A stretch of 64,000 bases of DNA from Syntrophomonas sp. (lineage in GTDB: Bacteria > Bacillota > Syntrophomonadia > Syntrophomonadales > Syntrophomonadaceae): positions 1 to 64,000 of the forward strand of contig JAENZN010000009.1 in assembly GCA_016841245.1 (NCBI GenBank). The letters are read 5' to 3'. The translations under genes were made by a program, and so were the position numbers. The notes beneath the pieces are model-generated. The model had not been told where the DNA came from. It worked only from the letters and a program-made list of their open reading frames with translations, and made no database searches. This document shows positions 1-64,000 of this stretch, in pieces; position 1 is the first letter of the stretch, and each line of letters opens with the position of its first letter.

Positions 1-1
1 C

Positions 2-169
2 TTATTCCATTATGTAAATAAAAATGCAAGTTTTTAATGATACCCTTATATATATTTCGTATTCCTTAGTAAACTCTTTATAAGAATCTAAGCTGTTATG
101 CATTTGCTCGGGATCGGGGTTTGTGCTTGTATCCCAATTATATCCAACAATAAGCTGAGAATAATTATT
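2..169 (-). pseudogene. 3' remnant of an unidentified gene
   Basis: An open frame of about 55 codons without a start codon runs to a stop at 2-4. Its composition looks coding (for example the stretch VGYNWDTSTNPDPEQ), but an in-frame stop at 170-172 closes it upstream. A good Shine-Dalgarno (AAGGAGGG) lies just upstream around 192-199 on the minus strand in a different frame, so a frameshifted short secreted protein is possible. I do not recognise the family. Confidence 0.3.
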
Positions 170-313
170 TTAGAACTTTTATGAATAGTCTCCCTCCTTG
201 GTTCTCTTGCTTCTAATGAAATAAATGTAATATTATTTGTTTAAGACTATCAGAATTATATTTGAGATATACAGCAGGGAAAAACAAAAGAAATATAGGA
301 ATGGAGGATATCA

Positions 314-451
314 ATGAACGAACCCCCCGTGAATTCACTTAACAATGATAGATTTATTAAACATGTAGGTATCATTATGGAAAAAGTGGAGCCAGGATAT
401 GCTTTAGTTATATCTTTTATCAATGGGGCCTGGTGCTTCTTCATACATTAG
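314..451 (+). pseudogene. 5' fragment of a PaaI-type hotdog thioesterase
   Basis: ATG at 314 follows GGAGG (303-307) at good spacing. The first 30 or so codons contain NDRFIKHVGIIMEKVEPGYA, which matches the N-terminal helix and strand of PaaI/hotdog acyl-CoA thioesterases (DRFxxxxGIxxxxVxPGYA). The frame then meets unrelated sequence and stops after 45 residues, whereas the family is about 130-150 aa and the catalytic Asp region is missing. The 3' part appears to have been lost by a deletion that joined it head-on to the oppositely oriented lipoprotein fragment at 404-550. The family call rests on motif resemblance only. Confidence 0.45.
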
Positions 452-550
452 TTGGTAATCTATGTGGTCCTGTTCTGGCATGACCGTATTTGAGCAAGCA
501 GTGCCGCTTATCAACATAAATAATATGATTATCAATAAAATCTTTTTCAT
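404..550 (-). pseudogene. 5' fragment of a small lipoprotein gene
   Basis: ATG at 550-548 opens a 48-codon frame with a typical lipoprotein signal: KK, a hydrophobic run ILLIIILFMLIS, then the lipobox GTAC at about residues 16-19. The mature part is only about 29 residues and its last residues are antisense to the thioesterase fragment at 314-451. This suggests the gene was cut at roughly 410-420 by a deletion. It might still make a tiny lipoprotein. Confidence 0.4.
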
Positions 551-743
551 ATATTTCCCGTCAATAATTTGGATTGGATGCCGTTGATATCATTCTCTAT
601 ATAATTAATTTAACATATATAATCACAATTGTGTCCTAATCTAATCTTTTAGAATAACAGCTCTCACATAACAACGGTTTGTTCATATTATTGCAATTGC
701 ATCAATATTATTAATAATATCCTATTTTTTGGGGGTTTTATTA

Positions 744-1592
744 ATGATTTATGCCAGTCGCTTCCTGGTTTTAGAAGATCCTCCTATGCAGGGGCCGGAT
801 ATAATGGAAGTACAGGAGATATTAAAAAAACTAGGTTTTTATTCAAGTGCAGTAGATGGTATTTTCGGTAAAGTAACTGAAGCAGCGGTAATCAAATTCC
901 AGCAAAGTGTTCCTATGACGGCCGATGGGGTGGTAGGATCATATACCTGGAGCCAACTTATCTTGAGAAATACCTACACGCCTATAGTCACTAAGATAGC
1001 AGCTAATGGCTTACCCAACATATACATCAACACAGTTAAGAGAAGATTAACTTTCACTTCCGATAGTCTTAACAAGACTTACAAAGTAGCAGTGGGCAAA
1101 CCCAGCACCCCAAGTCCTCTGGGGAATTGGGTAATTGTTCAAAAGGTAGTTAACCCTGGTGGGCCTTTTGGAGTTCGCTGGATGAGGCTCAGTGTACCAT
1201 GGGGTGGCTATGGTATTCATGGCACCAATAATCCTAGTTCAATAGGTAAGGCCGTTAGTCATGGCTGTATAAGGATGTACAATGAAGATGTTATTGAAGT
1301 ATATGATCGAACTCCCATTGGCACCCCGGTAACCATAGTAGGTAATTCCTATGCAGCCAGAAATATGAAGAAAGGGGACAGCGGCTCGGATGTGGCCGAG
1401 GTACAGAGAATGCTAAAGAAGCTGGGCTATTACAATGCGAAAATAGATGGTTCTTTTGGAAGGCTTACCGAACAGGCAGTAATTCGCTTTCAGACTGACA
1501 AGGGTCTGCAGGTCGATGGTATTGTCGGCCCCCAGACTGTATACGCTCTCCAAAAAGCCTATGCTCTTGCTATTAACGATCAACAGCCCTGA
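744..1592 (+). CDS. L,D-transpeptidase (YkuD) with two peptidoglycan-binding domains
   Basis: A 282-aa cell-wall enzyme predicted to make 3-3 cross-links in, or attach proteins to, peptidoglycan. Order: a PG_binding_1 repeat (about residues 15-75), a YkuD catalytic domain (about 90-200), and a second PG_binding_1 repeat (about 210-275). The catalytic motif is complete: HGTN about 16 residues before SHGCIRMYN, with the nucleophile Cys175 (codon 1266-1268). The ATG at 744 was preferred to the TTG at 729 because GGGGG (731-735) sits at correct spacing. No classical signal peptide is evident, so export may use an uncleaved or atypical N-terminus. It stands alone between remnants and the AraC gene. 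Confidence 0.88.
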   Translation: MIYASRFLVLEDPPMQGPDIMEVQEILKKLGFYSSAVDGIFGKVTEAAVIKFQQSVPMTADGVVGSYTWSQLILRNTYTPIVTKIAANGLPNIYINTVKRRLTFTSDSLNKTYKVAVGKPSTPSPLGNWVIVQKVVNPGGPFGVRWMRLSVPWGGYGIHGTNNPSSIGKAVSHGCIRMYNEDVIEVYDRTPIGTPVTIVGNSYAARNMKKGDSGSDVAEVQRMLKKLGYYNAKIDGSFGRLTEQAVIRFQTDKGLQVDGIVGPQTVYALQKAYALAINDQQP

Positions 1593-1781
1593 TAATTCAG
1601 AAAACATGCCAGTGGGAACGCAAAATAACCAGGGAACCAGGGTGTCCCCCTGGGGAACACTCAAAGCCACCCGCAAAACCTCAGGCCGCTACGAATTCAT
1701 CCAGGATGAACAGTTATGGCTGCTGGACGCGAGTGAACCTGGAGCTCACCATCATTGGTGCCCGGCTGCAAAAATTCGGGT
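1593..1781. other. Gap between convergent genes with a possible short remnant
   Basis: A short plus-strand frame (ATG 1608 to TAA 1785) has coding-like composition (SGRYEFIQDEQLWLLDASEP) but no clear ribosome site and no family I recognise. A small inverted repeat, CCAGGG/CCCTGG, near 1637-1652 might act as a weak bidirectional terminator for the convergent genes on either side. Confidence 0.25.
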
Positions 1782-2675
1782 TTAAAGTCTGAGCTGGAAC
1801 GACTTCATGTATTCACTCGGAGCCAGCCCCTTGTATTTTTTAAACAAGCGGCTAAAGTAGCTGCTGTCCCCGAATCCGACCGCAAAGGCTATTTCTCCAA
1901 CGTTATATTCGCCATCTTCCAGAAGCATTATAGATTTTTCTATACGCAGCTGGTTGATATAATTTTTGCTTGATCTGCCGGTCAGTTTCTTAAATATCCT
2001 GCAGAACTGGCCGGTACTCAATTTAGCAATAGACGCCAGTTCCTGCAGCTCTATTTCCTGGGTCAGGTTTTCTTCAATATAATCAAAGACATGGTGAAAG
2101 CGTTTCAGGTTAGCCGCCTGGGTATCGTATTCTTCGGGGCTGAAAGACCTGGCCACATGATTTCTCAATAGCAGAACAATGACGTTATATACGCATGCCT
2201 TCACGGCCAATTCATAGCCGGGCTTTCGGGTAGTGTATTCAAGGATAATTTTTTTTATACATTCATGGATGTCCTCATCTTCACTGATCTGGTTTTTAAA
2301 CAAAAGTAGGTTCTGCGCCAGCGGCGAGATGTACTTGGCCTGGCAGGAATCCAGTCCCCGGCTCAGAATAAAAGACATATCCACCATGATAACATAATAG
2401 GTAATTTTTCTGCTCAAACTTTCCCCGTAATGGAATTCATGTGAATTGATCACCATTATTTCGCCAGCAGCCAGCGGCACAGGTGTACTCTGGCAGTAAA
2501 TCCGTGCCTCCCCCTCGGTGCAGTATATAAATTGCAGGTGTTCATGCCAGTGATTCTCAAAAACAGGTCCGGGACCGGTTTTGTTGTGCAGGGTTATACT
2601 CACCGGGAAATCCTGGTCAGGTATTTCGGCATAATCTGGTGAAACCCTATTTTTCATTTTTATATCTCCCATCAA
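1782..2675 (-). CDS. AraC-family transcriptional regulator
   Basis: A 297-aa protein with a cupin-like N-terminal sensor (about residues 25-110, with the pattern HWHEHLQF and SHEFHYGE) and two C-terminal AraC helix-turn-helix motifs (about 195-290, ending GFGDSSYFSRLFKKYKGLAPSEY). The layout is that of AraC regulators that sense small organic ligands. It is transcribed divergently from ribB, with 228 bp between starts containing a 9-bp inverted repeat. That arrangement suggests autoregulation or control of the neighbour, but the ligand cannot be inferred. Confidence 0.85.
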   Translation of the reverse strand: MMGDIKMKNRVSPDYAEIPDQDFPVSITLHNKTGPGPVFENHWHEHLQFIYCTEGEARIYCQSTPVPLAAGEIMVINSHEFHYGESLSRKITYYVIMVDMSFILSRGLDSCQAKYISPLAQNLLLFKNQISEDEDIHECIKKIILEYTTRKPGYELAVKACVYNVIVLLLRNHVARSFSPEEYDTQAANLKRFHHVFDYIEENLTQEIELQELASIAKLSTGQFCRIFKKLTGRSSKNYINQLRIEKSIMLLEDGEYNVGEIAFAVGFGDSSYFSRLFKKYKGLAPSEYMKSFQLRL

Positions 2676-2770
2676 AATAGTGCTAGATTTTGCGAATATA
2701 GTTCATGAAGAATATCATACACCGGGCTATAATCCAATTATACATCTATTGAATAGAATTTGCTTCATCG

Positions 2771-2869
2771 CCAGATAACAGCAATATTATCCGGTTAAGT
2801 GAATATATATGGTCGGGATATAGCAAGTTTGAATAGGAAATAACATCAAAGATGAATTCAGTTATCTGG
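2771..2869. promoter_or_regulatory. Inverted repeat in the araC-ribB divergent region
   Basis: CCAGATAAC (2771-2779) and its exact complement GTTATCTGG (2861-2869) flank the divergent promoter region. They could be half-sites for the AraC regulator or a hairpin in the ribB leader. No canonical FMN riboswitch is present. Confidence 0.3.
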
Positions 2870-2903
2870 CCGGCCTGGTGATATGAAATAACAGGAGGGA
2901 TTA

Positions 2904-3548
2904 ATGTTGACTCAGAATTTGCTCAATCGATTCGGAACTCCTCTGCAGCGTATGCATAAAGCACTGGAAGCTTTGCGGCAGGGTCAGGGGGTTTTGGTGA
3001 CAGATGATGAAAATCGGGAAAACGAAGGGGATTTGATTTTTCCCGCAGAAACATTATGCAATACTCAAATGGCTATGCTTATCCGGGAGTGCAGCGGCAT
3101 CGTTTGCCTGTGCTTGCCCCAGGAGAAAGTGCAGGCCCTTGGTTTACCCATGATGGTTGAAAACAATACCAGCCGCTTCCAAACTGGTTTCACCATATCA
3201 ATCGAAGCGGCTCATGGAGTTACTACAGGGGTTTCAGCTGCCGACCGCGTTACAACAGTTCATGCTGCCATTGCTGCTGATGCCCGCCCGGAAGATCTTC
3301 ACCGTCCCGGTCATATATTCCCCCTGCGGGCTGTATCGGGAGGAGTACTGGAAAGACCAGGACATACAGAAGCGACCGTTGATCTCATGCGCTTGGCTGG
3401 AATCAATCCTTACGGCGTCTTATGTGAGTTGACCAACCCCGATGGCACCATGGCCCGCCTGTCCGAAATCGTCAGTTTCGCAGGAAAGCATAATTTTCCG
3501 GTATTAACCATAGAAGATATTATATACTATCGAAAAAGTCTGAACTAA
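2904..3548 (+). CDS. ribB: 3,4-dihydroxy-2-butanone-4-phosphate synthase
   Basis: Converts ribulose 5-phosphate to 3,4-dihydroxy-2-butanone 4-phosphate plus formate for riboflavin synthesis. The 214-aa length matches stand-alone RibB, without the GTP cyclohydrolase II half found in Firmicute RibBA fusions. Signature residues are visible: [13 protein letters not shown] near residues 34-46, the HRPGHIFPL segment, and [14 protein letters not shown] at 2904 follows AGGAGGG (2892-2898). No other rib gene is nearby and there is no recognisable FMN riboswitch, so the gene may answer to the divergent AraC regulator rather than to FMN. Confidence 0.93.
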
Positions 3549-3834
3549 ACTGCGGTGAAATATACAAAAGCCAAAACATCGTCTCCTGTTGCACTCTGTC
3601 CTACCAAGGGAAAATTAAATAGACTTTAGGCAGCTTATCATAATTTCGAAAGCCAGATTTGGCCGGTAAGTACAGCAGAGGAGGAATTTAAGGATGCATG
3701 TAACCCTGCTGCTCAGGCCCTCCGGCTTTACCGATTGAGTTCAAGAAGCATCAGGCGTTAGGTGGGATCGGTGCCTAACGCCGTCTAATTGGCAGGAGGA
3801 CTCCTCATTATTGAGCAAACCAGGTATTTCAAAG
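3549..3834. other. Intergenic region with mini-ORF and hairpin
   Basis: GAGGAGG (3679-3685) precedes ATG 3694, which opens only 14 codons (MHVTLLLRPSGFTD, stop 3736-3738). A perfect 9-bp stem follows (GGCGTTAGG 3754-3762 with CCTAACGCC 3774-3782) but no T-run. This could be a leader-peptide arrangement or a decayed gene start. No function is claimed. Confidence 0.3.
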
Positions 3835-4377
3835 CTATTGAGGGTTCTTCATCCGTCTCTTTCTTTCCAGGAATGTTTCATGATTTCTGGTCATTTTGGG
3901 CGTTTTTGGCACTTCGGGATCTTCTGACGTTTCACTTGTCTCCAGGGCTTCGGACATTTCAAGCATTTCCGGTATCTCATCCAAATCAGGCATTGTAAGG
4001 GATTCGGTGGTTTCTATTGCTTCAGGAACAGGGATTTCGTATGTTTCTTGTTCTTCTGCTGTTTCGGCTATTTCCAGCGCTTCGAGTGTTGCTTGTTCCT
4101 CAAGTGTTTCCAAGGTTTCTGGGGCTGCGGATGTTTCACCTATCTCTATGCTTTCAGACATTTCGCGTTTTTCTGGCATTTCGATAATTTCAGGAATTTT
4201 GTTTCCTCTGGGCTCCTCTTTGGATTTTTCTGCTGTTTTTTGGTCCAGAATTGGATTGATAGATGATTTTACGGTAACATATGGTGTACTGCAAAATGAA
4301 CAGGACATACCATCTGATATGGGAGTAGCGGATTTGCTCCACTCTTTACAAGATTGACAATGCAACCAATAGGCCAC
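3835..4377 (-). CDS. Zinc-ribbon protein with long acidic low-complexity tail
   Basis: A 180-aa protein starting at GTG 4377 behind AAAGGAG. The first 30 residues form a zinc-ribbon-like knuckle with C7-x2-C10 and C26-x2-C29. Residues of about 50-160 are low complexity: Glu-rich, with Thr, Ala, Met and Pro in irregular repeats of the type ETxE/EALE/MPEK. The end is basic (LERKRRMKNPQ). The Glu-rich repeat would be strongly negative and disordered. I do not recognise a family. The repeat also keeps the opposite strand open (Ser/Val-rich), which I take as a by-product. It is read divergently from the lipoprotein gene at 4914. Confidence 0.6.
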   Translation of the reverse strand: MAYWLHCQSCKEWSKSATPISDGMSCSFCSTPYVTVKSSINPILDQKTAEKSKEEPRGNKIPEIIEMPEKREMSESIEIGETSAAPETLETLEEQATLEALEIAETAEEQETYEIPVPEAIETTESLTMPDLDEIPEMLEMSEALETSETSEDPEVPKTPKMTRNHETFLERKRRMKNPQ

Positions 4378-4913
4378 TGGTATTATCTCCTTTCTTATTA
4401 ATTTAACCGGTTAGAAATGGCTCTTTTTTGTTCATAGACCATCGATCTTTCTAACACTTTATGGTACTTCAATAATTAATGTTACAATGGACACTATTTC
4501 AAGATATGCAGGAATAGCAGGAAGCCCTGCTCTGGAGCGGTTGATCTCGAATATTCATGATCGATCCCAATAAATCCATAGGGGCTTCTTTTTTCCTGGT
4601 AAAAAACACAGCTATTATGATAATTGCTATATTCTTTTTTATTCGGTAATATATATGAGTTTATCGGTAAGGTAAGAACAATAAATATGCTTGTATATGA
4701 AAGGGGAGGTGAAATGAGATGACGACAATTGTAAATTTATAAATATGCCCGGTAAAGACACGCTCCTAAATTTAAAAGAGGTATCAAATATGGTCAATTT
4801 ATAGTAATAAATGGTAAAATGCATATGTTAAGTATCTATAGCTAACAATTATCCTTATACAAAAAAGAACCTGGCGATAATTCGCCCGGGCAGAAAATAA
4901 GAAGGTGTTTTTT
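4378..4913. other. Divergent intergenic region with terminator-like RNA signal
   Basis: The 536-nt region separates two divergent genes. TACAAT at 4483-4488 could be a -10 box for a short transcript. GAAGCCC (4521-4527) can pair with GGGCTTC (4582-4588), directly followed by six Ts (4589-4594), which is the shape of a terminator closing a small structured RNA or leader. It matches no riboswitch or SRP RNA I know. A ribosome site GGGGAGGTG near 4703 leads only into a few codons. Confidence 0.3.
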
Positions 4914-6674
4914 ATGTTTAAGAGATGTATAATCATGGTCCTGATTGTGCTCCTGCTGGCACTTGCGGCCGGATGTAATAAAAGTCCTGTGGATTCCAAT
5001 ATACAGGATGCCGAAAAACATGAACAGGGGGAAAACCTGGACCAAAGGGAGATAAATGATCCGGCTGAGCTTCAACAACTCTGGCAGGAGTACTTATATG
5101 ATTCCATTTCTACAGTGGGCAATACCCGGGAGTTTAACTCCGCCCGGGAAATAGATCCGCTTAATGTGGCTAAGTACTGCTGGTTTAAGTATGTAGAAGA
5201 ATACGGCAAGGAAAGCTTGGAATTGGCTGGTGAGGATAGTTACCTGCGTTTATTTCCATTGGATACAGTTTTGGAATATGCCCAGAAATATTTTAATCTG
5301 ACCAGTCTTGATGTTTCCAATATTAAGCCGCACTCCTATGACCAGGAAAAACGAGCCTTTCTTTTTAATCTTGGCTCTGATGACCGAACCACCCCCTCAT
5401 ATAATGCCGGCAACCCATGGGGTATTTACCAGGATAAGGTTACCAGAAACAATGATGGCACGATTACCGCCGTATTATTAAACTATGGACCTCGTCAGAC
5501 CGAACGCATCGATTATACTGTAACTTACACCTTAAAAGAGCGGGAAGACGGCAGCCTGTACTTTGTAAATGGTAGGCGGGTTTATATAAATAACCATCTT
5601 GTTAAGATAACCGGTGATTATCAACGCTTTGATAAAATCATAGGCTTTGAAGGAAATATGGAAGAACTGTCCATGTTGGGGGAGGTTGACGGCCTTTTGA
5701 TTTTGGCCCATACACCTTATGACCAAGAAAAAACGTCTTCCCTGATGCTGGTTGACCCTAAAACTATGAAAGTGGAACAAAAGCTCGAACTAAGCGAGAA
5801 CTTTGCAGCTGCCGATGTAAGTATGATTGGCGATAGTATTGTGATCCGGCTGAATGATAGAATAATAACCGTTGATAAAACCCTTGCCCAGTCGGATGAG
5901 GTTTCACTGCCAGCAGCAATCACAGAGAAAATAAACAGGGAACCCCGTTATGATAAAAACGGTAATAATGATATTTACTTTGGCGGGTACGACGTATCCA
6001 GTGATAGGGAAAGATATGTTTATACCGATGAAGCAGGAGTAAAGCTGTTGAATACTGCTGATAACAGCGAAAAACTGCTTGCCCCAACACCAGCTATTAC
6101 CAGCAGAAGCTTTCAGTACATTTCCTATTATAATAGCCCCAGGTTTGTGGCCCATGAGCAAAAAGTGATAAGCACCATGATAGGTTATGAAAGTGCCGTG
6201 AATTATACCCTGTGCGACCTGGAAAGCGGGACGGTGAAAACTTATGATATTACTTCCGAAAGCTCTTCCACCAGCTTCATCCGATATGATACCGGTTTGC
6301 TGGAAGTTAATACCCCTATATATAACCAGGAAAAACAAAGCAGTGAATACAATACATATTATTTGGATTTTAAAACCGGGGATTTCAAGCAGATTGTTCT
6401 TGCCAAAACCGGTGATACAGGGGATATAAGGATGCCTTACCATGCTTATGTCGGTCAAAGCTATTCAGCCTTTATTACCTACAACAACGACTATGATGAC
6501 AACGCCAACTATATGTACTATCTTAATCGGCTAAATTTGAATACATCACTGGTCGAGGACCGTATTATATCTGTAAAGGCAGCGGAAACTCATATTCTAG
6601 GTGTACTGGCTGATGGGCGGATCGTGTTTTGGTATAACTATAATCCCAGTGAAAACGGGATCTGCATAACGTAA
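4914..6674 (+). CDS. Large secreted lipoprotein, function unknown
   Basis: A 586-aa protein starting at ATG 4914. It has a lipoprotein signal (FKRCIIMVLIVLLLALAAGC) with lipobox LAAGC and predicted diacylglycerol-Cys21, so it should sit on the outer face of the membrane. The N-terminal third is mixed alpha/beta. Residues of about 230-585 look like repeated beta strands (for example SLMLVDPKTMKVEQKL and TLCDLESGTVKTYD), suggestive of a beta-propeller, but I cannot assign a family. It is followed, after 164 nt, by a copper-amine-oxidase-N/GH18 exported protein and an ABC exporter in the same direction. Confidence 0.7.
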   Translation: MFKRCIIMVLIVLLLALAAGCNKSPVDSNIQDAEKHEQGENLDQREINDPAELQQLWQEYLYDSISTVGNTREFNSAREIDPLNVAKYCWFKYVEEYGKESLELAGEDSYLRLFPLDTVLEYAQKYFNLTSLDVSNIKPHSYDQEKRAFLFNLGSDDRTTPSYNAGNPWGIYQDKVTRNNDGTITAVLLNYGPRQTERIDYTVTYTLKEREDGSLYFVNGRRVYINNHLVKITGDYQRFDKIIGFEGNMEELSMLGEVDGLLILAHTPYDQEKTSSLMLVDPKTMKVEQKLELSENFAAADVSMIGDSIVIRLNDRIITVDKTLAQSDEVSLPAAITEKINREPRYDKNGNNDIYFGGYDVSSDRERYVYTDEAGVKLLNTADNSEKLLAPTPAITSRSFQYISYYNSPRFVAHEQKVISTMIGYESAVNYTLCDLESGTVKTYDITSESSSTSFIRYDTGLLEVNTPIYNQEKQSSEYNTYYLDFKTGDFKQIVLAKTGDTGDIRMPYHAYVGQSYSAFITYNNDYDDNANYMYYLNRLNLNTSLVEDRIISVKAAETHILGVLADGRIVFWYNYNPSENGICIT

Positions 6675-6838
6675 AAGGGCAGGGGAGGGTTTCTGCTTCC
6701 AGCTGATATAACAAAATAGATGTAAACCTGACCGCTTGCTGCCTGCTATAATCGTTATCCGGAATATCATGGCAGAAATGTGCAAGTTTACACGGCTTTT
6801 TAACGTATTTAATAATTATAATCAGGAAAGGTGTTAAG

Positions 6839-8110
6839 ATGATGAAAAAAATGAAATCAGGACTATGGAGGATATCATGTTACATATTGATTTTGCTGCT
6901 AATGCTGACCTTACCGGTTATGGCTGCCAGTGGTGCCCAGGATATCAGCGTAAACATAGATGGGCTGAAACTAAGCACCGATGTCGCTCCGGTAATCATA
7001 AACGATCGCACCATGGTACCTTTCCGGGCGGTATCCGAAGCATTGGGTCTTGATGTCAGCTGGGATGCTGAACGGCAGACCGTGTCAGTCAAAGGGGATA
7101 ATCTGATAGTAGAAATGAAAATTGGTGCTAAAGAAGCCTATGTGAATGGTCTGCCTCATTTTTTGGACTCTGCCCCGGTAATCATATCAGGAAGAACCAT
7201 GGTACCGCTGCGTTTTGTGGGTGAGACCTTTGGCTGTACGGTACAATGGCAGGGAGCCTCTAGAGAAGTAAGTATTCAGACTCCGCCTGCAGATATGAAG
7301 GTTACTGGATTTTATGCCCTGGGTGACCAGACCACTAGCAGTTGGAGCAATCTATTTGGCAGCTCTTATCCGTATCGGGCACCAGGAAATACAGATATCG
7401 TTGATACTATAGCATTAGGGTGGTATAGTCTGGACGAGCAAGGGAACCTTTTAACCAGAAGTGAAACTGGCTGGCAGCGTCCTCAGGGTTGGGAGGATGT
7501 GCTTCAGGCGGCTGATGAATACCAGCTGCAAACCGAAATGGTAGTACATATGACAGACAGCAATGCACGTATCCGCAGTTTGATAAGTAATGATACAGCA
7601 CTTAATAAAGCGGTTGGAGAAATTGCTGCTGAAGCATCACTGTATGATGCCGTTAACCTTGATTTAGAGGGACTGGGCTGGAACGATACCCCCGAGGAGG
7701 CTGCCCAGGTACGTAAAGACTTTACTCGCTTGGTTACTGCGCTTTCCAGCCAATTAGGAAAAGCTGGCGTTGAATTGACCCTCTGCCTGCATCCTTCCAA
7801 TAGTGCTTACCAGGGCTATGATTACCAGGCTCTGGGCAAAGTGGCGGACCGGATCATTATTATGGCATATGATTATGGCAGCAAGCCAGAGCCGACCTTT
7901 ATGGTATACCAGGCCGTGGAGTCAGCGGCAGCCCAGGTTTCACCGGAGAAATTAATTCTGGGTATTTCACTGCCCAGTGAGAATACTGAAAGTATAAGGA
8001 CTAAGATAGGTATTGCCAAACGTTTTCAACTCCAGGGGGTAGCTCTATGGAGACTGGGGCTGATCTCTGATGATATGTGGAAAGAAATTCGGAACAACAT
8101 TAAACCATAA
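6839..8110 (+). CDS. Exported copper-amine-oxidase-N domain / GH18 protein
   Basis: A 423-aa protein with a signal peptide (about residues 1-30, ending VMAASG), then two copies of the short 'copper amine oxidase N-terminal' module (about 35-145; motif DRTMVPFRAVSEALG and SGRTMVPLRFVGETFG). These modules are common wall-associated or stalk modules in Clostridia and do not imply oxidase activity. The C-terminal part (about 150-420) is a glycoside hydrolase family 18 barrel of the spore-germination/YaaH-like type: YDAVNLDLEGL carries the acidic DxE, and IIIMAYDYG matches the conserved barrel strand. The expected role is binding or cutting N-acetylglucosamine polymers of the cell wall. TATAAT at 6747-6752 is a possible -10 box. 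Confidence 0.82.
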   Translation: MMKKMKSGLWRISCYILILLLMLTLPVMAASGAQDISVNIDGLKLSTDVAPVIINDRTMVPFRAVSEALGLDVSWDAERQTVSVKGDNLIVEMKIGAKEAYVNGLPHFLDSAPVIISGRTMVPLRFVGETFGCTVQWQGASREVSIQTPPADMKVTGFYALGDQTTSSWSNLFGSSYPYRAPGNTDIVDTIALGWYSLDEQGNLLTRSETGWQRPQGWEDVLQAADEYQLQTEMVVHMTDSNARIRSLISNDTALNKAVGEIAAEASLYDAVNLDLEGLGWNDTPEEAAQVRKDFTRLVTALSSQLGKAGVELTLCLHPSNSAYQGYDYQALGKVADRIIIMAYDYGSKPEPTFMVYQAVESAAAQVSPEKLILGISLPSENTESIRTKIGIAKRFQLQGVALWRLGLISDDMWKEIRNNIKP

Positions 8111-8121
8111 GGGGGATTGTA

Positions 8122-8838
8122 ATGCTGAAGGTCGAGCACCTGACCAAAAAATATGGAAGTGTTGTTGCTATAGACGATATCAGTTTTACCGTTAAGCAGG
8201 GTGATATAGTCGGACTTTTGGGCCCTAATGGAGCCGGTAAAAGTACCACCATCAAAACTATTTCCGGGTTATTGCGAAAGACTGCCGGCAGCATTACCAT
8301 TGACAATTATACTAACACTTCCCAGGCAGCCAAGCGGAGGTTTACCTATGTACCGGAAGTGCCTGAACTTTACGATATGTTGACCGTGTGGGAACACCTG
8401 GTATTTATCGCTTATGCTTACGATGTTGCAGACTTCGAAGCAAAGGCAGAACGCTTAATCGAGCGTTATGACCTGTGGGACAAAAAAGATAAACTGGCCA
8501 AAGAATTATCTAAAGGGATGAAACAAAAGGTCTCTATATGCTGCGCTCTGCTGCCTGAACCCGACCTATACCTCTTCGATGAACCGATGATCGGATTGGA
8601 CCCCAAGTCGATCAGGGAAACCAAGTTGATTTTCAAAGAGCTGAGCGAACAGCAGAAGACAGTCTTGATCAGTACCCACTTGCTCGATAGTATTGAAAAT
8701 CTTTGCCATCGCGTTTTAGTGATGAAACAAGGAGAAATCATCGTAGATATGGCTATGGAAGAAATGAAGGAAAAACTGGGGAACAATGAAATCGTATCCC
8801 TGGAAGACCTGTTCTTAGAGGTGACCAGGGATGAATGA
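8122..8838 (+). CDS. ABC exporter ATP-binding subunit
   Basis: A 238-aa nucleotide-binding subunit with Walker A GPNGAGKST, signature LSKGMKQK, Walker B LYLFDEP and the switch His in STHLLDS. It belongs to the ABC-2-type exporter group. Its end overlaps the start of the permease at 8831, so the two are translationally coupled. It lies 11 nt after the GH18 gene and may share its transcript. Unlike the three other ABC modules in this window, it has no GntR gene. The substrate is unknown. Confidence 0.9.
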   Translation: MLKVEHLTKKYGSVVAIDDISFTVKQGDIVGLLGPNGAGKSTTIKTISGLLRKTAGSITIDNYTNTSQAAKRRFTYVPEVPELYDMLTVWEHLVFIAYAYDVADFEAKAERLIERYDLWDKKDKLAKELSKGMKQKVSICCALLPEPDLYLFDEPMIGLDPKSIRETKLIFKELSEQQKTVLISTHLLDSIENLCHRVLVMKQGEIIVDMAMEEMKEKLGNNEIVSLEDLFLEVTRDE

Positions 8839-10429
8839 ATTCAACCTCCTGGCCCAAAGGGATGGCTGGATAATAGTTAACCATTTCGTGGAAATCCGGC
8901 AGAATCCCAAACGGCTTCTGATCTATCTATTATATATATTTTGGATGGGTACCCTGGTTTTTAATTCAGTGATCAGGTACCGGCATGTCAGTGATATGCA
9001 ATTGCAGTCAGGTCCGGAAATACTTGGAGCGGTATTTGCGGGGTTAGGCACTGCATTTATTTTATTTTTCTTGTATCGCGGTACCAAGGAGTCTTCCACC
9101 TTCTTTTCTATGGGAGATGTACATTTCTTATTTCCGGCTCCCGTATCCCCTAAAAAGGTTTTACTTTATAGCATGGTTAAGCAAAGTTTAATAAATTTTC
9201 TTCTTTATGGCATTTTTATTCTGGCTTTCATGCCTATGATAATAGATATTGTAAGTGTAAAACTGGAATATCTTCCTTTTATGTACCTGGGCTATATTGG
9301 CCTGGTCCTGGTTATCGGACCTTTGAAATTTTTGGTTTTTGCTATTGGGAGTAAATATAGTATCCAGCCGCGATTGCAACGAGGACTTTTAGCACTGATG
9401 GCTGTCTTCATCTTATATCTGCTAGCTAGTATTATATCCGCTGGGAACCTGATGCAAGCGCTGTTGGAGGGTTTGAATGCTTCCTTTATAAATTACCTGC
9501 CCGTCATTGGCTGGAGCAAAGTGGCATTTATGACCGCTGTTACCGGGTACAGTACTTACAGTATGGTCGCACTCATCCTTCAGTTTGTATTTCTGCTTGG
9601 CTGTATAGTCATTTCATACTATATAGCTGATGACTACTATGAAGATACCCTGAAAGCTACCGAACAGCGAAGCCTCCGCAAGAAACGCAAGGAGGGGGCA
9701 GAAAAACCTCAGCGTTCACCCTTTCTCTTTGGCAAAAGAAAGAATTTAATTGTTAAAAAGGTTGGAACCGGACCCTGGGCCCTTTTCTGGCGCAGTAAGC
9801 TGGAATACAGCCGAAGCGACTTCCATCCTTACCTGGGACTTTTGACCATATTATTTTTGCTGGTGGGAATAGCTGCTGGGATCTTTACCGGCAAACAGGC
9901 GGATGGTTTAACTTCCATCTATATGACCAATGGGATAATTGCCTACATTATTTTCATTTTCTCCGCCTCCACCGCCGGACAGCATGAATTGACCAAACCG
10001 TATGTCTTTCTAATTCCCGGTTCCAATCTGCTTAAGATAGTCAGCACCAATCTGCTGGATATACTGAGGATGAGCGTAAACAGTCTGGCACTGAATATTC
10101 CCCTCGGGATACTGCTTGAGGTTCCGATTCATATAATAGTAATCATGGTCATATTTATGGTGAGTTTCTATACTTTAAATTTGAGTTCCAACTATTTAAT
10201 CCGTATTATCTTTCCTAATGCCCTGGACCAAAAGGCCCTGTATCCATTATTCCTCATGCTGCAGATATTACTGCTCTTATTACCCGGACTAATAGTTGGG
10301 GGAGCTTTGGCTCTGATCTACCAGAACCCGCTGCTGGCTTTTGCAGGCATCTCGCTGGTCAACATAATTATTATAGGAGTACTGCTGCTGCTGTCTAATG
10401 CGGTTTTTGCCAGACTGGAATGGAGGTGA
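8831..10429 (+). CDS. ABC exporter membrane subunit (large ABC-2-like)
   Basis: A 532-aa polytopic protein with about 12 hydrophobic segments in two groups. They are separated by a cytoplasmic charged stretch near residues 275-305 (RSLRKKRKEGAEKPQR). The length and arrangement match the 'putative ABC exporter' permease family paired with such ATPases. It overlaps the ATPase by 8 nt and should form the exporter with it. Confidence 0.8.
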   Translation: MNEFNLLAQRDGWIIVNHFVEIRQNPKRLLIYLLYIFWMGTLVFNSVIRYRHVSDMQLQSGPEILGAVFAGLGTAFILFFLYRGTKESSTFFSMGDVHFLFPAPVSPKKVLLYSMVKQSLINFLLYGIFILAFMPMIIDIVSVKLEYLPFMYLGYIGLVLVIGPLKFLVFAIGSKYSIQPRLQRGLLALMAVFILYLLASIISAGNLMQALLEGLNASFINYLPVIGWSKVAFMTAVTGYSTYSMVALILQFVFLLGCIVISYYIADDYYEDTLKATEQRSLRKKRKEGAEKPQRSPFLFGKRKNLIVKKVGTGPWALFWRSKLEYSRSDFHPYLGLLTILFLLVGIAAGIFTGKQADGLTSIYMTNGIIAYIIFIFSASTAGQHELTKPYVFLIPGSNLLKIVSTNLLDILRMSVNSLALNIPLGILLEVPIHIIVIMVIFMVSFYTLNLSSNYLIRIIFPNALDQKALYPLFLMLQILLLLLPGLIVGGALALIYQNPLLAFAGISLVNIIIIGVLLLLSNAVFARLEWR

Positions 10430-10518
10430 AACAGTCAGGGGACGATTCATAGTTTGAAGAAATCAGCAAACCAACACCAGGTTCGTGCACGATATACCAC
10501 TTAGGAGGGGAATGTGAA

Positions 10519-10953
10519 TTGAAAAAAACACCGATATTAAAATATCTGGCTTTTGCACTAGTCTTATATGGCTTGTTTATTGGCAGTCAATTTCTGATGG
10601 AGCATTTGTCGGAATTGAATAAGAGTACTTATCAGTGGGGACGCACAATATATGTAGTAATGATATTCACTTCAATGTTAATCGGATTGCTTCTGGGGAT
10701 AGAGAATCTAGGGCGGCCAGCATCTAATGAGAAAGGTTCCTGGAAAATCAATTGGCAGCGGTTTTTGATATTAGGTCTGCCGGCATTAATTATTATTATA
10801 AACTTTACTTTATCTCTATACGGTATCCCCAGTCTGCTTTTCAAATTCAGCAAATGGTATATATTTATCAAATCCGAGTTTATAATGATGAGTTCTGTGA
10901 TCCTGGGCTATATATTGGGGAGCAGTTTTTACCGGGATGAATCAAGTCATTAA
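10519..10953 (+). CDS. 144-aa membrane protein, copy 1 of a duplicate pair
   Basis: Starts at TTG 10519 behind AGGAGGGG (10503-10510). Four hydrophobic segments (about residues 8-27, 43-60, 77-100, 118-135) with a short charged tail. It is near-identical at the N-terminus to the 144-aa gene at 13740 (identical from YLAFALVLYGLFIGSQFL) and diverges more in the middle. The shared upstream DNA (CCAGGTTCGTG...GGAGGGGAATGTGAA) shows that the duplicated unit includes the leader. No family recognised. Confidence 0.65.
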   Translation: MKKTPILKYLAFALVLYGLFIGSQFLMEHLSELNKSTYQWGRTIYVVMIFTSMLIGLLLGIENLGRPASNEKGSWKINWQRFLILGLPALIIIINFTLSLYGIPSLLFKFSKWYIFIKSEFIMMSSVILGYILGSSFYRDESSH

Positions 10954-10988
10954 GCAAGTAAAGTCATGCAAATCTGGAGGGGAGCATT

Positions 10989-11344
10989 TTGAAAAGCACT
11001 ATCGTTTTAATTTCATTTCTTCTTATTATATCTGATACCTTATCGGGATGTTCAGATTCACAGCAGTCCAAACGAGATAACCTGAAGGAGTATATGCTTT
11101 ATTAGAGTCCTGGGATATTTCAGAGGAAGAATACTTTTTATTAATGAAAGACTGCTTTGCCGACAGCATGTCCAAAGCAAATTGGGGTGTTTATTCAGAA
11201 AATTATACAGATATTCCTGAAAAACAAGAAGGATATGTAGTAGAAAGTCCCTTGTGGATTGATGAGAATATAATAGCGCCGCTTTTAGAAAATGCTAAAG
11301 TGGAAATTACTACAGAAGGACTTCAACTGGGGATTATTAATTAA
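10989..11344 (+). pseudogene. Frameshifted small lipoprotein gene
   Basis: TTG 10989, behind GGAGGGG, encodes a lipoprotein signal with lipobox LSGC, then stops at 11103-11105. From about 11090 the other frame continues without a break as YALLESWDISEEEYFLL... to TAA 11342-11344. The frame change equals a single lost nucleotide near 11087-11095. Joined, the product would be about 118 aa. It sits right after the 144-aa membrane protein. Either the gene is inactivated, or the single-base change is a sequencing error. Confidence 0.6.
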
Positions 11345-11562
11345 ATTGAAACAATTAAATATATTTTGCCCTGGATATTTTATGCATTATTTGTCATTTT
11401 AGGAAGGTGTCCCGGTTTTTTTATAGAAAGTAATAATAAAAAAAGGCCCTCTATCTGCATTGTCCTCACACGCTCCGTTGCAGGGGAATCCTTTACCAGG
11501 AGGTGGTAATTTCCACAAGCATATCCGTTTTATGTTATTACAAAACTAAAGGAGTGATGATC

Positions 11563-13350
11563 ATGTTTACAATTAGAAAACGCCGGCCTGTTATTATTCT
11601 GGCTATAGCGCTGATAATGGTTTTGCTTTCTAACTCTGTACTCATCGCAGCTCCGAGGGATCTCACTGATGCCGAAAAGGAACGCATTAAGTCAGCAGCT
11701 GAGTTTCTTTCTAATAATGGAGAAGAAGAGTGGTCTGATGATGTCAGCAAATGGTTAAAGGAAGGTCGTATAAAATCCGATCCAGATATGGCATCTGGTA
11801 CCAATGCCACAACCTCACGTGATGGTACGATAACTATCAGGGGAGCTTTGATGGCATCTTTAACAAAGGAAGAATCTGCTTCGGGACTTGAAACCTGGAA
11901 GAAAGATCTGGACCTGGCCCGCTTGCTCATTCATGAAAAAACCCATGCTCACTATCAGGCTCCAGGCAGCCCTACTTTCCAGGAAGATGGCCATCAAGCC
12001 AGTGATTGGTTAGATACAGCCAATGCCTACCGTCATTGCCGAGGTCCAGAGGCTACTGAAATGGAGGCTTACTACAATTTCATCATGGTTCTGCTCACCT
12101 GGTATAAAGACACATTAATCCAGGAGCAGCAGGTGACAACGCATTTGACCAATCAGCAGCTGCCTGACGATGAACGCGCAGCTCTTCAGGAGGCTAAAGC
12201 CGAACTCACAGATAGAAAACAATTCCTAATTGATTTAATCCAAAAATGGGTTAATACCTTAAAAGACCATAATTATGAGAAGGGATCATACCTGGCAGAT
12301 GCTTTCAAGCTAATTGAGGATGAAGAGGGATCGGAAGCGGATAAACTGGGAGCCAAAATTGATGAGTTATTGGAACGTATTGAAAACCTCTTTGGAGAAG
12401 ACGGGGCCTACGAACGGGCCCGGACTGCAGTTATGGAGACTACCAAAAATCCTATTACGGTTACTTTAGAGGATTTGACTGAAGAAATTAACTATACTGA
12501 TGGTATTATTATATTACCATTAGAACCTACTGAAGATCAGGAATATGAACTGGAATTATGCCTTTATGATCCCTATCCGCCTGCTCCAGAAGGTTTTGAA
12601 CCAGTACTGCTGGCAGGGACTGAATCCCCGGTGTTTGGAATTTCTTCCGAACAGATGACCAGTGATGGTGAAGACTTATACATAACAGTGATTCTGCAAA
12701 TGGAGATGTCTGGTCAGGAAGATATCAGCCTGTATTCTTATGGGCTAAATAAACCACCGGTATGGGAACGGGTGCCTGAACAAAGTCTGGATACAGAATC
12801 TGGTATGATTAAGGCAGTCATCCCGTCAAATGGTATCTTCGCCGTACTCTCAGGTTCAGGCGACATCCCCGATGATGGTATCGTTGATCCGGTCAGTGAT
12901 GACATCGAGATTGATAATGCTGATAGTGCGGCTGAAACCACGGTTAATGAACCGCCTCTCTCGAACAGCATTAGTGCAGTCCTTTCCATCGGTTCCACCA
13001 CTTACACAGTCAATGGGAAAAGCTATGCTATGGATGCCGCTCCCTACATCAAAGATGATCGCACTTATGTGCCGGTTCGCTACCTGGCCTATGCCCTGGG
13101 ACTTGATGACAGTAATATAAGCTGGGATAATGAAAGCCGTACCGCCATTCTTTACGATGGCCAAACCCGAGTTGAATTAACTATTGGGGTTTCTCAAATC
13201 ATAATAAACGGAACAGCTTCAAGTATAGACGTCGCCCCGGAGATAAGCAATGATCGTACCATGCTGCCAGCCCGTTTTGTTGCTGAAGCCTTTGGAGCTG
13301 AAGTGGGATGGGATTCAGATACTAGAAGTGTAAACGTATGGTTAGAATAA
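11563..13350 (+). CDS. Secreted HExxH metalloprotein with C-terminal copper-amine-oxidase-N modules
   Basis: 595 aa from ATG 11563, chosen because AAAGGAG (11549-11555) fits it. Signal peptide about residues 5-30 (VIILAIALIMVLLSNSVLIAAP). The helix LLIHEKTHAHYQ gives a zinc-protease HExxH (His124, Glu125, His128), and MEAYYNFI about 50 residues later offers a possible third ligand Glu. Middle region: charged helices, then a beta-rich stretch. The last 115 residues are two copper-amine-oxidase-N modules (DDRTYVPVRYLAYALG; NDRTMLPARFVAEAFG), likely for wall attachment. Proteolysis is inferred from the motif only and the substrate is unknown. It lies between the two copies of the 144-aa gene. 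Confidence 0.72.
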   Translation: MFTIRKRRPVIILAIALIMVLLSNSVLIAAPRDLTDAEKERIKSAAEFLSNNGEEEWSDDVSKWLKEGRIKSDPDMASGTNATTSRDGTITIRGALMASLTKEESASGLETWKKDLDLARLLIHEKTHAHYQAPGSPTFQEDGHQASDWLDTANAYRHCRGPEATEMEAYYNFIMVLLTWYKDTLIQEQQVTTHLTNQQLPDDERAALQEAKAELTDRKQFLIDLIQKWVNTLKDHNYEKGSYLADAFKLIEDEEGSEADKLGAKIDELLERIENLFGEDGAYERARTAVMETTKNPITVTLEDLTEEINYTDGIIILPLEPTEDQEYELELCLYDPYPPAPEGFEPVLLAGTESPVFGISSEQMTSDGEDLYITVILQMEMSGQEDISLYSYGLNKPPVWERVPEQSLDTESGMIKAVIPSNGIFAVLSGSGDIPDDGIVDPVSDDIEIDNADSAAETTVNEPPLSNSISAVLSIGSTTYTVNGKSYAMDAAPYIKDDRTYVPVRYLAYALGLDDSNISWDNESRTAILYDGQTRVELTIGVSQIIINGTASSIDVAPEISNDRTMLPARFVAEAFGAEVGWDSDTRSVNVWLE

Positions 13351-13431
13351 ATTAACCACTCCATAAGGGGTATCCCCTTATAAGGCGCTTCGTTGCGCTT
13401 TCACTGTGTTACCTATAGAATTCCCTGGACA

Positions 13432-13490
13432 CCATCGTTACCAGTGACAACCTTATTCTCAGGTTCCACTGGTAGTGATGGGATTTTTTT
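13432..13490 (+). terminator. Rho-independent terminator
   Basis: CCATCGTTACCAGTG pairs with CACTGGTAGTGATGG (two mismatches) around an inner AACC/GGTT stem, followed by seven Ts at 13484-13490. It lies about 80 nt after the metalloprotein stop. A smaller hairpin, AAGGGG/CCCCTT, lies nearer the gene at about 13367-13382. Confidence 0.75.
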
Positions 13491-13735
13491 AACACTTTTA
13501 TTATATTTATGGTATTTGCTTATCCGGCTTTTGCCAGCAGCGGGTCCGTTAAACTGATCATTAATCGTAAAGAGCAGTAACCTGACCTGACTTCGCATTT
13601 TGTAAAGAATCACATAATGGTTCCCATTCGATGGGCGGCAAAATCGTTAGGGCCGAAGTCGAATATGATTCCAAAAAGCGTGCAGTTATCGTGGGGCAGC
13701 GCCAGGTTCGTGTACGACCATTGAGGAGGGGAATG
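13486..13735 (+). pseudogene. Broken copper-amine-oxidase-N domain gene
   Basis: Three reading frames in sequence spell one decayed protein. First comes a signal-peptide end and first strand (MVFAYPAFASSGSVKLIINR, stop near 13580). A second frame then gives FVKNHIMVPIRWAAKSLG, and a third gives AEVEYDSKKRAVIVGQ. This is the order of a copper-amine-oxidase-N module (INGK..., R-x-MVPxRxxAexLG, VxYDxxxRxVxV). Its tail runs into the duplicated leader of the second 144-aa gene. Part of the same tail is also found before copy 1 (about 10470-10490), which shows what was duplicated. Confidence 0.6.
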
Positions 13736-13739
13736 TGAA

Positions 13740-14174
13740 TTGAAAAGAACACCGATGTTAAAATATCTGGCTTTTGCACTAGTCTTATATGGCTTGTTTA
13801 TTGGCAGTCAATTTCTGATAGAATCTTTATTGAAATTATATAGGATGACTTATCAGGGAGGACGTACAGTATGGTGCGTTATGATGTTAACTTCAATGTT
13901 AATCGGAGTTCTCCTGGGGATGGAAAACCCTTGGGGGACAGTATCCGAAAAAAAAGGATACTGGAAAATAAATTGGCAGCGGTTTTTAATAATTGGTATA
14001 CCAGCACTTGTAATTATAATTAACTTTATTATATATCTGTTCGGGATTCCTAGTTTTCTTTTAAAATTCAGCATAGGGAATATAATTACAAGATCCGAGT
14101 TTGTAATGATGAATTCATTGATCCTGGGCTATACATTAAGCAGCAGTTTTTACCGGGATGAATCAAGTCGTTAA
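13740..14174 (+). CDS. 144-aa membrane protein, copy 2 of a duplicate pair
   Basis: Paralogue of the gene at 10519 with the same length, the same TTG start behind GAGGAGGGG, four hydrophobic segments, and an almost identical first 28 residues and last 10 residues (FYRDESSR versus FYRDESSH). The middle has diverged (for example MENPWGTVSEKKGYWK versus IENLGRPASNEKGSWK). The pattern suggests either an older duplication with purifying selection on the ends, or partial gene conversion. Function unknown. Confidence 0.65.
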   Translation: MKRTPMLKYLAFALVLYGLFIGSQFLIESLLKLYRMTYQGGRTVWCVMMLTSMLIGVLLGMENPWGTVSEKKGYWKINWQRFLIIGIPALVIIINFIIYLFGIPSFLLKFSIGNIITRSEFVMMNSLILGYTLSSSFYRDESSR

Positions 14175-14202
14175 GCAAGTTCATGATAAAACAATGCTTA
14201 AG

Positions 14203-14232
14203 GAGCAGCAGGGGAGGTCAGGTCTGCTGCTC
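14203..14232. terminator. Bidirectional terminator between convergent genes
   Basis: GAGCAGCA (14203-14210) and TGCTGCTC (14225-14232) form an 8-bp stem between the convergent 144-aa gene and the ABC permease gene. Confidence 0.55.
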
Positions 14233-14263
14233 TTGCTTTCAGTCTTATTTTCACTTCGATAGT

Positions 14264-15322
14264 CTACCTTCCCAACTTTATATAATATACCAAAGCACTG
14301 AGCAGAATAATTACCAGATATGCGATTATGAAAGTTATCACCATGGAGCCCCAAAAGCCAGCTATGCTTGAAGCCCCCATGGAGGCATTGCCCACAGCAA
14401 TTATAGCCGCCAGAACAATCTGTGCTATGTGAGTTGCATTGCCGGACATAAGCATCTGACCGTTGTTTTCCAGGGGGTTGTTTTGAAAGCATTTCACTGC
14501 CAGCATAATAAACAACCCCATCAGAAGAATTAGTATGCAGGTTTCCAGCGGGTAATTGGGGCAGTGTTTAACGGCGGCTGCTGCATTTTGCATATATTCA
14601 CTATCCCTGCTTATGTAAGCTGGTATAGTGAGATAATGGATTATCATATTCACTTTCGATATGAAAGCCGGGGAAAAATTAAAGATTTGGATGGTATTGA
14701 AGTTTATAATCATGGCCCCAAGCATCGATGGCAAACCTGTGGACAGCATAGCCAAACAAAGAGCTGAAAGGAGATGTCCGGTAAAAGATGCAATCATGAG
14801 ACCCAGGCTGAAAAGGGCTAGAAAAGCTGCTGTAGTAAGCACGGCCCACTTAAGAACTAGTCCCGTACTGTAAGTAACTGGCAGCAGCAGCCCGGCTATA
14901 ATCATAAACAGGGCATTGATGGCTACGATTCCCATTATAGCTGCGCTCCCGGTCAGGAATTTGGCAGTAATAATCTCCGTTCTGCTCACCGGTGTGCTGA
15001 CCAGATAGTTCAAACTTCCTGACCTTTCCTGAACCAGAATGGTAACCCCCAGTAAGATAACAATATACATTCCCACCTGTTCCAAGGTGTTATGATATGA
15101 AGCGGAAAATAGTCCACTTATGTTACCCAGTGCATGAGCAACAGTATATCTGCCTGCATCTGCCCCAATCAGACCCTTAATGCCGTATCCAAGCGGTTTA
15201 ATAAGAGGATCATAACTCATTATCAGGAACGCGGCTAAGAAATACATCCGATTCTGCTGCCATTCCTTCCACAACAGGCCCTTATTGGCCGGCAGGTTAA
15301 GATTTTTAAATGGCGTAATCAT
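14264..15322 (-). CDS. ABC-2-type transporter membrane subunit
   Basis: 352-aa permease with about six to seven membrane spans. The N-terminal LLWKEWQQNRMYFL is a typical amphipathic start of ABC-2 membrane subunits, and QERSGSLNYLVSTPVSRTEI is the conserved cytoplasmic loop that contacts the ATPase. It is the last gene of a GntR - ATPase - permease operon and overlaps the ATPase gene by 17 nt. The substrate is unknown. YtrA-type operons in related Firmicutes answer to cell-wall antibiotics. Confidence 0.85.
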   Translation of the reverse strand: MITPFKNLNLPANKGLLWKEWQQNRMYFLAAFLIMSYDPLIKPLGYGIKGLIGADAGRYTVAHALGNISGLFSASYHNTLEQVGMYIVILLGVTILVQERSGSLNYLVSTPVSRTEIITAKFLTGSAAIMGIVAINALFMIIAGLLLPVTYSTGLVLKWAVLTTAAFLALFSLGLMIASFTGHLLSALCLAMLSTGLPSMLGAMIINFNTIQIFNFSPAFISKVNMIIHYLTIPAYISRDSEYMQNAAAAVKHCPNYPLETCILILLMGLFIMLAVKCFQNNPLENNGQMLMSGNATHIAQIVLAAIIAVGNASMGASSIAGFWGSMVITFIIAYLVIILLSALVYYIKLGR

Positions 15323-16223
15323 AACTGTAACCCTCCTTTTTCATATAGGTGATAAAAACATCTTCCAGGCTGAGGTTTACAGGTTCAATAATAGCAGGGT
15401 TAAGATCAGCCAGGGCCTTTCTGAATGCTTGTTGGTCACCGCTGACAGTAAAGGTATAGATTTTACCCTGCTGTTCCACTTCTATTAAGCCGGGCAGGGA
15501 ATCGATCACTTTTTCTCCCAGATTGTCTGTAGCAAAAACCACCTGCGATTTGTGTATAGAGCTCTTCAACTCATCAACAGAACAAGTTAACAGTAATTTG
15601 CCCTGGTTTATTACTGCAATATGATCTGCCGTCTGTTCCAGATCATTTAGGTTATGTGAAGAATAGAGGACAGTGGTTCCTCCCTCGGCAGCCTCATCTA
15701 TCATAGCTTTCAAGAAGGCGCGCCGTGCTACCGGGTCTAACCCTGCGGTAGGTTCATCCAGTATCAAAACCTGGGGTCTGATTGATAGAGCCAGGACCAG
15801 TGCGGTTCTGACTTTCATACCCCTGGATAGGGTTCTTACTCTTTTGCCGGTAGGGATCTTGAAATAATTACATAAAGTCCGGCATTTACTTTCATCCCAG
15901 TTTTTATAAAGTTTTTGAGCCAGGGTAAACATTTCTTTAACTTTGAACATAGGGTACATGCTAGGGAAATCTGGTACATATCCTACTTGCTGTCTGATAT
16001 CCGGGCCTGCATCCTGGATACTTTTACCCAGGATGCAGGCATCGCCTCGATCCGGCAGCAGAATTCCCATTAAAGTCTGCAAGAGGGTAGATTTACCTGC
16101 CCCGTTGGGGCCTATTAATCCAAAAATGCTGCCCTGAGGTATTGACAGGGACAGTTGGTCAATAGCCATAATTCCATCATAGGATTTTGAAAGTTCACAT
16201 ATATCGATTGCCGGTAATTCCAT
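15306..16223 (-). CDS. ABC transporter ATP-binding subunit
   Basis: 305 aa if started at ATG 16223, just after the GntR stop codon. An upstream GTG at 16253 inside the GntR gene is less likely. Walker A GPNGAGKST, signature LSRGMK, Walker B VLILDEP, and the switch SSHNLND are intact. The C-terminal 80 residues form the accessory domain seen in YtrB/BcrA-type ATPases. It should drive the permease encoded directly after it. Confidence 0.88.
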   Translation of the reverse strand: MELPAIDICELSKSYDGIMAIDQLSLSIPQGSIFGLIGPNGAGKSTLLQTLMGILLPDRGDACILGKSIQDAGPDIRQQVGYVPDFPSMYPMFKVKEMFTLAQKLYKNWDESKCRTLCNYFKIPTGKRVRTLSRGMKVRTALVLALSIRPQVLILDEPTAGLDPVARRAFLKAMIDEAAEGGTTVLYSSHNLNDLEQTADHIAVINQGKLLLTCSVDELKSSIHKSQVVFATDNLGEKVIDSLPGLIEVEQQGKIYTFTVSGDQQAFRKALADLNPAIIEPVNLSLEDVFITYMKKEGYSYDYAI

Positions 16224-16225
16224 TC

Positions 16226-16621
16226 CTAAATATCCCTCCGCTCTTTTTCCCACTCCTCCATAGTCTCTAAAAACAAGGTTTTTAATTCATCTGGTCCGAT
16301 CCCCAAATGAAATGCATCTACTCTGAGTCTATCCAATGAAGGTTTAAGCAGCTTCTTAAGTGCTTCGTTCCCCGGCGAGGCTTTACGCTCGGCTATAAAG
16401 GTACCACGAGAGCGCATAGTTACTATAACCCCTTCCTGCTCCAGTTTTTGATATGCTTTGGCTATGGTGTTGGGATTTATGGTAAGTTCTGAAGCCATTT
16501 CTCTCACAGTAGGAATTTTGTCACCGGGGTTATAAAGCCCTCGGGCCACTGCGTTTTTTACAGCATCAACTATCTGCTGATATACCGGGGTGCTGGAACG
16601 AGGATCAATATTAAGATGCAA
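16226..16621 (-). CDS. GntR-family regulator, YtrA type
   Basis: A 131-aa repressor with a winged helix (about residues 10-75; YQQIVDAVKNAVARGLYNPG, NTIAKAYQKLEQEG) and only a short C-terminal dimerisation helix. That is the YtrA subfamily, which controls adjacent ABC exporters. It is the first gene of the operon. A dyad (16636-16658) just upstream of the ATG is its likely own operator. Confidence 0.9.
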   Translation of the reverse strand: MHLNIDPRSSTPVYQQIVDAVKNAVARGLYNPGDKIPTVREMASELTINPNTIAKAYQKLEQEGVIVTMRSRGTFIAERKASPGNEALKKLLKPSLDRLRVDAFHLGIGPDELKTLFLETMEEWEKERRDI

Positions 16622-16635
16622 ATCATCACCCTCAT

Positions 16636-16658
16636 TTGTACTATTTGTAATAGTACAA
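16636..16658 (-). promoter_or_regulatory. Putative YtrA-type operator 1
   Basis: TTGTACTAT (16636-16644) and its exact complement ATAGTACAA (16650-16658) flank 5 nt, immediately upstream of the GntR start. The GTAC-containing half-site is like the one at 47427-47445, consistent with autoregulation by paralogous repressors. Confidence 0.65.
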
Positions 16659-16692
16659 GAATATCAAGGATCACAGACTCTGTCAATAGAGG

Positions 16693-16781
16693 TAGACAAG
16701 GGGCCGGTTCTTCCGTCTGGGAAATTTAACCATGCATACTTTTATCAAGCGGGAGAGACGGAAGAACCGGCCCCTTGTCTA
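16693..16781. repeat. Dispersed hairpin element E1 (GACGGTTCTT family)
   Basis: Two perfect 26-nt arms (16693-16718 and 16756-16781; core GGCCGGTTCTTCCGTCT) flank a 37-nt loop. The loop is recognisable, reversed, in E2 at 26473-26563 (shared CATGCAT-centred segment), so the two are copies of one element in opposite orientation. It lies between the GntR operon and the BlaI promoter. Confidence 0.8.
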
Positions 16782-16791
16782 AAAAAAACTG

Positions 16792-16840
16792 TTGACAAGG
16801 ATGGATTACATGTGTAAGCTTTAGGTATTACAATTGTAAT
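16792..16840 (+). promoter_or_regulatory. BlaI promoter with two operator dyads
   Basis: TTGACA (16792-16797) is a consensus -35 box. A weak -10 (TAAGCT, 16815-16820) follows at 17 bp. Two dyads of the BlaI/MecI type (TACA...TGTA) are present: TTACATGTGTAA (16806-16817), overlapping the -10 region, and the perfect palindrome ATTACAATTGTAAT (16827-16840), just downstream. Repression by the adjacent BlaI protein at both is inferred. Confidence 0.72.
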
Positions 16841-16859
16841 CGGAAAGGAGATTTTTCCA

Positions 16860-17231
16860 ATGCCAACAACACCCCAAATATCTGATGCAGAATGGCGGGT
16901 AATGAAGATTATCTGGGCTAATTCGCCCATAACTGCCAATGAAGTAATTGATAAACTGCAAGATAATACTAATTGGAAGCCCAAGACTATTAAGACTTTG
17001 ATTCGGCGCTTGGTAGATAAGAAGGCTTTAGGGTTTCACCAGGAAGGAAAATCCTACCTGTATTTTCCCATAGTTTTAGAAAGGGATTGTATCAAAGTAG
17101 AAAGTGAAATCTTCCTAAAAAAGGTATTCGACGGTTCTCTTAATCTAATGCTGGCCAACTTTATAGAAGAACAAAGGTTATCAGAAGAGGAAATAGAGGA
17201 ACTAAAAGGAATTATCGACGGGAGAAAGTAA
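16860..17231 (+). CDS. BlaI/MecI/CopY-family repressor
   Basis: A 123-aa winged-helix repressor. The family pattern is clear: ISDAEWRVMKIIW at the N-terminus, recognition helix region NWKPKTIKTLIRRLVDKKALG, and a C-terminal dimerisation helix containing EEIEELKGII. In the family the repressor is cleaved when the partner membrane receptor is activated. It is followed after 14 nt by that receptor. BlaI-type dyads lie in its own promoter. Confidence 0.92.
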   Translation: MPTTPQISDAEWRVMKIIWANSPITANEVIDKLQDNTNWKPKTIKTLIRRLVDKKALGFHQEGKSYLYFPIVLERDCIKVESEIFLKKVFDGSLNLMLANFIEEQRLSEEEIEELKGIIDGRK

Positions 17232-17245
17232 AGGAGCGGTTAATT

Positions 17246-18841
17246 GTGCAGGGATTTTACGCTATCTTGGACTGGATAGTAATATCTTCGCTAATGGGAA
17301 GCATCTTGATTTTATTAATTCTTTTAGCCAAATTGGTGTTCAATAATAAGGTGAGCGCTAATTGGCACTATTATATTTGGTTCCTGCTTCTCCTGAGATT
17401 GCTCGTTCCTTTTACTCCCGAAAGTCCGATAAGTATATATAACCTGCTTATTCATGGTACTGAACAGATGACTTTTTGCCATTACACTCCTGCCTTCTCG
17501 GAGCCGGACAGTCCATCCATGGAAGCTAGCAGATACGACGGTATTTCAACAGGTATTGGTGATAATCCAGAACAATTATACTCGGAGCAGGTGCAGCCGA
17601 ATGTTATTGATAGCCCGGGGCCAAACGATGGTAATAGTTTTAACTGGAAGGTGGTTTTGCTTCTGGTATGGCTGGCAGGAGCTGCACTGGCAGCGGGATA
17701 TGCCATATATGTCAACTTCCAACTCTGGTCTCAAATTCGCCATGAACCGAAATTAGATAATACGTCAATCATTCGAATAGTACAAAACTGTAAGTCAGTT
17801 ATGAATGTTTCTGCCAGTATCCCGATAGTGGTTACCAATAGAATTCATGCACCAGCCCTCTTCGGAATGATAAATCCAAAGCTGCTCCTGCCGGAGAGCA
17901 TAATCAAAAACCTCAGTGATGAACAAATAAGATACATATGTCTGCATGAATTGGCCCATTGGAAACGAAAAGATATTTGGCTTAACTGGATAACAGTAAT
18001 ATTACAGATACTGCACTGGTTCAATCCAGTGATCTGGTACGGCTTTTATAGAATGCATCAGGATTGTGAACTGGCTTGTGACTCACTGGTCCTGTCATCA
18101 ATAGAAGCAGAACAACGCAAAGAATATGGGCATACCATCATCCAGGTTTTGCAAATGAGGCTGATACCGCAATGGATTCCGGGAACAGCCGGAATGCTGA
18201 CTGGTAAAGCCCATATTGAAAGGAGAATTACCATGATTGCAAATTTCAAAAAACAAACTCTTTTATTTACTATTGCAAGTTTCATTGTCCTGGCTGCTAT
18301 TGGCCTGCTTGGATGTACCAGTGCCCAGAATATTGAGGAACCTTCATCAGGAGGTCAAAACGATACTCAGATATTAATACAATCAGATACTAATCAAATA
18401 CTGGCAGGAGCTGTTGACTTGCAAGGCCCAGGTATAATAGTAACCCTGGCAGATTCTGATGTTATTAACGAAAAAGGCCCAAATCACTCTATAATTCATG
18501 ATACAGATATCATTTTAATCCTAAACCATCTTAAAGATGCGGGAGCTGAAGCAATATCTGTTAATGATCAACGTTTGATATCAACCAGTTCCATAGACTG
18601 TGCGGGTACTAATATCCTAATCAATCATAATGTGTGTACCGGTCCTTTCATTATTAAGGCCATCGGTAATCCTGAAAAATTGGAAACTGACTTACTATCA
18701 GAAGGTGGTTATATGGAAATGTTGAGATTTCTTGGCATGAAAGCAGATATAGAAAGAAGTGAAAGCTTGTTAATTCCTAAATATGATGGAGAAATCAGCT
18801 TTGAATATGCCAAGCTGATTAGAGAACCAGAACAGCTATAA
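17246..18841 (+). CDS. MecR1/BlaR1-type M56 metalloprotease receptor with DUF881-like C-terminus
   Basis: 531-aa membrane receptor. Membrane segments lie near residues 10-30, 38-56, 138-158 and 338-357. The M56 protease has HELAH (His234, Glu235, His238) followed by a downstream WYGFYRMHQDCELACD zinc-ligand segment. After the last span, the extracellular part (about 380-525) is not the penicillin-binding domain of BlaR1. It reads as a DUF881 domain: GPGIIVTLADS, HDTDIILILNHLKDAGAEAI, VNDQRLISTSSI. DUF881 proteins (YlxW/YlxX type) are envelope proteins of the division gene cluster. I infer that a cell-wall signal is sensed by this domain and passed to BlaI by proteolysis. A deleted second copy of this gene lies at 22667-22950. 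Confidence 0.85.
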   Translation: MQGFYAILDWIVISSLMGSILILLILLAKLVFNNKVSANWHYYIWFLLLLRLLVPFTPESPISIYNLLIHGTEQMTFCHYTPAFSEPDSPSMEASRYDGISTGIGDNPEQLYSEQVQPNVIDSPGPNDGNSFNWKVVLLLVWLAGAALAAGYAIYVNFQLWSQIRHEPKLDNTSIIRIVQNCKSVMNVSASIPIVVTNRIHAPALFGMINPKLLLPESIIKNLSDEQIRYICLHELAHWKRKDIWLNWITVILQILHWFNPVIWYGFYRMHQDCELACDSLVLSSIEAEQRKEYGHTIIQVLQMRLIPQWIPGTAGMLTGKAHIERRITMIANFKKQTLLFTIASFIVLAAIGLLGCTSAQNIEEPSSGGQNDTQILIQSDTNQILAGAVDLQGPGIIVTLADSDVINEKGPNHSIIHDTDIILILNHLKDAGAEAISVNDQRLISTSSIDCAGTNILINHNVCTGPFIIKAIGNPEKLETDLLSEGGYMEMLRFLGMKADIERSESLLIPKYDGEISFEYAKLIREPEQL

Positions 18842-19064
18842 AATCAAATATGCTAATATGAGGCCATTCCCTTCAAAAACGCGGTAAACCATGTATTTCA
18901 GGTGCTTAACGAAGGAAAAACTGCCGCCTTGATATAGTAATTTGTTATGGTTGCTATTTATTATTGTTATTATTGCTGTTATTGCTGTTTTGTGATAGTA
19001 TCTTCACAGTGTTATTAAAATAAAAGTAAAAAGAGTAGTAAGTAAATCTAGTTGGAGGCGTAAA

Positions 19065-19607
19065 ATGTTGATTGAAAGTATTTCTGTAAACTTGGATGCA
19101 GTAGAGGCACTATTGTTTTTCTGGAATACCATAAAAGATAGAAAAAAGGTTACGGAGCTATTTATTTTCGATGTAATGGCTATGCAAGGACTGAAAGATG
19201 CTTATGACGATGAATTTAATGAGGAATCTGTACGTGGAGCGCTTAGTGCTATTACAAATAGAGAATCATACTCAAGCAAAAATAGAAAAGAAGGTCGCTT
19301 TTACAGCAATAATTTATGGATGTTAGAAGATCTCAACTATACAGATAGAATGGTTCAGCCAGTGAAAAAACTTAACCTTAATTATTTAGTTGATAAAATT
19401 AATGCCACTCAGAACAGTGGGCGTTTTAAAGACTTAGAGGTTATATTTTCGCCGCTCCATTATGAGGAATTTATCATTAAGAATAATAAGCTCATCATAA
19501 ACTTCTTTTCTGTACAGCCAAGTAATACAGATGAAGGAGTATATATCGGTGAAAAAGAATGGCTAAGTTTTATTGAAGAAAAGCTTATTGAGTTAATTAA
19601 TAAGTAA
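19065..19607 (+). CDS. Hypothetical protein, 180 aa
   Basis: A soluble mixed alpha/beta protein with ATG 19065 behind GGAGG at 19053-19057. No signal peptide, membrane span or recognised domain. Notable segments are LLFFWNTIKDRKKVTELF near the start and the C-terminal EKEWLSFIEEKLIELINK helix. The gene and its upstream region are more AT-rich than their neighbours (long TTATTATTG tracts at 18958-18990), which may mean recent acquisition. It is followed by a strong bidirectional terminator. Confidence 0.6.
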   Translation: MLIESISVNLDAVEALLFFWNTIKDRKKVTELFIFDVMAMQGLKDAYDDEFNEESVRGALSAITNRESYSSKNRKEGRFYSNNLWMLEDLNYTDRMVQPVKKLNLNYLVDKINATQNSGRFKDLEVIFSPLHYEEFIIKNNKLIINFFSVQPSNTDEGVYIGEKEWLSFIEEKLIELINK

Positions 19608-19716
19608 GACGTGTAAGATTGAACAGGACAGCGTTCAATTGCTTCTTTGGAGATCTCGAAAAAATTTGTGTAAAAAGTTTCATCTAAATATCAGTACTGA
19701 TAAAAAGTTCTTAGGG

Positions 19717-19744
19717 GAGGTTAGGGTTGATTCACCCTAACCTC
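19717..19744. terminator. Bidirectional terminator
   Basis: GAGGTTAGGGT (19717-19727) and ACCCTAACCTC (19734-19744) form a perfect 11-bp stem with a 6-nt loop between convergent genes. Confidence 0.8.
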
Positions 19745-19758
19745 TTGCTTCAATGTAC

Positions 19759-20787
19759 TTAGAATTTCTCATAGGTCCTCACTATCATAATGACGGCCTG
19801 TTCCCTGGTTGTTGATCCTTTAGGATCGATGCGGCCTTCTCCGACACCCCTGATGATATCGCTGGCGTTCATAAATCTTAAGGCATCAAGTGCCCAGGAA
19901 GAAATCAGATTCTCATCAGTGAAAGTTGCTGTGCTCCCAGCACTTAGATCAGTGTCAGGCCTGCATACACCTACTGCCCTGTACATCATGGCACCTATCT
20001 GCTCCCTGGTTACCAGATCATTGGAAGCAAATTGATTATTACCGACTCCGTTCACTATACCCAGTTCGGCAGCTTTTAGTATTTCCGGGTTGCTGGTGTC
20101 ATTGAATGGGTTACCCTGATAAGTAGCTTTTGTTTCGGTCATCGATTCATACATCCGGACTACTATCTCACAAAATTCTTCCCGGGTGATAGGTCCGTTC
20201 ATTTTGTCCTTTATTTTATCAGTTATAAAGCCATATTCTACTGCTTTGTCCAGCTCAGCAACCGCCCACTGACTGGCTTCACTATAAGTTTTCTGATATG
20301 CCTCGGTACCTATAGATACAATATTGGAAAATGGTCCATATATATAATGATCTTCAACATCATCACAATAATAGTATACGCAACGAACCCGGAGGTAATA
20401 GATATTTGCTTTTATATCTACTGTACCTTCATAACCTGCATCAATAGGATCAAACAGGGGATAATCTTCAACATCTTGATTTGCATCAAGGGAATTGCCG
20501 TAAAGAAGATCACCATTAACTTCACTATCCCATGGTTGATTACCGATCTTGTAGTCGATCTGGTAAAACATCGGTGCTTCTCCAATTTCGGCTGCATTTT
20601 CAATCATATCTTCAATACTTTGGGGATTAGTCCACTTTAGTTCAAAACATGGTCTTCCATCGTCATGACTGACAAGTTTTACCGATAGGTTCTGTGGAGC
20701 ATCAAGTGTGACCTGCGCGTTTGCAGAACCTATAAGCGAAAATGACAATATTATGGTCAATATCAACACTATAATTCTTTTTTGCAT
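19759..20787 (-). CDS. S-layer-homology (SLH) domain surface protein
   Basis: 342 aa. Signal peptide at residues 1-24 (IIVLILTIILSFSLIGSANAQ). Residues 28-160 form a beta-sandwich of fibronectin-III character (APQNLSVKLVSHDDGRPCFELKW, YYLRVRCVYYYCDDV). Three SLH modules follow at about 170-342 (AVELDKAVEYGFI..., ITREEFCEIVVRMYE, VTREQIGAMMYRAVG, STTREQAVIMIVRTYE). SLH modules anchor proteins to secondary wall polymers. It was probably co-acquired or co-expressed with the lipoprotein gene upstream (20886). Confidence 0.85.
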   Translation of the reverse strand: MQKRIIVLILTIILSFSLIGSANAQVTLDAPQNLSVKLVSHDDGRPCFELKWTNPQSIEDMIENAAEIGEAPMFYQIDYKIGNQPWDSEVNGDLLYGNSLDANQDVEDYPLFDPIDAGYEGTVDIKANIYYLRVRCVYYYCDDVEDHYIYGPFSNIVSIGTEAYQKTYSEASQWAVAELDKAVEYGFITDKIKDKMNGPITREEFCEIVVRMYESMTETKATYQGNPFNDTSNPEILKAAELGIVNGVGNNQFASNDLVTREQIGAMMYRAVGVCRPDTDLSAGSTATFTDENLISSWALDALRFMNASDIIRGVGEGRIDPKGSTTREQAVIMIVRTYEKF

Positions 20788-20885
20788 TTATTTTCTTCCT
20801 TCCTAAACTTAAATTCTCTGGTTTTTTCAAATTGGTTATTAATAGAATAAGCTAAGCCCAATCATCGTAGGCTTATTATTATGGA

Positions 20886-21413
20886 TTATAAAATCTCCAG
20901 GACGATATATACTCCGGACTCGTATTCTCCCTCGATCGGATCAATAGCAATGGTAACCTTGTATTCATCCCTGGTAAATTCTAAAATAGCGGCCTCATTA
21001 TAAATACCATGAGAAAGACTGGATTCCCCTTCAAATAGGTTTAAATAGAACTCGTAAACTGCCTGGGTGTTCTGTGGAGCTGAATATCCAATAGTAAGGG
21101 TTCCATCTGCATCTTTTTGTATGGTCCAAATATTGGCTTCTTCAGTAAGAGGTATCCAGTAGGGCAGCCATTCTGGAACCGGCAGATTATTTCCTGATTG
21201 GATATCCGCTTCTGAGGTATCGGACTCAGAGCTTTCAGATGTGTTATTTTCAACCTTAGCCGTCTCATCATGAGTTTCCGATGTGCTGTTTTCAACTGCT
21301 GGAGGGCTGCTTTTTTCGGCGGTGTCAGTGCCTGAGTCTCCACTGCATCCGGAAGTCACAGTTAATGCCAATCCAAGCATAACAATTAGTATTAGAAACC
21401 TCCTTTTTTTCAT
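20886..21413 (-). CDS. Small lipoprotein with Ser/Thr/Glu-rich linker
   Basis: 175 aa. Lipoprotein signal (RRFLILIVMLGLALTVTSGC) with lipobox TSGC, then a disordered STE-rich linker (about residues 24-75) and a compact C-terminal domain of about 100 residues (LPVPEWLPYWIPLTEE...). That domain resembles small extracytoplasmic domains of unknown function. It lies 98 nt upstream of the SLH gene on the same strand. Confidence 0.68.
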   Translation of the reverse strand: MKKRRFLILIVMLGLALTVTSGCSGDSGTDTAEKSSPPAVENSTSETHDETAKVENNTSESSESDTSEADIQSGNNLPVPEWLPYWIPLTEEANIWTIQKDADGTLTIGYSAPQNTQAVYEFYLNLFEGESSLSHGIYNEAAILEFTRDEYKVTIAIDPIEGEYESGVYIVLEIL

Positions 21414-21670
21414 TTATTACTATCCTCCTATTCCTGATTTTGTTTAATAATTCCGATACAATGCAGAAGTAAAGCATACAAAATACCGAAATTATCTCAG
21501 TTCAAGATTATCATATAGAATTATTGAATTACTTTAAGATAATTGCTGTAAATGTTTGTTTTATTGCGGTTAATAGCAAAACCCAGGAAGTAATTCTCAA
21601 GGTCAGGTTTTTTAAAGGTTTTTAAGTGGATCTGCTGATTATATGTTGAAGGCAATTAATAAGTGAAAGG

Positions 21671-22537
21671 CTAGTAAGATTGCATTTTACGATACCTGGA
21701 CGGAGTAATTCCGTTTCTCTTCTTGAATATAGCGGCAAAATAACTGGGATTGGCAAATCCGCACCGAGAGCTGATTTCAGTAACCGAAAGCTGACTTGAT
21801 TTGAGCAAGTCCATAGCTTTGTGTATTTTGATACCTATTAGAAATTGATAGGGGGTTATACCAGTCTGAGATTTAAATACCCTTATAAAATGATATGGGC
21901 TCAGGTTGGCGATCTGACTGAGCTGCTGCAGGGAGATTTCTTCATTATAGTTATCCATAAGATACTCAATCGAACGGTTAATATTATTCTTATCAATGCA
22001 GCTGCTGTCCTTAAAGAAATTGGAGGCATTATGCTTCATACCTCGTAAAAGAAGAATGGCAATCTCGGTGGCAATAGCTTCCAGCACCATCTCATGCCCG
22101 GTCTGATTATAGCTGCATTCAAACATAAAGCGCGTAATCAGGGTATTAATTTCCGGATTCAAAACACAACTTGTATTATCGAATACAATTTCAGATTTAC
22201 CGCAGCTGAGGTATGCAAATTGCTTTAGATATGTTTCATCAATAAAAAACGCAGTATATGGAGCAGTAGATACTTCCTTATTATTCGATAAACACTGTCC
22301 CGGATTTGAAACAAATATGTGGTTCCTGTAAAGGGTATACAGTTTATTATCAACTTTGAGCGGCGGCATTTCAGATAAAGGGATTACAAAGTGATAGCTC
22401 GTAATGAGATTGCTATCCTTGATAAGGTAATCCGGTTTGAATACAGCCAGATTATCATTACAATAAGCCTTGGTAGACGCAGCCACATCATCTGGTATTC
22501 CCAAATTATCCATTACCTGTTTATATATCGGCTTCAC
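21671..22537 (-). CDS. AraC-family transcriptional regulator
   Basis: 288 aa from GTG 22537 behind AGGAGAG. The N-terminal half is a probable cupin-like ligand domain. The C-terminal 100 residues hold two helix-turn-helix motifs (SLQQLSQIANLSPYHFIRVF; VTEISSRCGFANPSYFAAIF) and the family end TPSRYRK. It stands alone, so its targets cannot be inferred. It is only distantly similar to the AraC regulator at 1782. Confidence 0.85.
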   Translation of the reverse strand: MKPIYKQVMDNLGIPDDVAASTKAYCNDNLAVFKPDYLIKDSNLITSYHFVIPLSEMPPLKVDNKLYTLYRNHIFVSNPGQCLSNNKEVSTAPYTAFFIDETYLKQFAYLSCGKSEIVFDNTSCVLNPEINTLITRFMFECSYNQTGHEMVLEAIATEIAILLLRGMKHNASNFFKDSSCIDKNNINRSIEYLMDNYNEEISLQQLSQIANLSPYHFIRVFKSQTGITPYQFLIGIKIHKAMDLLKSSQLSVTEISSRCGFANPSYFAAIFKKRNGITPSRYRKMQSY

Positions 22538-22645
22538 AATGCTCTCCTAATAGAATATCTTAATAATTATTGTTGTATAGATAATATTTGCGTATTGATA
22601 TTATAACATGTTGCATATTGAGCAATCCGGAAAAACTTAAAACCA

Positions 22646-22662
22646 ACGGTTCTTGTGGTTGA
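22646..22662. repeat. Possible degenerate arm of the hairpin element family
   Basis: ACGGTTCTTGTGGTTGA resembles the left arm of E3/E4 (ACGGTTCTCGCGGTTGA) with two differences. It ends 4 nt before the start of the deleted MecR1 remnant. It may mark a recombination end point. Confidence 0.35.
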
Positions 22663-22666
22663 TCAA

Positions 22667-22950
22667 CGGGATATGCCATATATGTCAACTTCAAACTATG
22701 GTCTCAAATTCGCCATGAACCGAAATTAGATAATACGTCCATTATTCAATTAGTACAAAATGCAAGTCCCTTAGGTAATCCTGAAAAATTGGAAAATGAT
22801 TTACTATCAAAAGGTGGTTATATAGAGAATTTGAGATTTCTTGTCCCGGAAAGCAGTTATAGAAAGAAGCGAAAACTTGTTAATTCCTAAATATGATGGA
22901 GAAATCAGCTTTGAATATGCCAAGCTGATTAGCGAACCAGAACAGTTATC
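22667..22950 (+). pseudogene. Internally deleted second copy of the MecR1-DUF881 gene
   Basis: 22667-22770 is nearly identical to 17694-17797 of the intact receptor (around its third membrane span). 22774-22950 is nearly identical to 18665-18841 (its last 58 codons). The missing middle is 864 bp, exactly 288 codons, and includes the HELAH protease and most of the DUF881 domain. A 1-nt insertion near 22846-22850 also shifts the frame, and no start codon or ribosome site remains. No BlaI partner is left here. Confidence 0.85.
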
Positions 22951-23085
22951 AAAAGGGGAACGAATTAAGAAATATAGCAGCAAGTTTTCAAACCATTTCA
23001 AGTGCAAGTCAAGAACCGTACCAACTTGTACAATTTATATCCCAAAAAGTATTTACATATTATGGCTGTTCATTTAAAATAGATA

Positions 23086-23126
23086 TCGTCATAACTGTTA
23101 TGTGCGACATAGTACAGTTATGACGA
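23086..23126 (+). promoter_or_regulatory. Putative YtrA-type operator 2
   Basis: TCGTCATAACTGT (23086-23098) and its exact complement ACAGTTATGACGA (23114-23126) surround a second small dyad, TATGT/ACATA. It ends just before the AGGAGG of the GntR gene at 23137, so bound repressor would block transcription or translation start. Confidence 0.7.
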
Positions 23127-23136
23127 AAGGAGGAGC

Positions 23137-23529
23137 TTGATGTTTGAGCTTGATTTTCGCAGCAGGACACCAATTTATGAGCAGCTGGTTGAAAAATTCA
23201 AGGAACTGATTATCAAGAAAATATTAAAAGCGGATGAGCAATTACCATCAGTGCGGGTACTGGCTGCCCAATTAACCGTTAACCCCAATACCATTAATAA
23301 GGCTTACCACAAATTAGAACAAGAGGGCTATATCTATTCTGTCCCAGGCAAAGGTAATTTTGTCAGTCCGGATGTTTCAGGTATTCAGTCTTCCCGGCTT
23401 AAGAGCTTGAAGCTGGAATTATCTAAGATTGTTTCCGAAATGAATTATCTGGGTCTGAATAAAGAGGATATTGCAGCCCTGATTAAGGATTCAGAATCAG
23501 TGGACAAAGGAGGTCAAGAAGATGATTGA
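23137..23529 (+). CDS. GntR-family regulator, YtrA type
   Basis: A 130-aa winged-helix repressor (YEQLVEKFKELIIKKILKAD..., NPNTINKAYHKLEQEG) with a short C-terminal helical extension. It is the first gene of a GntR-ATPase-permease operon, and its stop codon overlaps the ATPase start. Paralogous to the GntR genes at 16226 and 47480. Likely autoregulated through the dyad at 23086-23126. Confidence 0.9.
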   Translation: MMFELDFRSRTPIYEQLVEKFKELIIKKILKADEQLPSVRVLAAQLTVNPNTINKAYHKLEQEGYIYSVPGKGNFVSPDVSGIQSSRLKSLKLELSKIVSEMNYLGLNKEDIAALIKDSESVDKGGQEDD

Positions 23530-24421
23530 CGTAGCAAATGTCAGCAAAAGTTTTGACGATTTGGAAGCGTTAAAAGATGTTGCTTTATCAGTAAACAAAG
23601 GCTCTATTTACGGTCTGGTAGGATCTAACGGGGCAGGCAAAACTACGCTTTTAAAGCTTCTAGCAGGGATATATAGAGGAGATCAGGGCAAAGTTGAAAT
23701 TAATGCTTTACCGGTATTCGAAAATATAGATATAAAGGCGAGAAGTATTTTTATTCCCGATGCCCCTTTTTACTTCAACAATTACAGCATTGAAAATATG
23801 GCCGGCCTTTATAAGCGAATATATCCGGAATGGAATAATACCCGCTACCTGCAGCTTAAAGATGTTTTTAATATTGATCCTAAGCGCCGCGTAAAAACTC
23901 TCTCCCGGGGTATGCAGCGTCAGGTTGCCTTTTGGATGGGATTTGCCATAATGCCGGAAGTAATGATATTGGATGAACCTATGGATGGATTGGACCCGGT
24001 AATGCGTCAAAAAGTCAAACGCTTGATGGTTCAGGATGTGGCCGAACGTGATATGACGGTTATCATATCTTCCCATAACTTGCGTGAGCTGGAGGACATA
24101 TGCGACTATATAGGCATACTGCATCAGGGTCGGCTGTTGATACAGAAAGATCTGGACGATCTGAAGGCCGATGTGCATAAAATCCAGGTGGCCTTTGCAG
24201 AGGGTATACCGCTCAACTTAATCGAGGATATGAAGGCTCTTTACCATGAAAAAAAGGGCAGCGTTCTCACCATGATCATTCGCGGTAAACATCCGGCCAT
24301 TATCGAAAGGATAGCGGCTTACCATCCCGCTATTGTAGATGTTTTACCGCTTACTCTGGAGGAGATATTCATTTACGAAATGGGGGAGAATGATTATGAA
24401 ATCCAAAATATCTTTGATTGA
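23522..24421 (+). CDS. ABC transporter ATP-binding subunit
   Basis: 299 aa with Walker A GSNGAGKTT, signature LSRGMQRQ, Walker B VMILDEP and SSHNLRE. It has the short accessory C-terminal domain of the YtrB/BcrA group. It overlaps GntR by 8 nt and the permease by 26 nt, so the three are a coupled operon. Confidence 0.9.
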   Translation: MIDVANVSKSFDDLEALKDVALSVNKGSIYGLVGSNGAGKTTLLKLLAGIYRGDQGKVEINALPVFENIDIKARSIFIPDAPFYFNNYSIENMAGLYKRIYPEWNNTRYLQLKDVFNIDPKRRVKTLSRGMQRQVAFWMGFAIMPEVMILDEPMDGLDPVMRQKVKRLMVQDVAERDMTVIISSHNLRELEDICDYIGILHQGRLLIQKDLDDLKADVHKIQVAFAEGIPLNLIEDMKALYHEKKGSVLTMIIRGKHPAIIERIAAYHPAIVDVLPLTLEEIFIYEMGENDYEIQNIFD

Positions 24422-26426
24422 TAAGGGAATATTTTACCATGACTTTAAAAGCTCCGGCTGGCTTGGGGTTATTTACCTGCTGGGACTGCTTTTCACTATA
24501 CCTATCCAAATACTCATGCTGCACAGCCGGGAAGAAACTATGCAGCGAGCTTATGGTTTGTTGAATAATCCCTATTTAGACATATTACAAGTGAACTCCC
24601 CAATACAAATGATACTTCTAGTAATTATTCCGGTGTTGACCGGCATGTTGTTGTTCCGCTATTTGCAGTCTGGCCAGGCGGCGGATATGATACACGCTCT
24701 GCCGATCAAAAGGGAAACTCTGTACAATACCCATATAACTGCAGGAATCATATTACTATTTATACCCCTGTTCATCACTGCTCTGCTGTCCTGGGCTGTT
24801 ATCGGTGGTCTGGGGATCGAATTGGTAAGCTTCCATGATATTATGAATTGGCTAGGGAGCAGCCTGCTAATCAGTCTCCTTTTATTTATCAGCAGTGCGG
24901 CGGTTGGCATGTTCACCGGTATGTCTTCACTGCAGGGAATACTAACATATATCATGCTTTTACTGCCGGTGGGCCTGAGCACGCTCCTGCTGAATAATAT
25001 ACATATGTATGTTTATGGTCTGGCATATGATTATTACCTCCTGGAACTGGAAAAGTCATACCCTTTAATCAATATTATCAACTTCAAGATTTTCCCTTTT
25101 GCCGGTCGTGAATTAATAATTAACCTGATAATCATTCTTGCCTTATACCTTATCGGCAGGTATGCGTACCAGAAGCGACAATCAGAAATGGCCGGCAATG
25201 CCATAGCATTTGCAATATTACGGCCTATCTTCAAATATGGGGTAGCCTTCTGCACTATGCTACTATTGGGCAGTTATTTCTATTTAGCCCAGGGGAGTTT
25301 ATCCTGGACCTATTTTGGCTATTTTATAGGTTCGTTAATAGGATTTTTGCTGGCCGAAATTTTAATCAAAAAGTCAATAAGTATTTTCAACCTCAAGCTG
25401 TTACGCCAATATGCCTGCCTGGTAATAGCAGTGGTATTATTAATAAGCTGCGTAAACAGCGATGTTATTGGATATGAAAAACGAATACCCGACCTGGCAG
25501 AAGTAAATACTGCCTATTTTGATAATTCTTTTTATACTCTTAGCAGAGCAAAGGATGATTCATCTGAGGATATGACCTGTATGTTTATTGAAGATGACAA
25601 TATTGCCAAAATCTATGAACTTCATAAAAGCATAATAGACAGTGGAAATAAGCATGAAAGTTTTAATAACACTAACGATATTACTTATTCTACTGCTACT
25701 TATGGTATTGCCTATCAGCTAAAGGATGGTTCTGTATTTTGCCGGCAATATAGAATTGAAAGAGATGACTACACAGCACAGTTAAGACCAATTTACGAAT
25801 CCAGGGAATATAAACATTTGCACAATGATATCTTCCAAGTTATACCAGCTAATGTAGACCTGATAGAAATCTATGCAAATGGTGTTAACAAAAAAGTAAG
25901 AATCATCGATCCGCCCTTTATAAAGCAGGCGATTAATGTGCTGCAAAAAGACGTACTGCTGCGAACTTACGAGCAGATGACTTCCAAACGGGATCCATGG
26001 GCACACATCAGCATCCATTTGAATGATGATTCCGAACACAATCCAAACTTAAGTTGGGATAAATCAGATATAAACTTTGGTGACTGGCTGAAAAGTATAG
26101 GTAAATATGACAATGCCCGGGTGATAGCATCTGATGATATCGAATATGCCGTAGTGGAAAAAAGGGATAATAATAGGGAAAATAGCTTTGATAAATATTC
26201 TGAATATGATCTGGAACAGTATCTAAAGGAAATCAAAAACAAAGAAATGTACCTGAAAATCACCGATCCGGAACCCCTGGAAAGCTGTCTGGCAAATTAT
26301 ACATCTACAATAAACGAGCCGGGGTATAATATTATCTTTTCATTAAATAATGGCCGTGTGCTAAGGGGGGAATTGTCTGATAATAACGCTCCTCAATGTA
26401 TAAAAGAATATTTCACTGTTAAGTGA
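24396..26426 (+). CDS. Large ABC-2-type permease with C-terminal extracytoplasmic domain
   Basis: 676 aa from ATG 24396 behind GGGGGAG (24382-24388). The first ~360 residues hold about ten membrane spans. The remaining ~300 residues are hydrophilic, after a final span at about 352-370. This domain is probably outside the cell, because it follows an anchoring segment and includes strings typical of exported beta-rich domains. Such large tails occur in YtrC/D-like permeases of GntR-YtrA operons, and a sensing or substrate-capture role is possible. Confidence 0.78.
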   Translation: MKSKISLIDKGIFYHDFKSSGWLGVIYLLGLLFTIPIQILMLHSREETMQRAYGLLNNPYLDILQVNSPIQMILLVIIPVLTGMLLFRYLQSGQAADMIHALPIKRETLYNTHITAGIILLFIPLFITALLSWAVIGGLGIELVSFHDIMNWLGSSLLISLLLFISSAAVGMFTGMSSLQGILTYIMLLLPVGLSTLLLNNIHMYVYGLAYDYYLLELEKSYPLINIINFKIFPFAGRELIINLIIILALYLIGRYAYQKRQSEMAGNAIAFAILRPIFKYGVAFCTMLLLGSYFYLAQGSLSWTYFGYFIGSLIGFLLAEILIKKSISIFNLKLLRQYACLVIAVVLLISCVNSDVIGYEKRIPDLAEVNTAYFDNSFYTLSRAKDDSSEDMTCMFIEDDNIAKIYELHKSIIDSGNKHESFNNTNDITYSTATYGIAYQLKDGSVFCRQYRIERDDYTAQLRPIYESREYKHLHNDIFQVIPANVDLIEIYANGVNKKVRIIDPPFIKQAINVLQKDVLLRTYEQMTSKRDPWAHISIHLNDDSEHNPNLSWDKSDINFGDWLKSIGKYDNARVIASDDIEYAVVEKRDNNRENSFDKYSEYDLEQYLKEIKNKEMYLKITDPEPLESCLANYTSTINEPGYNIIFSLNNGRVLRGELSDNNAPQCIKEYFTVK

Positions 26427-26593
26427 TGGTCTGCCTGCGGATGTTATGGGAACCCTTCCTATAACATCCGTTTAGACAGGGGGATGGTTCTTTCGTATCT
26501 CCTGATTAAAAGCATGCATGGTTGAATTTGCTGGACGACATGGAAGAACCGTCCCCCTGTATACACCCCTGTCTACAGATTTCTGGCTGCAAA
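26427..26593. other. Post-operon spacer carrying element E2
   Basis: Apart from the hairpin element (26473-26563), a GGATGTTATGGGAA / TTCCTATAACATCC dyad (about 26439-26470), directly after the permease stop, can form a terminator stem. Confidence 0.5.
26473..26563. repeat. Dispersed hairpin element E2 (GACGGTTCTT family)
   Basis: Left arm near 26473-26496 (core GGGGGATGGTTCTTTCGT) pairs imperfectly with the right arm near 26535-26563 (core GGAAGAACCGTCCCCCTGT). Its loop is the reverse complement, with changes, of the E1 loop (both contain ATGCATGGTT or its complement). This shows homology rather than chance. Confidence 0.75.
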
Positions 26594-26809
26594 TTACCTG
26601 ATACAGTTAATAGTCCTGGAGCTGAAATTCAGATCATCACAAAAGCTCTTATCATAGTTGATTTGATTTTCAGTTCTCTTTTCATACGCACCTTCACCGG
26701 AGAAAGGATCTGGAAATTCAACTAAAACAGCTTTGCCCCGGTTCAAGGCCCAACCGGAAAAGAATCCTGGATATATGGCCTCTTCAACCGTCTCATGGGA
26801 TAGCCCCAT
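26594..26809 (-). pseudogene. Possible remnant ORF, unrecognised
   Basis: 71 codons with coding-like composition (GWALNRGKAVLVEFPDPF). The upstream DNA on the same strand continues coding-like in another frame (ETRSFEKFSVKGWGYPMRRL), which suggests a frameshift and a formerly longer gene. No strong ribosome site and no family recognised. Confidence 0.35.
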
Positions 26810-26930
26810 CCCTTCACAGAAAACTTCTCAAAGCTCCGGGTCTCAGGCGAATGCAGACAATTATCTTTAGGACCCCGAATATTTACCTATTTATGGGCAG
26901 AAGACAGCAGCGCAATGTATTTTAGTATGA

Positions 26931-27164
26931 TCTCAAGCGGTATTAACAACGATAGGTATAAATCACACATTATTAAATCAAATCTTGCAGAAAAAATTGT
27001 TTAACTTTATTTCAAGAAAATGCCCGCTATATCTTCAGCAGATTTACAGCAATGAATTATACTATATCAGGAAAGCATATGACACAACTGTATTAAAAGC
27101 GCTGGATTTCAACACCGGTAGGGTGAGAGGTATTAATAGCCAAATGAATGCCAGGACTGATTGA
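26931..27164 (+). pseudogene. 3' remnant of an exported beta-rich protein
   Basis: A start-less open frame ends at TGA 27162-27164. Its last part reads SNELYYIRKAYDTTVLKALD then NTGRVRGIN, a pattern of beta-propeller-like repeats similar in style to the lipoprotein at 4914. Upstream stops and the lack of a start suggest a decayed gene. Homology to the 4914 gene is unproven. Confidence 0.35.
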
Positions 27165-27223
27165 TTTATGTTTGACCAAGAACTTCTATGTTGTGGGGAC
27201 ATGATTGTTGTCCCTTGTCCATG

Positions 27224-27559
27224 TTACGCTCTAATGTCGATTATGTTGGCATCTGAGCTTGTTTTAGCTGCATTTTGAATATTGCTATTTTCTTCGGATA
27301 TGCTTGATGTTGACTGTTCAGCAGTGCTATTTTGATTGTTTTCTATTTGCCGTTTCTGTGCCTCTAACATTTGTATTTGAGCTTCTAGCATTTGTATTTT
27401 CTCCTGTTTTGTTTCATCATCATCATCACTTTGATTAACTTTTTCTATTTGGTTTTGAATTTTTTTGATCTGTTCTTCTATATTTTTGATCTTACTGCTA
27501 TTTACCGATGAATTAGCTGAGCTTGTAATAGATGATCCTGATATTGACGAAATACTCAT
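27224..27559 (-). CDS. FlxA-like small coiled-coil protein
   Basis: 111 aa from ATG 27559 behind AGGAGG. A Ser-rich N-terminus (SISSISGSSITSSANSSVNS) is followed by a coiled coil of about 50 residues (IKNIEEQIKKIQNQIEKVNQ... QMLEAQIQMLEAQKRQIE) and a polar tail. That order is typical of FlxA-like proteins, a small family first linked to flagellar class genes. No flagellar genes are near, so a flagellar role is not supported here. A GGGACA/TGTCCC stem near 27196-27214 may terminate it. Confidence 0.68.
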   Translation of the reverse strand: MSISSISGSSITSSANSSVNSSKIKNIEEQIKKIQNQIEKVNQSDDDDETKQEKIQMLEAQIQMLEAQKRQIENNQNSTAEQSTSSISEENSNIQNAAKTSSDANIIDIRA

Positions 27560-27642
27560 TTTAATCCTCCTATAATTGTATTTCTTATAAATATCGGTAA
27601 TCCCACCAATAACTTGAATTATTATTATCATAATTTTTCATA

Positions 27643-27673
27643 TTGACCCCGACCTCAGGTAGGTGTATATAAT
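27643..27673 (+). promoter_or_regulatory. MerR-type promoter of the merR gene
   Basis: TTGACC (27643-27648) and TATAAT (27668-27673) are separated by 19 bp, the stretched spacer that MerR-family activators need. The spacer holds the dyad CCGACCTCAGGTAGG. The same design occurs at 28603-28633. Confidence 0.8.
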
Positions 27674-27695
27674 TGTAAAGAAGGCAGGTGGTAAA

Positions 27696-28529
27696 GTGAA
27701 CTCCAGTCTGTTTATTGGCGAATTTGCTGAGTTAACCGGGGTCACGGTAAAAACAGTTCTCCATTACCATAAAGTTGGTCTTCTGAATGAACCCCGCCGT
27801 TCTCTCGGTGGATACCGACTTTATGGTGCTGACCAGCTGATTCGTATGCGATCCATTAAACATCTTAAATCGCTTGGTCTCCGCCTTGATCAGATCAAGA
27901 CCATGATTGGAACCCAAAGCGATCCCCGGTCTATGCGAGCTGTTTTAGAATCGATGCAGGGTGAATTATTAACACAGATAAAAACCCTGCAGGAGCGAGT
28001 GGAAAGAATTCAGAATCTGCTCAATAAAGAACCAATAGACATAGACAGCGGGAGGGAAGACCCTCCTACTTTCAAAATAGTAACCGACATACTAGGGACT
28101 GAAGCGTACCATGGCTTACCCGAACTCATGGAACAGGACCGCAATATATATGGACTGCTCGATGATTTTGACTGGGGACTGGAACACCAGCCAATCTATC
28201 GTCAGGTAGCGGAATACTTTCAAACCCACCCCGAAGAATACCGCTTGATTATCAATTATAATGAACGGTTTAATACTTTAATGCACCTGCCCGAAGATGC
28301 TCCGGAAGTGGAGCAGTTAGCCAGGGATAGTGCGAATGTCATAAGGAGTATACCCGTATTAAGGGATTTTTATCTGAAAGAAGGACCTCGGGCTTCTTTT
28401 GAACCGGTTATAAATCAAATGCTGTCTGACCTGCTCTCCCCGGCCCAGATCAGGTTTTGCGAACTGTGCCAGCAATACCTGGAGGAAGCAGCACTGTCTG
28501 ATGGTGAAAACAAGAATTCTTCCGTCTGA
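27696..28529 (+). CDS. MerR-family transcriptional regulator
   Basis: 277 aa from GTG 27696 behind AGGTGG. The MerR winged helix (FIGEFAELTGVTVKTVLHYH, SLGGYRLYGADQLIRMRSIK) is followed by a long coiled-coil dimer helix and a C-terminal helical domain of about 160 residues, likely the ligand or effector domain (TipA/BmrR-like size, no clear match). Promoters with 19-bp spacers and a shared GACCTNAGGT dyad precede both this gene and the membrane-protein gene downstream. I infer autoregulation and direct activation of that neighbour. Confidence 0.85.
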   Translation: MNSSLFIGEFAELTGVTVKTVLHYHKVGLLNEPRRSLGGYRLYGADQLIRMRSIKHLKSLGLRLDQIKTMIGTQSDPRSMRAVLESMQGELLTQIKTLQERVERIQNLLNKEPIDIDSGREDPPTFKIVTDILGTEAYHGLPELMEQDRNIYGLLDDFDWGLEHQPIYRQVAEYFQTHPEEYRLIINYNERFNTLMHLPEDAPEVEQLARDSANVIRSIPVLRDFYLKEGPRASFEPVINQMLSDLLSPAQIRFCELCQQYLEEAALSDGENKNSSV

Positions 28530-28602
28530 AAAGATACTATATCATCCATACTTAGACAAGATAAAAAAATATTAAAATTCCAATAATTTGATAGAAAAGT
28601 TA

Positions 28603-28633
28603 TTGACCCTGACCTTAGGTCAGGGTTCATACT
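28603..28633 (+). promoter_or_regulatory. MerR-type promoter of the membrane-protein gene
   Basis: TTGACC (28603-28608) and CATACT (28628-28633) are 19 bp apart. The spacer overlaps a perfect 9+1+9 palindrome, CCCTGACCTTAGGTCAGGG (28607-28625). The -10 position implies transcription start near 28640, so the downstream ATG 28710 is the credible start. Confidence 0.82.
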
Positions 28634-28709
28634 TGTAGTGAAGATAATCTGTACAACTTGTTGGGATGATAGTAGTGAAGTGATAGAAAGGGCAGGGGAT
28701 AAAATCTTA

Positions 28710-29600
28710 ATGAAGATTCGCGATTTCTTATCAAACCCTAAAATTTCACGATATTCTTTGCCGCTGTTATTATTGATCGTAATCCTTGAAATCCTGCTGG
28801 GCTTCTCGGGGATAATCTCCCGGGAGCAGATGAAGATATTACTCTGGATTCCTGCTGGATTAGAATTAATGTTTATCATAATTTGCCTGACCAACATTAC
28901 CAGGATTATCAGTCGTTATCGCCTATTGAAGAAGGACGGTATGGAAACTATGGATGCCTGGCAGGAGGCAATGGGAATCATCTTTCCACCCCGGCTGGCT
29001 CGCCTGGCTATGATTGAACCCCGGATTTATCACGCATTGTATCTATCCTATAGAAGCAAACAACAAACAGGTGATTCCCTGGCATTTCAGACCAAGTTGA
29101 ATAATTATGGGTTTCTGGTTAAAGTGATTATCGGTCTATGCGCTTTAGAAATACTGCTGGTATCCATAATGCTGCCCAATCGGTGGATGACGTGGAAAAT
29201 ACTGCATCTTGTCCTGGGTTTATGGGCAATACTCTGGTTATGGGCAGATTTTAGAGCTATGGGCCTTTACTGCCATCAGGTTACTGATAAAGGCATTTGC
29301 TTTAGAATAGGCCTGCGATACTGCCAGGAAATACCATGGGATTCTATTTCCTCCATATGCAGAATAGGGAAGTCGTCGCCAGGATTCGCGCCCGGTGTGT
29401 TGAAGGATCAGCCAGGATGTCTGTATCTGGCTGCAGGTGAGCAATGCAATATTGAAATTCAGCTGCAGCACTCGGAATCTTTTCAGGGTATGATTAAAGA
29501 TATAAAGGATGTCAAACAATTGTATCTTTCCCTGGAAAATCCCGAGTCCTTCTTGGAGGCAGTGAGCAAAACCGAGGGGACGGTTCTCGCGGTTGAGTGA
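28710..29600 (+). CDS. Membrane protein under probable MerR control
   Basis: 296 aa from ATG 28710, chosen over a GTG at 28638 that would lie at the transcription start. Four hydrophobic segments (about residues 14-34, 43-65, 138-158, 166-187). The cytoplasmic C-terminal half has a PH-like pattern (GICFRIGLRYCQEIPWDSIS, then CNIEIQLQHSESFQGMIKDI), as in YdbS/bPH-type membrane proteins; this is a tentative reading. The last ten codons (from about 29571, TEGTVLAVE and the stop) are supplied by hairpin element E3, so the original C-terminus was replaced or extended. Confidence 0.65.
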   Translation: MKIRDFLSNPKISRYSLPLLLLIVILEILLGFSGIISREQMKILLWIPAGLELMFIIICLTNITRIISRYRLLKKDGMETMDAWQEAMGIIFPPRLARLAMIEPRIYHALYLSYRSKQQTGDSLAFQTKLNNYGFLVKVIIGLCALEILLVSIMLPNRWMTWKILHLVLGLWAILWLWADFRAMGLYCHQVTDKGICFRIGLRYCQEIPWDSISSICRIGKSSPGFAPGVLKDQPGCLYLAAGEQCNIEIQLQHSESFQGMIKDIKDVKQLYLSLENPESFLEAVSKTEGTVLAVE

Positions 29601-29701
29601 TTTCCTGATTGTTGTGTCGATTAACAGGAATTAGCAGAGGTATTATTATTAAGGCATGATCCACAACCAGTGGCTAACCGCAAGAACCGTCCCCTCGGTT
29701 T
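29569..29701. repeat. Dispersed hairpin element E3, 133 bp
   Basis: 26-nt arms (29569-29594 and 29676-29701, one mismatch; core CCGAGGGGACGGTTCT) around an 81-nt centre. The whole 133 bp is identical to E4 at 39505-39637 except for two positions. Its left arm overlaps the last codons and stop of the preceding gene. Confidence 0.88.
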
Positions 29702-29791
29702 GGGGTCAAGTTTAATGGCGTCAAGAAAATAGTGGGGGCAAGGAATTAAAATATAGGTTCTCAAGGCAAACTGCTTATTACCGAACATTAT

Positions 29792-31195
29792 TCACACTTG
29801 CATCCCATATTTTTTCATTTTTCTTAGTACTGTAGTCTGATCAATTCCAAGCACCCGGGCAATTTCCCGGCTGCTCTTGTTTTCCTGTCTGGCTAGGTTA
29901 AGAACCTGCTTTTCTGTTTCCTCTACGGCCTGGTTGATAGGCAATAAACGATGGACACAAACCGGCGAGGTACCTTCATCTTTCTCCTGTTTTTTCCGGC
30001 AGGGCAGGCAGCCTACTTCAAGATAGTCAGTATTGCTCATAACTACCAGTCTTTCTATAGTATTTTTAAGTTCGCGAATATTGCCGTTCCAGTTATACTT
30101 TTCTAATTCTTTTAGGACGTCGTAACTCATCCGCTTTTGCTGCTTATAGCGCTGATTAAATTCATTTAAAAAATGCATGCTTAGCGGGGCGATATCCTCA
30201 GTTCTTTCCCGTAGTGGAGGGAGGGTAATTTGAATGACATTAAGCCGGTAATACAAATCGTCTCTAAATTCTTCCTTTTCCACCATGGTTTCAAGATCCC
30301 TGTTGGTGGCAGCCAGTATGCGCACATCTACAGAAGTGGGTACAGTGGATCCGATTCGGTTAATCTGGCGGTTTTCCAGGACCCTGAGGAGTTTGACTTG
30401 AAGATTGAGGGGCAATTCTCCTATCTCATCGAGAAATAAGGTACTGCCCTGGGCAGCTTCAAACAAACCGGCTTTACCGCCCCGTGCTGCACCGGTAAAA
30501 GCTCCCCCTTCATAGCCAAAAAGTTCGGATTCAAGCAGTGTTTCCGGTATGGCGCCACAGTTAACGGTAATAAGGGGTTTGTTCTTCCTGGGACTGTTTG
30601 AGTGGATGTACTGAGCTACCACTTCTTTGCCTACCCCGGATTCTCCCAGTATTAATACGGTAACGTCCACGGAACTAACCTTTAAAGCGGTAGTAAATAC
30701 TTCAATCATCTTATTACTGACTGCGATAGGTCCATTTACATGGCCACGCCTGTTTTCAAAATGTTTGTAGTATAACTCCTCCATTTCCCGGGCTTTGTCC
30801 AACTCTTCGCGCAGGCGAAATATTTCTGTCATGTCACGTACATTGGTGATAACTCTTTTGAGTCGGTGCTTTTCATCAAAGACCGGACTGGCAGTAACGA
30901 TAATTGTGCCTCCGGGAACATCATGATGGGTTATTGTAACGTGCTTCTTTTCCTTTAATGCCATTAGGGCGGCGGATTTCTCCATGTAGCCTTCCTGGAT
31001 AAATTCCTGCATATTGCGACCAATAATCTCGTCGCCCGGAAGCCCGGTCATTCGAAGGTATGCCGTGTTTACTATCAGAACGTTCCCCCTGGCATCAGTT
31101 ACCAGGATGCCGTCATATGAACTTTCTAAAACCGCTTGCATTTCTTCCAGGCTTAAATCTAAGTCGTCCTGATGTTTATCACCTATATTTTCCAT
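29792..31195 (-). CDS. Sigma-54-dependent activator with PAS domain
   Basis: 467 aa from ATG 31195 behind GAGGAG. One PAS sensor domain (about residues 15-120; SSYDGILVTDARGNVLIVN), an AAA+ domain (about 145-385) with Walker A GESGVGKE and an intact sigma-54-contacting GAFTGA loop, and a C-terminal Fis-type helix-turn-helix (SSREIARVLGIDQTTVLRKM). It is the gene just downstream of, and co-oriented with, the dehydratase cluster. That cluster has two -24/-12 promoters with shared upstream motifs, so it is the likely regulator. The PAS ligand is unknown. Confidence 0.92.
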   Translation of the reverse strand: MENIGDKHQDDLDLSLEEMQAVLESSYDGILVTDARGNVLIVNTAYLRMTGLPGDEIIGRNMQEFIQEGYMEKSAALMALKEKKHVTITHHDVPGGTIIVTASPVFDEKHRLKRVITNVRDMTEIFRLREELDKAREMEELYYKHFENRRGHVNGPIAVSNKMIEVFTTALKVSSVDVTVLILGESGVGKEVVAQYIHSNSPRKNKPLITVNCGAIPETLLESELFGYEGGAFTGAARGGKAGLFEAAQGSTLFLDEIGELPLNLQVKLLRVLENRQINRIGSTVPTSVDVRILAATNRDLETMVEKEEFRDDLYYRLNVIQITLPPLRERTEDIAPLSMHFLNEFNQRYKQQKRMSYDVLKELEKYNWNGNIRELKNTIERLVVMSNTDYLEVGCLPCRKKQEKDEGTSPVCVHRLLPINQAVEETEKQVLNLARQENKSSREIARVLGIDQTTVLRKMKKYGMQV

Positions 31196-31539
31196 GATAT
31201 CACTCCTCAAGGGAAAACGCCTTTTGTGCAGAGGAAACATTTTGGTTACACTTTTATTATATGTTACTATGGTGATGAAGCAAATTAGTTGTTATTTAAA
31301 AATTTTGCATATTAATTAAAATTAAGAGAAAATATCGGGGATATAGAAAAAAAAACTGCTTAAAGGTCATATTTAACAAAAACCTTTTTAATATCAAAGA
31401 GTTACTTTGCCCATTTTACAATGCAATAACTTTTTGTAATGACACCAGTCATAATAACCAGTTGTTCAGCAGTGCTTAAGCTTAAACGTTTTATTTTTGT
31501 TTCAAAGAACCTGATTGCTATTATGCAAAATCCTCATTA
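31196..31539. other. Intergenic, 344 nt
   Basis: AT-rich spacer between the transporter gene and the sigma-54 activator on the minus strand. GCTTAAGC (about 31477-31484) is the only small palindrome of note. I see no clear sigma-54 site, so the activator gene probably has its own housekeeping promoter here. Confidence 0.4.
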
Positions 31540-32655
31540 TCAGAATAATAGGCAATAAATCAATACCATTGCAGCCAGACCTATAGGAATGCCGGCAGAA
31601 GCCCATTCTTTGCTTCCTATCCCTAGTTTGGAAGCTGATATTATATTGGGTATATTTCCAGGTATCAGCATTCCGCCGCTAAATAACAACCCCATCAAGA
31701 TGGCTTCCACAATGAGCGGATTGCTCATCATGGCGGGGCTGAGTTCTGCCGCACAAAGAGTGGCGTTATCCAGAACCGCTGAAATCATGTTTACCCAGTA
31801 TAGTATTTGAGGACTCAACCCCAGAATATATTTATTGATGAGAGGTTCAAAACCCTCCCCTAAAAAGACCAGGGCCATAACGAAAAGATATACTTTTAAA
31901 GCCCTTAGCATCACGCTGTTCCAGGTATCCGTTTCTACTTCATCCTCTAATTCAAAGGGAATAAAACTATCATTAACCGTACTAGCCATTTCTTGCCTGT
32001 AGTCGGTTTTCTGCATTGAAACCCGGGCTGCATATAGGCCTGCTGCCAGGGAAAAAGCTGCTACAGCAGGAATAATATATTTGCCCAGGAGTTTGAACAA
32101 AAAGGTGAAATCCTGATTCAACCTGGAAATGGTAATAGTTGCTAGGGGTTCGCCAATGGGTGTTAATGAAGCTCCTAACCCAATTGAGTAGCAGGCCAGA
32201 ATACAGACTATTATTTTCGGTTTTCTTTCTATAGGCAATTGAAAAATAATTTCCACCAGGATAATCGAAGCTACGATAGCGGTTATTATACTCGATAATA
32301 GTCCCAGTAATAACACCACAAGGAATACTACCAGCGATACCGGAATTTTATGGCATACATAGGCTATGAACCCGGCGAATTGGTCTTTTAAAACAAAAAA
32401 CAAAGCTCCGGCGACCAATACCGCCCCAGCAATCATAACCGGTTCTCGTAAAGCTTCTTTAACTAGATTCAGGTCCATCTTGCCGGATATCAATGCTGCT
32501 GCTACACCCGCCGTAAAGAGAAATAACTCAAGATTCTCCTCAATTCTGCGGAATATGAAAGGCAGGAAGAGTACCAGTAAAAGTATTATTATAAGTCCGT
32601 AATTTTGCTCCAGAGCCGCAGTTACATACTTCCCATTGCACCGCTTAGAATGCAA
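31540..32655 (-). CDS. DUF1646-type (ion-transporter superfamily) permease
   Basis: Up to 371 aa with about ten membrane spans. It has the two-fold hairpin layout of ion-transporter-superfamily carriers: LGASLTPIGEPLATITISRL in the first half and SAVLDNATLCAAELSPAM with GGMLIPGNIPN in the second. These resemble the DUF1646 family, thought to be Na+/H+ or organic-anion carriers. The start is uncertain: TTG 32655 has no clear ribosome site, and GTA/CTG alternatives a few codons in are not better. Context suggests uptake of the hydroxy acid used by the dehydratase, or product or sodium export. Confidence 0.7.
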   Translation of the reverse strand: MHSKRCNGKYVTAALEQNYGLIIILLLVLFLPFIFRRIEENLELFLFTAGVAAALISGKMDLNLVKEALREPVMIAGAVLVAGALFFVLKDQFAGFIAYVCHKIPVSLVVFLVVLLLGLLSSIITAIVASIILVEIIFQLPIERKPKIIVCILACYSIGLGASLTPIGEPLATITISRLNQDFTFLFKLLGKYIIPAVAAFSLAAGLYAARVSMQKTDYRQEMASTVNDSFIPFELEDEVETDTWNSVMLRALKVYLFVMALVFLGEGFEPLINKYILGLSPQILYWVNMISAVLDNATLCAAELSPAMMSNPLIVEAILMGLLFSGGMLIPGNIPNIISASKLGIGSKEWASAGIPIGLAAMVLIYCLLF

Positions 32656-32719
32656 CTATAATGATTAAAACAACACTGCCTTTTCAGGGGTATATGTTGG
32701 GCAACAATGGGAAGAGTCA

Positions 32720-32761
32720 CAGGCAGGAAGTGAAAGGAATGGGATATTAGTTTCCTGCCTG
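32720..32761 (-). terminator. Hairpin between CoA-transferase and permease genes
   Basis: CAGGCAGGAA (32720-32729) pairs with TTCCTGCCTG (32752-32761). On the minus strand it lies just after the CoA-transferase stop. There is no strong T-run, so partial termination or processing is as likely as a full stop. Confidence 0.45.
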
Positions 32762-32775
32762 TTTCTTCCATGGAA

Positions 32776-34134
32776 TTATAGCGTAATCTTATTTGTGGGA
32801 AGCCAAATCCGATTTTTCTGTGCTACCTTGATTAATTCATCGCGAAAATCAGGGTGGGCAATGCTTATTAGTTGTTCAGCCCTTTCCCAGTTAGACTTTC
32901 CTTTTAGGTTGACTATCCCATATTCTGTAACAACGTAATAGGTAATTGACCGGGGCAAAGTAATGATAGTAAATGGTTCTATTCCCGGCACAATACGGGA
33001 TTCAAGAGTGCCATCTTTTCGGGTGACAGTAGAGTTCATGCAAACGAACCCCTTACCTCCTTTAGATCTAAATGCAGCGAAAATAAAATCCATCTGGCCG
33101 CCCGTACCCGAAATGTGGCGTGCCCCCATAGATTCTGAAGAAACCTGCCCGTACAAATCCACCGCAAGACAGTTGTTTATCGCAAAAACCTTGTCATTTT
33201 GAGCAATAACAAACGGATCATTGGTGTATTCCACCGGAAAAATTGCACAAGCGGGGTTGTTATCCAGAAAATCGTACAACTTTTGGCTGCCCATGGCGAA
33301 AGTATAGACCATCTTGCCACGGTTAATATTTTTCCGTTGATTGGTTACGCGACCGCTTTCATACAGATCGACGAAAGAGTCTACCAGCATTTCAGTATGA
33401 ACCCCCAGGTCTTTTAAATCGGAATTGGCAATCATTTCTCCTACTTTGTTGGGCATTCCGCCGATGCCCAGCTGAAGGCAGCAACCGTCCTCAAGTTCTT
33501 CCATGATTAAACTGGCAATTTTGATATCGTTATCAGTCGCCGATGCTTTGGGTATTTCCAGTAAAGATGGATTGGTGGTACTTTCTACAATGTAATCGAC
33601 ATCGGATATATGGATGGATTCATCGTCACCGCCTAGACAGCAGGGCATGGAAGTATTTACTTCCACAATTACTTTTTTAGCGTAGTGTTTGTTTAAACAG
33701 GTTAGCGAACATGTGGGTCCCAGGTTAAAGTATCCATGTTCATCTATAGGACAAACCGGGAAAAATGCAGCATCATATTCGGGAACATGGTGTTCTTTTA
33801 TCATCCTGGGCACTTCATGATAGGTTTCCGGGATATGATAACAGAGATCTTTGTCGTGCAGTTTTCTGGATATGGCTCCAAACGACCAGTCATGAAAAAT
33901 AAAGTGTTTTTTATCGGGATCGACTTTAACCACTTCGGGTAGAATAGTGCTGGTAATGGATCTGATTTTGACGTCTCTCAGATCATCTTTACGACGGGCC
34001 AAGGCGGCATCGCAATCTATAGCCTGACATACAAACTCACCATATTGAACCCAATCTCCTGATTTGACCACCTTGACTGCCTGGTCTGCGCTAACCAACT
34101 TATTTTGATATTCTTGCCTGTACGTTTGATTCAT
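32776..34134 (-). CDS. Family I CoA-transferase (4-hydroxybutyrate/butyryl-CoA type)
   Basis: 452 aa. Moves CoA between an acyl-CoA and a free acid (often acetate) through a glutamyl-CoA intermediate. Visible motifs: QVSSESMG with the probable catalytic Glu, directly followed by SGTGGQMDF, the oxyanion/CoA-binding loop. Closely related to the CoA-transferase at the end of the butyrate operon (58631). Here it lies downstream of the 2-hydroxyacyl-CoA dehydratase genes (33 nt gap), so it probably activates the 2-hydroxy acid using a product acyl-CoA. ATG behind AAAGGAGG. Confidence 0.9.
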   Translation of the reverse strand: MNQTYRQEYQNKLVSADQAVKVVKSGDWVQYGEFVCQAIDCDAALARRKDDLRDVKIRSITSTILPEVVKVDPDKKHFIFHDWSFGAISRKLHDKDLCYHIPETYHEVPRMIKEHHVPEYDAAFFPVCPIDEHGYFNLGPTCSLTCLNKHYAKKVIVEVNTSMPCCLGGDDESIHISDVDYIVESTTNPSLLEIPKASATDNDIKIASLIMEELEDGCCLQLGIGGMPNKVGEMIANSDLKDLGVHTEMLVDSFVDLYESGRVTNQRKNINRGKMVYTFAMGSQKLYDFLDNNPACAIFPVEYTNDPFVIAQNDKVFAINNCLAVDLYGQVSSESMGARHISGTGGQMDFIFAAFRSKGGKGFVCMNSTVTRKDGTLESRIVPGIEPFTIITLPRSITYYVVTEYGIVNLKGKSNWERAEQLISIAHPDFRDELIKVAQKNRIWLPTNKITL

Positions 34135-34166
34135 AGCATAGCCTCCTTTGTTTTTTTCGTTATTTC

Positions 34167-35297
34167 TTATTTGAGTAATTCTGCAAACCCTTGAATCCGT
34201 GTCCGCAATTGTTCCACGGAGTTCAGGTTTTGATCAATTTCCAGGTACAATACGGGAATATTAGCGGTCTGCAATTGCTCATAGTAGATTGGATAATCGA
34301 ATTCTTCAGGATCACAGAATTTCATCATGCATACCACGATTCCGTCCGCCTGCGAGGTACTAACCATATCAAGCAGCATTGCGCCTCTTTTTTTCCCGGG
34401 ATCAAAAGCCAACGAACAGCCTTCAAAGTTAGACCAGGCCGTAGCCAGACGTTCCAGGGGTTCATTTCCATCCGGCACGTCGACGCGATATTGTCTGGAT
34501 TCATGAGCTAGATCATCATCAACTATAGCCAGACGATACTCGTTAAACAGTTCCAGCAGAGATTCAGGTTCAGCCATGATACCTGTGAGGATTACCCTGC
34601 GTCCCTGCCATGTTATAGAGGATTGCTGCCTTACCTCGCGGATGAAATCCTGTACAAGTTCAGTATGCTTTGATTTCTCCATAAAATAGGCACTCTTGAA
34701 TATCAGATGCCTAATCGATGGAGTAATGACATTGGGATAGGTTGCAGCGAGCAGGACAAAATCACGCATGACACGCCGATGCCGGTTATACACTCCTATG
34801 CTGTCTGTAATGTCCGCATCGGTTATTCTTTTACCGCCAATTCGTTCCACTTGGCTGCGGATATTTTCGTATTCACTTTGTAGATATTTAATTCCGGCTT
34901 GGAGTTTCCGGTTCTGGGGATGTACCAGAGGTATCATGGGAACCTGGGGAATAGCTGCCTTCCAGTTCTGTGCCACACACTTAAGGGTGTCGCAGGCGGA
35001 GGGGATGATCACTGCATCTAGATCATCATAGACCCCTCGTAAACCAAGTTCCAGTGTAGTCTGGACCAGGGAACAGGCAAATGCCGGAAAATAGGTGTTC
35101 ACCTTGGATAGATGGGTCTGCCCTCCCCATATTCCGACCGGTAACATACCGGCGGCATGAATAATTTCTTCCGGACAATATGGAGGCAGACAGCCGACTA
35201 CCTTTCCACCGGTAGTTTTTTTAAATTCTGTTACGGTTCCACGAGGATTACTTAATGGCTTGCGAAAGGAATCTATTAATTGATCAAACTTAGACAT
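34167..35297 (-). CDS. 2-hydroxyacyl-CoA dehydratase, smaller subunit (HgdB/FldC/BcrB type)
   Basis: 376 aa from ATG 35297. Member of the 2-hydroxyglutaryl-CoA dehydratase D-component family: GCLPPYCPEEIIHAAGMLPV near the N-terminus, SACDTLKC with two conserved cysteines for the 4Fe-4S cluster, and DGIVVCMMKFCDPEEFDYP in the C-terminal domain. It pairs with the upstream subunit and needs the ATP-dependent activator encoded at 38290. The same fold serves syn-elimination of water from 2-hydroxyacyl-CoAs or reduction of benzoyl-CoA, so the substrate is not determined. Confidence 0.9.
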   Translation of the reverse strand: MSKFDQLIDSFRKPLSNPRGTVTEFKKTTGGKVVGCLPPYCPEEIIHAAGMLPVGIWGGQTHLSKVNTYFPAFACSLVQTTLELGLRGVYDDLDAVIIPSACDTLKCVAQNWKAAIPQVPMIPLVHPQNRKLQAGIKYLQSEYENIRSQVERIGGKRITDADITDSIGVYNRHRRVMRDFVLLAATYPNVITPSIRHLIFKSAYFMEKSKHTELVQDFIREVRQQSSITWQGRRVILTGIMAEPESLLELFNEYRLAIVDDDLAHESRQYRVDVPDGNEPLERLATAWSNFEGCSLAFDPGKKRGAMLLDMVSTSQADGIVVCMMKFCDPEEFDYPIYYEQLQTANIPVLYLEIDQNLNSVEQLRTRIQGFAELLK

Positions 35298-36531
35298 GCT
35301 CCACACCCCCCTGACTATTGTTGGCAGCTTTCTTTTGCTCTTCCATCATTTCCACCAGGGCTTGCACCCGGGTTTCAAACTGAGCCTGAGCAAAATTGCG
35401 TGGATCGGTTTGATCACCATCAAAACTAATGAAAGGAACGTTTGTGGCAGGAGCTATCTGCCGTTGTTGTTCGTACTGCAAAAAATCCATGATTTTACAA
35501 CTGCGGTTGAGATGATAAATAGTTCCGTCGCAGCGGAAATCCTTGATTACACCCGTCCTGTATTCCACCTGTTGTTCCAGGCAGCAATTGTTAACAATGG
35601 AACTGTAGGCCCTAGCCATGGCATCCAGGTCGCCTGGTTCATAAAGCAGCGCCCATGCGTCCGGATAAGTGGAACCAACCATATTGATGCCGTAGGACTT
35701 TAAAGTCTTAAAATTGTGTCCGAGGTAAGGCCAGCAGGCAATTCCTTCCCACATGATGCGATGCTTTTCCCCTTCTTTGAATGCTCCGCGACCCTGCCGA
35801 ATACTTTCTTCAAGTTCCTCGGACAGCAGTTTGAAGGTATCAATACAACCTTGTTTTCCACGCATGCAGACAATCAAAGCCATATAATTAAAAATATCAA
35901 ATCCATTTAAAGGTGAAGGAACTTGTTGGGCCAAGCTCATGGCATGTTTCCAGTAACGGCATGACTCCGCAGAAATTCTCATTACCTCGTAAAAACGTTC
36001 ATAATCAAAGTCTTTGCCGGTAATTTTCTCCAGCATGCCAATGGCTTCCGTAAACTGTGCCTTAATGTATTCGACTCTGGCCTGTGTTACCTGCCTTTCG
36101 TGATTAAAGGGTACGTCAATCATAATCATGGGGATACTGAGCTGGGCGGCAATATTTTCATACCACTTGATTAATGTATTGCAGATATTGTTGCAGCAGA
36201 TAATAAAATCTGGCAGCGGGATATTGTCAGCAACGCAATCCAGTGTTTTGATATAACCCAGGTTAATACGGGCATAGGAACATAAATCTACAGAATAACC
36301 CAGGCCTTCAGCAGTTTCCAGCAGTGGGATAGCTCCGCCTTTGGCCCCAATAGCCGCCGCGTGGTTTTCAGGATAAACTACGTGAATTCCCATCGTCTCA
36401 CAGAATTCATTAGGTGCAATCGAGGTTGACCAGGCTACCAGTTCACCTCGCTTTTTAGCTTCCAAGGCCTCGTCATAATGCTTTTGCAGCAACTGCCCTA
36501 AAAGCTGTTTGGAAGTGATTTTATCACTCAT
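35290..36531 (-). CDS. 2-hydroxyacyl-CoA dehydratase, larger subunit
   Basis: 413 aa from ATG 36531. Same superfamily: GIHVVYPENHAAAIGAKGGA near the start, IICCNNICNTLIKWYENIA with cluster cysteines, and GSTYPDAWALLYEPGD. It overlaps the next subunit by 8 nt, which supports a 1:1 heterodimer. A sigma-54 promoter (36586-36601) lies 55 nt upstream, so dehydratase subunits, CoA-transferase and perhaps the permease form one sigma-54-dependent unit. Confidence 0.9.
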   Translation of the reverse strand: MSDKITSKQLLGQLLQKHYDEALEAKKRGELVAWSTSIAPNEFCETMGIHVVYPENHAAAIGAKGGAIPLLETAEGLGYSVDLCSYARINLGYIKTLDCVADNIPLPDFIICCNNICNTLIKWYENIAAQLSIPMIMIDVPFNHERQVTQARVEYIKAQFTEAIGMLEKITGKDFDYERFYEVMRISAESCRYWKHAMSLAQQVPSPLNGFDIFNYMALIVCMRGKQGCIDTFKLLSEELEESIRQGRGAFKEGEKHRIMWEGIACWPYLGHNFKTLKSYGINMVGSTYPDAWALLYEPGDLDAMARAYSSIVNNCCLEQQVEYRTGVIKDFRCDGTIYHLNRSCKIMDFLQYEQQRQIAPATNVPFISFDGDQTDPRNFAQAQFETRVQALVEMMEEQKKAANNSQGGVEHV

Positions 36532-36585
36532 TTTGCACACCTCTTTCTAAAAAAATTCACCCGGGGAAGGTTTGCCTACTCTATG

Positions 36586-36601
36586 TGCAAACACCATGCC
36601 A
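36586..36601 (-). promoter_or_regulatory. Sigma-54 promoter of the dehydratase operon
   Basis: On the minus strand TGGCATG-GTG-TTTGCA: GG and GC are separated by the required 10 nt and only one -24 box base differs from consensus. Predicted start near 36575. Confidence 0.85.
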
Positions 36602-36788
36602 TTCTTGTAGATGAAGAATATAACCAGGAGCATTAGCCGTCGTAATGGGCTTTAGAAGAACATTAAGAACTTAGGTGACTCCACGCTTTTTACCTATAGA
36701 CAGGCGTAAATGCGAATGGTGATCATGGAATAGAGCCTCATTAATTTTTTAAGATTTACATACTTGTTCCCGAATTATCGCGGTCTGA

Positions 36789-36856
36789 TGCCTTACTTTT
36801 AATACAGTGAGATAACATCGGGCAGGTATGCCTCAGTTTTAGGATGAAATGCCTCA
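36789..36856. promoter_or_regulatory. Candidate enhancer sites for the dehydratase promoter
   Basis: Three repeats of TGCCT(C/T)A at 36789-36795, 36829-36835 and 36850-36856, spaced 40 and 21 bp (whole helical turns), lie 190-270 bp upstream of the -24/-12 site. Two share a longer TGCCTxAxTTTTA. A similar TGCCTCA is found upstream of the second sigma-54 promoter (39288-39294). Assignment to the PAS activator at 29792 is inference. Confidence 0.6.
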
Positions 36857-36972
36857 TGCCCGGGAAACTAGTCTGCAAGCATCACAGGTCAGAAATATTC
36901 AAAAGTCTTTTCTGTGGGGAAAAAATTCAGCCTTACCCGTGTATATAATAGAAAAAAATTATAATAGAACAA

Positions 36973-37015
36973 GGAGTCTGCGATCTTGTCCTGAATGAAC
37001 AAGAGGGCAGACTCC
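36973..37015 (-). terminator. Terminator after the transporter gene
   Basis: GGAGTCTGC (36973-36981) pairs with GCAGACTCC (37007-37015), with a nested CTTGT/ACAAG stem. On the minus strand a T-rich stretch follows. It separates the activator-transporter unit from the dehydratase promoter. Confidence 0.7.
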
Positions 37016-37061
37016 CGGGGTGAATTACATTTATACGGGGTTTTGGCACCTGCTGCCATTA

Positions 37062-38210
37062 TTAAGCGGTATATTCAATGTCGGTGTTGATATTATTCTT
37101 ACGGTTCTTAATCGGAGCCACGATCAGCAATGGTATAATGATCAGGAATATACCGATATAGCCCATCATTCCGTACCCTTTTACTACGATTGCGGTGAGG
37201 CCAAACAGGGAAATGGACATGGATAAAAGCATAAGTAATACGGACATCCCTATACGCCGGTTAATCAACTTCTCAAAAATACCTCTGCCACTGGTCCATA
37301 CCTTTTCGAATCTCATCACCGTTGCAAAAATTAAGGTTACACCGGTTGATATCAAGGCCAGGAAAAGAACCAGTGAATACAGTACTTTCAGCCAGGGATA
37401 GCCCAGTTGTTCACAAACGAAGTAGGTGGGAAGGGTTTCCTGAGCAGATGAGGGAAAGAAACCCAGCAGCATTATACAGACCAAAGCCAGCAGGGCCGCA
37501 TTGAGAATAAAGCCCAGGAGAGCCGTTTGGTTGATATCATTTTTAGTGTCCAGCGGTTCCGCTACCGATACAATAGGAGCTATTAGAAAGGACTGGAACC
37601 CGGCGTAGGTTAAACCCATTAACAATGCCTTGCCCATTCCCAATGGCAGCAGATGAGAAGCCATAATGCTGTGGAAATTTGCTGCCCCTGCCTTGATCCC
37701 CACATAAACCAGTATTAGTACCGAAAAAGTAATAGCGATTGCCATTACCGTGGAGGCATTCCTGACCAGGTCGGCTCCGAAGATAGTCAGCACCAGCAAT
37801 ACTAACCCAGTTAACAGAACTCCGAGAAGATAAGGAATATGCATAAGTTGCTGTAACAGCGCGGCTGCGCCGGCTATGGCAGCACCTACTGCCAGTAAGG
37901 CCATAATCATATAACAAATATCAAATAGATTAGCAAATATTTTGTCATAAGGGGCAAAAAGATGTTTCATAAAAGATTTATAGTCATAAGCACGGTGGTG
38001 CCGTGCTAAAAGTAAGCCTTCACGGAAGCAAACAGCCAGTATCAGCATAGAAATAACCGGAATCCATACCGAATGATAGCCAAAGCGAACATAGAAATTC
38101 ATAGCCTGGTTGCCGGTGGCAAAGCCGCCGCCGGCATGCGACCCAAACCATACCGCCGCTGTACCGACAATAGCAGCGCTGGAAGATTTGATAATAGTAC
38201 TTTTATTCAT
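37062..38210 (-). CDS. YkvI-type membrane transporter
   Basis: 382 aa from ATG 38210 behind GAGGAGGG. About ten to eleven membrane spans. The first has an unwound-helix glycine motif (AAVWFGSHAGGGFATGNQ), as in LeuT-fold sodium/amino-acid carriers, and the sequence resembles the YkvI family. It lies between the dehydratase activator and the dehydratase itself, so it is a candidate carrier for the substrate of this pathway. Confidence 0.75.
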   Translation of the reverse strand: MNKSTIIKSSSAAIVGTAAVWFGSHAGGGFATGNQAMNFYVRFGYHSVWIPVISMLILAVCFREGLLLARHHRAYDYKSFMKHLFAPYDKIFANLFDICYMIMALLAVGAAIAGAAALLQQLMHIPYLLGVLLTGLVLLVLTIFGADLVRNASTVMAIAITFSVLILVYVGIKAGAANFHSIMASHLLPLGMGKALLMGLTYAGFQSFLIAPIVSVAEPLDTKNDINQTALLGFILNAALLALVCIMLLGFFPSSAQETLPTYFVCEQLGYPWLKVLYSLVLFLALISTGVTLIFATVMRFEKVWTSGRGIFEKLINRRIGMSVLLMLLSMSISLFGLTAIVVKGYGMMGYIGIFLIIIPLLIVAPIKNRKNNINTDIEYTA

Positions 38211-38289
38211 AAGGTCCCTCCTCATTTCTTGCGTTTTACTCGTCTTTAACGATGTTTTAGCATAATGGACGGCAGGAGCAGGTAGTCCT

Positions 38290-39081
38290 TTATTCGTCCT
38301 GATGCATTACTTCTTCATAGGCAGTCAGGGCTGCACCAAGCGCCCCAGTAAGCTGTGGAAAAGGTACTGTCTTGATATTGCACTGTAGTTCGGCTTCAAG
38401 AGCAGCAACGATTCCCTGGTTTTGGGCAACACCCCCGGTAATCAACACCTCCGGCTGGATCCCTACTCGGGTTACCAGACCAGCTATCCTGCGGGCTATA
38501 GATTGATGAACACCGGCAGCGATGTTAGAGGTTTTGGTGCCGGAGGCCAGCCTGGAAATCACCTCGGATTCTGCAAAAACTGCGCAGGTGCTGCTAATAT
38601 CAACGATTTCTGTTGCATTAGCGGCTATTGAAGCCATATCTTCAACACCGGCTTCGAACACCCGGGCCATGACTTCTAAAAAACGTCCCGTGCCCGCAGC
38701 GCATTTATCATTCATAATGAAACGGATTACGGTTCCATTGTCCCCCAGTTTAATAACTTTAGAATCCTGGCCTCCGATATCTATAATGGTGCGGGATTGT
38801 GGGCATTGAGAAAACACCCCTCGAGCATGACAGGTTATTTCACTAACCTGTTTATCAGCACCGGGAAAATTAATCCGTCCGTAACCGGTAGCTACGACAT
38901 AGGCAAGTTCGCCACGGTTTAATCCTGCTGCATCCAGACATTGTTCGACAGCCCGTGTCGGGCCGCTGCTGCCTGTTCCCACCGACACCACCGCTTGGCC
39001 TGCCATTTCACGGGATGCATTCAGAATTACCGCTTTTGAAGAACTTGATCCAATGTCTACTCCCATAACATACAAATTCAA
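38290..39081 (-). CDS. 2-hydroxyacyl-CoA dehydratase activator (HgdC/BadF family)
   Basis: About 263 aa. ATP-dependent one-electron activator of the dehydratase, holding a 4Fe-4S cluster between two subunits. Shows the ASKHA ATPase start GVDIGSSSSKAVIL, the DIGGQDSK loop, and the cluster motif NDKCAAGTGRFLEVMA plus a second Cys in SSTCAVFAESEVIS. The start is TTG 39081 or ATG 39066. It is the first gene of its own sigma-54 transcription unit (promoter 39176-39190) and is co-directional with the dehydratase genes it serves. Confidence 0.92.
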   Translation of the reverse strand: MNLYVMGVDIGSSSSKAVILNASREMAGQAVVSVGTGSSGPTRAVEQCLDAAGLNRGELAYVVATGYGRINFPGADKQVSEITCHARGVFSQCPQSRTIIDIGGQDSKVIKLGDNGTVIRFIMNDKCAAGTGRFLEVMARVFEAGVEDMASIAANATEIVDISSTCAVFAESEVISRLASGTKTSNIAAGVHQSIARRIAGLVTRVGIQPEVLITGGVAQNQGIVAALEAELQCNIKTVPFPQLTGALGAALTAYEEVMHQDE

Positions 39082-39175
39082 ACACCCCCTCTACGTCATA
39101 ATTTGAAAAAAACCTGTTCCCCGAGCATTTTACCGCATGCGAATGTACGCACCCGCATGTCTAGCATAATTTGTA

Positions 39176-39190
39176 TGCAAGATCCGTACC
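39176..39190 (-). promoter_or_regulatory. Sigma-54 promoter of the activator gene
   Basis: On the minus strand GGTACG-GATC-TTGCA: GG and GC lie 10 nt apart, and seven of the eight core positions match. Start expected near 39165. TGCCTCA (39288-39294) and AGGCATCA (39243-39250) upstream match the motif seen before the dehydratase operon. Confidence 0.72.
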
Positions 39191-39504
39191 GTACTTGGGA
39201 AAGTGGATCTGAAAGGCTTGTAATGATTGATTCCAAGGCTTTCAGGCATCAAAGTCTAACCATGGCTTTTTTATCAGCAGGCAGGATTGCCTCACCTAAT
39301 AGTGTCTTTAGAATAAGGGTAATATTCCTTTTTTTATTAAAAAAGTTTCTTGAATGTAAAAACTTGACCTGGAATGGCTGACTGTAACTTCAAAATCAGC
39401 AAGCTTTATCCAAAATTCCTAAAAATATATACACAACTACATGTTTAATATTTAATAGATAAGCATAAACCTCCCTTTGTAGATACAGACAGAAAAGTCT
39501 GCGA

Positions 39505-39637
39505 AAACCGAGGGGACGGTTCTCACGGTTGAGTGATTTCCTGATTGTTGTGTCGATTAACAGGAATCAGCAGAGGTATTATTATTAAGGCATGATCCAC
39601 AACCAGTGGCTAACCGCAAGAACCGTCCCCTCGGTTT
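39505..39637. repeat. Dispersed hairpin element E4, 133 bp
   Basis: Second copy of E3 (29569-29701), differing at two of 133 positions. Arms 39505-39530 and 39612-39637. Located in non-coding DNA between the two divergent units. Near identity means recent spread or conversion. Confidence 0.88.
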
Positions 39638-40026
39638 CCTGCTGACCATAATCATTCATAAACTGTATTTACGCCTCCTAAGTCGGTATACAAAGTGAAG
39701 CTTAAATTTCCCTTAAAATTTATCTTCATTTTTTTCTAAGCTAGAATATCCAAAACCGTGGTAATAAGCTTAATAAACGATTAAATTAACGAGACGGTCA
39801 TAGAGGTTAGATTGCCAGGTAATATTTAAGACTTGCAAGTGGGAGAGGGGAGTAACATCGTAAAATAATATTGGAAAAGCAGGTATGTATGGTAAAATAT
39901 AACTATATTGCAATTATAATATATTATATCTTTTTATTTACAACGACAGGTAGACTTTACGATAATATTATCTAATTGTATTGGTCCTTTAATTTCTATG
40001 AAGCCGACTGGTGTACAAATATAATA

Positions 40027-40054
40027 TGCAAGGCAAGAACCGTCCCCCCTTGCA
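40027..40054. repeat. Short hairpin E5 with element core in the agrC leader
   Basis: TGCAAGG and CCTTGCA enclose CAAGAACCGTCCCC, the right-arm core of E1-E4. It lies 20 nt before the probable agrC start, inside the transcript, and might be a half element or a solo arm. Confidence 0.5.
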
Positions 40055-40073
40055 TCCAGGGAGGCAATTGACT

Positions 40074-41426
40074 TTGGATAATATAACTTTTTATCTGATG
40101 TTATTACAATCATTTACAGAGACTCTAATTCTAATATACCTGGGTCTTGTTCTAATAGATTCCAAGCCTCCTTTTAAAAAAGTACTGTTAATAGCTCTTT
40201 TCAGCGCTCTTTTAAGCCTTTTCCTGCGCTCTTCACCTCTGCCCCTGGGGGCAAATGTGTTTATCCAAATTCCTGTTATAGCAGCCTTGTTAGCATATAC
40301 GTGCAAACTATCAATATTTACGATTTTAACTTGTATAGTCCTGGGATTCTTAGGCGTTAGTACCGCTGAAATCCTCTTCAATGCTGCAGTCTCATTATTT
40401 ACCGAAATCTCTCCCACGCAAGCCCAAAATGTATTATTATGGCGTATACTATATCCTCTCCCGGAGTTTGTTTTTCTAAGTGGATTGATATTGTGGCTGA
40501 GATATAAGCAGTTAGACCTGCTTGGTTTAATAAAACCCATATATAATAACAGTGCACAGCGCTTAAGAGATCACAGCAAATTCGTTATGCTCTTGAGTAT
40601 GACGGTTATGCTGGTAGTATTAGCCTTTTACTGCCAGTTCTACCTGGAAGGTTCTACCCCGCCTTATTCAAGCAAGTCTATCGTATTTGTCCTGTTTGCA
40701 ACCTTAGTCATAGCCGTGGTATTGTCACTGACCTTAACCTGGAAAATGCTATATATAAGGAATCAGATAACTCTGGCGGAAATGCAAAATGATAATATTA
40801 ACAATCTAAATAGTATGATGCACATCATTAAAGCCCAGCGCCACGATTTCATTAATCACCTGCAGGTTATTTACGGGCTGTTAAAGTTAGGAGAGAACCA
40901 GCAGATCGAATCATACATAAGCGGGATGTATAAAGACGTCCAGCTTACCAGCGATATCCTGCAGCTAGCCATTCCCGAATTAGGTGCCTTTCTATTAATG
41001 CAAACCAGTATAGCTGCGGCCAGCGATATATCTCTGGAGATTGAGCAGGAAACAGATCTGGCAGGGCTTACCGTACCATCCCTTGAGCTTATAGCAGTAG
41101 TAGGAAACCTGCTTAAGAATGCTATAGAGGCTGTAGAGGATTTAGCCCCGGAGAAAAGGAAGGTTAGGCTCAAAATATTTGAACGATCGAAATATTATAT
41201 TATTCAAACCCAAAACTTCGGATGGATCCCCCATGAACTTAAAAACAAGATCTTTGAATCCGGCTTCTCAACTAAAAGTGGCCCTTTTGAGCGGGGGATA
41301 GGTCTAGCTTCAGTAAAATTTCAGGTAGAGAAATGCCGGGGAATTGTATTACTCAGCAGTCACCCGGAATATGGAACCCGTTTTACAATATGTTATCCCA
41401 AAGAAAAAGGGAGGAAGATAGCTTGA
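40074..41426 (+). CDS. agrC: AgrC-type sensor histidine kinase
   Basis: About 450 aa from TTG 40074. GGGAGG at 40059-40064 fits this start. A GTG at 40011 in frame would place hairpin E5 inside the coding part. Six to seven membrane spans fill the first ~225 residues. Then come a coiled linker and an H-box of the peptide-quorum class (IKAQRHDFINHLQVIYGL), N-box GNLLKNAIEA, and G-box RGIGLASVKF. It should sense the cyclic peptide from agrD and phosphorylate the AgrA-type regulator. Its stop overlaps the agrB start (TTGA). Confidence 0.88.
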   Translation: MDNITFYLMLLQSFTETLILIYLGLVLIDSKPPFKKVLLIALFSALLSLFLRSSPLPLGANVFIQIPVIAALLAYTCKLSIFTILTCIVLGFLGVSTAEILFNAAVSLFTEISPTQAQNVLLWRILYPLPEFVFLSGLILWLRYKQLDLLGLIKPIYNNSAQRLRDHSKFVMLLSMTVMLVVLAFYCQFYLEGSTPPYSSKSIVFVLFATLVIAVVLSLTLTWKMLYIRNQITLAEMQNDNINNLNSMMHIIKAQRHDFINHLQVIYGLLKLGENQQIESYISGMYKDVQLTSDILQLAIPELGAFLLMQTSIAAASDISLEIEQETDLAGLTVPSLELIAVVGNLLKNAIEAVEDLAPEKRKVRLKIFERSKYYIIQTQNFGWIPHELKNKIFESGFSTKSGPFERGIGLASVKFQVEKCRGIVLLSSHPEYGTRFTICYPKEKGRKIA

Positions 41427-42058
41427 GTATTCATGAAGTATCAGTTAGATGCGCAGCTTACCTGGCAGGAGAAATCGGAAGTGATTCTCGCCAGGAGACT
41501 CGTATGGCCTACGGGCTGGAAATACTGCTGGGCGAAATCGTAAAGATGACCTGCCTGGTATTATTGTCCTGGTATTTTGGTATCTTGCTGGAAGTGCTGA
41601 GTATCACCATCACTGCTGGAGTTCTGCGTCTGGCATCCGGAGGAGAACACTGCAGCGGGTATTATCGCTGCCTTATCGGGGGTACTGTATGCTTCCTGCT
41701 GCTGGGCTGGGGAACTCATTACTTAAACGTCCTTTTTACTCCACCCCATGCTTACACAGGTATAGTATTAAGTTTGCTCCTTTCCTGGGGCATACTATGG
41801 AAATATGCACCTGGTGAAACCGAAAATAAACCGATAAACAGTGCAGAAGAAAGAGTGAAATTCCGTAAGATTTCATTATTCATTATACTTATCTATGGCC
41901 TGGCAATGATAATCTTTACCAACTACATAAAATTCCAGCCGCTGGTTCTGCCAATAATGGTTGGAATGATCGAACAGTCTTTTACCGTTAGCCCCTGGGG
42001 TTACCGCTTTATTCATTTTGTAGACCGGGCTTTAATTTTTGAAAAAGCGGAGCTGTAG
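41423..42058 (+). CDS. agrB: AgrB-type peptide-processing membrane protease
   Basis: 211 aa from TTG 41423 behind GGGAGG, overlapping the agrC stop. The family catalytic pattern is exact: RLASGGEHCSGYYRC, with His and Cys seven residues apart as in staphylococcal AgrB. About five hydrophobic segments. In known systems AgrB cuts the AgrD C-terminus and forms the thiolactone ring. The substrate is expected to be the agrD product at 43010. Confidence 0.92.
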   Translation: MSIHEVSVRCAAYLAGEIGSDSRQETRMAYGLEILLGEIVKMTCLVLLSWYFGILLEVLSITITAGVLRLASGGEHCSGYYRCLIGGTVCFLLLGWGTHYLNVLFTPPHAYTGIVLSLLLSWGILWKYAPGETENKPINSAEERVKFRKISLFIILIYGLAMIIFTNYIKFQPLVLPIMVGMIEQSFTVSPWGYRFIHFVDRALIFEKAEL

Positions 42059-42064
42059 AAGAAT

Positions 42065-42793
42065 ATGACTTTGCAAGTTCTTATTGTTGACGACGAGCCG
42101 GCTGCCGGCATATATCTTAAATCTATTATTGAGCAAGTACCAGGAACAGATGTTATAGCTGCAGTTTCCAGTGCGCGGGAAGCTCTGGAGAAGACATCTG
42201 TGTACTCGCCGCACGTAGTCTTCCTGGATGTTGACATGCCTGAAATGAATGGTATCGAACTCGCCCAGGCTTTGGTGGAAATGCAAAACGATATGCTGCT
42301 GGTATTTGCAACCGCTTATCCGGATTATGCTTTAAAGGCATTTGAGCTGTATGCCTTTGACTATATTCTTAAACCTTTTAATGAAAAAAGGATTAAGAAA
42401 ACCGTAAAAAAACTAATCAGGAGAATACAAACCCAGGTACAAGAAACAGACAGGTCAGGATATAGCAGCTCTATTCCAATAGACACTCCGGCAGGAAAAA
42501 TCTTCTTAAACCCGGCCGAAATATTTTATATAGAAAGTAATAAATCAAAAATCACCATTAAAACCAAAAGCGATGACTATATTACTAAAGGCAATCTCCG
42601 TTTCTTAGAAAAAGCACTTGCCCCTTATGGATTTTTCCGCACTCATCGCAGCTACCTGGTTAATCTCCGGTATATTAGAGAAATCACCCCCTTAAACTAT
42701 ACTTATGAAATAGTCATGTTATCTGAAGACAAGGTTTTGTTAAGCCGTCATCAGGAGAAGCACCTTAGAGATAAGCTAAAACAAATAAGATAA
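42065..42793 (+). CDS. agrA: LytTR-family response regulator (AgrA type)
   Basis: 242 aa. Receiver domain (about residues 1-125; acidic VDDEP, phosphoacceptor Asp in FLDVDMPEMNG, Lys in ILKPFNEKR) and LytTR DNA-binding domain (about 140-240; PAEIFYIESNKSKITIKTK, FFRTHRSYLVNLRYIREI). It lies 6 nt after agrB. LytTR regulators bind direct repeats about two helical turns apart, and such repeats lie before agrD (42895-42954), so direct control is inferred. Confidence 0.92.
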   Translation: MTLQVLIVDDEPAAGIYLKSIIEQVPGTDVIAAVSSAREALEKTSVYSPHVVFLDVDMPEMNGIELAQALVEMQNDMLLVFATAYPDYALKAFELYAFDYILKPFNEKRIKKTVKKLIRRIQTQVQETDRSGYSSSIPIDTPAGKIFLNPAEIFYIESNKSKITIKTKSDDYITKGNLRFLEKALAPYGFFRTHRSYLVNLRYIREITPLNYTYEIVMLSEDKVLLSRHQEKHLRDKLKQIR

Positions 42794-42894
42794 ACATTTC
42801 TGTCCCTGCGCCTCCTTAGTCAAAATTCCATCGCACGACATATACAGGCATATTTCTCAGATAATATCATCCTATTGTAAATTATTAGCCTAAA

Positions 42895-42973
42895 ATATTT
42901 GCCATTCACCTTCGTATATTTGCCATTCAGCTCCGAAGCATTGAATTCCATTCAAATATAGTTGTAATATAAT
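42895..42973 (+). promoter_or_regulatory. Candidate LytTR operator and agrD promoter
   Basis: ATATTTGCCATTCA occurs twice (42895-42908 and 42916-42929), 21 bp apart. A third CCATTCA is at 42948-42954. A good -10 TATAAT (42968-42973) follows without a clear -35, as expected for an activated promoter. Confidence 0.7.
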
Positions 42974-43009
42974 GTAACTGCATGGGATATATGGAAGGAG
43001 GTGGTGGTG

Positions 43010-43132
43010 ATGTTTAAATTCCCAAAAATGCGTGTTATACAATTGGCGTCCATGTTTCTTTTATTCATAGCCAGTGCTGGAGTAAAACCTGCATGTTTAT
43101 TCCACTGGTACCAACCTAAGCTGCCGGAGTAG
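43010..43132 (+). CDS. agrD: AgrD-type cyclic lactone autoinducer precursor
   Basis: A 40-aa peptide from ATG 43010 behind AAGGAGG. An amphipathic N-terminal helix (FKFPKMRVIQLASMFLLFIA) leads to AGVKPACLFHWYQPKLPE. That matches the cyclic-lactone family order: Ala/Gly linker, a single Cys, a bulky aromatic core, then the acidic/proline recognition tail (YQPKLPE). The ring would form between Cys29 and a residue four or five positions later, probably CLFHW or CLFHWY; the exact cut is unknown. It has its own promoter, separate from agrCBA. Confidence 0.85.
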   Translation: MFKFPKMRVIQLASMFLLFIASAGVKPACLFHWYQPKLPE

Positions 43133-43233
43133 AACAGTGGCTAATTCAGGTGTTAATAATTAAATACATGTAATAATTTATGGCAATATTTTAGCAGAAC
43201 AGTACATCTCGGATCTGATACCCATGTAAACCA

Positions 43234-43286
43234 TCTAAAGCAAACTCTTCATCAGTACTCCTCCTATGAAGACAATTTGCTTTAGA
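43234..43286 (+). terminator. Strong hairpin after agrD
   Basis: TCTAAAGCAAA (43234-43244) and TTTGCTTTAGA (43276-43286) form an 11-bp stem with an inner CTTCAT/ATGAAG stem. Possible terminator or stable 3' end of the agrD transcript. Confidence 0.6.
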
Positions 43287-43287
43287 G

Positions 43288-43335
43288 TAGAATGTTTCTC
43301 ACCTGTTTGATCTATGATGGGTGAGAAACATTCTA
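43288..43335. terminator. Second hairpin between agrD and ABC-F gene
   Basis: A perfect 16-bp stem (TAGAATGTTTCTCACC 43288-43303, complement 43320-43335) lies between the convergent agrD and ABC-F genes. The minus-strand ABC-F transcript would end here. Confidence 0.7.
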
Positions 43336-43401
43336 TCTTCCTACTATTTATAAACTTATTATTTGACCTGGGCAAGGGCTCACGAGAGGTAACCCTGTCT
43401 C

Positions 43402-45135
43402 TTAAATATTGGAGTTATTCCCAAGTCCATTTCTGTACCGTATCAGCTCACGGTATTCATCTTCAAGTGCTGCATACTCAGGTTCACCCGGTTTGTACCG
43501 ACTGAGTTCACTGAGCACCCTGGTAATCCTGGTTTCCAGCAGTAATTTTTCCTCCTCCATTTCGGATCTCTTGAAATCCGCTTGGTTTTCACCGGCGCAC
43601 TTTCTATTCAGGTAGTCTGACACTTTGCCCTCAAACCGTATAATTCTTTGCTTTTCAAAAATCAGCATAAGGTCACAAACCTGCTCCAGCAAGTAACGGT
43701 CATGAGAAATAAGGAGTATGCTTCCCGGAAAATGCATGAGGCTTTGCTCTATAGCTTCACGGCTTAACAGGTCCAGATGATTAGTTGGTTCATCAAATAT
43801 GAGCAGATCATATTCACCCATAATTGCGAGTCCCATAGATATCTTCATCCTTTCTCCCCGGCTGAGTTCTGCCAGGTCTGCCCCCAGGCGGTCATAGTCT
43901 ATTCCCAGGTTAGCCAGCAGTTGATAAATATGTTTCTGTTCATCCAGATTCCAATCCTTTATTAATGACTTTAAGTTAACTTTTTCATCCTGCGGCAGTT
44001 CCTGGCTCACATATGCTATCCGGGCTGACCGGCTCAAAAAAATCTCTCCGACATCCAGGGTTTCCTGGCTCATAATCATCTTTAGAAGAGTAGTCTTTCC
44101 ACAGCCATTAGGTCCTAGAATACCTACTTTTTCACATCTATTTATATAAAATGTACTATCCTCAAAGAGCCCATTGTTTCCATAGCTTTTTCCAATGCCT
44201 TTTGCTTCCAGTAATCGTCGTCCTCTTTTTTTCATGGAATTCAGGATAAAATCAACCGGTCGTTCCTCTTCTGGTCGCTCAACTCCATCCTGGCGCATTT
44301 TTTCCAGCCGTTTTTTTTGTGATTTTACAGATTGGTCACGCTTTTTGGACTTTTTTCTATAATATTCTTTACCACCCTTAATTCCAGCGCCCTTCTGCCG
44401 GGATTCGCGGTGAGCCTTATCCGACCAGTTTTTCAACCTTGCTATAGCATAATCAATCTCTTTCTGTTCTTTCTGCTGGGACTGATAGGCGTGTAATTTA
44501 CTTTCACGTTCCTGCCGCTTTAGTTCCCGGTATGATGAGTAGTTACCCGGGTATATTCTAACAGTGCCCTTCTCAATTTCTGCTATTTTAGTTACCGTAC
44601 GATCAAGAAAATAACGATCGTGGGAGATAATGATCACTGTTCTCTGGCAGCGGGCCAACTCTGATACCAGATATTCAACCCCCTGATAATCCATATGGTT
44701 AGTCGGTTCATCCATAATAAGTAAATCAGGATTAGATGCCCAAATACTGGCCAGTACCATTTTGGTCTTTTCCCCACCGCTGAGATTCTGCAACCGCTCC
44801 CCGGACCATTCCTTGACCCGATTCATACCCAGGTGGCTGGCCCGGCGATGGAATTCCTTATCCAATTGAACAGTACTATTTAGTATATCTAGCAAGAGCT
44901 CTGTTTGAGCTTCAGTCTGTTTTAAGTAACTGATATTTATCTTCTGCCGGGTAGTTATAATACTACCCTCATCATAATCGAGATAACCGGTTATAATATT
45001 GGCCAGAGTTGTCTTGCCAGCCCCGTTACGCCCAACCAGACCTATGCGGTCCCCCTGACATATATCCAGATCAATGCCATTTAAGACGATTAGATCGCCG
45101 AAACTTTTCTTCACTTTTCGACAGCTTAACAACAT
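43402..45135 (-). CDS. ABC-F ATPase, antibiotic-resistance type
   Basis: 577 aa from ATG 45135 behind GGAGG; an in-frame TTG at 45156 is less likely. Two ABC domains (Walker A GRNGAGKTT and GPNGCGKTT, signatures LSGGEK and LSRGER, Walker B LLIMDEPTNHMD and LLIFDEPTNHLD) are joined by a long basic linker (about residues 190-300, KSKKRDQSVKSQKKRLEKMR). The C-terminal extension is charged. There are no membrane spans. ABC-F proteins act on the ribosome, and the long linker and the leader hairpin fit the Vga/Lsa/VmlR ribosome-protection group. Whether it protects against a drug, and which, is not shown. Confidence 0.85.
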   Translation of the reverse strand: MLLSCRKVKKSFGDLIVLNGIDLDICQGDRIGLVGRNGAGKTTLANIITGYLDYDEGSIITTRQKINISYLKQTEAQTELLLDILNSTVQLDKEFHRRASHLGMNRVKEWSGERLQNLSGGEKTKMVLASIWASNPDLLIMDEPTNHMDYQGVEYLVSELARCQRTVIIISHDRYFLDRTVTKIAEIEKGTVRIYPGNYSSYRELKRQERESKLHAYQSQQKEQKEIDYAIARLKNWSDKAHRESRQKGAGIKGGKEYYRKKSKKRDQSVKSQKKRLEKMRQDGVERPEEERPVDFILNSMKKRGRRLLEAKGIGKSYGNNGLFEDSTFYINRCEKVGILGPNGCGKTTLLKMIMSQETLDVGEIFLSRSARIAYVSQELPQDEKVNLKSLIKDWNLDEQKHIYQLLANLGIDYDRLGADLAELSRGERMKISMGLAIMGEYDLLIFDEPTNHLDLLSREAIEQSLMHFPGSILLISHDRYLLEQVCDLMLIFEKQRIIRFEGKVSDYLNRKCAGENQADFKRSEMEEEKLLLETRITRVLSELSRYKPGEPEYAALEDEYRELIRYRNGLGNNSNI

Positions 45136-45152
45136 AAAAATACCTCCAGAAA

Positions 45153-45192
45153 ACAACCAAGGCTATAAGTAACACTCGTAACTTACAGCCTT
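45153..45192 (-). promoter_or_regulatory. Attenuator-like hairpin in ABC-F leader
   Basis: On the minus strand AAGGCTGTAAGT pairs with ACTTATAGCCTT (12 bp with one G-U pair), then GGTTGTTTTC, just before the ribosome site. A further dyad, ATTCTGG/CCAGAAT, lies upstream (about 45277-45348). This fits transcription attenuation as in several ABC-F resistance genes. Confidence 0.55.
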
Positions 45193-45790
45193 ATCCAGTC
45201 ATATTATTACGTTCATATACCGAAACCTATTGGCGCCGGCTTTTATTAATTACTAAGAAATCAGTTAACAAGCATTCTGGTCACAAGACTAGTAGAAGTA
45301 CCTTCGGTTCTTCCTTAATCCTGCATATATTAATTTAGGCCAGAATACACTTGCGCATCTACTTTCTCCCAACTCATCTTATGATTTATGATTGTATTTT
45401 AACATAAATAACGGTCCCTAAAAAGCTTCTATTTCTTTAACACCCGATATTTCCTCATGTCAGTTAAGCATTGATAACCAGGCCTTTACTGTTTTGTATA
45501 TAAAGCCAAGTATTACCAAGCACCTATTGCATACCAGCTCATAAAAGATATAATGAATAAGATCGATGATACCTCAGAAGATGTTAAATGAAGATGCTTC
45601 ATACCCAGATAAAATATCAGCACCATCCATAGTAATCGGTCCTCCATAGAGAAACTCTGCCGCTCCTGTGAAAACCTTAGTTACCCTGGGGTGATACTTA
45701 ATACATGTTCAACTTCTTAACACCAGATGGGTATCCCGCTACCGGCTTAACCTTTCAATCAATAAAATTAGATGTTGTTTGGCTCATTCC
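45193..45790. other. Intergenic region with two possible gene remnants
   Basis: On the plus strand a start-less frame ends at about 45591 with KYYQAPIAYQLIKDIMNKID-like sequence. On the minus strand another start-less frame (45708 to stop 45574) reads TKVFTGAAEFLYGGPITMDG. Both look coding but are too short to identify. They overlap at their ends. Confidence 0.3.
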
Positions 45791-46348
45791 TTATTTAGAA
45801 TACTCTGTTAAACTGTTAATGGCCTTTTCAATTTTTTCCAGGCGCTCTTCGATCCGGTGATAGGGACTGGTAAAGATAGCGCTTTCATTGTCAAAGAGGC
45901 GATTATCAAATATCCTCTCAAATGCAAACGAGTTGTTGAACTGGTCTTTATAGTCTACGGTTATGACCCGATTTGATTGCACCATTCCTGGATATTCTTC
46001 GTCAGATGCCATTTGAAATCTTTCATAAAACTGCTGTTCCGGGGTTAGAGATTCTACACTGAAGCGCTTGATTTGTTGATTTCCCAGTACAATAGGTGGA
46101 TCAATACTCACGGTAATATTTTTGGCTATACCTGCACCGGTATTTGTTGCCAGCAGATAAAACCACTCTCCTTTAATTTCCATATCAGCAATTATATTAG
46201 GCTGTACCCTGCATTGTATATTGGTTTTGACCAGCTTGAAAGCGATGGTAACATAACCTATAGCAGCCACAGCCGCAATGACTGAGGCCAGCAGGGCGTA
46301 CAGATCCTTGTATTCCAAGAGATGATTGATTATGTAACGAAATTCCAT
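45791..46348 (-). CDS. Membrane-anchored hypothetical protein
   Basis: 185 aa from ATG 46348 behind GGAG (the upstream ATG at 46381 lacks a site). One N-terminal membrane span (about residues 18-38, LLASVIAAVAAIGYVTIAF), then a beta-rich soluble domain of about 110 residues (QCRVQPNIIADMEIKGEWFY, NTGAGIAKNITVSIDPPI) and a final helix (RIEERLEKIEKAINSL). The beta segment has the look of small bacterial accessory domains of unknown function. Not recognised. Confidence 0.6.
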   Translation of the reverse strand: MEFRYIINHLLEYKDLYALLASVIAAVAAIGYVTIAFKLVKTNIQCRVQPNIIADMEIKGEWFYLLATNTGAGIAKNITVSIDPPIVLGNQQIKRFSVESLTPEQQFYERFQMASDEEYPGMVQSNRVITVDYKDQFNNSFAFERIFDNRLFDNESAIFTSPYHRIEERLEKIEKAINSLTEYSK

Positions 46349-46723
46349 ACCTGCAACTCCAAACTCATAATTGTGTATCACTAAAATACCAATACAGTAA
46401 ACCGAGATGGTTTTTTAATAGATTTTGCTTTTCTTTATACTTGTATACCGTTATGTAGATTAGAGTGTTACCCGGCTGGTCTTACTTGAATCTACACCTG
46501 ACAAACTGCTGCCTTACAGGGAATCGAGGAGACATTTCTATTAGTGAAAATGGCAGATAGAATGCCAGATTCCACATGCAGTATATATCCAACGGAATAT
46601 TGAAGTAGGGGAGGATGAACTTTTAATAAAGGATATTTCGAACTGACCAGGAGCTTTGCTGTATTTTTCTAATACCATATAATAGTAAGGGAATATACAC
46701 CAAAGATGCTGGAGGTAGAAGAT
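46349..46723. other. Intergenic, with a possible remnant
   Basis: A start-less plus-strand frame at about 46546-46644 reads PHAVYIQRNIEVGEDELLIK and ends in TGA. It may be a decayed gene end. TATAAT-like sequence near 46678 could serve the small gene downstream. Confidence 0.3.
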
Positions 46724-46942
46724 TTGTCTTTCATGAATCAATTAGTAACAGCAGGGATCTTTATTGTTTTAATGCTGATGATAATTTTTAATAAGACTGC
46801 TGTAGAAAGCCTTATAAATAATTTCGAGTGTAATTCTAATATGCAGATAAGTGACACATATAAATCATTTATTCGGTATCTGTATATTGTAACTTTAAGT
46901 GTTTTAATGTTATTTCTGTTATATGGCAGACTGCTAGGCTAG
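46724..46942 (+). CDS. Small two-span membrane protein
   Basis: 72 aa from TTG 46724 behind GGAGGT (46710-46715). An in-frame ATG at 46706 would hold that ribosome site inside the gene. Two hydrophobic segments (about residues 7-25 and 47-68) flank a polar loop with NFECNSNMQISDTYKS. No family recognised. A CGGCTGCTT/AAGCAGCCG stem (46948-47036) may end the transcript. Confidence 0.5.
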   Translation: MSFMNQLVTAGIFIVLMLMIIFNKTAVESLINNFECNSNMQISDTYKSFIRYLYIVTLSVLMLFLLYGRLLG

Positions 46943-47188
46943 AACAACGGCTGCTTCTTTGAACACTGTTTACGATTCCATTCCAGTTTATAAATAGGAC
47001 AGAGAATATAATACATTTTCAATATGAAAGCAGCCGCTACTGGTTTTTCAAGAATTATTATTTTTCCAGGTTGGGTGAATTAAAGAACAGGCCTTCACAT
47101 ACTTCTTTTCACTCTATAGCCCTCCAACCTTATTTTGTCCCGTAAGTACACTATCAAAATCTTATCCCTTTCCAAAATGGTTTTGAGT

Positions 47189-47377
47189 TTAACTATGCCT
47201 CAAACCAGCAGCAGGTTCATCTTTATTTAGATATTTCATTACGGATTCCAAAATACCCTCTAATACTAAGGTATTCAGTGAATAATTATTATTTCGCCCA
47301 TTACGCCGGTCACTTACTAAGTCTACCTGCTCGATAGTACCCAGATGATGGGTAATTATTGTTTTAGATCTAGTCCC
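47189..47377 (-). pseudogene. C-terminal fragment of an ArsR-type regulator
   Basis: 62 codons without a start read SKTIITHHLGTIEQVDLVSD then RRNGRNNNYSLNTLVLEGIL. This is the recognition helix, wing and dimer helix of ArsR/SmtB winged-helix repressors (typical SxISxHLxxLexAGLVxxRReGRxxxYxLN). An in-frame stop at 47378-47380 and the absence of helices 1-2 show it is truncated. The former target is unknown. Confidence 0.65.
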
Positions 47378-47426
47378 TCAATTTAGTGGCAATATTGTTG
47401 ACATTGGCGTTCATTGTGTTTATTAT

Positions 47427-47456
47427 GTATATGTACTACATATACAGTTGTACAAT
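47427..47456 (+). promoter_or_regulatory. Putative YtrA-type operator 3 and -10 box
   Basis: GTATATGTACTACATATAC (47427-47445) is a perfect 9+1+9 palindrome directly upstream of TACAAT (47451-47456), the probable -10 box of the GntR-ABC operon. Confidence 0.75.
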
Positions 47457-47479
47457 AGATAAGTTTAAGAGGAATGCTA

Positions 47480-47863
47480 ATGAAAATTATTATCTCTAAT
47501 ATATCTGGTCAGCCTCTATATCAGCAGATAAAAGACCAGATCAAGGCTGCGATACTTCATGGTGAATTACAAGAGGGGGAACTCCTTCCCTCAATTCGAG
47601 CATTGGCAAATGATCTGCATGTTAGTGTTCTTACTACCAAAAGGGTATATGACGAACTTGAATCAGAAGGCTTTATTCTGACTAAAGCAGGAAAGGGATC
47701 ATTTGTAGCACAAGAAAACCTTGAGCTATTAAGAGAATCAAAGCGTCATATGGTGGAAGTAAAGCTTAGCGAGGCATGGGAAACTGCTCGTTCTCTAGGG
47801 ATTAGTAAAAAAGAACTATATTCTATGATGGATTTGCTGTTTGTAGAGGAGGATGAGGATTGA
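47480..47863 (+). CDS. GntR-family regulator, YtrA type
   Basis: 127 aa from ATG 47480. Winged helix (YQQIKDQIKAAILHGELQEG, VSVLTTKRVYDELESEG) with a short helical C-terminus. First gene of the third GntR-ATPase-permease operon in this window. Its stop overlaps the ATPase start (TTGA). Operator-like palindrome immediately upstream. Confidence 0.9.
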   Translation: MKIIISNISGQPLYQQIKDQIKAAILHGELQEGELLPSIRALANDLHVSVLTTKRVYDELESEGFILTKAGKGSFVAQENLELLRESKRHMVEVKLSEAWETARSLGISKKELYSMMDLLFVEEDED

Positions 47864-48726
47864 AAACGGTTTTAGAGGTCAAAGGACTAAAAAAGGACTT
47901 TAGCAACTTCAGCTTACAGGATGTCAGTTTTTCACTGCAGGAGGGTTGTATTAGCGGTTTTATCGGTGTTAATGGCGCTGGAAAGACCACCACGATAAAA
48001 TCGATACTGGGGTTGGTCTTAAAGGATGCCGGAAGTATTAAGTTGTTCGGCCAGGAAATTGATCAGAACGAACGGGAACTTAAAAACCATATCGGTATAG
48101 TCTTGGATGATGGTTATTTTTATGAAAATATGACCATAAAAGAAATGAAAAACGTTTTTGCTCCTGCCTATTCAAATTGGGATGAAGCTGTTTATAAGAG
48201 CTATACCGAACGGTTTGGGCTGCAGGTCAATCAAAAAATCTCTACCTTATCCAGGGGTATGCGGATGAAGTATGCTATTGCCCTGGCCCTCTCTCATCAC
48301 GCCGACTTACTGATCATGGATGAACCTACCAGCGGACTTGATCCATTAGTGCGCAGCGAGTTGATGGATATACTTTTAGAATTTATGCAAGAGGAAGGCA
48401 AAACAGTATTCTTTTCCACTCATATTACCTCCGACCTGGATAAAGTAGCTGATGTGCTGATATTGATTGACAAGGGCAGAATCGTATTAAACCAGGAAAA
48501 AGACACTCTGCTGGACACGCATGGGTTGATTAAGGGTGATAAGATGGCACTTGATGATAACACCAGAAAATTATTTATAAGCCTGCATGAAACTCGATAC
48601 GGTTTCGAAGGTGTTACCAACCAAAAATCTGCGGTACGACAGCAGATGAAAGGTGTGCTGATTGAAAGACCGACTATTGAAGATATAATGCTGGCTTACG
48701 TAGGGGGGGATGAAGATGATCTTTGA
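47860..48726 (+). CDS. ABC transporter ATP-binding subunit
   Basis: 288 aa starting at TTG 47860, overlapping GntR. Walker A GVNGAGKTT, signature LSRGMRMK, Walker B LLIMDEP, switch STHITSD. C-terminal accessory domain as in the YtrB/BcrA type. Overlaps the permease start by 17 nt. Confidence 0.9.
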   Translation: MKTVLEVKGLKKDFSNFSLQDVSFSLQEGCISGFIGVNGAGKTTTIKSILGLVLKDAGSIKLFGQEIDQNERELKNHIGIVLDDGYFYENMTIKEMKNVFAPAYSNWDEAVYKSYTERFGLQVNQKISTLSRGMRMKYAIALALSHHADLLIMDEPTSGLDPLVRSELMDILLEFMQEEGKTVFFSTHITSDLDKVADVLILIDKGRIVLNQEKDTLLDTHGLIKGDKMALDDNTRKLFISLHETRYGFEGVTNQKSAVRQQMKGVLIERPTIEDIMLAYVGGDEDDL

Positions 48727-49363
48727 TCTCGTAAAAAAGGATGTAATACTGGCAAAACGCTATTTGATATTCATGCTGGTATTTGCAATTGGGGCACCAC
48801 TTTATATAGAAATACAAACCGGTTCCTTAAGTGGAGGCTTTCTTGGCTTTGTAATTACGGTTCTTTTTGTGCTGTATATGTTGTTCAATACGGTATCAAT
48901 GTCAGAGGACAAATATCAAGGTCCTGCACTGCTTAGTGCTACTCCTTATACGCGAAGCGCATTGGTCAAAGCGAAGTATATTTTTATCTTGTTAATATTT
49001 GTTGTCTCTTATATCATATACTCAATTACATCTGCTCTTGTACCAACGTACTTACCTACGCTGAATATTTTGACTCTGGGAATTTCATTGTTCTTGATTG
49101 CCCTGTATTTCGGGATCATTATACCGCTTCAATACCAGTTCGGATACGAAAAAGTAAGATATATATCCTTTTTCGCTATATTTATAACGCCTTTTGTGTT
49201 TCCGGGTATATTAAAGTGGCTGCATTCCAACAACATGAGCCTTCAAATGATGCTTTCTATTCCGCAGGGCATTCAGGATCTGCTGCCTTTTTTGCTGACA
49301 ATACTAATTGGCTTTCTTTCTATGGCGATATCTATACGTATTTATTCGAAAAAGGATTTGTAA
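48710..49363 (+). CDS. ABC-2-type permease
   Basis: 217 aa with six membrane spans. N-terminal IFDLVKKDVILAKRYLIFML is the usual amphipathic start, and YQGPALLSATPYTRSALVKAKY is the loop that contacts the ATPase. This is the compact ABC-2 membrane subunit common in GntR-YtrA operons with a short permease. Shorter and unrelated in the tail to the 676-aa permease at 24396. Confidence 0.87.
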   Translation: MKMIFDLVKKDVILAKRYLIFMLVFAIGAPLYIEIQTGSLSGGFLGFVITVLFVLYMLFNTVSMSEDKYQGPALLSATPYTRSALVKAKYIFILLIFVVSYIIYSITSALVPTYLPTLNILTLGISLFLIALYFGIIIPLQYQFGYEKVRYISFFAIFITPFVFPGILKWLHSNNMSLQMMLSIPQGIQDLLPFLLTILIGFLSMAISIRIYSKKDL

Positions 49364-49401
49364 TGATGTACGATTTATCAAGTTTTATTAAACTAGCGGA
49401 G

Positions 49402-49442
49402 GCCTGCTGATACATCGGGACAGTGACTATTTATCAGCAGGC
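49402..49442. terminator. Bidirectional terminator
   Basis: GCCTGCTGATA (49402-49412) and TATCAGCAGGC (49432-49442) form a perfect 11-bp stem between the convergent permease and GH18 genes. Confidence 0.78.
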
Positions 49443-49453
49443 TTCTCTGAAAA

Positions 49454-50542
49454 CTACTTATTAACGGCTTCTTCTAGTTTCGTCCAGTATTCATCATCTT
49501 CAAATCCCATCCTCCAGATAGCTACCCCTCGCAGTCCATAATCCTTGGCCAGAGCTACCTTACGGGTAACACTGTAACCATTTTCAAACCAAACCTGGTG
49601 TTTGGTCTCACCTACCCAATAATTATAATATGCTGACTGGGAAACATCATCCCATTCGATTTTTGCTTTTTGGTACTCAGCCCGGCTTAAAGCTTCACGC
49701 ATGCTGATATACTTAACTTCAGTACCTGCCTCCACCGGCCAGTCGTAACCATAAGCACCGATGCAAACTACCAGTTTATCAGCCGGGATGTATTTTAAAG
49801 CCTCCTGGATGTTTTTCTCCACCCACTCGTAGGGAGATACCGATCCCGGGTCCGTGAAAGCCGCATGCTTGTCATAAGTCATTATCGTGACATAATCAGC
49901 CAATTGCCCCAGGGCTCCATAATCATAAGCGGCGCCAATTTCCTCTAAGCCATCCAGTTTAGGCATAACCGAAACTGATATCATCTTATTCTCTGCATGT
50001 AAGCGCTGGGCTAAATCACGAATAAATACCGTCAAATCATCGCGGCTTTCTTTAGGCAGCAGTTCAAAATCAATATTCACCCCGGAATATTGGTTCTCCA
50101 TTACTGACTTAACAATATTATTAATAGATGTATTTCTGACCGCTGCATCAGCAAGTACGTTTTGGGATGCGGTATCCTTGTTAATAAGGGGAAGCAGTTT
50201 AATTTCCGGATGTTTTCGCAGGAATTCGATGACCTCTGCTTCCAGACCTAACGCCGAAACTTTTAAGCTTCCATCGGTATTGAGGGTATACCAGTAGGGC
50301 ATAAGTACGCTGATATCCTGGTAGTGCTTGTGAAGCGATGGCAGACCATAGGTGAATTCGTTCCAACCTTTTTCATAGAAGGCCATTACTTGAATTTTGT
50401 TGCTGGGAGGCAGCAGCTTTTTACTCGGACTCATTCCATTAGAAAAAATCAAGCTAAGAATCAGCAGAACAGCTACTGCCGCACCTGCTGTAATCCAGTA
50501 GGGATATTTTTTAAGATAATCTTTGAAATAATCCATACGCAT
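49454..50542 (-). CDS. Membrane-anchored GH18-family protein
   Basis: About 362 aa from ATG 50542 (or 50536). An N-terminal membrane anchor (about residues 14-34, WITAGAAVAVLLILSLIF) is followed by a GH18 barrel of the YaaH/spore-germination type: YSGVNIDFELL with the catalytic-acid DxE, VTIMTYDKH, and the C-terminal RGVAIWRMGFEDDEYW. Related in its C-terminus to the GH18 domain at 6839. Expected to act on wall N-acetylglucosamine linkages, perhaps in spore cortex or wall turnover. Confidence 0.82.
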   Translation of the reverse strand: MRMDYFKDYLKKYPYWITAGAAVAVLLILSLIFSNGMSPSKKLLPPSNKIQVMAFYEKGWNEFTYGLPSLHKHYQDISVLMPYWYTLNTDGSLKVSALGLEAEVIEFLRKHPEIKLLPLINKDTASQNVLADAAVRNTSINNIVKSVMENQYSGVNIDFELLPKESRDDLTVFIRDLAQRLHAENKMISVSVMPKLDGLEEIGAAYDYGALGQLADYVTIMTYDKHAAFTDPGSVSPYEWVEKNIQEALKYIPADKLVVCIGAYGYDWPVEAGTEVKYISMREALSRAEYQKAKIEWDDVSQSAYYNYWVGETKHQVWFENGYSVTRKVALAKDYGLRGVAIWRMGFEDDEYWTKLEEAVNK

Positions 50543-50739
50543 ATAACACCTCAAAATTAGGATGTACCACGCCCAGGATTTCTATTCTTTTTCCACAGGT
50601 AATAAAAGATATTTAATGCAGCTCTGCACTGCTTCCCATAGACTTTATAATATAGTCCATTATATAATTTAATAAGACATTGATAAAATATGCATTCTCA
50701 GGCACATGATTATGCGAATAAATGGAGGGCCATGTTACT

Positions 50740-53205
50740 ATGTCAGATTTTAATATTGATAGTATAGATGGATTACTGGTGGAAAGTCCCTATATGGCAT
50801 TGGTGATCGTTGACAAAGATGGATATATTACCGTTATGAATCATGTCTTCCTTGATTTACTCGGGTTAAGCAAGGATCAAGCTGTAGGTAAATATGTATT
50901 GGAAGTGCTTCCCAATTCAGAACTCCCCGAAGTACTAAAAACTGGAAGAATTGATAAGGCTGACATATGGCCTCTAAACGGCAGGGATACCGTAGTGACC
51001 CGTTTTCCCATAGTAAAGAACGGAGAAATCGTGGGAGCTATAGGTCAGAGTTTCTTCCTCGATATGTCCGGGGCCCGGATTTTGATGCAGAGGCTGCAGG
51101 AAACCGAAGAAGAATTCCAGGCCTATTCCGAGGCCATGATTGAAAGCCCTTATATGGTTTATGTGAGTGTAAACAAAGAGGGTTATGTTACTATGATGAA
51201 CCAGACCTATCTGGATGAACTGAACCTGGAAAAAAAGGATGCCATAGGAAAGCATATTTTAGAAGTAATACCTGCTTCCAATCTCCCTGAAGTATTGAAA
51301 ACCGGGCGGGTAGATAAAGCCGACATCTGGCCCATAAACGGAAGAGATACCATTGTGACCCGCCTGCCTATTATAAAGAATGGGGAAATAATCGGCGCCA
51401 TAGGCAAGAGCCTCTTCCTGGATGTTTCCGGGGTCAAAATTATGATGCAAAAAATGCAGGAAACGGAAAAAGAATTCCGAGCTCTTTCGGAAGCCTTGAT
51501 CGAAAGCCCTTACATGGTTTATGTTATTGTGGATAAAGACGGCATTATTACGGCTATGAACCGTACCTACCTGGATATCCTGGGTTTCACTAAAGAAGAA
51601 GTAGTAGGCAAACACATTCTGGAGATCACACCCACTTCGGAGCTGCCTGTGATCCTGGAAACAGGGCGTATTGATGAAGCGGTCATTTGGCCTATTAATG
51701 GGCGGGACACGATTATGAGCCGTATGCCGGTTATAAAGGACGGTAAAATAATTGGCGCCATTGCCAAGAGTCTATTCCTGGACATGTCCGGCGCCAAGAT
51801 ATTTATGCATAAACTCCAGGAAACCGAGAAGGAATTCCGGGCTATCTCGGAGGCTTTGATTGAAAGCCCTTATATGGTTTACGTTATTGTAGACAAGGAA
51901 GGTATGATTACAGCCATGAACCCGACTTACCTGGATCAGCTGGGTTTGGAAAAAAATCAAGTAGTAGGAAAACATATTCTGGACATTACACCAACATCAC
52001 TGCTGCCTGAAACACTTAGAACCGGTCGGATAGATGAAGCAGATATATATTCTATCAACGGACGTAACACTATAGTTACCCGCCTGCCTATCATTAAGGA
52101 TGGTGAAATAATAGGAGCGGTCGCCCGGAGTCTGTTTATGGATATGTCCGGTGCAAAAATACTGATGAATAAACTGCAGGAAACGGAACGAGAATTAAAT
52201 ATATACAAGGAGGAAATTCGGCAGGGTTATCAGGCCCAATGGCAGTTCAAGGATTTAATCGGTGAATGTGCTGCCTTTGCCAGTGTTAAATCCGTGGCTG
52301 AACAATTATCTCATACCGTTTCCACCGTGCTTATAACTGGGGAAAGCGGAACTGGCAAAGAATTATTTGCCCATGCCATTCATAACTCCAGCAACCGCAG
52401 CAATCATCCCTTTGTTAAAATTAACTGTGCTGCTCTGCCCGAAAACCTTCTAGAATCCGAACTCTTTGGTTATGAAGAAGGGGCTTTTACCGGTGCTCGC
52501 AAGGGCGGAAAACATGGCAAATTTGAACTGGCCATGGGCGGGACTGTCTTCCTGGATGAAATCGGTGACATGCCGTTGACTATGCAAACCAAACTCTTGA
52601 CCGTCCTGCAGGACAGAATGGTGGAAAGAGTAGGTGGTACCAAGCCAATTTTTGTAAATGCACGAGTTATCGCCGCAACCAACTGCAATCTTGAACAATT
52701 AGTATCCGAGCAGAAGTTCCGCCAGGATCTTTTCTACCGCCTGAATGTGGTGAGATTAGACATTCCTCCGCTTAAAGAACGCAGCGAAGATATTCCTCTG
52801 CTTGTAAACACCCTGATACGAAAAATAAACATAAAACTGGGTACAGATATTAAAAAAGTATCTCATAAAGCTATTGAACTTATGCAGAATTATGACTGGC
52901 CCGGCAACATTCGCGAACTCGAGAACCTGCTGGAGAGAGCTATCAATATGGCTGATATGAATCGAGAAACCTGCATTACCATCAAGCACTTTCCACTGCT
53001 GGTGGAAAATACCTATTTTAACGACGAACCATCTGCTATCAATTCCTTAACTCTTCCAAATGCTATTGAACAGCTGGAAAAGCAGTTAATAATACAGGCC
53101 CTGGAAAAAAACGGCGGCAACAAAGTGCATACCGCCAAAGTTCTGGGCATTCACACTTCAGCACTATACCGTAAACTGGGCAAATATGGCCTGGACCAAC
53201 TATAG
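50740..53205 (+). CDS. Sigma-54-dependent activator with four tandem PAS units
   Basis: 821 aa from ATG 50740. Four PAS-plus-linker units of exactly 120 codons begin at nt 50782, 51142, 51502 and 51862 (residues about 15-134, 135-254, 255-374, 375-494), each opening ESPYM(A/V) and carrying GRIDxAxI(W/Y)xxNGR(D/N)T. The AAA+ domain (about 505-745) has Walker A GESGTGKE and the sigma-54-binding GAFTGA loop; a Fis-type helix ends the protein. It lies directly upstream of the butyrate operon, which has a sigma-54 promoter, so it is the probable regulator. Each PAS likely binds a ligand, for example a fatty acid or acyl-CoA; that is inference. Confidence 0.93.
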   Translation: MSDFNIDSIDGLLVESPYMALVIVDKDGYITVMNHVFLDLLGLSKDQAVGKYVLEVLPNSELPEVLKTGRIDKADIWPLNGRDTVVTRFPIVKNGEIVGAIGQSFFLDMSGARILMQRLQETEEEFQAYSEAMIESPYMVYVSVNKEGYVTMMNQTYLDELNLEKKDAIGKHILEVIPASNLPEVLKTGRVDKADIWPINGRDTIVTRLPIIKNGEIIGAIGKSLFLDVSGVKIMMQKMQETEKEFRALSEALIESPYMVYVIVDKDGIITAMNRTYLDILGFTKEEVVGKHILEITPTSELPVILETGRIDEAVIWPINGRDTIMSRMPVIKDGKIIGAIAKSLFLDMSGAKIFMHKLQETEKEFRAISEALIESPYMVYVIVDKEGMITAMNPTYLDQLGLEKNQVVGKHILDITPTSLLPETLRTGRIDEADIYSINGRNTIVTRLPIIKDGEIIGAVARSLFMDMSGAKILMNKLQETERELNIYKEEIRQGYQAQWQFKDLIGECAAFASVKSVAEQLSHTVSTVLITGESGTGKELFAHAIHNSSNRSNHPFVKINCAALPENLLESELFGYEEGAFTGARKGGKHGKFELAMGGTVFLDEIGDMPLTMQTKLLTVLQDRMVERVGGTKPIFVNARVIAATNCNLEQLVSEQKFRQDLFYRLNVVRLDIPPLKERSEDIPLLVNTLIRKINIKLGTDIKKVSHKAIELMQNYDWPGNIRELENLLERAINMADMNRETCITIKHFPLLVENTYFNDEPSAINSLTLPNAIEQLEKQLIIQALEKNGGNKVHTAKVLGIHTSALYRKLGKYGLDQL

Positions 53206-53729
53206 CTCGCTTCTTAACAGCCTTATTGCTGCCGCCGCACCGATACTGTAAACCTGATTAAATCTTACTCAACTCTCCTATTTTGAGAATTACCATCAAC
53301 TGGTATTATGATTATTTTTCCCATATAACCGCGGTTTTTACAAATTTTTCACTCTAAGATGAGGCTGCAACATATGATTTATGCATAAAAATCGCTCAGC
53401 TCTCTTATTTTAGGAATTCCCATAAATACGTATATTCTTGATATATCGGCTATTTTTTATCTTTTACTACTATGCTATTTTGATATACCAGGACAACCTA
53501 TAACCTGTCTTAATTAATTGGCGGCACACCGTTATATGGCGGTATACCGCTCTTTTTAGCATAATTTGACCTGTTTTTACTTACCTGGCACTTATTTTGC
53601 TATATAAACTTATGTAAGAAAATCTACTGCATTAAATGCAGATCATTTAATACTCTGGAAGATTAGGAGGTGATTTTTCACTATCGAGGGTCTGTCAAGT
53701 ATTTTTATTTATTTAAGGAGGTAAAGGGA
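53206..53729. other. Regulatory region upstream of the butyrate operon
   Basis: Holds the sigma-54 promoter (53586-53601), two dyads (AACCGCGGTT 53327-53336; GCGGTATACCGC 53540-53551) and an imperfect 29-bp direct repeat (53268-53296 and 53395-53423). The last two kinds are candidate activator sites. No gene seen. Confidence 0.55.
53586..53601 (+). promoter_or_regulatory. Sigma-54 promoter of the butyrate operon
   Basis: TGGCACTTATTTTGCT: the -24 GG (53587-53588) and -12 GC (53599-53600) are 10 nt apart. The -24 box TGGCAC and -12 TTGC match consensus. Start expected near 53612, leaving a leader of about 118 nt. Confidence 0.9.
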
Positions 53730-54578
53730 ATGTCTATTAACAAAATCGCAATGCTTGGTGCCGGTACTATGGGACAGGGTATTGTTTGGGCACTGGCTGC
53801 TGCCGGGAAAAAAGTTGTACTATATGATATCAAACAGGAATTAATCGATAGAGCGATTGCTTCTATTGCCAAGAGTTTGACTAAAGCAGAAGAAAAGGGC
53901 AAAGCTGCTCCAGGAACCAAAGACGCTATACTGGGTAATATTATAGGGGTTAGCAATATAGAGGATATAAAAGACGTTGACTTCGTAATAGAGGCCGTTT
54001 TTGAAAACATGGCGGTAAAAAAAGACGTCTATACCAAATTGGATGCCCTGCTGGCACCAGAAGTTATTATTGCTACCAACACTTCTTCTCTTTCTATTAC
54101 TGAAATTGCTGCTATTACCAACAGAGCGGATAAAGTTGTCGGTATGCATTTCTTCAATCCGGCTAATGTCATGAAACTTGTCGAAGTTATTCCTGCTCTG
54201 CAGACCTCAGAAGAAACCATGAAAATAGTCACTGACTTATCTATAGAAATAGGCAAGAAACCGGTAAGAGTTAAAGAAGGTCCGGGTTTTGTGGTCAACC
54301 GTATTTTAGTTCCGACCATTAACGAAGGCTGTTTCATTCTTCAGGAAGGACTGGCAACAACTGAAGACATTGACACCGCTATGAAGTTTGGTGCTGGATG
54401 GCCTATGGGTCCGCTGACTCTCTGTGATCTGGTAGGCGGTGATATCGCCCTGGCAGTAATGAATACTCTGTATGATGAGACCGGTGATCCCAAATACCGC
54501 CCCTCCGGTCTGCTTAAACAATATGTACGAGCCGGGTGGCTGGGAATGAAGACCAAGAAGGGATTCTACAATTACTAA
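53730..54578 (+). CDS. hbd: 3-hydroxybutyryl-CoA dehydrogenase
   Basis: 282 aa from ATG 53730 behind AAGGAGG. Oxidises 3-hydroxybutyryl-CoA to acetoacetyl-CoA with NAD+ in the butyrate oxidation direction. NAD-binding GAGTMGQGI near residue 9, the catalytic-His region VGMHFFNPANVMKLVEV, and the C-terminal domain GPGFVVNRI are all present. First gene of a five-gene co-directional operon that contains every step from butyryl-CoA to acetyl-CoA. Confidence 0.95.
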   Translation: MSINKIAMLGAGTMGQGIVWALAAAGKKVVLYDIKQELIDRAIASIAKSLTKAEEKGKAAPGTKDAILGNIIGVSNIEDIKDVDFVIEAVFENMAVKKDVYTKLDALLAPEVIIATNTSSLSITEIAAITNRADKVVGMHFFNPANVMKLVEVIPALQTSEETMKIVTDLSIEIGKKPVRVKEGPGFVVNRILVPTINEGCFILQEGLATTEDIDTAMKFGAGWPMGPLTLCDLVGGDIALAVMNTLYDETGDPKYRPSGLLKQYVRAGWLGMKTKKGFYNY

Positions 54579-54628
54579 GCCCGCTCTTGGCAGAAGTGAA
54601 ATCAAGATTGGAGGTGGGGGAAAAAGTA

Positions 54629-55411
54629 ATGGCCTATGAAAATATTATTTTGGAGAAGGAAGACTACCTGGCAATTCTCTCTATTAACCGTCCCCGGGCG
54701 CTCAATGCTCTGAACAAAGATACTCTCAGTGAAATAAGAGATGCCATAGAGGATATTGCCGCCGATAACACTATCAAAGTTGTTATCGTTACCGGAGCCG
54801 GAGACAAAGCCTTTGTAGCCGGAGCAGATATTGCTTATATGCAGCCGCTGTCTGCAGTAGAAGGGCGTGAATTCTCGGATTATGGTGAGAAGACCATGCG
54901 AATGATAGAACTTCTGGAAAAACCCGTTATTGCTGCTATAAAAGGTTTTGCTCTGGGTGGAGGATGTGAACTGGCTATGGCTTGTGACATCCGGCTGGCT
55001 GCTGATAATGCTGTGTTTGGGCAGCCTGAAGTTGGTCTGGGAGTTATTCCAGGCTTTGGAGGTACTCAGCGCCTGCCTCGATTGGTTGGTGAAGGACGGG
55101 CCAAGGAACTCACTTTTTTGGCTAATAATATAAATGCTGATGAGGCTTATCGCATAGGGCTGGTCAACCATGTTTACCCGGCAGATGAACTGATGGCAGC
55201 TGCCAAAAAGATGGCTGCTAAAATAGCCTCCAAAGGCAATCTGGCGGTTGGCTTTGCTAAATTTGCTATTGGCAAAGGACTTCAAGCCGACCTGGATACT
55301 GCTATGAGTATTGAGTCCGATATGTTTGGTATGTGTTCTTCAACCTTTGATCAAAAAGAGGGAATGGGAGCTTTTCTGGAAAAAAGGAAGCCCTTATTTC
55401 AAGGTAAATAA
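54629..55411 (+). CDS. crt: Crotonase (3-hydroxybutyryl-CoA dehydratase)
   Basis: 260 aa from ATG 54629 behind GGAGG. Hydrates crotonyl-CoA. Oxyanion-hole segment GAGDKAFVAGADIAYM, then AIKGFALGGGCELAMACDIR with the first catalytic Glu region and GQPEVGLGVIPGFGGTQRL with the second. The length fits the short-chain crotonase. It is the second gene of the operon and is spaced 50 nt after hbd. Confidence 0.95.
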   Translation: MAYENIILEKEDYLAILSINRPRALNALNKDTLSEIRDAIEDIAADNTIKVVIVTGAGDKAFVAGADIAYMQPLSAVEGREFSDYGEKTMRMIELLEKPVIAAIKGFALGGGCELAMACDIRLAADNAVFGQPEVGLGVIPGFGGTQRLPRLVGEGRAKELTFLANNINADEAYRIGLVNHVYPADELMAAAKKMAAKIASKGNLAVGFAKFAIGKGLQADLDTAMSIESDMFGMCSSTFDQKEGMGAFLEKRKPLFQGK

Positions 55412-55447
55412 ATAATTTGATGTTGAATTTATGGGAGGTTTTTAAAT

Positions 55448-56659
55448 ATGATGAAGGAAATTCAGGATGTAGTAATAGTAAGTGCCTGCAGAACGCCTAT
55501 TGCAAGATTTATGGGCAGTTTGAAAGACGTTCAGGCAGTTGACCTGGCCACCATTGTGGCCAAAGAAGCGGTTCAAAGAGCCGGTATTAATCCTGCGATA
55601 ATTGATGAAGTGGTAATGGGTGAAGTCTATCCTCACATGCAGGGATCTCTGCCCGCCCGTCAGGTTGGTCTGGCAGCTGGTTTGCCGGTCACCAGCAACG
55701 CCTGCAACGTTAACCAGAACTGCGCATCAGGAATGCGGGCGCTGGATATTGCTATAAATCATATTCAACTGGGTAAAAACGATGCCGCTCTGGTTGTGGG
55801 GGTGGAGAGTATGACCAATGCCCCTTATATGCTCCCCAAAGCCAGAATGGGTTACCGGATGAATGCCGGCAGCGTGGAAGACGCTATGATTCATGATGGA
55901 CTGTTTGACAGCCTGGTTCCCGGACATATGGGCTTGACGGCAGAAAATATCGCTGAAAAATACGGTATTAGCCGCGAGGAATGCGACCAACTGGCACTTA
56001 TGAGTCATCAACGCGCTACCCGCGCTACCCAGGATGGCACCTTTGAACGGGAAATTATCCCGGTGGAACTAAAGAGTAAAAAAGGAAGCAAATTTTATGC
56101 CAAAGATGAACATATGATCCCTGATGCTAACCTGGACGCCATGTCAAAACTGCCTTCCGCTTTCAAGAAAGGTGGAGTAGTAACTGCTGCCAATGCTTCC
56201 GGTATCAACGATGCTGCAGCAGCTGTAATTATCATGTCCAAGGCCAAAGCCGAAGAACTGGGACTTAAACCCCTGATGAAATTGATCAACATCTGTGCTG
56301 AAGGCGTAGCCCCCGAAGTAATGGGATTAGGTCCAGCAGTAGCCATCCCCAAATGCCTGAAAGAAGCCGGTATGAAGTATGAAGACGTAGATTACTGGGA
56401 AATCAATGAAGCCTTTGCTCCGCAGTTCCTTGGTTGCGGCAGAATGCTGAAAGAAGATTTCGGTATTGAAGTAGATATGGAAAAATGCAACATCAACGGT
56501 TCAGGAATCGCACTTGGTCATCCAGTGGGATGTACTGCCCTGCGCATTATTGTCTCCCTGTACTATGAACTGGAAAAACAGGGCAAAACCGTTGGCGGCG
56601 CTTCACTCTGTGTAGGTACCGGCCCGGCTATGTGTTCACTATGGACCAGAGATATTTGA
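55448..56659 (+). CDS. Acetyl-CoA C-acetyltransferase (thiolase)
   Basis: 403 aa from ATG 55448 behind GGGAGG. Cleaves acetoacetyl-CoA to two acetyl-CoA in the oxidative direction. Nucleophile Cys in VNQNCASGMRALD, catalytic NEAFAPQ, and GHPVGCTALR with the second Cys and His. Degradative-thiolase length. Third gene of the operon. Confidence 0.95.
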   Translation: MMKEIQDVVIVSACRTPIARFMGSLKDVQAVDLATIVAKEAVQRAGINPAIIDEVVMGEVYPHMQGSLPARQVGLAAGLPVTSNACNVNQNCASGMRALDIAINHIQLGKNDAALVVGVESMTNAPYMLPKARMGYRMNAGSVEDAMIHDGLFDSLVPGHMGLTAENIAEKYGISREECDQLALMSHQRATRATQDGTFEREIIPVELKSKKGSKFYAKDEHMIPDANLDAMSKLPSAFKKGGVVTAANASGINDAAAAVIIMSKAKAEELGLKPLMKLINICAEGVAPEVMGLGPAVAIPKCLKEAGMKYEDVDYWEINEAFAPQFLGCGRMLKEDFGIEVDMEKCNINGSGIALGHPVGCTALRIIVSLYYELEKQGKTVGGASLCVGTGPAMCSLWTRDI

Positions 56660-56771
56660 TAGATTCATCTAACTAATCTATATATAAGGGTGGTGGTTTG
56701 CACGGACCATCACCTGCCTCTTTTAAAAGATGATTGGATAAATAGAAGATAAAAAGGGAGGGAATGTTTAA

Positions 56772-58607
56772 ATGGCTGCTAATTTTGCGGTTAATAATAT
56801 AAGAGATTTTGAATTTATAATTCAAGAATGGCTTCCGACGGAGGGCGTTTTTAACTACCCCCAATTTGCCGATTACTACACCAAAGACGATATTAAATCG
56901 GTATTGGGACCTATCCTGAAAATGTGCAAAGAAGTTATAGAAGCAACCAACGACGATGGTGAAAACAACCCGGTGGCTTTTGATAATGGCAAGGTAACAA
57001 CTCCGCCCAGTTTCGGCCCACTTTTCCACCAGCTGCAGAGTGAAGGCTGGGGCACCAGTAATATCGACAATTCAGAGGATGCCATGGTTCTGCCGGAAAT
57101 GCTCTATGCTGCCGTTTGGGAACTGATTTGTGCCGCTAACCCGGCTTTTATGCCTTATGTACTGCTGACCAGCGGAGCTGCCGACTTAATTCAAAGTTAT
57201 GGTGATGAAAAGTTAAAGGCTATGTTCCTGCCCAAGATGATGGATGGAACCTGGGCCGGCACCATGTGCTTGACCGAGCCCAGCGCTGGATCTGATGTGG
57301 GTGATATACTCTCCAAGGCCTATCCCACCGATGATCCCAGAATCTTCAAGATTAAGGGCAATAAGATTTTCATAACCGGTGGAGATAATGACTTTACGGA
57401 AAATATCATTCATCTCTATCTGGCCCGTGTTGAAGGTGCCAGACCTGGTACCGGCGGTATATCACTGTTTGTCGTTCCCAAATTATGGGTTAATGAAGAT
57501 GGCAGCCTGGAAGACAATGACTTTCAAACTACCGGTGCTGAGCATAAGATGGGCTTGCATGGATCAGTAACCGCCTCTCTGGCTGCCGGCGAAAATGACG
57601 GCTGTCGTGGTTGGCTGCTGGGTACAGATCCCCGTGAGAACGAAGGCCGGGGTGAAGGTATGCCTCAGATGTTCCAGATGATGAACCTGGCCCGCATGGA
57701 GACCGGCCACATGGCCCTTTCCTGCATTATAAATGCCTTTGCCAATGCCCGCGATTATTCCAAAGATAGAATCCAGGGCCGCCTGATGACCGATCCTAAA
57801 GCAGGTCGGACAGCCATCATAAACCATGAAGACATCAAGCGCACCCTGATGATGGGCAAAGCCCATATTGAAGCTATCCGGGCCATGATGTACCGGGTTT
57901 ATCTGGCCTTTGACCAGCGGCACCGGGATCCTGATCCGGAAGTTAGAAAAGCTGCTAATAACCTGATTGAAATAACCACTCCGCTTTGCAAAGCTTATCC
58001 GTCTGATGAGGGCTGGTGGCTGTGCGGAGAAGCTATCCAGGCATATGGTGGCTACGGCTATTGTTCAGAATACCCGGTTGGGCAACTGGCCTGTGACATG
58101 AAAATTTACTCCATCTGGGAAGGTACCAACTTCATTCAATCCATGGACCTGGTGGGCCGCAAGATGAGTATGAAGGGCGGAACTCTATTTGATAATTGGG
58201 TGCAGGAAATGGTTGATTTCTATGAAGCTAATAAGGGCAATGAAACCTTCAGTAAAGATTTCAAGAACCTGGGTCGTGCTCTAAATGCTTATCAGGAAAT
58301 GCTCCAGGCCCTGACTGGATATTTCAAGAGCAATGCCAGCCTGGTTCCTCTATATTCGCGTCGGGTATTGACTGCTACCGCTCAGCTGTATTGCGGTCGC
58401 CAAATCCTGGATCAAGGCCTCTTGGCCGATAAGAGAGCCAAGGAAGTGGGAGCAGATCACTATGACTATAAATTCTACATGGGTAAAGTAGCAACTGCTC
58501 AATACTACATGAGAAATGTAGTACCTAATGTGTGGGCCACAGCTGAGATGGTCATCGATGGTGATAGTTCAGCCATTGATGTTCCTATCGATGTTTTTGA
58601 ATACTAG
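56772..58607 (+). CDS. Butyryl-CoA dehydrogenase (long acyl-CoA dehydrogenase)
   Basis: 611 aa, about 220 residues longer than the classical butyryl-CoA dehydrogenase of about 380 aa. It therefore belongs to the long subfamily with a C-terminal helical extension (about residues 470-611). FAD-binding and substrate segments are visible: MCLTEPSAGSDVG, and KIFITGGDN. The catalytic base is the Glu in YSIWEGTNFIQ (residue 450). Oxidises butyryl-CoA to crotonyl-CoA; in syntrophs the electrons pass through ETF to a membrane route. No etfAB is encoded next to it here. ATG 56772 follows GGGAGGG. Confidence 0.93.
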   Translation: MAANFAVNNIRDFEFIIQEWLPTEGVFNYPQFADYYTKDDIKSVLGPILKMCKEVIEATNDDGENNPVAFDNGKVTTPPSFGPLFHQLQSEGWGTSNIDNSEDAMVLPEMLYAAVWELICAANPAFMPYVLLTSGAADLIQSYGDEKLKAMFLPKMMDGTWAGTMCLTEPSAGSDVGDILSKAYPTDDPRIFKIKGNKIFITGGDNDFTENIIHLYLARVEGARPGTGGISLFVVPKLWVNEDGSLEDNDFQTTGAEHKMGLHGSVTASLAAGENDGCRGWLLGTDPRENEGRGEGMPQMFQMMNLARMETGHMALSCIINAFANARDYSKDRIQGRLMTDPKAGRTAIINHEDIKRTLMMGKAHIEAIRAMMYRVYLAFDQRHRDPDPEVRKAANNLIEITTPLCKAYPSDEGWWLCGEAIQAYGGYGYCSEYPVGQLACDMKIYSIWEGTNFIQSMDLVGRKMSMKGGTLFDNWVQEMVDFYEANKGNETFSKDFKNLGRALNAYQEMLQALTGYFKSNASLVPLYSRRVLTATAQLYCGRQILDQGLLADKRAKEVGADHYDYKFYMGKVATAQYYMRNVVPNVWATAEMVIDGDSSAIDVPIDVFEY

Positions 58608-58630
58608 GATGTTAAGGAGGAAATGCACCA

Positions 58631-59974
58631 GTGGATTATAGTGCAGAATACCAGCGCAAACTAACACCAGTGGATGAAGCTGTAAAGGTAGTTAAATCAG
58701 GAGACCTGGTACACTTCGGTGAATTTGTAATGAATTCCAGCTACCTGGATGCTGCCCTGGCCAAACGGGTTGATGAACTTGAAAACGTCAATATATATAC
58801 AACCACCTGTCCGTATCAACCCCAGGCAGTCCTGGCCGATACGGATAGAAAACATTTTATCTATAACGATTGGCATATGAGTGCTGCCAGTCGCAAATTA
58901 CATGACAAAAATCTTTGCAATTATATACCTTTAACTTACCACGAAGGACCGTCTTTTTTCGAGCGTGGTTATGTTGCAGCAGATGTGGCCTTAATCAAGG
59001 TAGCGCCGATGGACAAACACGGCTTCTTCAATTTCGGAACTTCGGTTTCTTTGACTCCCTCGTACTGCGATACAGCCAAAACCGTCATTGTCGAAGTCAA
59101 TGAGACTGTTCCAGTCTGCCTGGGCGGCAACCGTGAGTCCATCCACATTTCCGAGATTGACTACATCGTGGAAGGCGACAATAAACCTATGATCCAGCTT
59201 CCTGAGTTGCCCATATCTGAAACTGATCAAACCATCGCTTCCCTGGTCATGGAAGAAATCGAAGATGGAGCATGTCTGCAATTGGGAATTGGAGCCATGC
59301 CCAATGCTGTGGGAGCCATGATCGCGCAGTCGGATTTAAAAGAACTGGGTGTTCATACCGAGATGCTGGTGGATTCGTTTGTCGACATGTATGAAGCCGG
59401 TCGCATAACCGGTCGACGCAAGCAAATAGACAAATGCAAAATGGCATATACCTTTGCCATGGGTACCAACAAATTGTATGAATTCCTGGATATGAATCCG
59501 GTGTGTGCCATATCCCCCGTAAGTTATACCAATGATCCATTTATCATCGGACAAAATGATAAAGTGATGGCTATTAACAATGCTATTGAGGTCGACCTCT
59601 ATGGTCAGGTAGCTTCGGAATCATCGGGAATACGCCATATTTCCGGAACCGGCGGGCAGTTTGACTTTATCTTTGGATCATATTATTCTCGCGGAGGTAA
59701 AGGTTTGATTTGTCTGACCTCTACCTTCAAGGATAAAGAAGGAAAACTGCAGTCCAGAATTAAGCCCATACTAACTCCGGGAGCGGTTGTAACCGTACCC
59801 AGGAGTGTAAATTTCTATGTTGTTACCGAATACGGAATTGCCATGCTCAAAGCCAAATCAACCTGGCAGCGGGCGGAAGCTTTAATCAACATTGCTCACC
59901 CGGATCTGCGGGATGAACTTATCAAAGAAGCGGAACGTATGAATATCTGGGTAAGGAGCAATAAGATAGTCTAA
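58631..59974 (+). CDS. Butyrate-acetyl-CoA CoA-transferase
   Basis: 447 aa from GTG 58631 behind AAGGAGG. Family I CoA-transferase: QVASESSG with the probable catalytic Glu, then SGTGGQFDF. In this operon it should activate butyrate to butyryl-CoA with acetyl-CoA as CoA donor, releasing acetate and closing the pathway. Paralogue of the gene at 32776, where it stands with the dehydratase. Last gene before a terminator. Confidence 0.93.
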
Positions 59975-60014
59975 AAAATGAACCCCCTTAAATTTATATA
60001 AAACACTCATAGTG

Positions 60015-60055
60015 AATAGAGCGGGTGACTGATTGCAGCTGTCACCCACTCTATT
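60015..60055 (+). terminator. Terminator of the butyrate operon
   Basis: AATAGAGCGGGTGAC (60015-60029) pairs with GTCACCCACTCTATT (60041-60055), one mismatch, 41 nt after the CoA-transferase stop. Confidence 0.75.
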
Positions 60056-60653
60056 ACCCCCTTTAGAAGATCAATACTTCGTTATATACATATCATTATT
60101 ACGCGAATTAAATTCAGCCCAAAACACCATATGCCCAGCAGGCAGACTAGCTAGAATATGAGTTTGGGCTTAAACGATAATTATTTTTGGTTAAAGCGGT
60201 TAATATAGTTGTTATAGTTAATATTAAACATATTGTATATTTAGTGCAAGTTATAAATAAGGGCTAGTTGGTTGGACACTCTATAATTCATATGGTAGTC
60301 CTGCTAAAATCCAGCACCATCCGCTTCTCTTTTTTGCCATTTCACTGCTTAAGATCAGTGCCTTTCTTGTTCCTTGCTTACTGCCATGGTCATCTCAATT
60401 AACAAATTTTATTACTTAAAACTGCTAGCATCTTCGCTTTATCCTCAGGAAAATATTGTAAATATATGTATTTATTCGGTTCCAGAAGAGGTAAGCACTA
60501 ACTAATTGGCGAAATATGATTTGATAAGAAAATATTCTAGCGTTTATCTAAGTCTACAGAGGATAACATACCAGCTGCATGAAAAGTTATTTTAGGTTCA
60601 TGGAAAAGGACTTATAGCCAATGGGTATTAAAGTAAGGGGAGGAGATCCTGAG
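60056..60653. other. Intergenic, about 600 nt
   Basis: One further inverted repeat, GCCCAAA...TTTGGGC (60117-60169), lies about 60 nt beyond the operon terminator and may be a second terminator. The rest is AT-rich and contains no gene I can support. Confidence 0.4.
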
Positions 60654-61397
60654 ATGTGGAGAATTAAAGATTTAAAATCCAGAGCGATAGCGGTATTAAA
60701 AGTGAGTTACTGGAAAGCATTTCTGGTCAGTCTGATATTGGCCATCGCAGGAGGAAATCGGGGCTTTTCATTTAATTCTAACTGGAATTTAAATGAGTCA
60801 GATTTTACTTCCCCCTGGGGTTCCATGGTTCCAGGCGGTTTAGATTTGCCCCCGGCATTTATAGCCTTCTTTATAATCGCTGTTTGCTTTTTTATCTTAG
60901 TATTTTTAGCGTTTCGAATTTTCGTAGGTTATCCTCTGGAAGTTGGAAGTCAAAAGTATTTTGTAGAGGGCCAGCAGTACATATTCGATATGAATCATCT
61001 GGGCTATGGTTTTAACAAGACCAGGTATCTTGATATTGTTAAGGCTATGCTCTGGCGAGGGTTTCTTAACTTCCTGTGGTATCTGCTGCTCATAATCCCT
61101 GGTATCATAGCCTTCTATGCTTACAGGATGGTTCCCTTCATCCTGGCCGACAATCCCAACCTGGACTATAGACGGGCCGTTCAATTGAGCACGCAAATGA
61201 CTAAAGGACATAAATTTCACATCTTTTTACTGGATCTTTCCTTTTTAGGCTGGCTGATATTGGGGATACTTGCACTATTTATCGGGGTGTTGTTTGTGCT
61301 CCCGTATATTAACGCCGCCAATGCGGAATTATATGCCGTACTGCGACAGAATGCCGTTGAAAATGGTTTATGTTCTAGAGATGAGCTTTTATTGTAG
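60654..61397 (+). CDS. DUF975-family membrane protein
   Basis: 247 aa from ATG 60654 behind GGGGAGGAG; an in-frame start at 60621 is less likely. N-terminal WRIKDLKSRAIAVLKVSYWKAF and four to five membrane spans, with the internal HLGYGFNKTRYLDIVKAMLW and YRMVPFILADNPNLDYRRAV, match the DUF975 family, which has no known biochemical role. Stands alone. Confidence 0.82.
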   Translation: MWRIKDLKSRAIAVLKVSYWKAFLVSLILAIAGGNRGFSFNSNWNLNESDFTSPWGSMVPGGLDLPPAFIAFFIIAVCFFILVFLAFRIFVGYPLEVGSQKYFVEGQQYIFDMNHLGYGFNKTRYLDIVKAMLWRGFLNFLWYLLLIIPGIIAFYAYRMVPFILADNPNLDYRRAVQLSTQMTKGHKFHIFLLDLSFLGWLILGILALFIGVLFVLPYINAANAELYAVLRQNAVENGLCSRDELLL

Positions 61398-61572
61398 TCC
61401 ATTCAGAGGAACACAAGAGAACGTTTTTGCTGTGTCATTTACTGGATAATGTCAAAAAAAGTGTCTATTATTAAAATAAGGTACCCAATAAAGTTTCTCA
61501 TGTTCCTTATATCAATGAACTCAAAGCTTATAGTGCGACAGATCGATAACCGTGTCCTGACCCTGCAAACTA

Positions 61573-63000
61573 TTATGATTGATAATATTCAAGATTTTTT
61601 TTAAGCTCATCGTCCAAACTCTTACCCTTTTTGATTACCTTCTCATAACGGGCATTTATAAACTTTAGCTTTTTATTTCTAAGATTATTTAACCTTACTA
61701 TATCCTGGGTGTATACAGGGTGTTTCTCCATTTGTTTTAGTATCTCTCTTGAGAAAGTACAATATTTAAATAGGATTTTACGAGCAACTCGGTTTAATCG
61801 TATCAATCCTTTTGATTCGAAATTGATCCAAACTTTGTAGTCTGATGTAAAAATCTCTTTGATATTGGAACGATTCCTATTAATTTGCTCCTTAATTTTT
61901 GTTTTAGTTTCCCTTGAAAGATCAGGATTCTTTTTATAGAACTGAATATAGGTAGTATAATCATTAACAAGACTGCTCTCTGTAGCACCATTAAGTGAAG
62001 AACTGGACATTCTCCTGGATAATTCCCATCGGAACTTGGCTACCAAATCTAACATTATCATATCTAGATTTTCTGATGTTAGTATCGGTATTATAAAGCG
62101 TCCAGGGGTACTTTTGGTCTTTCCGCTTATCTCCTGCCACATTACTGCTCGCGAACCGAAAGTTGGAATCAAAATGATTTCGGGCATTACCGGCAACATA
62201 ATCAATTCGTTGCTTATCCCAATTTCATGTTTATTATATACAACTTCTCGATGAAAAGCAGAGTAATCAACGGCTAGAATTCTATCCAGGCTGGCTGCGA
62301 TTTTTTCTGGTGTGACCAACGATTTGCTTATATCTCCACTGATCATGTCACTGTGCAAAATCGGTAAATACCCCCCCATTCTACCGTAACATAACCTCTG
62401 TGCCACTCCGAACAAGCCGTTGCATTCGTGTTTTAATCTTCCATCCAGGTTTTGCTCATATGTAATCCGGTCTTTTTCATTAAGTTGGCCCCGCTTCACT
62501 TTTTCCCTGAATGAATCATAGTAATCTAGACTATTTTCATTTATAGAAGGTTCTTTTTCCCCAGTATAAATATAATTCATCCATTTTTTCATATCATATA
62601 TCAAATATTTCGATTCATTAGCATGATTACCCAAAATCAGTTCATATAATGCTATATTTTGCTTAACAGTAAGCAACTTTTCATCCATAAAGCCAAAATT
62701 AAGAAACATGTTTATAAGGATATCTTGCTTAGTTTCTACAGCTGTTTTTTTTAACACAGCCTGATAAATTTCCAGGAAAACTTCGCTTATTACTTCTTTT
62801 AAGCGCTGAACATTTGAGTTAACAACAGTCTTGTCATCCAGCTTACGGAAGGCTTCCAGGCTAGCCATAAACACTAACCTTCTGTTCTGGGGAAGTTCCG
62901 CATAATCAATAATTTTCATGGCGCTATTTTGCAGCTCGTGAGGTATACTAATAGCCTGGTCTTGTATGTCGTTAACCACATTCGATTCTTTTAAGTCCAT
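61573..63000 (-). CDS. Hypothetical protein, 475 aa
   Basis: ATG 63000 behind GGGAGGG. Soluble, mostly helical and basic (many K/R, C-terminal LKFINARYEKVIKKGKSLDD). A central segment, RLCYGRMGGYLPILHSDMIS then MPVMPEIILIPTFGSRAVMW, is the most conserved-looking part. I see no membrane span, known nucleotide-binding motif or catalytic triad, and I do not recognise the family. Confidence 0.7.
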   Translation of the reverse strand: MDLKESNVVNDIQDQAISIPHELQNSAMKIIDYAELPQNRRLVFMASLEAFRKLDDKTVVNSNVQRLKEVISEVFLEIYQAVLKKTAVETKQDILINMFLNFGFMDEKLLTVKQNIALYELILGNHANESKYLIYDMKKWMNYIYTGEKEPSINENSLDYYDSFREKVKRGQLNEKDRITYEQNLDGRLKHECNGLFGVAQRLCYGRMGGYLPILHSDMISGDISKSLVTPEKIAASLDRILAVDYSAFHREVVYNKHEIGISNELIMLPVMPEIILIPTFGSRAVMWQEISGKTKSTPGRFIIPILTSENLDMIMLDLVAKFRWELSRRMSSSSLNGATESSLVNDYTTYIQFYKKNPDLSRETKTKIKEQINRNRSNIKEIFTSDYKVWINFESKGLIRLNRVARKILFKYCTFSREILKQMEKHPVYTQDIVRLNNLRNKKLKFINARYEKVIKKGKSLDDELKKNLEYYQS

Positions 63001-63495
63001 TTAAAACCCTCCCCGAATTTATATATATCAATACATCAAGATGGACAATTCCATCCATACGTTAGCAGGAATACAGTTTTGGCAAATATTACATTTTGTT
63101 TGATTAATTATATATCACTTGGTCTTATTTTCCTATACCTTTTAATAATTTAGGTCATTTTTCCCATTTATAACCCAATACTATAGCAGCCTATGCTTTA
63201 AGTCTGATTCATGACATTTTACGATATAATGTATGTGTAAATCAGATGAGAATAAGAAACTTCATATTTAAGAAAGCTGGCAATTAATTAAGCTGCTGGC
63301 TATCCCATCAAACGACACTATGTTCATCATTTCATTTATAGCCCTGCTTATTTGTGCTTCCCAATCTGCTTTAAAAAATAATAAGCAGTAGGTTAAAGCT
63401 GGATAGATTATACCTGCCTAAATCATTTGAAAATTGAACATAATATTAATACTTCAAGCAGAATACAGTTTTGAAAGGAGTATGATTACCATTAA
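63001..63495. other. Intergenic, about 495 nt
   Basis: AT-rich divergent promoter region. ATATAAT (63224-63230) could be a -10 box for the plus strand. No gene seen. Confidence 0.4.
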
Positions 63496-64000
63496 ATGGA
63501 GATAATCACCTCTTTTTATAAAGTACTAGATGTTCAAGATATTAGTATCCAACTGCAAATTCAGCATTGGCTTAAATATGAAATATTTACTTATCAATTC
63601 TGGCTGCTTATATCAATGTTAATTCTGCCCTGGTTTTTATGGTGGAAACTTGTTGATAAAAAGAGATTTCTTGAAATTATCATTTACGGCTTATTAATAT
63701 CAACAGTGGTGATTCTGTTTGACGAGGTGGGTTGTCAGTTAAACCAGTGGGAATATGCCTATGATATTGAGCCTTTGTTTCCCCGAATGATACCTATGAA
63801 TTATACAATACTGCCTATAATATACATGCTTCTTTATCAGTATTTTGCGCAATGGAGATCATTTATAATTGCGAATATAGTAGTATCAGCCATATTCTCT
63901 TTCATTGGCGAACCTTTATTGGTCATGAGCGGTATTTATGTAACACTTGAATGGCAGCATATCTATTCGTTTCCTATTTATATCCTTATTGGAGTATTAT
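63496..64000 (+). CDS. CBO0543-family membrane protein, cut by the window end
   Basis: At least 168 codons from ATG 63496, still open at 64000. A stop codon directly precedes this ATG in frame, so the start is not further upstream; AAAGGAG lies a rather long 17 nt away. Pattern LLISMLILPWFLWWKLVDKK, then WEYAYDIEPLFPRMIPMNYT and PIIYMLLYQYFAQWRSF, fits the CBO0543 family of clostridial and bacillar multi-span membrane proteins of unknown function. About five membrane spans are visible so far. Confidence 0.72.
   Translation, partial: MEIITSFYKVLDVQDISIQLQIQHWLKYEIFTYQFWLLISMLILPWFLWWKLVDKKRFLEIIIYGLLISTVVILFDEVGCQLNQWEYAYDIEPLFPRMIPMNYTILPIIYMLLYQYFAQWRSFIIANIVVSAIFSFIGEPLLVMSGIYVTLEWQHIYSFPIYILIGVL

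Follow-up and report, generated by a model that had tools for sequence, protein, structure and literature searches.

What does a receptor of the BlaR1/MecR1 design read when its outer domain is no longer a penicillin-binding one? In staphylococci, the same receptor design serves penicillin detection. The question is raised by a Syntrophomonas sp. gene within the window, the whole 64,000-nt stretch analysed here (contig JAENZN010000009.1, positions 1 to 64,000), in which an M56 protease and a DUF881 domain share a single open reading frame (Table 1). The domain matches are far beyond chance. Peptidase_M56 (Pfam PF05569) covers residues 14-331 (E 7.2e-71, 239.2 bits against a gathering cut-off of 31), and DUF881 (PF05949) covers residues 381-523 (E 1.3e-42, 145.6 bits against a cut-off of 25), matching profile positions 3-146 of 146 and thus representing a complete domain. 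The receptor holds the motifs HELAH (residues 234-238), GPGIIVTLADS (394-404), HDTDIILILNHLKDAGAEAI (418-437) and NDQRLISTSSI (440-450). No transpeptidase domain was matched by Pfam at the C-terminus, direct reading of residues 358-531 found no SxxK, and the NCBIfam model blaR1_generic reached 210.4 bits, below its curated cut-off of 400, with a match to the N-terminal part that ends at residue 355. By the family's own definition, the protein is therefore not a beta-lactam receptor.

The original prediction had described this reading frame as an M56 receptor with HELAH at residues 234-238, paired with a BlaI repressor and promoter dyads, whose C-terminus is not penicillin-binding and resembles DUF881. 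Coordinates and motif were as claimed, the repressor and its tandem dyads, conserved in relatives, were recovered, and the DUF881 assignment was upheld by the profile, the predicted fold and the conserved residues. The receptor is thereby confirmed as a BlaR1-type M56 zinc metalloprotease in which DUF881 replaces the penicillin-binding sensor.

Table 1. Coordinates of the operon features in the window and of the corresponding operon in SKW158 (locus L046)
Feature	Position	Strand	Basis or remark
TTGACA, likely -35 of the blaI promoter	16792..16797	+	sequence reading
Operator-like dyad 1, TTACATGTGTAA	16806..16817	.	palindrome; conserved in five relatives
Operator-like dyad 2, TTACAATTGTAA	16828..16839	.	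palindrome; starts 22 bp after dyad 1
blaI/mecI-type repressor gene, 123 aa	16860..17231	+	Penicillinase_R 125 bits; MecI 1sd6 E 9e-26 over residues 4-120
Codons for BlaI Asn100-Phe101	17157..17162	+	aligned with S. aureus BlaI cleavage position Asn101-Phe102
M56-DUF881 receptor gene	17246..18841	+	GTG start, 531 aa
Peptidase_M56 region, residues 14-331	17285..18238	+	Pfam; BlaR1 8exs E 1e-10; Foldseek to 8exq/8exs/8exr
Outer loop TM2-TM3, residues 54-133	17405..17644	+	AlphaFold2 model, mostly low confidence/unstructured; counterpart of BlaR1 EL1
HELAH zinc motif, residues 234-238	17945..17959	+	sequence; invariant in relatives
DCELACD, residues 273-279, presumed third zinc-ligand Glu E275	18062..18082	+	aligned with BlaR1; E invariant in relatives
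TM4, residues 339-356	18260..18313	+	AlphaFold2 model
Lipobox-like LLGC closing TM4, residues 354-357	18305..18316	+	sequence reading
DUF881 sensor domain, residues 381-523	18386..18814	+	Pfam; model pLDDT 86; VIA Z 19.0 to 3gmg
blaI of SKW158	L046 4616-4993		first gene in operon
M56-coil-DUF881 gene of SKW158	L046 5001-6632		second gene
TM-coil-DUF881 partner of SKW158, 233 aa	L046:6680-7378		third gene, separate

In regard to the sensor, a phmmer search retrieved 3gmg (M. tuberculosis Rv1825; E 1.8e-8), the sole solved DUF881 structure found. An AlphaFold2 model of the domain alone (pLDDT 86) matched the same structure with a Foldseek E of 8e-13 and a VIA-align Z of 19.0 over 139 residues, the next-best chain having a Z of 6.8. 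Eleven residues are invariant across 38 aligned DUF881 domains, comprising sensors, division-type domains and others, and all 11 are present in the receptor. The full-length AlphaFold2 model (pLDDT 85.7), with membrane helices at approximately residues 2-35, 38-53, 134-165 and 339-356, resembles the cryo-EM entries of BlaR1 in the protease part and 3gmg in the C-terminus when compared with Foldseek. From the BlaR1 precedent, we infer a topology in which the protease faces the cytosol and DUF881 is extracellular. The loop between TM2 and TM3 is the counterpart of EL1, described for BlaR1 (PMC9834060), while the autocleavage loop aligns GMLTGKAHIERR with SHSFNGKKSLLKRR of BlaR1, a weak match of differing sequences.

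The blaI gene ends 14 bp upstream of the receptor gene. Its Asn-Phe pair falls at the position where S. aureus BlaI is cleaved, between Asn101 and Phe102 (PMC9834060), and relatives carry Asn-Phe, Ser-Phe or Asn-Met there in the alignment. Both dyads sit just downstream of TTGACA and upstream of blaI; a consensus scan of this promoter gave no strong -10. Tandem dyads also precede blaI in 5/5 other M56-DUF881 loci examined (L033, L034, L035, L036 and L046), where TTGACA (TGGACA in L033) lies 15-16 nt before the first dyad, and the start-to-start distance of the dyads is 24-26 bp in four relatives and 22 bp in L035, as in the window. The 3.9-Mb genome contains a single tandem TACANNTGTA...TACANNTGTA pair, that of the blaI promoter, and strict single dyads elsewhere are inside genes. 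A wider BlaI regulon was considered and rejected, since a search allowing one mismatch gave 12 sites versus 17 in the control and the strict dyads outside the operon are intragenic. As no remote sites exceed the control, the clearest predicted target of BlaI is its own operon, which in the window apparently consists of blaI and the receptor gene only. In C. thermocellum, the BlaI regulons are small and self-regulating, with paired operators near BlaR1-like genes (PMC8457756).

The surroundings of the operon hold further elements. A perfect 26-nt inverted repeat (arms 16693-16718 and 16756-16781, 37 nt apart) lies between a divergent GntR operon and blaI; it is degenerate in the sister genome (L035), and one related half-site is found elsewhere in the own genome. 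A palindrome, TTGTACTATT-N3-AATAGTACAA, at 16636-16658 precedes the divergent GntR/ABC-transporter operon and is likely the operator of that regulator. On the other side, a gene at 19065-19607, 223 bp downstream of the receptor, has no Pfam match, and in L035, the sister genome, the receptor is followed at a short distance by a lipoprotein gene of the same orientation (L035:4822-5604).

The M56-DUF881 architecture is rare, and was found in the own genome, in four other genomes of the family (G016, G035, G036 and G046) and in SKW158. Within the 54-genome family, long DUF881 frames occur in the first five of these, and all are fused proteins. Across 398 genomes of the phylum, only the own genome, G016 and G035 gave matches of a combined profile that spanned both domains, and across 391 genomes of the SKW158 class only SKW158 did. 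SKW158 itself was added by a pattern scan of an 84,980-species collection, which is not exhaustive because the pattern consists of two short peptides. DUF881 proteins as such are present in at least 297 of the 398 sampled phylum genomes, a count drawn from the best matches in which weaker fused copies could be missed; the combined profile covered the same sample. The search of other genomes, suggested along with the original prediction, thus yielded few carriers and an architecture not found to be widely described: none of the papers covered by a literature search links DUF881 with M56 or BlaR1. None of the outcomes named as refuting the original prediction was observed. Of the named relatives, Syntrophomonas sp. 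B5_bin.5 and S. wolfei subsp. methylbutyratica (L045) match best. The latter is an isolate with the same architecture, which shows that the fusion is not an assembly artefact and speaks against a chimeric bin. Relatives of the receptor are about 50% identical and retain the catalytic and DUF881 invariants. The DUF881 copies L037-L039 are truncated by the edges of their contigs, and L053, with an M56 part 58% identical, is cut near its contig end.

In one carrier, AS10tlH2TH_207 (L036:2934-5084, the same as L085), a single frame of 717 aa encodes M56-Amidase_3-DUF881 and has its own blaI and tandem dyads. In the M56 tree this protein sits among M56-Amidase_3 receptors, apart from the group of the window. 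A single M56 clade for all six DUF881 carriers was rejected by the AU test (p-AU 1.4e-42), and one clade of the five carriers without L036 was not rejected (p 0.17). Furthermore, the DUF881 domains of the sensors and of the SKW158 partner cluster apart from the division-cluster DUF881 of the family with support of 95/94, in a tree involving long branches. Together, the two trees and the AU test place sensor-type DUF881 on at least two M56 backbones, so that DUF881 was joined to M56 at least twice, once behind a peptidoglycan-amidase domain (Amidase_3). Among the C-termini of 70 sampled M56 relatives, Pfam recognised Amidase_3 (7), Transpeptidase (5), Peptidase_M23 (4), DUF881 (4), SpoIIP (1) and IseA (1). 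Sensor swapping on M56 receptors, with amidase, M23 or transpeptidase domains, is common, and the DUF881 sensor is an example. The description of this receptor as a new branch of the pathway was consequently too strong, because other wall-related C-termini are common on such receptors.

A link to division is suggested by the company that DUF881 keeps. We take YlxW and YlxX to be DUF881 proteins, as established for the family, and the B. subtilis control genome matches the DUF881 profile. Published work places YlxW and YlxX of C. difficile at midcell (PMC12548448). The stand-alone DUF881 gene of the own genome (G000:C37) lies among MurA-, DivIB-, sbp- and FtsA-like genes, as named by sequence reading. 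In another Syntrophomonadaceae genome, a DUF881-sbp block is duplicated within the division cluster (L040:2120-2911 and 4084-4803). SKW158 has two DUF881 gene pairs, one in the receptor operon, where the M56 protease carries one of the two members, and one tandem pair of TM-coil-DUF881 genes elsewhere in the genome (L163, L166). Its receptor locus appears to repeat the layout of a YlxW/YlxX pair in which a protease has been joined to one member, and such a paired layout suggests that DUF881 proteins may act in pairs.

We therefore consider it probable that the window encodes a one-protein receptor of the BlaR1/MecR1 design, whose DUF881 sensor reads the wall or division and which controls its own operon via BlaI. 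By the precedent of BlaR1, BlaI would occupy both dyads in the promoter of its gene, thereby repressing blaI and the receptor gene. Upon meeting its signal, the outer DUF881 domain would lead to activation of the M56 protease, which would cleave BlaI in the region of Asn100-Phe101 and so derepress the operon. Both the binding and the cleavage of BlaI are predicted steps, and so is the signal, for which the state of the wall or of division is the best guess; it could be perceived via septal proteins, possibly the own DUF881 protein of the cell, or via peptidoglycan, while beta-lactam acylation would not be the expected signal. A role as a wall or division reader that cleaves BlaI fits the evidence, and it is strengthened by the independent M56-DUF881 joins, the amidase domain, the partner gene in SKW158 and the midcell position of YlxW/YlxX (PMC12548448). 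As the only tandem operator is that of the operon, no separate output gene is seen. The rarity of the architecture also means that such a receptor does not serve as a checkpoint of division in general.

A narrower version of this proposal, which we hold to be doubtful, is a septum-monitoring pathway. On the outer side of the membrane, the sensor would pair with a DUF881 protein of the divisome, and once this contact is lost or altered, the M56 protease would be switched on and BlaI removed. If true, this would amount to a checkpoint of division at the level of gene expression, made from the signalling chain of methicillin resistance.

Alternatively, the receptor could be the output as well, although we regard this as unlikely. 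BlaI would then control only its operon, and stress would provide more membrane-held DUF881 to reinforce the division machinery, with lipoprotein signal peptidase possibly freeing the domain from TM4 through a cut at LLGC. The sole tandem operator of the genome precedes blaI, other dyad-like sites being few and not above control; the operon seems limited to two genes, that of SKW158 adds a plain DUF881 gene, and the C. thermocellum regulons are equally small and self-regulating (PMC8457756). Single operator sites may nevertheless be targets. Regarding the release, the Cys at the TM4 end is invariant in the Syntrophomonadaceae members but absent from the SKW158 protein, and Lsp cleavage of an internal helix is hypothetical. 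A lipobox-like motif was found near the TM4 end in 16/86 M56 proteins, versus 2/86 in the first 60 residues (TM1-2), which hints at signal-peptidase II processing of sensors, and the sensor of S. aureus BlaR1 is cut by signal peptidase I in a linker matching the TM4 site (PMC9834060). Judged from these motifs, lipoprotein signal peptidase may process TM4, and this would also speak against the wall- or division-reading receptor favoured here, since the sensor could then part from its protease.

It could also be that DUF881 senses a small molecule or peptidoglycan fragment unrelated to division, a reading we find improbable. The modelled domain has a ferredoxin-like fold, which could bind an extracellular ligand, its conserved residue types include G, D, E, N and R, and other M56 receptors have amidase and M23 domains where DUF881 stands here. 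The structural matches besides 3gmg include PII-like and ACT-type regulatory domains, but they are weak (Z 6-7, within the range of common folds) and were not accepted as relatives; no ligand site was identified in the domain. To our knowledge, DUF881 has no known function and no known bound ligand. A true BlaR1 resistance receptor with a misassigned sensor is hardly credible: M56, BlaI, operators and the N-terminal match to blaR1_generic would agree with it, and it is refuted by the Pfam, NCBIfam and 3gmg fold results given above. Equally far-fetched is a functionless chance fusion or assembly error, which the small number of carrier genomes might suggest, against which stand the several assemblies including an isolate (these rule out a chimera), invariants kept at about 50% identity, conserved operators and at least two joinings.

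A receptor with DUF881 as its outer domain would offer a reporter read-out for what DUF881 proteins bind. Our results suggest that the BlaR1-type chain may be reused by bacteria to keep watch on their own wall or division, and that it is perhaps a design for wall surveillance in general, with beta-lactam sensing as one instance.

In comparison with BlaR1/MecR1 (S. aureus BlaR1, 8exp-8ext), the receptor shares the membrane M56 zinc metalloprotease with HExxH and a downstream Glu, the BlaI/MecI partner, the operator dyads and a C-terminal extracellular sensor past the last helix. The sensor there is a penicillin-binding, transpeptidase-fold domain with SxxK, whereas here it is DUF881 without SxxK, and no beta-lactamase or PBP gene was seen adjoining the window receptor. 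The C. thermocellum BlaI systems likewise combine small self-regulating regulons, paired operators and BlaR1-like neighbours; their operator sequence differs, and the available part of the source notes no DUF881 sensor (PMC8457756). With YlxW/YlxX and Rv1825 (3gmg), the receptor has in common the fold (Z 19), the invariant residues and the position of the domain after a membrane helix. However, YlxW/YlxX have their own N-terminal TM and coiled coil, while here the TM is TM4 of the receptor and no long coil follows, the coil being absent in the Syntrophomonas receptors and present in that of SKW158. Moreover, they belong to division-cluster genes, whereas the window gene lies beside blaI, is joined to M56 and has its DUF881 on a separate branch. 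Finally, the M56-Amidase_3 receptors of Syntrophomonadaceae and relatives (L089, L100, L101, L104) also combine M56 with a wall-related C-terminal domain, but their sensor is an amidase domain. Its presumed catalytic Glu before Y(L/I)(S/T)N is Asp, Asn or Val in L089:4971-6674, L101:3-1352 and L104:4941-6674, so that the amidase may there be a binding sensor and not an enzyme, and it is retained in the amidase domains of L100 and of L036, the close relative of these receptors that carries DUF881 too.
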